A stretch of DNA of 15,089 nucleotides from Candidatus Alcyoniella australis (lineage in GTDB: Bacteria; Lernaellota; Lernaellaia; JAVCCG01; Alcyoniellaceae), in NCBI GenBank assembly GCA_030765605.1, contig JAVCCG010000125.1, positions 1-15,089 on the forward strand. The letters are read 5' to 3'. Under the pieces are notes generated by a model. It made no database searches. It was given only the letters and a program-made list of their open reading frames with translations, and was not told where the DNA came from. This document shows, one piece after another, positions 1-15,089 of this stretch. Within the stretch, counting starts at the first letter, position 1, and the number at the start of each line of letters is the position of its first letter. A program made the translations under genes and the position numbers.

Positions 1-456
1 GATTGGAACACCGTGAAGCTCAGCGGCACGCCCTACATCACGGCCCAAGCCTACGGCCACGACGAGAGCCTGGCGATCGTGCTAATCAACAAGGACCCGC
101 TGAACAACACCGAGGCTGCGATATCGCTCTTAGGCGTCCCGGACGACGGCCAGACGCGGATGATCTACGCCGGCGAGATCACCGGCGACACCATCGACGC
201 GCACAACGAACGCTACCCCGAGCTGCCCAACGCCGACCCGGCCGTAATCTACGATGGCCTGCATTATATCGGCGACCTGGAGGGCTCGGACCTGACATAT
301 CTGCTCAAGCCGCGATCGATCACCGGACTGTTGGTGACAACCAGCGCGCTGCCCGATGATGACGACGACGACGATGATGACGACGACGATGACGACGATG
401 ATTTCGATCAAGACAGCGGCGACGGAGACGATGGCTGCTGCGCCTGTTCCCTCTAG
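1..456 (+). CDS. C-terminal part of a secreted protein with poly-Asp tail (5' truncated by window edge)
   Basis: The frame is open from the first base and ends at TAG 454-456, so about 151 residues of a longer protein are visible. The part before the tail (phrases such as YITAQAYGHDESLAIVLINK and SITGLLVTTSALP) reads like the C-terminal beta-sandwich that follows the catalytic barrel in many glycoside hydrolases, where a strand with 'L.I.LINK' is common; this is a resemblance by eye only. It is followed by 16 consecutive Asp codons (355-402), FDQDSGDGDDG and a short Cys-rich end, CCACSL. Acidic linkers of this kind mark exported proteins in the same genome (compare the lipoprotein at 6608-7795). 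No transmembrane helix follows the cysteines in any frame, so it is not a complete MYXO-CTERM-like sorting signal. Function of the missing part is unknown. Confidence 0.75.
   Translation, partial: DWNTVKLSGTPYITAQAYGHDESLAIVLINKDPLNNTEAAISLLGVPDDGQTRMIYAGEITGDTIDAHNERYPELPNADPAVIYDGLHYIGDLEGSDLTYLLKPRSITGLLVTTSALPDDDDDDDDDDDDDDDDFDQDSGDGDDGCCACSL
355..402 (+). repeat. GAY trinucleotide tract encoding 16 Asp
   Basis: Sixteen successive GAT/GAC codons. The two codons are mixed irregularly, so the tract is selected or maintained at protein level rather than being a pure microsatellite. Confidence 0.9.
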
Positions 457-546
457 CCTGGGCCATTACAGGCGAACTAGTTCGATGAACCAGAGTTGAG
501 TTGCTATCGGCGGCACATATAACAACGGGCCGCTGATTTTTTTATC

Positions 547-2709
547 GTGTTGACGATCTCCCTTGCCCTGTTCGCGGCCCTGGCCGCCGCGCTGTGGTTG
601 ATCGGCGCCGGAGCGGCGCGCCTGATTGACCGGAAGGCCGATCAACGTCTGGACCGCGTGGAGTTGCTGGTGCTGGCCGGGCCGCTGGGAGCCTACCTGG
701 CGGCCTGGTTGCTGTTCGTCGGCCTGGGACTCGGGTTGTTCGAATTCTCCGGCGGTCTGGCGCGCTTTACGATCTGCGCATCGGCCGTGCTGCTCGGCGG
801 CTGGTTCGTCGGCGGCCTGTCGCGCTCGCACCGATCTTGGGCCCTGGTCGCGGCCTGGCGCGGACTGCCGCGCTGGGGCCGGCTGATCGCACTGCTGCTC
901 GCGGCCTTTGTCTTTGGCCAGGTCGCGCGTACGCTATGCGAGCCGCTGGCCGGCTGGGATGCCCAAATGTACCGCCTGCCCTACAGCCATGTGGTGTTCG
1001 CCACAGGCCGGCTGCCGCAGTTCGCCAGCCCCAGCAGCAACGACTGCTTCGCCTATCCGCCGGCGCCGATGCTGCTCTACGCTTTGGGATGGGGGTGGGT
1101 CGGCAGGGTTGACCTGCTGCTGCCCAAGCTGTTCAACATCGCCTTTGGCCTGGGCGCGTTGGCCTGGGTCTACTTGCTGCTGCGGCGCACTTTCGAGCGC
1201 GGCCGTGGCCCGGCGCTGCTCGGCGCAATACTGTGCGCCGTGTTCCTGCCGATCCGTTGGCCCGCCGAGGGCTCGGACTGGATGCTCGCCTACTGGTCGC
1301 TGGCCGCGCTGTACTTCGTCCTGCGCCAAAGCGGTCCCAGCGTACTCTGGGCCGGAATCTGCTCGGGCCTGGCGATCATGACCAAGCATCACGGGCTGAT
1401 CTCCCTGGCCTGCCTCGCGCCGCTGTTGCTGCTGCTCCCCGGCCCGTACTTGCGCCGTCTGGGCCGTGCGGCCGCGCTGGCCGCAATCGCCCTGGCCGTG
1501 GCCGTGCCGTGGATGCTACGCAACTGGCTACTTTGGCAAAATCCGCTCTACCCCGCAGCCCTGCCGCTGCTCGGCGGCGCGTTTGACAATCATTGGGTGC
1601 AACAAAACGTCTGGAGCGTCTGGCAGCAGCCGCACCTGGGTTATCGTGCGGGATACGCCGCGTTCTGCTTTATCCGTCGCGGCATGCTCTTGCCGCTGGT
1701 CGGCGCGCCGTTTGTGATCGCCGCATTGCCGCGTCTGCGAGTGCGCGTCGTTGCGCTGTGGGTCTACCTGCTGATCGGCCTGGGACTGCTGCTGACCCTG
1801 GGCATCACACCCGCCGGAGGCGGACTGCGACTGTTCGGCGCGGCCTGGGCCGCGGCAATAGTGTTGCTGGTGCTGGTGGTCGAGCTGCTCGATCGCCAGG
1901 GCAGAGGCCGGATGCTCAAGCTGGCAATGGGCGGCGCGTTGCTGATTACACTGTTCGCCCTGGGCCGCGACGTGCTGCTGACGATCCTCGATTCGAGCGA
2001 GGCCCACCGGCTGTGGGACCGTACGGACAGCCACGTTCCCAGTCTGCCCGAGATCGTCACTCACTATTTCTGGCCGCTGGCCGTGCTGCTGCTGTGGATC
2101 GGACGCCGTCGAATTGCCCGACTGCCGCAACCCGGCGCGATCTTGGTCGCGACGCTGCTGGTGGCCGGCTGGCCGCAGCTGGCAGCCTGGCCCGCGGTGA
2201 GCGCTTACCAACTGCTGCGCGGCCAAGCCGCACAGATCGACTGGCAGCACACCCGGCCCTGGGAACCGTACGGCCGCTGGGTACAGGAGAACCTGCCGCA
2301 TGACGCGGTGCTGCTGACCTTCAACACCCAACGCTGGGTCGTGCCGCGTACGATCCTCAGCGCGGACAGTCCGCTGCTGCGCCACGCCTACGACCCGGGG
2401 ACATCGGAAAAAGAGCTGCTCGATCTGCTGGCGCAACTGGGCGTGACCCACGTGGTGCAAAACGACCACAATCAGGCAGGCCATCCCCTGGACCACAGCC
2501 CCGCACTGTGGCCGATGGTTGAAGCGCAACAGATCTTCAAGCCGGTCTACAGCGTGAATGGCGTGACGATCCTCGAGGTGCGCTACAATCCGCAACAGCG
2601 CATTGTGCTCGAATCGGACATCGAACGACCCTGGCTCTGGGACCACGCGACCTTCGGCCCGCTGGCGCCCCGCGACGGTTCGCCCGGTGCTGACAACGCA
2701 ACCTATTGA
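547..2709 (+). CDS. Multi-pass GT-C fold membrane glycosyltransferase (ArnT/PMT-like)
   Basis: A 720-residue integral membrane protein. A hydrophobic N-terminus is followed by a loop with GWDAQMYRLPYSHVV (Asp138), the position where GT-C enzymes of the dolichyl-phosphate-mannose/ArnT type carry their catalytic acidic residue after the first membrane helix pair; the YPPAPMLLYALGW segment just after is also typical. About ten further hydrophobic segments follow to about residue 560, then a soluble, presumably periplasmic, C-terminal domain of about 155 residues (YGRWVQENLPHDAVLL ... LLAQLGVTHVVQND), a pattern seen in many bacterial family-39/83-like proteins. Expected role: transfer of a sugar from a polyprenyl-phosphate donor to a lipid or protein on the outer face of the inner membrane; donor and acceptor cannot be read from sequence. 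Start: GTG at 547 (TTG at 550 is adjacent); no clear Shine-Dalgarno precedes either, only a T-run, so the start is uncertain. It stands 90 nt after the preceding gene and more than 1 kb from the next. Confidence 0.8.
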   Translation: MLTISLALFAALAAALWLIGAGAARLIDRKADQRLDRVELLVLAGPLGAYLAAWLLFVGLGLGLFEFSGGLARFTICASAVLLGGWFVGGLSRSHRSWALVAAWRGLPRWGRLIALLLAAFVFGQVARTLCEPLAGWDAQMYRLPYSHVVFATGRLPQFASPSSNDCFAYPPAPMLLYALGWGWVGRVDLLLPKLFNIAFGLGALAWVYLLLRRTFERGRGPALLGAILCAVFLPIRWPAEGSDWMLAYWSLAALYFVLRQSGPSVLWAGICSGLAIMTKHHGLISLACLAPLLLLLPGPYLRRLGRAAALAAIALAVAVPWMLRNWLLWQNPLYPAALPLLGGAFDNHWVQQNVWSVWQQPHLGYRAGYAAFCFIRRGMLLPLVGAPFVIAALPRLRVRVVALWVYLLIGLGLLLTLGITPAGGGLRLFGAAWAAAIVLLVLVVELLDRQGRGRMLKLAMGGALLITLFALGRDVLLTILDSSEAHRLWDRTDSHVPSLPEIVTHYFWPLAVLLLWIGRRRIARLPQPGAILVATLLVAGWPQLAAWPAVSAYQLLRGQAAQIDWQHTRPWEPYGRWVQENLPHDAVLLTFNTQRWVVPRTILSADSPLLRHAYDPGTSEKELLDLLAQLGVTHVVQNDHNQAGHPLDHSPALWPMVEAQQIFKPVYSVNGVTILEVRYNPQQRIVLESDIERPWLWDHATFGPLAPRDGSPGADNATY

Positions 2710-2717
2710 ATAATTTT

Positions 2718-2819
2718 AAATTTTTTGTCTACCTGGCTGACCCGTGGTGACCAGCGGAACTGTCACATATCCCTGACAATCGCCTCATTGTTGCAGTAAA
2801 TAGGTTCAAATTTTTTGTC
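2718..2819 (+). repeat. Direct repeat AAATTTTTTGTC, two copies
   Basis: The 12-mer AAATTTTTTGTC occurs at 2718-2729 and again at 2808-2819, 90 bp start to start, both just downstream of the glycosyltransferase gene. Possible binding sites or remnants of a duplication; AT-rich 12-mers can also recur by chance. Confidence 0.55.
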
Positions 2820-2849
2820 GTTTTCTAGCTAACGTCTTGATATATTAGC

Positions 2850-2862
2850 CAAATTAAATTTG
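2850..2862. repeat. Perfect AT-rich palindrome CAAATT-A-AATTTG
   Basis: A 6-bp dyad around a single central A. The form is that of an operator for a dimeric regulator, but there is no gene start near it, so a regulatory role is only a guess. Confidence 0.4.
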
Positions 2863-2909
2863 AGCCGCCTTTGTCTCTCAGGCCGACACTTTTGACGTTC
2901 AGTGCTGTG

Positions 2910-2935
2910 CAAGGCAATATTATTGGGCTGCCTTG
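2910..2935. repeat. Hairpin CAAGGCA / TGCCTTG
   Basis: Perfect 7-bp inverted repeat with a 12-nt loop. It is followed by a G-rich stretch rather than T's, so it is not an intrinsic terminator in the rightward direction. A second small hairpin, GCTGC-AAAA-GCAGC, lies at 2968-2981. Confidence 0.4.
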
Positions 2936-3069
2936 GGGGATGATTTGGGGAAAGCCAGCCAAACAAAGCTGCAAAAGCAGCCGTTGATAAACGTGGTCAA
3001 CCCCGGTGGCCCTGATGTGACCGCCAGAAGGTTGTGTGAGCTATATGCTATGATAACAGGAGTTTAAAG

Positions 3070-3168
3070 ATGTTGGCGCAAGCAATCATGTCGGGCCGTC
3101 GTACTGGTTTTGGCCAAAAAAAATGGGCCGCGTTTTTCACGGCCCACAAGAGGGAGACTTTCTATTAA
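3070..3168 (+). CDS. Possible small protein of 32 residues
   Basis: ATG at 3070 is preceded by AGGAG (3058-3062) with a 7-nt spacer, the best ribosome site in the whole intergenic region. The frame runs 32 codons to TAA at 3166. The product is basic (RR, KK, KR) with a short aromatic stretch (KKWAAFFTAHKRETFY) and no signal peptide. An internal hairpin with an A-tract (3116-3146) overlaps the middle of the frame, so the same DNA may instead serve as the terminator of a leftward RNA. It resembles nothing I recognise; it could be a real small protein, a leader peptide, or chance. Confidence 0.35.
   Translation: MLAQAIMSGRRTGFGQKKWAAFFTAHKRETFY
3116..3146 (-). terminator. Leftward intrinsic terminator candidate
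   Basis: Read on the minus strand, the stem TGGGCCG / CGGCCCA (3124-3130 with 3140-3146, one further G-C pair after a mismatch) is followed directly by eight T's (A8 at 3116-3123 on the plus strand). Stem plus U-tract is the classic rho-independent signal. No protein gene reads leftward into it, which suggests a leftward untranslated transcript starting somewhere between 3150 and 3850. Confidence 0.5.
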
Positions 3169-3212
3169 ACAGGTCAAAGAGCCGGTTTAAGGGCTCTGGT
3201 GTTTATGGGGTT

Positions 3213-3331
3213 ACCGGACGGACCACTCGACCAGTCCTCATCTTGTAACAAGGTGGTGACCGATCTTACCACTATGGAGACACCCGCCTTCCACTCAGCT
3301 TATTTTTTTTCCTAGCTGCGGACCGTCCGGT
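3213..3331. repeat. Long-range inverted repeat ACCGGACGG ... CCGTCCGGT
   Basis: ACCGGACGGACC at 3213-3224 and GGACCGTCCGGT at 3320-3331 are inverted copies matching at 11 of 12 positions, enclosing about 95 nt that contain a smaller stem (GTGGT/ACCAC near 3254-3273) and a T8 tract (3303-3310). The outline fits the closing stem of a structured RNA or the ends of a very small element. Confidence 0.45.
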
Positions 3332-3435
3332 TGAACTCATGTTTTCAAAAGAGCTTCGGGCCCTTGCCTTCAAGGCCCCCCATGCGGCTGGCTTTATTTG
3401 CCTAACTACACGGTTTCTTTAGATTGTATCCTGTA

Positions 3436-3483
3436 CCGGCCGCTGCTGCCGAATCCTTAATCTGCCGAATCCTACGCGGCCGG
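3436..3483. repeat. Tandem CTGCCGAATCCT repeats inside an 8-bp inverted repeat
   Basis: CCGGCCGC (3436-3443) and GCGGCCGG (3476-3483) are perfect inverted copies. Between them the 12-mer CTGCCGAATCCT occurs twice (3446-3457 and 3462-3473) with a 16-bp period. Confidence 0.55.
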
Positions 3484-3515
3484 CCAGGTTGATCTCTCTT
3501 GTTTTCAATTATCAT

Positions 3516-3537
3516 GACAACATTTACTATTGTTGTC
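3516..3537. repeat. Hairpin GACAACA / TGTTGTC
   Basis: Perfect 7-bp inverted repeat with an 8-nt AT-rich loop. No T-tract follows in either direction; it may be an operator-like dyad. Confidence 0.4.
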
Positions 3538-3722
3538 TTCGATCACTGCTATAGATTATAGCAAAGTACGTGCCGTTCACTGAACGACGTTCATTGAAGA
3601 AAAGAGCAGGCCCTGCCAAGCCTGCCCCAGGCCGATGCGCGAAATAAAATCCGCGGGTTGATAACAAGTGTTGACCCATTGGACGACGCCAAGCCCGCCT
3701 TTCAAGGCGTGGTGAAAAGCGC

Positions 3723-3743
3723 TGCTCAGGGTCGACCTGAGCA
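3723..3743. repeat. Hairpin TGCTCAGG / CCTGAGCA
   Basis: Perfect 8-bp inverted repeat with a 5-nt loop (GTCGA), 30 nt before the candidate -35 box of the aminotransferase promoter. Its place suggests an operator, or the end of an upstream small RNA; neither is proven. Confidence 0.45.
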
Positions 3744-3772
3744 ATCCCGGCCTTGAGGCTGGAAGTTGAAGG

Positions 3773-3800
3773 TTGACAAAAAAGCCTATTGGGATATTTT
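3773..3800 (+). promoter_or_regulatory. Sigma70-type promoter for the aminotransferase unit
   Basis: TTGACA (perfect -35, 3773-3778), a 16-nt spacer and TATTTT (3795-3800, 4 of 6 to TATAAT). It would give a leader of about 60 nt before the ATG at 3867. Confidence 0.5.
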
Positions 3801-3866
3801 TCATTTGGATCCACCCGTACGGAACTTACCATCAGCCTTCACTTCCATTCTTGATCGGGGTAAGCG

Positions 3867-5147
3867 ATGAGTGACCTGCTCGAGCGTGCGGCAAAGGTAA
3901 TTGCTCCGACCCTGGGCATGGATACCGACTTGGTTGCGCTGTCCAGCGACGGGGTCGAGGTTCGTTGTGACAACGGCAAGACCTACTATGATTTCGCCAG
4001 TGGCACGGCGGTGCTCAACATCGGCCACGGCCCGGCCAAGGTCAAGCAGGCGGCCAAGCGTCAGATCGACCAGTTCATCCATTCGGGCTGCGTGTTCCAC
4101 TACGAGTCGCTGGTGCGGCTGGCAGAGCTGCTGGCCGAGGTCACGCCGCAGGGCATCGGCAAGTTCTTCTTCTCCAACTCCGGCGCGGAGGCGGTAGAGG
4201 GCTGCCTGAAGCTGGCGCGCTACGTCACCGGGCGACCGGGGATCGTCAGCTTCACCGGCGCGTTTCACGGCCGAACCCTGGGCGCGGCCAGCGTGACAAC
4301 CTCGTCGGTCAAGTACCGCACGCGCTACGGTCCGCTGCTGCCCGAGGTCTACCAGGTGCCGTTCCCCTACTGCTATCGCTGCCCCTACGGATTGCAGCGC
4401 GAAAGCTGCGGACTGCAGTGCTTCGAGGCGCTGCTGCAATTCCAAAAGCACGTGCTCGCGCCCTCCGAGACCGCGGCGTTCTTAATCGAGCCGCAGCAGG
4501 GGGAGGGCGGCTACGTGCCGTGCGACCCGGAGTTTATGACCCGACTGCGCGAACTGTGCGACGAGCAGCAGGTGCTGCTGATCTTCGACGAGGTGCAAAC
4601 CGGGTTCGGCCGCACCTGTAAATGGTTCTGCGCCGAGCACTACGGCGTGACCCCGGACGCGATGGCGATCGCCAAGGGCATCGCCGGCGGGTTCCCGCTC
4701 TCGGCCGTGGCCGCGCGGCCCGAGCTGATGGACCGCTGGTCGCGCGGTGCCCACGGCACAACCTTCGGCGGCAGCCCCGTGAGCTGCGCCGCGGGCGTGG
4801 CCTTGATCGAGACGATCCGCGAGCAGAATCTGCTGGAGCAGGGGATGAAAAAGGCCGAGCACGTGCGCCAACGCCTGGCGCAGATGCAGGCCGAGCTGCC
4901 GCTGATCGGCGATGTGCGCGGCTGGGGAATGATGATCGGCATCGAGCTGGTGCAGCCCGGCGGCAAGCAGCCCAACCCCGAGGCGCTGAACAAGGTGCTG
5001 GCCGACGCGCTGGAGCAAAACTTCGTGATGATCAGCTGCGGCCCGTCGGGCAACGTGATCCGCTACATCCCGCCGCTGGTGGCTCCACTGGAACTGATCG
5101 ATCGTTCACTGGACATCATCGAGCACAGCCTAAGGAAGCAAAGCTGA
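3867..5147 (+). CDS. Class-III PLP-dependent aminotransferase (4-aminobutyrate/acetylornithine type)
   Basis: A 426-residue cytosolic fold-type I enzyme, full length for the family. Visible motifs: SGAEA (about 105-109) and GAFHGRT (131-137) for the cofactor phosphate and ring, EPQQGEGGY (208-216), the pyridine-nitrogen aspartate in LLIFDEVQTGFGRT (Asp241), the Schiff-base lysine in MAIAKGIAGG (Lys270) and GTTFGG (297-302). These support transfer of an amino group from an omega-amino acid such as GABA, ornithine or a related diamine product to a 2-oxo acid; the substrate is not decided. An insert at 169-185 has four cysteines spaced C-x2-C-x8-C-x3-C, which looks like a small metal or disulfide knuckle and occurs in a subset of GabT-like enzymes. 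Start ATG follows GGGG with 6-7 nt spacing. The next gene begins 2 nt after the stop, so the two are surely cotranscribed. Confidence 0.92.
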   Translation: MSDLLERAAKVIAPTLGMDTDLVALSSDGVEVRCDNGKTYYDFASGTAVLNIGHGPAKVKQAAKRQIDQFIHSGCVFHYESLVRLAELLAEVTPQGIGKFFFSNSGAEAVEGCLKLARYVTGRPGIVSFTGAFHGRTLGAASVTTSSVKYRTRYGPLLPEVYQVPFPYCYRCPYGLQRESCGLQCFEALLQFQKHVLAPSETAAFLIEPQQGEGGYVPCDPEFMTRLRELCDEQQVLLIFDEVQTGFGRTCKWFCAEHYGVTPDAMAIAKGIAGGFPLSAVAARPELMDRWSRGAHGTTFGGSPVSCAAGVALIETIREQNLLEQGMKKAEHVRQRLAQMQAELPLIGDVRGWGMMIGIELVQPGGKQPNPEALNKVLADALEQNFVMISCGPSGNVIRYIPPLVAPLELIDRSLDIIEHSLRKQS

Positions 5148-5149
5148 GT

Positions 5150-6490
5150 ATGGAACGCATCCGCATTTTGATCGCTGGAGCCGGTGGCCGCGACTTTCAC
5201 AACTTCAACACGGTTTTTCGCGACAACGAGATATACGAGGTCGTGGCCTTTACCGCCACGCAGATCCCGGACATCCAGGACCGCACCTATCCGCCGCAGC
5301 TCGCGGGTCGGCTATACCCCGAGGGGATCGCGATTCACGACGAGTCGCAGCTCGAGCGGCTGATCGCCGAGCTGCACGTGGACCAGGTGATCTTCTCCTA
5401 CTCCGATGTGAGCCACGACTACGTGATGTCGTTGGGCAATCGCGTTATCGCGGCCGGCGCCGACTTCCGCGTGCTCAGCGCGCGCGCGACCATGCTGCGC
5501 TCGCAAAAGCCGATGATCACGGTCTGCGCCGTGCGCACCGGCTGCGGTAAAAGCCAGACCACGCGGCGGATCATCGAGCTGCTGCTCGAGGCGGGCAAGC
5601 GCGTGGTGGCAATCCGCCACCCGATGCCCTACGGCGATTTGGCGCGTCAACGGGTCCAGCGCTTCGCTAAAATGGCCGACTTCGACGAGCACCAGTGCAC
5701 GATCGAGGAGCGCGAGGAGTACGAGCCGCACATCCAACGCGGCAACGTGGTCTACGCCGGAGTGGACTACGGCGCGATCCTGGCCCAGGCCGAGGCCGAG
5801 GCCGACGTGATCGTCTGGGACGGCGGCAACAACGACCTGCCGTTCTACGTGCCCGACCTCGAGATCGTGGTCGCAGACCCACACCGCGTGGGGCACGAAC
5901 TGCACTACACGCCGGGCACGGCCAACCTGATCCGCGCCGACGTGGTGATCATCAACAAGGTCGATACCGCTAACCGCGCCGACGTCGAGCAGCTGCGCAA
6001 GAACATCGCCGCGGTCAATCCCACAGCCAAGGTGATCGAGGCGGCCAGCCCGCTGAGCGTGGTCTCCCAAGGCGGCGAGCAGCGCGCCGTCGAGCTGATC
6101 CAGGGCAAGCGCGTGCTGGTGGTCGAGGACGGCCCGACCCTGACCCACGGCGAGATGGGTTTCGGCGTGGGCGTTGTCGCCGCGCGCAAGTTCGGCGCGG
6201 CGCAGCTGGTCGATCCTCGGCCCTATGCCGTGGGGCGCGTCGCCGAGACCTTCGAGAAGTACACGCGCATCAAGGATCTGCTGCCCGCCGTGGGCTACGG
6301 CGACGAGCAGGTCGCGGACCTGCAGCGCACGATCAATGAAACGCCGTGCGATGTGGTGTTAATCGGCACGCCGATCGACCTGCGACGACTGGTCAGAATC
6401 GACAAGCCCACGGTGCGCGTGACCTACGAGCTACAGGTCCAGGGCAAGCCGGACCTCGGCGATCTGCTGCGCGAATACAAGCTGATCTAG
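5150..6490 (+). CDS. Cyclic 2,3-diphosphoglycerate synthetase-like P-loop protein
   Basis: A 446-residue protein. The N-terminal part (MERIRILIAGAGGRDFHNFN ... AFTATQIPDIQDRTYPP) is a Rossmann-like module; the second half is a P-loop NTPase with RTGCGKSQTTRRI (GKS at 133-135), WDGGNNDLPFYVPDLEI (from 223) and a guanine/adenine-type NKVD (269-272). This whole arrangement is that of the family named after the archaeal enzyme that makes cyclic 2,3-diphosphoglycerate from 2,3-diphosphoglycerate and ATP. Bacterial members are widespread but their reaction has not been settled to my knowledge, so the enzyme name should be read as a family label. The start at ATG 5150 is 2 nt after the aminotransferase stop; AAGGA lies 13 nt upstream, a long spacing that suggests translational coupling. 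Coupling to an aminotransferase hints at amino-acid metabolism rather than thermoprotection. Confidence 0.88.
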   Translation: MERIRILIAGAGGRDFHNFNTVFRDNEIYEVVAFTATQIPDIQDRTYPPQLAGRLYPEGIAIHDESQLERLIAELHVDQVIFSYSDVSHDYVMSLGNRVIAAGADFRVLSARATMLRSQKPMITVCAVRTGCGKSQTTRRIIELLLEAGKRVVAIRHPMPYGDLARQRVQRFAKMADFDEHQCTIEEREEYEPHIQRGNVVYAGVDYGAILAQAEAEADVIVWDGGNNDLPFYVPDLEIVVADPHRVGHELHYTPGTANLIRADVVIINKVDTANRADVEQLRKNIAAVNPTAKVIEAASPLSVVSQGGEQRAVELIQGKRVLVVEDGPTLTHGEMGFGVGVVAARKFGAAQLVDPRPYAVGRVAETFEKYTRIKDLLPAVGYGDEQVADLQRTINETPCDVVLIGTPIDLRRLVRIDKPTVRVTYELQVQGKPDLGDLLREYKLI

Positions 6491-6618
6491 GCACCTTTGA
6501 GGTGCCCGCAATGTTCGCGTAGTACGCCGGTCGTAATGCTATGACCCATGTCGCGGAGATCATCGTAGAGCAACGTGCCTGGTCCGCTCGCGTGCCATGC
6601 GGGCACCTCAAAGGTGCT
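6490..6618. repeat. Pair of inverted palindromic units between convergent genes (REPIN/BIME-like)
   Basis: GCACCTTTGAGGTGCCCGCA (6491-6510) and its exact reverse complement TGCGGGCACCTCAAAGGTGC (6598-6617) face each other across 87 nt. Each arm is itself a palindrome (GGCACCT-TTG-AGGTGCC in the left arm), so two hairpins or one long stem-loop can form. The left arm begins at the stop of the rightward gene and the right arm contains the TGA of the leftward lipoprotein gene (6608-6610). There is no T-tract, so simple rho-independent termination is not indicated, although blocking of convergent transcripts is plausible. The architecture equals a REP doublet or a tiny MITE. Confidence 0.7.
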
Positions 6619-7795
6619 CGCCGTTGAAGTAGGCGTACCACAGGCCGCTTGGGGTGTTGTACGACACGCGGGCATTGCTCTGTGTATCGAGCACGAACGA
6701 GCATTGCTGCACGTCGCCGCCGTCGTAGATCGTCGAAATACGCCACACGCCTTCGTCGTAAAAGGCGTACATCAGGTTTCCCGCGTCAATGAAAACCACG
6801 TGCGGCTTGTCGCAGCACACGTCGAGCTCGATGCCGCACGGTGCGCCGTCGGCCTCGACGATTATGCTTTGGACCCAGTCGCCCGAGGCATTGGTGGCGT
6901 AGCGCAGTTCGGCCGCCTTGCCCGATGTGGAGTAGACCACGTGGGCCTTGCCGCCCGAATCGAAACCGAGCTGCGGCTTGCCCTCGTCCGTTGAGATCTC
7001 GGAGCTGTTCCAGGTCGAGCCGTCGTTGTACAGGTAGTCCAGGCCGCTCATGATGTAGGAATAGACGATGCCCGGGCGACCCGCGCCGGTCAAGGCCAGG
7101 TCGAACTCCGGGGTGGATACGCCGACGACCAGCTGTCCGCCGGACCACGGGCCCGAGTCGTTGCTCTTGAAGTAAATGCCGTAGTACCCGCCGCCGAGTT
7201 TGGTCGAGTAGGCGATCGACGCGTGCCCCGTGGTGTTGACCGCGATCTGCGTGTCCCAGCCCAACGAGTCGATCGAGGTATTGGCCCAGGTTCCCGAGGC
7301 GTCGGTGAGGTACCCGACCTCGCTGAAGTCCGTGGCCCCGTTGACCCAGGAGATGTGCAGCTGCTCGCCGTAGACGTCCAGCGAGGTGCCGAAGGCCGCG
7401 GCCACCGCGGTGATCTGTTCGTTGTCAAAGGCCTTGGCGCCGGGCCAGGCATGATGCAACGTGGCGTCGCTGTTGTGTAGATAGCTGATCTGGGGCTTGT
7501 CCGCGTAGTTAAGCGCGATGCAGTTCTCATCGCCGTAGTCTCCAGCCACGACCTGCTCGATCTCAAGGAATTCCTCGTCATCGTCGTCGTCGTCGATGTC
7601 GTCATCGTCGCCACTGTCATCATCGATGTCGTCGTCGTCATCGATATCATCGTCGTCGTTGTCGAGATCATCGTCGTCGTCGTCGAGGTCGTCGTCATCT
7701 TGGCTGTCGTCATCGTCGTTTGATGAACAGGCGGCGACCAAGGCGAACGCGACGATCAGCAAGATTATCAGGGCGCTCAAACGGTAGCCAAGCAT
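6608..7795 (-). CDS. Lipoprotein with poly-Asp linker and beta-propeller-like domain
   Basis: A 395-residue exported lipoprotein. The start ATG at 7795 is chosen because GGAGG (7804-7808) lies 9 nt upstream and because the frame then opens with a clean signal peptide, MLGYRLSALIILLIVAF, ending in a lipobox (LVAAC, Cys23). Residues 27-73 are almost pure Asp in blocks separated by L, I, SQ or SG. The remaining 320 residues consist of repeated beta motifs of the kind 'ISYLHNSDATL', 'LHISWVNGATDF', 'ASIAYSTKLGG', 'AHVVYSTSGKAAELRYATNA', 'PHVVFIDAGNLMYAFYD', about six to seven blades, typical of surface beta-propellers. No catalytic motif is visible. It is the last gene of the leftward series, 77 nt after the outer-membrane barrel gene, so it may share the transcript or have its own promoter. 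A surface-exposed binding or scaffold role is inferred; ligand unknown. Confidence 0.85.
   Translation of the reverse strand: MLGYRLSALIILLIVAFALVAACSSNDDDDSQDDDDLDDDDDDLDNDDDDIDDDDDIDDDSGDDDDIDDDDDDEEFLEIEQVVAGDYGDENCIALNYADKPQISYLHNSDATLHHAWPGAKAFDNEQITAVAAAFGTSLDVYGEQLHISWVNGATDFSEVGYLTDASGTWANTSIDSLGWDTQIAVNTTGHASIAYSTKLGGGYYGIYFKSNDSGPWSGGQLVVGVSTPEFDLALTGAGRPGIVYSYIMSGLDYLYNDGSTWNSSEISTDEGKPQLGFDSGGKAHVVYSTSGKAAELRYATNASGDWVQSIIVEADGAPCGIELDVCCDKPHVVFIDAGNLMYAFYDEGVWRISTIYDGGDVQQCSFVLDTQSNARVSYNTPSGLWYAYFNGEHL
7577..7717 (-). repeat. GAY trinucleotide tract encoding the poly-Asp linker
   Basis: About 47 codons, nearly all GAT or GAC, interrupted by single Leu, Ile, Asn and Ser-Gln/Ser-Gly codons. 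The tract is a probable site of length variation between strains. Confidence 0.9.
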
Positions 7796-7872
7796 TGGGC
7801 AAGCCTCCGTCGGGATCTGATCATTTCCAGAGCGGTTCCGTTTTACCGACGAATCCTCATGAACAACCCGGG

Positions 7873-8715
7873 CTAGAACTCTTTGAACACGCCGATGCCG
7901 GCGGTCCATTTCTCATAGCCGGATTTGGGAGGATCACCAAGGTTGAGGTAGGCAGCCTGCCACTTCAGGCCCCAGGTACGGCCGATCCAGTGGCTGTGGC
8001 TCAGGTTGATCTCCCAGGTATCCTGGCGAACCTCCTGGCGGTCGGCCACGTTGGTCGCGGTGTAAGCCTGGGCTGCGAAGGTCGTGCCCAGGAAGATCCA
8101 GAACAAGCCCTCGGAACCAACGCCGAGGGTCACGCCGTGGCTCCAGGACTCGACCGCGCCGGGGTTGGATTCGTTACGCGTCAGCCGGTAGTCGGCAATG
8201 AAGTACGGCAGGTAGAGCGTGGGTCCGGCGGCCACGTACCAGTCGTGGTGGTCGTCCCAATACTGGATGTGTCCGGCCCCGAGGGTAAAGGTCAGCGGCA
8301 GTGATCCCAGGATGAAGGTGAAGTCGTGATCCACGCGCCACATCGGCGTGAACAGCGACTCGGTGCCCGTACCCAGGGCGGTGTAGGTCGAGAGGTAGCG
8401 GAACCAATTGACGTAGGCGCCGACCGTACCGGTGACCGCCTCGCCCTCGAGCTCGCGGGTGTGCATGCCCAGTTGGGCAAACGGCGTGATCCGCGGATGG
8501 ACCCGGAAATAGCCGGTGAGGTAGGCCGAGTACCAGTCGCCGTAGTCGTCGTTGGGCGTCAGGTGTTCCCAGACGAAGTCTGCGTCGCCGCGGTAACTCA
8601 ACCCCTCGCGCAGCTTGGCGCGTTCTTCGGCGGTGTCGGCGCAAAACGCCGGAGCGGCCACCAGCAGCAGGCAGGTCAAAATGCACAGCGCGGCAAGAGT
8701 AGTTCTACAAGCCAA
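7873..8715 (-). CDS. YaiO-family outer-membrane beta-barrel protein
   Basis: A 280-residue protein with a Sec signal peptide (hydrophobic core LAALCILTCLLLVAAPAF, cleavage near FCA-DT), then alternating amphipathic strands rich in Trp/Tyr: GDADFVWEHLTPNDDYGDWY, YLTGYFRVHPRITPFAQ, YVNWFRYLSTYTALGTG, WYVAAGPTLYLPYFIADYRL, ending in a terminal Phe (GIGVFKEF) as recognised by the BAM complex. The strand pattern and length fit the OMP_YaiO domain; the E. coli relative sits beside a family-2 glycosyltransferase and a deacetylase. The start is TTG at 8715, supported by GGGAG (8723-8727) 7 nt upstream; it overlaps the preceding gene by 11 nt. By context it is the likely outer-membrane exit or anchoring component for the polymer made by this operon; transport itself is inferred. 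Confidence 0.82.
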   Translation of the reverse strand: MACRTTLAALCILTCLLLVAAPAFCADTAEERAKLREGLSYRGDADFVWEHLTPNDDYGDWYSAYLTGYFRVHPRITPFAQLGMHTRELEGEAVTGTVGAYVNWFRYLSTYTALGTGTESLFTPMWRVDHDFTFILGSLPLTFTLGAGHIQYWDDHHDWYVAAGPTLYLPYFIADYRLTRNESNPGAVESWSHGVTLGVGSEGLFWIFLGTTFAAQAYTATNVADRQEVRQDTWEINLSHSHWIGRTWGLKWQAAYLNLGDPPKSGYEKWTAGIGVFKEF

Positions 8716-9598
8716 CCATCTTCTCCCGGGTCATGTTAACCACGACCTGCTGCAGGATGTCCATCTGGTATCCCTGCTCCGGATCGTAGCGCGAGATAAA
8801 TTCGTTCCAGATATAGCGGGCGCGCTCCGAGTCGGGCTCGATCAATCCGTAGAGGATCACGAAGATCTGGGCGAAGGCGTCGGGGTAGAACGTGCCCCAG
8901 CTCGAACGGTGGATCGCGCCATCGTCAACCGCCCACAGATAGAGTTGGTCCTGCTGGACGTCGAGCTTGGTCTCGATACCATGCTTGAGGGCCAGCCGCG
9001 CCTGCTCGTAGTAGTCGGTGTCGGGCCAGCCCAGCGCCTCGCACAGCTTGATGAACGCCCCCAGCCCGCCGTAGTTCTCGCAGTTGTCCATCAGATATTT
9101 TTGGCTCTGCTCGGGGATGGCGCGCGCCAAGCCGTCGGATTCCTGCAGGTGCAATATCAGATAGGCGATGTCGAGAATCTTGAAGTGGTTGGCGTCGAGC
9201 AGCTCGCGCTTGCCCGTGCGCTGGTAGTACTCCCAGAGCAGAATCAAGAACGTGCCGGCGTAGGCGTCGACCGAGTCGTAGGTGTTGTTGGCCACCTGGT
9301 GGCCATTGCGGTAGATCGTGTAGTCGTAAATGCTGCCGGTCAGACCGTTCTTGTCCGGGTAGTTCAGGTTGTTGAAGTACCAGTCGATGTAGCTCTCGAC
9401 TCCCGAGTAATCCAGGTCGTGGCGCAGGGCGTAGATCGAGAACAGGTTGATCGCATAGGGCTCGACAAAGTAGACGTCGATGTCGATCGGGCGAAAGAAC
9501 TCGAGCACCCGCAACGCCGGGTGTCGTTGGCTCGTGCAACTGCTCAGGGCGGCCATCATCAATAGACTACAGACGGTTAAGGTTAAGAACCTTTTCAT
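8705..9598 (-). CDS. Six-hairpin (alpha/alpha)6-type glycosidase-like lipoprotein
   Basis: A 297-residue lipoprotein: MKRFLTLTVCSLLMMAALSSC with lipobox LSSC (Cys21). The mature part is rich in paired helices with motifs such as NTYDSVDAYAGTFLILLWEY, NCENYGGLGAFIKLCEALGW and SSWGTFYPDAFAQIFVILYG, which recall the (alpha/alpha)6 toroids of family-8/88-like glycosidases; Asp residues in DSVDAY, and the DDGAIHRSSW stretch, are candidates for catalysis. Family assignment is by fold pattern only. ATG at 9598 overlaps the preceding gene by 32 nt, and a poorer upstream start in the same frame would spoil the signal peptide. Expected role: periplasmic trimming or binding of the nascent polysaccharide, comparable in position to the hydrolases of the PNAG, Pel and cellulose operons. 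Confidence 0.72.
   Translation of the reverse strand: MKRFLTLTVCSLLMMAALSSCTSQRHPALRVLEFFRPIDIDVYFVEPYAINLFSIYALRHDLDYSGVESYIDWYFNNLNYPDKNGLTGSIYDYTIYRNGHQVANNTYDSVDAYAGTFLILLWEYYQRTGKRELLDANHFKILDIAYLILHLQESDGLARAIPEQSQKYLMDNCENYGGLGAFIKLCEALGWPDTDYYEQARLALKHGIETKLDVQQDQLYLWAVDDGAIHRSSWGTFYPDAFAQIFVILYGLIEPDSERARYIWNEFISRYDPEQGYQMDILQQVVVNMTREKMVGL
8723..8727 (-). promoter_or_regulatory. Ribosome site deciding the TTG start of the YaiO-family gene
   Basis: GGGAG on the minus strand inside the last codons of the upstream lipoprotein gene, 7 nt before TTG 8715-8713. No ATG or GTG in that frame offers an alternative before the signal peptide. Confidence 0.65.
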
Positions 9599-11423
9599 TG
9601 CCCTGGTCCTCGATGACGGCATAGTAGTATTGCTGGTCCTCTAGGATGCGCAGTCCGTCACCGACGGGCCTGGCGTATTGCCCTCGCGGTATCGCCACGG
9701 TGATCTGCTCGAGTCCCTCTGGATTGTTCAGTCGTACTTCCATCCCGCGGTCCGCGATGTTGAAGCTGTAATCGGTCTTGTAAAAGCGCAACAGAAAACG
9801 GGCAAACGTTGTGATCGACTTGACCTGAATCCGCCCCTCGTCGATCAGACCTTCGACCTCGGAGAAGAAGCTGACGAACTCCGGGCCGTACAGGTGGCCG
9901 TTGTATGTCTCGAACAGGTTGTAGGGGTGCGAGTAGATCAACCGGATGCAGCGGTTGCTCATCGTGAACTGCGCGGTCTGTTCAAGCCACTGCCTCACCT
10001 GAGATTCCGACGCGTCGTCTTTGATGCCGAACTCCTCGAGCGAGGCGCTGGTGCCCATCGGCATCACCGGAAAGGCCAGGACCCGCTCGCTTACCATCTT
10101 GCCGTCGTAGAAGCTGCGGTTGGGGGCCGAGCCGGTATCGCCGGTGTAGTAGTAGCCCACGTAGTTGTTGCGCTCGAGAATCTGGGTTGCCAGCGGCTGC
10201 GGGTGCACGCCCACGGGCGCGGAATATTCGACGATCGGGTAGTTGACGATGTTTTCCAGACACAGCGAATTGCGGTTGATGTTCTCCTCGATCTCCTTCT
10301 CGCCGAAAACACCGCGGTCGATGGAAAAGGCAAACCAGTTGTGTCCCCAACCGCCGTGGGAACCGATGGCCCCATGCTTGGCCAGCTCGCGCACGAACTC
10401 CAGCCCGCCGCCATCGGCCTCGAACCCCTGGGCGTCGCCCGGCTCGTCGAGGAAATCGCCGGCGGTGATGTGGATCGAGTACTCCATGTTGGGCCGCAGA
10501 TAGCCCTTTTCAAACAGGATCGGCATGTAATCCCACTCGATGTTGGAGTCCACGTGCCAGTTGATCACCAGCCCGCCGATGCCGTCGGGAACGCTGAGCA
10601 GGTGCGGAATGTGTACCTCGTCGAACAGGAAGGTGCGCAGCATTGCGCGCAACGGCAGGTCGTCGCCGTAGGCCTTGACGTAGCCCAGCGGCAGATTGAC
10701 CCACATCGCCAGCCCTTTACCGAAACGGTTGAGCGTCACGGCCGGACAACTGCGTCCATTGTCGAACACCGAGTCCGCCAGCACTTCGATGCCCTGGGAA
10801 AATGGGGTCAGCTTGGAGCTGATCGCATTATACATCAGCCGACCGTAACCGTATCCGACCATGTACTGTTCTTCGTCGACCTTGCCCAGCGGAATCTGGC
10901 AGCGATCGCGCCCCAGCTCTCCGCGGAAGCGGATGTGGGCCAGGCCGAAGGCATCGTCGCGCAACTCGTCGTAATTCAGATAATCGACCCCGGCAAGCCG
11001 CATGGTCAGCGGGTTGTTGCGGAAATCGCCGGAGTAGGTCCGGGTGCCGGCGTCGAAGGCCAAGAACACCGAGCCCCCGGCTTCTGTGTAGCGTTCAAGC
11101 CACGGCTCAAAGGCGTTGACCATGCTCTGGCACGCGCCGTCGGGAAAGATGATCGCCGGCACGTGTTCGGGCAGCTCGACCGGGTTGAGGCTGAGCAGCA
11201 TATTCAATTCGAGGCGTTCGAACGGCACGCCCTCCTCGAGCAACACGCTGGAATAAGCATCGAGCACGTAGCCGTACTGTTCAACGCTCTTGGAGTTGTA
11301 GGCTAATACAACGCGTAGGTCGGCGCGATCGGAGATCTGGTTGATCTCCGTGATCGTGCGCATGCCCAGGATCACCACGGCCACGCAGGCGATAATGATC
11401 AGACTTATGAAGACTCTTCGCAT
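9567..11423 (-). CDS. Membrane-anchored CE4-like polysaccharide deacetylase with N-terminal GATase-like domain
   Basis: A 618-residue protein. Residues 4-21 form a signal anchor (FISLIIIACVAVVILGM). Residues about 35-280 look like a class-I amidotransferase/ThuA-type alpha-beta domain (VLAYNSKSVEQYGYVLDAYS, PAIIFPDGACQSMV, GGSVFLAFDAGTRTY, and GKGLAMWVNLPLGY near the end) probably without catalytic use. Residues about 283-560 follow the NodB-homology order: a metal/base Asp in LVINWHVDSN (Asp292), a His pair in GSHGGWGHNWF (His356, His361), YSAPVGVHPQP (about 400-410) and the late His in IRLIYSHP (His499). The His pair is spaced by four residues where CE4 enzymes usually have three, so it is a divergent member. 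A beta-rich tail closes the protein. Predicted role: N- or O-deacetylation of the exported polymer in the periplasm. ATG 11423 has AAGGGAA 7 nt upstream and overlaps the preceding gene by 19 nt. Confidence 0.78.
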   Translation of the reverse strand: MRRVFISLIIIACVAVVILGMRTITEINQISDRADLRVVLAYNSKSVEQYGYVLDAYSSVLLEEGVPFERLELNMLLSLNPVELPEHVPAIIFPDGACQSMVNAFEPWLERYTEAGGSVFLAFDAGTRTYSGDFRNNPLTMRLAGVDYLNYDELRDDAFGLAHIRFRGELGRDRCQIPLGKVDEEQYMVGYGYGRLMYNAISSKLTPFSQGIEVLADSVFDNGRSCPAVTLNRFGKGLAMWVNLPLGYVKAYGDDLPLRAMLRTFLFDEVHIPHLLSVPDGIGGLVINWHVDSNIEWDYMPILFEKGYLRPNMEYSIHITAGDFLDEPGDAQGFEADGGGLEFVRELAKHGAIGSHGGWGHNWFAFSIDRGVFGEKEIEENINRNSLCLENIVNYPIVEYSAPVGVHPQPLATQILERNNYVGYYYTGDTGSAPNRSFYDGKMVSERVLAFPVMPMGTSASLEEFGIKDDASESQVRQWLEQTAQFTMSNRCIRLIYSHPYNLFETYNGHLYGPEFVSFFSEVEGLIDEGRIQVKSITTFARFLLRFYKTDYSFNIADRGMEVRLNNPEGLEQITVAIPRGQYARPVGDGLRILEDQQYYYAVIEDQGNEKVLNLNRL

Positions 11424-12751
11424 CGGACTATTCCCTTACCCTCGGTGAGCACGTAGCCGTGCGCGGCCACGTTTTTGCCCAGGGTGATCGCTTTCTTGCC
11501 GATAACCGACTTGATCGTTCCCGCCGCGCCCATGCGCGCTCCCTCCTCGGCGACCACGGATTCTTGCGAGAACACGTGTCCGAGCACTTCAGCGCCCTGG
11601 CAGAGCTTGATCGGTCCTTCGGCAAATAGGTCGCCGAGCACCACCGTACCCTTGCCGACTTCGATAAAACCGTAAGCCCGCGCCGAACCGCGCATCATTA
11701 CCTTCTCGCCAAAAGCCAGGTCGCCGCGCACGATCAGGTCGTGGTCGATATCAGCCGCGGAGGCGATGGAGATATCGCCGTCGAGCACTGTGGCCACGTC
11801 CTTGATCGTCTTGATGTTCATTGGATCGATCCGCTCGCGCTGGGGAGATCGAGTCTCGAGGTGCGGCTCGCTGTTGTGGTAGTCCGGCGTTGTGATCTTG
11901 TAGCCGTAGAGCCTGCGGAAGACGATTTTGTCCCCCAGGTGGATCTCGTTGAGGCTCGAGCAGCTGATTCCTAAAACGCAGCCCTCGCCGATCTGGACCT
12001 GCTGCTCGCAATCGGCCCAGCGCGAGATTCGGCAGTTCGCGCCCAGCTCGAGCCGGCCGTCGCAGGCAATCGCCCGCAGCCGGCTCTCCGGACCGACCGT
12101 CGCGTCGCCCGTGACATAGATGTCCTTCTCGAAATTGATCTTCTCTTTGGCGACCAGATCGCCGGGCACGTACATCGCGTGCTCGATCTGCTCGCCCGCC
12201 GGAACGTGCTTGGAACGGCTGACCTCGACCAGCTCCTCCTTGGACATGCGGACCTTTTGCATGCCCTCTTCGTTGATCCGCTCGCCCAGCGCTTTGACGA
12301 AAATCCGGCGCGCCGATTTGCCAAGGTAGCGCGGATCCTTGCTGTAGCTCATCTTGACCGGCAGCGGGTACTCGTCGCGCGGATTGAGCACCTCGATCAT
12401 ACCCGAGATAAAGGGCAGGATCGTCATCAGCGAAAATACCAAAATCACCAGCAGCGGATAGTACGGTCGGCGCAACGAGGGGTCGACCGATCGATCGACG
12501 AAGCCCTCGATCTCGACCTGTTCGGTCTGTTCGGTCGGCTCCAGCGGCTCGCCGAGCATATCGGTCTGGTCGGATGCCGGTTCCGGCAGAGGCTCGGCCG
12601 TTGCCTCGGGTTGCGCCGTGGGCTGAGCCGCAACGGATTCGGCGGTCGGCTGCGGCTCCGGGGCCTGGCCCTCCTGGGCCCAGGCCGCACAGCACAGCGC
12701 GATGCTCAGCGCCAGCGCCAGCACCAGCAACAGTGCGCCGGATCGGCTCAC
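11405..12751 (-). CDS. Membrane-anchored bactofilin-like (polymer-forming) beta-helix protein
   Basis: A 448-residue protein. Order: Sec-type signal (SGALLLVLALALSIALCC, possible cleavage at AWA-QE near 25), a Pro/Glu/Thr/Ala-rich spacer (27-90), one transmembrane helix (about 96-118, YPLLVILVFSLMTILPFISG), a basic-containing juxtamembrane part and, from about 185, a long right-handed beta-helix with the repeating hydrophobic/turn pattern of bactofilins: YVPGDLVAKEKINFEKDIYV, GDATVGPESRLRAIACDGRL, DHDLIVRGDLAFGEKVMM, GTVVLGDLFAEGPIKLCQGA, IKSVIGKKAITLGKNVAA. If the signal is cleaved, the beta-helix faces the cytoplasm, as in normal bactofilins. The start GTG at 12751 is preferred over a GTG at 12790 because it has AAAGGTGG 7 nt upstream and overlaps the synthase stop in a GTGA of 4 nt, a strong sign of translational coupling. 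Suggested role: scaffold that organises or clusters the synthase complex. Confidence 0.75.
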   Translation of the reverse strand: MSRSGALLLVLALALSIALCCAAWAQEGQAPEPQPTAESVAAQPTAQPEATAEPLPEPASDQTDMLGEPLEPTEQTEQVEIEGFVDRSVDPSLRRPYYPLLVILVFSLMTILPFISGMIEVLNPRDEYPLPVKMSYSKDPRYLGKSARRIFVKALGERINEEGMQKVRMSKEELVEVSRSKHVPAGEQIEHAMYVPGDLVAKEKINFEKDIYVTGDATVGPESRLRAIACDGRLELGANCRISRWADCEQQVQIGEGCVLGISCSSLNEIHLGDKIVFRRLYGYKITTPDYHNSEPHLETRSPQRERIDPMNIKTIKDVATVLDGDISIASAADIDHDLIVRGDLAFGEKVMMRGSARAYGFIEVGKGTVVLGDLFAEGPIKLCQGAEVLGHVFSQESVVAEEGARMGAAGTIKSVIGKKAITLGKNVAAHGYVLTEGKGIVRCEESS

Positions 12752-14007
12752 GACTCGTCCACCTTTCTGAAACGCTTGGTCTTGGTCCACTCGGCCTCAC
12801 GGCCGCGCAAGCGGTCGCCCAGCGCTTCGAAAAATCCTACCGTCGTATTCCAGATGTTGAGCAGGAAATAGAACAGCAGGAACGGCAGCAGCCGGATGCG
12901 GTAAGTCACGCCGTCGAGCAGCGAGGCCGTGCCGATCTGGTAGAACGGCGCGAAATTGCCGAAGGTGTTGTAGCCGGCCACGAACAGAAAGACGATCAGG
13001 CTCTCGAGGATCTGCATCTCGCCTAGGAAGAACAACGTCACCGAGTCCAGAATGCCGGTGAACAGGAACACCGGAATCGTGTAAATCGACAGCAGCATAA
13101 ATCCGTCGAACTTCTCCCCGCGCGACAGGTGCTTGGAGCGCAGTAGGCCACCCATGTGTTTGAACATCGCCTGGTTGTGTCCGCGCGACCAGCGTCTGAT
13201 CTGCCGCGCACGCACCTCCCAGGTCTGGGGCGCCTCTTCGTAGCACTCGACGCGGTTGGCGTAGACCACCTTCCAGCCGTTGATGAACAGGCGGAAGGTC
13301 AGGTCGGTGTCCTCGGCCAGCACCGAGGTGTCGAAGCCGCCGAAGGCCATGGCCAGCTCGCGTCTGAACCCGCCGACCGTGCCGCCGTATTGCGGGATCA
13401 GCCGCAGGTTATGCCGCGCCTGCTGGTCGACCTGATAGCCGCCGCTACGCTCTAGGTCGAGCAACCGGGTCAGCAGATTGACCTTGGTGTTGATCGGAAT
13501 CACGCGGCCCATCACCGCGCCGACCTCGGGATCCTTGAACGAGATCGCCAGATCGCGCAGCGTGCCTTTATTGGGCAGGTAATCGGCGTCAAAGACCAGC
13601 ATGATCTCGCCGGTGGCTATCGGCAGCACGTCGTTGAGCGCCGCGGGGTTGCCGCGCTTGCCCTCTTTGCGGTGCATCGGCTTGACGCATTTGTGCTTGG
13701 CCGCCAGCTCGTTGAGCACCTGCTCGGTGCGATCGGTCGAGTGGTCGTTGATCGGGATGATCTCCATCCGGTCGATCGGGTAGTCGCAGCGCAGCAGCGA
13801 GTTGATCACCTGGCGCGCCACGCGCTCCTCATCGTGCATCGGGATCAGCACCGAAATCCTGGGCAGATCCGAATCGACGATGTCCTGATAATACAGCCGC
13901 TGCTCGCCCATCACGCGGTTGACCGTAAAGGTATAGTGCCGCACCGCGTAGGCGACCATCAGGATCACCACCAGGATCATGTACAGCTTGAGGATCAGAA
14001 CAACCAA
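12748..14007 (-). CDS. Processive family-2 glycosyltransferase (polysaccharide synthase)
   Basis: A 419-residue inner-membrane synthase. An N-terminal helix (residues 2-21) is followed by a cytoplasmic GT-A domain with every mark of processive GT2 enzymes: ISVLIPMHDE (51-60), NDHSTD with Asp88, the metal-binding DAD in LVFDADY (140-142), the catalytic-base position in LAEDTDLTF (Asp233, xED) and QIRRW (269-273), the QxxRW signature. Three to four membrane helices follow (IYTIPVFLFTGILDSVTLFF, LESLIVFLFVAGYNTF, LLPFLLFYFLLNIW). This is the design of PgaC, hyaluronan and cellulose synthases, which polymerise from UDP-sugars and thread the chain through the membrane; the sugar cannot be read. 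Start: TTG 14007 has AGGAG 8 nt upstream; the TTG at 14013 would sit only 2 nt from it. It overlaps the preceding gene by 13 nt and the next by 4 nt. No PilZ domain is present. Confidence 0.92.
   Translation of the reverse strand: MVVLILKLYMILVVILMVAYAVRHYTFTVNRVMGEQRLYYQDIVDSDLPRISVLIPMHDEERVARQVINSLLRCDYPIDRMEIIPINDHSTDRTEQVLNELAAKHKCVKPMHRKEGKRGNPAALNDVLPIATGEIMLVFDADYLPNKGTLRDLAISFKDPEVGAVMGRVIPINTKVNLLTRLLDLERSGGYQVDQQARHNLRLIPQYGGTVGGFRRELAMAFGGFDTSVLAEDTDLTFRLFINGWKVVYANRVECYEEAPQTWEVRARQIRRWSRGHNQAMFKHMGGLLRSKHLSRGEKFDGFMLLSIYTIPVFLFTGILDSVTLFFLGEMQILESLIVFLFVAGYNTFGNFAPFYQIGTASLLDGVTYRIRLLPFLLFYFLLNIWNTTVGFFEALGDRLRGREAEWTKTKRFRKVDES
12759..12766 (-). promoter_or_regulatory. Ribosome site deciding the GTG start of the beta-helix gene
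   Basis: AAAGGTGG on the minus strand, 7 nt before GTG 12751-12749 and inside the final codons of the glycosyltransferase gene. Confidence 0.6.
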
Positions 14008-14777
14008 CGCCAAATCTCCTGATGACGCTGCAGCCTGTTCGCCATCACGCTGACGTAGATCGAGTAGATCCCGACCACGTAGACAAAGTCGAACAACGGT
14101 CCGAAGGTGAAGAACATCGCCGCCATGTAGAGCACGGAAGACTTGTACATCACATACAGGAACGCCGCGTAGCGCACCGCTCCGAAGGCGATGGAGTAGA
14201 TTACGGTTAGAACCACAATCGACAGTTTCTCAAGAATATGTGCCGGAAGCGGTGTCAGGGCGATCGCCAGAATCAGCGGAATCAACAGCCACATCCCGAG
14301 CTGGGTTCCCATATACAACGATGAGAACAGCACTATGTCGTAGGGGAACAGTTCCGGAATCAGCGTGAAAAAGGCCGAGGAGACCGTATTGATCAACGCG
14401 ACGAACACTACCCAAACCATCAGCGGCCGCGGGATGATCCGCAGCCTGGGCAGCAACGCCACCACTAAAACCGAGACGCCGAAGTTGATCAAGGCAAACT
14501 GGCGCGAGGGGTAAACCACGGCCATATCAAGCAGATAAACATCGCGAAACACGTATGGCAGAAACGGCCAGGTCTCGATCTGGGTGTAGACTCCGCAGCG
14601 CAGCAGGATCTCGCGAACCACCCCGACGAAAGAACGCATCAGACGGAAATAGAAGACCGCGATCACCAGGTCGATCGGGATAACCAAGATCAAAAATTTT
14701 AGCAGGTTGCTCAAGCGCGTGCGCGCCAGCTTCTTATAAGCGCGATGATAGAATATCTGGTCTTTCATCGGAGACAT
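13995..14777 (-). CDS. Multi-pass membrane protein, first gene of the polysaccharide operon
   Basis: A 260-residue protein with a basic N-terminus (HRAYKKLARTRLSNLLK) and about seven hydrophobic helices: FLILVIPIDLVIAVFYFRL, FALINFGVSVLVVALL, LMVWVVFVALINTVSSAFF, YMGTQLGMWLLIPLILAIAL, IVVLTVIYSIAFGAVRYAAF, LYMAAMFFTFGPLFDFVYVV and the segment after it. I do not recognise the family and see no catalytic motif. ATG at 14777 has GAGG about 8 nt upstream; an internal ATG at 14768 is less well placed. Since it leads the operon and overlaps the synthase gene by 13 nt, a role as a synthase partner in the inner membrane (as PgaD, Alg44 or PelG have in other systems, without sequence similarity being claimed) is the simplest inference. 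Confidence 0.7.
   Translation of the reverse strand: MSPMKDQIFYHRAYKKLARTRLSNLLKFLILVIPIDLVIAVFYFRLMRSFVGVVREILLRCGVYTQIETWPFLPYVFRDVYLLDMAVVYPSRQFALINFGVSVLVVALLPRLRIIPRPLMVWVVFVALINTVSSAFFTLIPELFPYDIVLFSSLYMGTQLGMWLLIPLILAIALTPLPAHILEKLSIVVLTVIYSIAFGAVRYAAFLYVMYKSSVLYMAAMFFTFGPLFDFVYVVGIYSIYVSVMANRLQRHQEIWRWLF
14016..14020 (-). promoter_or_regulatory. Ribosome site deciding the synthase start
   Basis: AGGAG on the minus strand. Its distance is 8 nt to the TTG at 14007 and 2 nt to the TTG at 14013, which favours the downstream TTG. Confidence 0.6.
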
Positions 14778-15044
14778 GCCGGCGACCTCATCGGCAGCTT
14801 AATCCAGTCCCCACAGACGTTATGTCCCAGGTTGCCGACCTTGAGGCTTGGAGTCCTCAAGTCGGAGGAAAAGCACAGATAAACGATGCTATCATTCCTC
14901 CTGTGAACAATGCCGGTCGAATCAAGCAAAGGACACTCTCCCCGTTGCATTAAAGTCGTTCTCTAAGATGCATTGAGGCATTACAATGGCAACATCAGCC
15001 TTGGTTTTCTGTAATGATTCAGTTAACAGCGGAAGGATAGACAG
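14778..15044. promoter_or_regulatory. Divergent intergenic region upstream of the operon
   Basis: 267 nt between the leftward operon and a rightward gene; both promoters should lie here. I see no convincing -35/-10 pair or sigma54 site on either strand. It holds a strong hairpin in the operon leader (14835-14865) and a 7-bp inverted repeat CATTACA/TGTAATG (14979-14985 and 15010-15016) just before the rightward gene, a possible operator. Confidence 0.5.
14835..14865. repeat. Leader hairpin CCGAC(C)TTGAGG / CCTCAAGTCGG
   Basis: An 11-bp stem with one bulged C and an 8-nt loop (CTTGGAGT), 58 nt upstream of the first operon codon. It lacks a T-tract, so it is more likely an operator or an mRNA leader structure than a terminator. 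Confidence 0.5.
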
Positions 15045-15089
15045 ATGAAGCCTATTATTTCAAGCCTTTTCTTGCTGTTTATTCTCGCC
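15045..15089 (+). CDS. N-terminus of a secreted protein (3' truncated by window edge)
   Basis: ATG at 15045 follows GGAAGGA with a 7-nt spacer and opens 15 codons, MKPIISSLFLLFILA, the start of a signal peptide. The rest lies outside the window. It diverges from the polysaccharide operon and may be coregulated with it. Confidence 0.6.
   Translation, partial: MKPIISSLFLLFILA

Follow-up and report, generated by a model that had tools for sequence, protein, structure and literature searches.

The window, that is the whole stretch of DNA analysed, covers one entire contig (15,089 bp; genome size 4.29 Mb), so no statement is possible past the contig end; only seven genomes of the organism's phylum were in the searched set. 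Six open reading frames are found between positions 7873 and 14777, all on the minus strand, as the initial annotation had read them. Neighbouring frames overlap by 19, 43, 19, 56 and 11 nt, and such overlaps of 11-56 nt between each of the six genes and the next suggest a single translationally coupled operon. Promoter and terminator scans gave counts close to those of shuffles. The features of the cassette are the following.

13995..14777, minus strand: MEM, polytopic membrane partner of 260 aa with about six predicted TM helices; first gene of the operon, identified by its position upstream of the synthase
12748..14013, minus strand: GT2, processive family-2 glycosyltransferase / polysaccharide synthase of 421 aa, TTG start (PF13641, motifs, tree)
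13590-13582, 13314-13309 and 13203-13189, minus strand: GT2 motifs DAD, ED and QIRRW
11405..12790, minus strand: BAC, predicted membrane-anchored beta-solenoid of 461 aa (AlphaFold2 model, structural overlay, PF04519 at 21.8 bits)
9567..11423, minus strand: DAC, CE4/NodB-like polysaccharide deacetylase candidate of 618 aa with an N-terminal TM anchor (PF01522 matches of relatives, conserved residues)
10574-9912, minus strand: NodB-like region of DAC (about residues 284-504); the N-terminal region is GATase-like
8705..9622, minus strand: P5, lipoprotein (lipobox LSSC) of 305 aa with a predicted (alpha/alpha)6-barrel fold of glycosidase/phosphorylase type (AlphaFold2)
7873..8715, minus strand: YaiO-family outer-membrane beta-barrel, presumed export pore, 280 aa, TTG start (TIGR04390, PF19413)

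Scans of profile libraries returned named families above curated cut-offs for only two of the six window proteins, GT2 (PF13641) and the YaiO barrel (TIGR04390), and none for the other four. Since the bactofilin, CE4 and glycosidase labels were below cut-off or absent in the window, they were tested through relatives and structures. GT2 scores 99.5 bits against PF13641 (cut-off 27) and contains three predicted TM helices. The DAD, xED and QxxRW motifs reported earlier for this synthase are present (residues 142-144, ED at 234-235, and 271-275) and invariant in 26 relatives, so that the protein meets the criteria for a processive GT2 synthase, namely DxD, ED and QxxRW together with TM helices. 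No Pfam or NCBIfam match was obtained for MEM in any of 21 family members, and PDB sequence searches gave no convincing match for MEM, DAC or P5.

The distribution of the cassette was surveyed in one scan of 84,980 species anchored on the deacetylase-like protein DAC, which returned 34 loci from at least 10 phyla. These loci belong to Negativicutes (Sporomusa malonica and others), Nitrospirota, Elusimicrobia, Aquificota, Zixibacteria, Acidobacteria, Aminicenantes, Firestonebacteria, Cloacimonadota, Campylobacterota (Sulfurovum) and Eremiobacterota, plus a doubtful Dictyoglomus. Sporomusa malonica DSM 5090 is a cultured carrier, and no DAC relative was found in viral contigs. Using profiles of the six families, we found that almost all loci of sufficient length share MEM-GT2-BAC-DAC as their core order, with P5 and YaiO downstream of the core in most of them, except in Aquificota where YaiO comes first. 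The same gene order is found in G006, another genome of the window organism's class. Because the first scan was anchored on DAC, a second, unbiased search was performed with the synthase profile alone. The system GT2 reached 593-761 bits in 20 carrier genomes, against at most 172 bits for the next GT2, and carriers amounted to 13 of 136 Aquificota and 5 of 380 Negativicutes. In this retrieval, BAC lies directly after GT2 in 20/20 loci having downstream sequence and MEM precedes GT2 in every locus with upstream sequence. The system synthases form their own clade: in a maximum-likelihood tree, 29 of them are set apart by a branch of support 95/93, a count that excludes the row SYS_L026, a mislabelled neighbouring non-system GT2 placed beside PgaC. 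The check proposed in the initial annotation, a search for the same gene order across genomes, thus found a recurrent cassette of nearly constant order, and the refutation it had named, that the beta-helix and YaiO genes would not be conserved next to the synthase, failed, as BAC adjoins the synthase in every locus that extends downstream of it and most loci include YaiO.

The patchy distribution among phyla implies horizontal transfer, which is an inference. Omp85 was detected in 16 of the 17 carriers tested, indicating that carriers are diderm, consistent with the need for an exit through the outer membrane. The Dictyoglomus carrier was discounted: it has no Omp85, carries the synthase twice on different contigs, and contains a GT2 clustering with an Aquificaceae bin from the same sample series. 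The absence of a TPR protein, claimed earlier, is correct for this contig but does not extend to the class, as a 616-aa TPR protein lies directly upstream of the cassette in G006 and heads the same operon. Profile libraries place the genes in no named system, and the other refutation that the initial annotation had named thus failed as well. Literature searches on YaiO, bactofilin and exopolysaccharide topics and on the gene names, with preprints and most subscription papers outside their scope, found no description of the system; YaiO, bactofilin, Sporomusa and Aquificae are all absent from the main text of PMC7112194, which surveys synthase-dependent operons. The system is real, conserved and apparently unnamed; it belongs to a known kind, and one of its constant members is unusual.

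Three products would act beyond the inner membrane. DAC of the window scores 12.1 bits against PF01522, below the Pfam gathering score of 23.1; among 29 DAC members, PF01522 is matched by 15 (E up to 0.01; best 2.9e-6) and PF08532 by 2. Residues H290, D292, H356, H361 and H499 are conserved at 90% or more, and D292, H356 and H361, compared with an Asp-His-His metal site, show a CE4-like order with atypical spacing. No alignment between DAC and E. coli PgaB was obtained with hhalign. The CE4-like deacetylase proposed earlier is therefore supported by its relatives but not by the score of the window protein, and DAC is best described as a candidate CE4-like deacetylase, predicted to be anchored in the inner membrane, whose N-deacetylase reaction is inferred without biochemistry. 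P5 matched no profile family in library scans. Its AlphaFold2 model (pLDDT 93.4) is an (alpha/alpha)6 barrel that aligns with Z of 18-22 over about 230-259 residues to many glycosidases and phosphorylases of this fold (22.4 for 9ju0, 21.4 for 7qsj). W81, S117, Y121, N180 and E182 are invariant, and D116, D119 and D248 are conserved at 90% or more. Judged from this model, the glycosidase-like lipoprotein of the initial annotation holds as an (alpha/alpha)6 glycosidase/phosphorylase fold, the best family being undecided and a hydrolase reaction only inferred. The YaiO-type barrel was recovered well above threshold (TIGR04390, 100 bits for a cut-off of 32; PF19413, 48.3 for 23.9). Four carriers lack any YaiO, so this part is replaceable; the operon of three of these four, in some Negativicutes, holds a protein with a coiled coil and another predicted barrel.

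A clue to the substrate comes from WecB, the UDP-GlcNAc 2-epimerase (PF02350). Clustering of the neighbours of the loci identified it as the only one recurrent across phyla and detected no c-di-GMP regulator, WecC dehydrogenase or TPR protein shared by the loci. WecB is encoded in 17/34 loci, 16 of these copies being co-directional beside the cassette (the copy of locus L015 scores 332 bits). A PF02350 protein is present in 25/25 carrier genomes tested, genomes without a linked copy having another one, and the sole copy lies at the operon in seven Aquificota. In this phylum, WecB accompanies 12 of 13 carriers and 16 of 123 non-carriers (Fisher p 7e-9, uncorrected for relatedness), the thirteenth carrier having a WecB fragment at a contig edge. 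The pattern known from NfrBA/NGR, in which WecB supplies UDP-ManNAc and is linked where it is the only copy, recurs at the gene level in several Aquificota. WecB is otherwise common in bacteria (11/14 control genomes), and it is unlinked in the window organism, whose two PF02350 copies are both on other contigs, and in its nearest carrier. Linkage and co-occurrence, often as a sole copy, suggest that the product is probably a ManNAc-based, periplasmically trimmed polymer, an identity that is inferred in the absence of biochemistry.

Another explanation could be that the polymer is PNAG-like (poly-GlcNAc) or of another kind, its backbone not being ManNAc, and that WecB serves to supply a side modification or to keep the UDP-GlcNAc pool in balance. 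The closest known synthase profile is indeed the PgaC/IcaA equivalog (TIGR03937, PgaC_IcaA), with 128 bits for the window GT2, and the system GT2 profile gives E. coli PgaC 169 bits, above YaiP (83) and NfrB (25); in addition, the loci of Sporomusaceae, Firestonebacteria and the window organism's own class contain no WecB. However, the equivalog cut-off of 422 bits is far from reached, the cassette has no homologue of PgaA, PgaB or PgaD, and WecB remains the sole recurrent neighbour and the only genomic copy in many carriers, so that a PNAG-like product appears unlikely without being ruled out. We give about the same low credit to the possibility that the genes serve a cell-attached envelope glycan or sheath (capsule, coat or S-layer-like) rather than a secreted matrix polymer. 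Bactofilins are often active in localised envelope remodelling, and no gene of any locus indicates the final place of the polymer; against this, an outer-membrane barrel and periplasmic trimming enzymes suit export, and no ligase or lipid-carrier gene is recurrent.

BAC is the member for which the window protein alone was least informative, with a PF04519 score below the Pfam gathering score of 27.9. The AlphaFold2 model contains a TM/signal segment (16-40), a disordered stretch (41-108), a TM helix (110-135) and a solenoid (176-455) whose pLDDT is mostly 96-98. The bactofilin-like part corresponds to the C-terminal half of the solenoid (337-451), which overlays Thermus bactofilin (6ria; Z 8.3, rmsd 1.7 over 89 residues) and BacA (2n3d; Z 8.5, rmsd 2.6 over 102 residues) in VIA-align comparisons of the predicted model. 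These overlays concern the C-terminal half only, with Z values modest in absolute terms, and Foldseek alone gave no significant match for the model, the bactofilin half being visible only with VIA. PF04519 is matched weakly by 16 of the 25 BAC members (E up to 0.01; best 1.4e-7). The structure prediction asked for in the initial annotation thus returned a beta-solenoid, and the transmembrane bactofilin-like beta-helix described there stands by its modelled fold and by the weak matches of relatives, though not by the window protein's own score. It is quite improbable that BAC is instead a left-handed hexapeptide acyltransferase modifying the polymer or its precursor: about half of the BAC members show weak LpxD, NeuD or GlmU matches and the E. 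coli acyltransferase gene yaiX sits between yaiP and yaiO, but the model fits LpxD at an rmsd of 11-13, as expected from opposite handedness, against 1.7-2.6 for bactofilins, BAC relatives share an invariant RW pair and two conserved glutamates and no invariant histidine, and yaiX fragments compare unconvincingly with the BAC profile. We retain for the C-terminal half the fold of a bactofilin beta-solenoid, as modelled, with any polymerisation hypothetical and a scaffold role inferred only. Most BAC relatives have a single N-terminal TM helix that no K/R precedes and that is followed by 5-10 K/R within 40 residues, and their solenoid should therefore be cytoplasmic; the two TM helices of the window BAC give the same parity, placing the solenoid inside again. 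The beta-helix scaffold claimed earlier is thus kept as a constant neighbour of the synthase and amended as to its side: charge and TM parity, the sole basis of this inference, would put it at the cytoplasmic face together with the synthase.

These elements can be assembled into a working mechanism. GT2 and MEM would polymerise a nucleotide-activated amino sugar, most likely UDP-ManNAc derived from WecB (unlinked here, adjacent in roughly half of the relatives), and push the chain through the inner membrane, while BAC, anchored in this membrane at its cytoplasmic face, would hold or cluster the synthase complexes. On the periplasmic side, membrane-anchored DAC may N-deacetylate the chain and the P5 lipoprotein may trim it, before a possible export through the YaiO barrel, or through the other barrel in some Negativicutes. 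That the parts form one trans-envelope complex and act in this order is inferred. Gene order and conservation, the GT2 and YaiO families and the WecB linkage and co-occurrence are observed computationally, as are the folds of BAC and P5 at the level of models; the below-cut-off CE4 assignment in the window, the unlinked WecB of the window organism and the YaiO-less carriers count against the proposal. Overall, we consider it rather likely that the cassette encodes a distinct synthase-dependent exopolysaccharide system of diderm bacteria operating as proposed, with no biochemistry or genetics available on any member. The more specific version, a pathway for partially de-N-acetylated poly-ManNAc whose synthase complexes are organised by an obligatory membrane-anchored bactofilin relative, is put forward only tentatively and could well prove wrong.

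Few synthase-dependent polysaccharide systems are known, namely those for cellulose, PNAG, Pel, alginate, hyaluronan and NGR. The cassette would be an addition to them with a fixed core, and its carriers span at least 10 phyla, among them thermophilic Aquificota, Sulfurovum-type Campylobacterota, candidate phyla and Negativicutes. As a bactofilin-type protein is a constant partner of the synthase, it becomes directly testable whether polymer secretion uses a cytoskeletal scaffold; if true, a polysaccharide secretion machine would have a cytoskeletal protein among its obligatory subunits. The ManNAc polymer predicted here represents a chemistry until now postulated for NGR.

Comparison with known systems reveals partial likenesses. 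The solenoid of bactofilins (BacA, Thermus bactofilin; PF04519) superposes on the C-terminal half of BAC, which differs from them by two solenoid segments, a TM anchor, the RW motif and its fixed place in a synthase operon. A cytoplasmic cytoskeletal structure beneath a polysaccharide synthase exists in Gluconacetobacter, the cortical belt, but its component is unknown, and it is proposed to align cellulose synthases into ribbons (PMC7811197) and has no genetic link to the cassette described here. The parallel with the E. coli yai genes drawn earlier holds in part: the yaiS-yaiP-yaiX-yaiO cluster shares a YaiO-family barrel and a GT2, with an acyltransferase gene between them, whereas YaiP is a distant GT2 (83 bits), YaiS is not matched by the deacetylase profile and yaiX is not convincingly related to BAC. 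For PNAG (pgaABCD), PgaC is the nearest named synthase to the system GT2, and both systems would have the chain processed in the periplasm by a deacetylase and a glycosidase-type protein, with export by an outer-membrane barrel. In contrast to PNAG, the cassette carries its deacetylase and glycosidase folds on separate, unrelated proteins, and the window contains neither PgaD nor a TPR-porin; PgaB does not match the deacetylase profile, and PgaA, PgaB and PgaD have no significant match to any of the six system profiles.

The closest logic is that of NfrB-NfrA-WecB (N4 glycan receptor, NGR), which also combines an inner-membrane GT2 synthase with an outer-membrane barrel. In E. coli NfrBA, a ManNAc polymer was argued from UDP-ManNAc logic and genetics, and, as for the cassette, WecB is linked to the synthase gene in species without another copy and a ManNAc product is postulated (PMC8669472, PMC8669469). 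The synthases are nevertheless not orthologous (NfrB scores 25 bits with the system profile, PgaC 169), NfrB carries a C-terminal MshEN c-di-GMP domain for which the window GT2 (421 aa), ending shortly after its TM helices, is too short, the NfrA TPR-barrel has no match to the YaiO profile, and the cassette has additional deacetylase-like, glycosidase-like and bactofilin-like genes. By analogy, the cassette probably follows the logic of E. coli NfrBA-WecB with non-orthologous parts.

Additional copies of DAC, the CE4-like deacetylase candidate, were found in carriers of the cassette:

L033 9692-11548; L097 17150-19003: second DAC copy, Acidaminococcales
L017 8112-11836; L022 3270-6994; L024 8124-11842; L025 8046-11764: tandem pair of complete DAC genes, Firestonebacteria

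In the second Acidaminococcales copy, which is accompanied by a copy of the glycosidase-fold lipoprotein of its own, SLGGMANNWF stands where SHGGWxHNWF is expected. Because most of its histidine and aspartate motifs are gone, this copy is probably, judged by sequence, a non-catalytic paralogue. In some Negativicutes, another protein seems to take the place of YaiO, for which no match was obtained in the genomes concerned:

L033 7814-9667; L097 15368-17125; L098 4784-6583: coiled-coil and predicted beta-barrel protein

The Dictyoglomus carrier (L039) is probably a mis-binned Aquificaceae contig. In G006, a genome of the window organism's class with the same cassette order, the GT2 and BAC region (L004 8661-9884 and 8375-8794) lacks the GT2 C-terminus and has only the C-terminal third of BAC; the remaining parts meet at a single point, VAGY then RGN, reflecting either an assembly error or genuine decay. 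Immediately 3' of YaiO, this genome encodes a protein without a Pfam match, possibly a polymer-modifying enzyme:

L004 3635-4672: 345-aa TM-anchored protein

Other genes of the window were also considered:

6608-7795 (-): lipoprotein whose linker is a long poly-aspartate run, encoded just past YaiO
3867-6490 (+): class-III aminotransferase, then an overlapping gene matching a cobW-like GTPase

The lipoprotein has no family match and lies outside the conserved cassette; the gene at 1-456 (+) bears the same kind of poly-aspartate tract at its C-terminus. The aminotransferase/cobW-like pair is unrelated to the cassette finding.

Further neighbours were observed in other genomes:

L024 13561-15708; L025 13474-15648: PAS-GGDEF protein after the cassette, two Firestonebacteria
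L026 3333-6870: second exopolysaccharide locus, directly upstream of the cassette

The former hints at c-di-GMP control; in the latter, a PgaC-like GT2 is accompanied by a TPR plus barrel protein.
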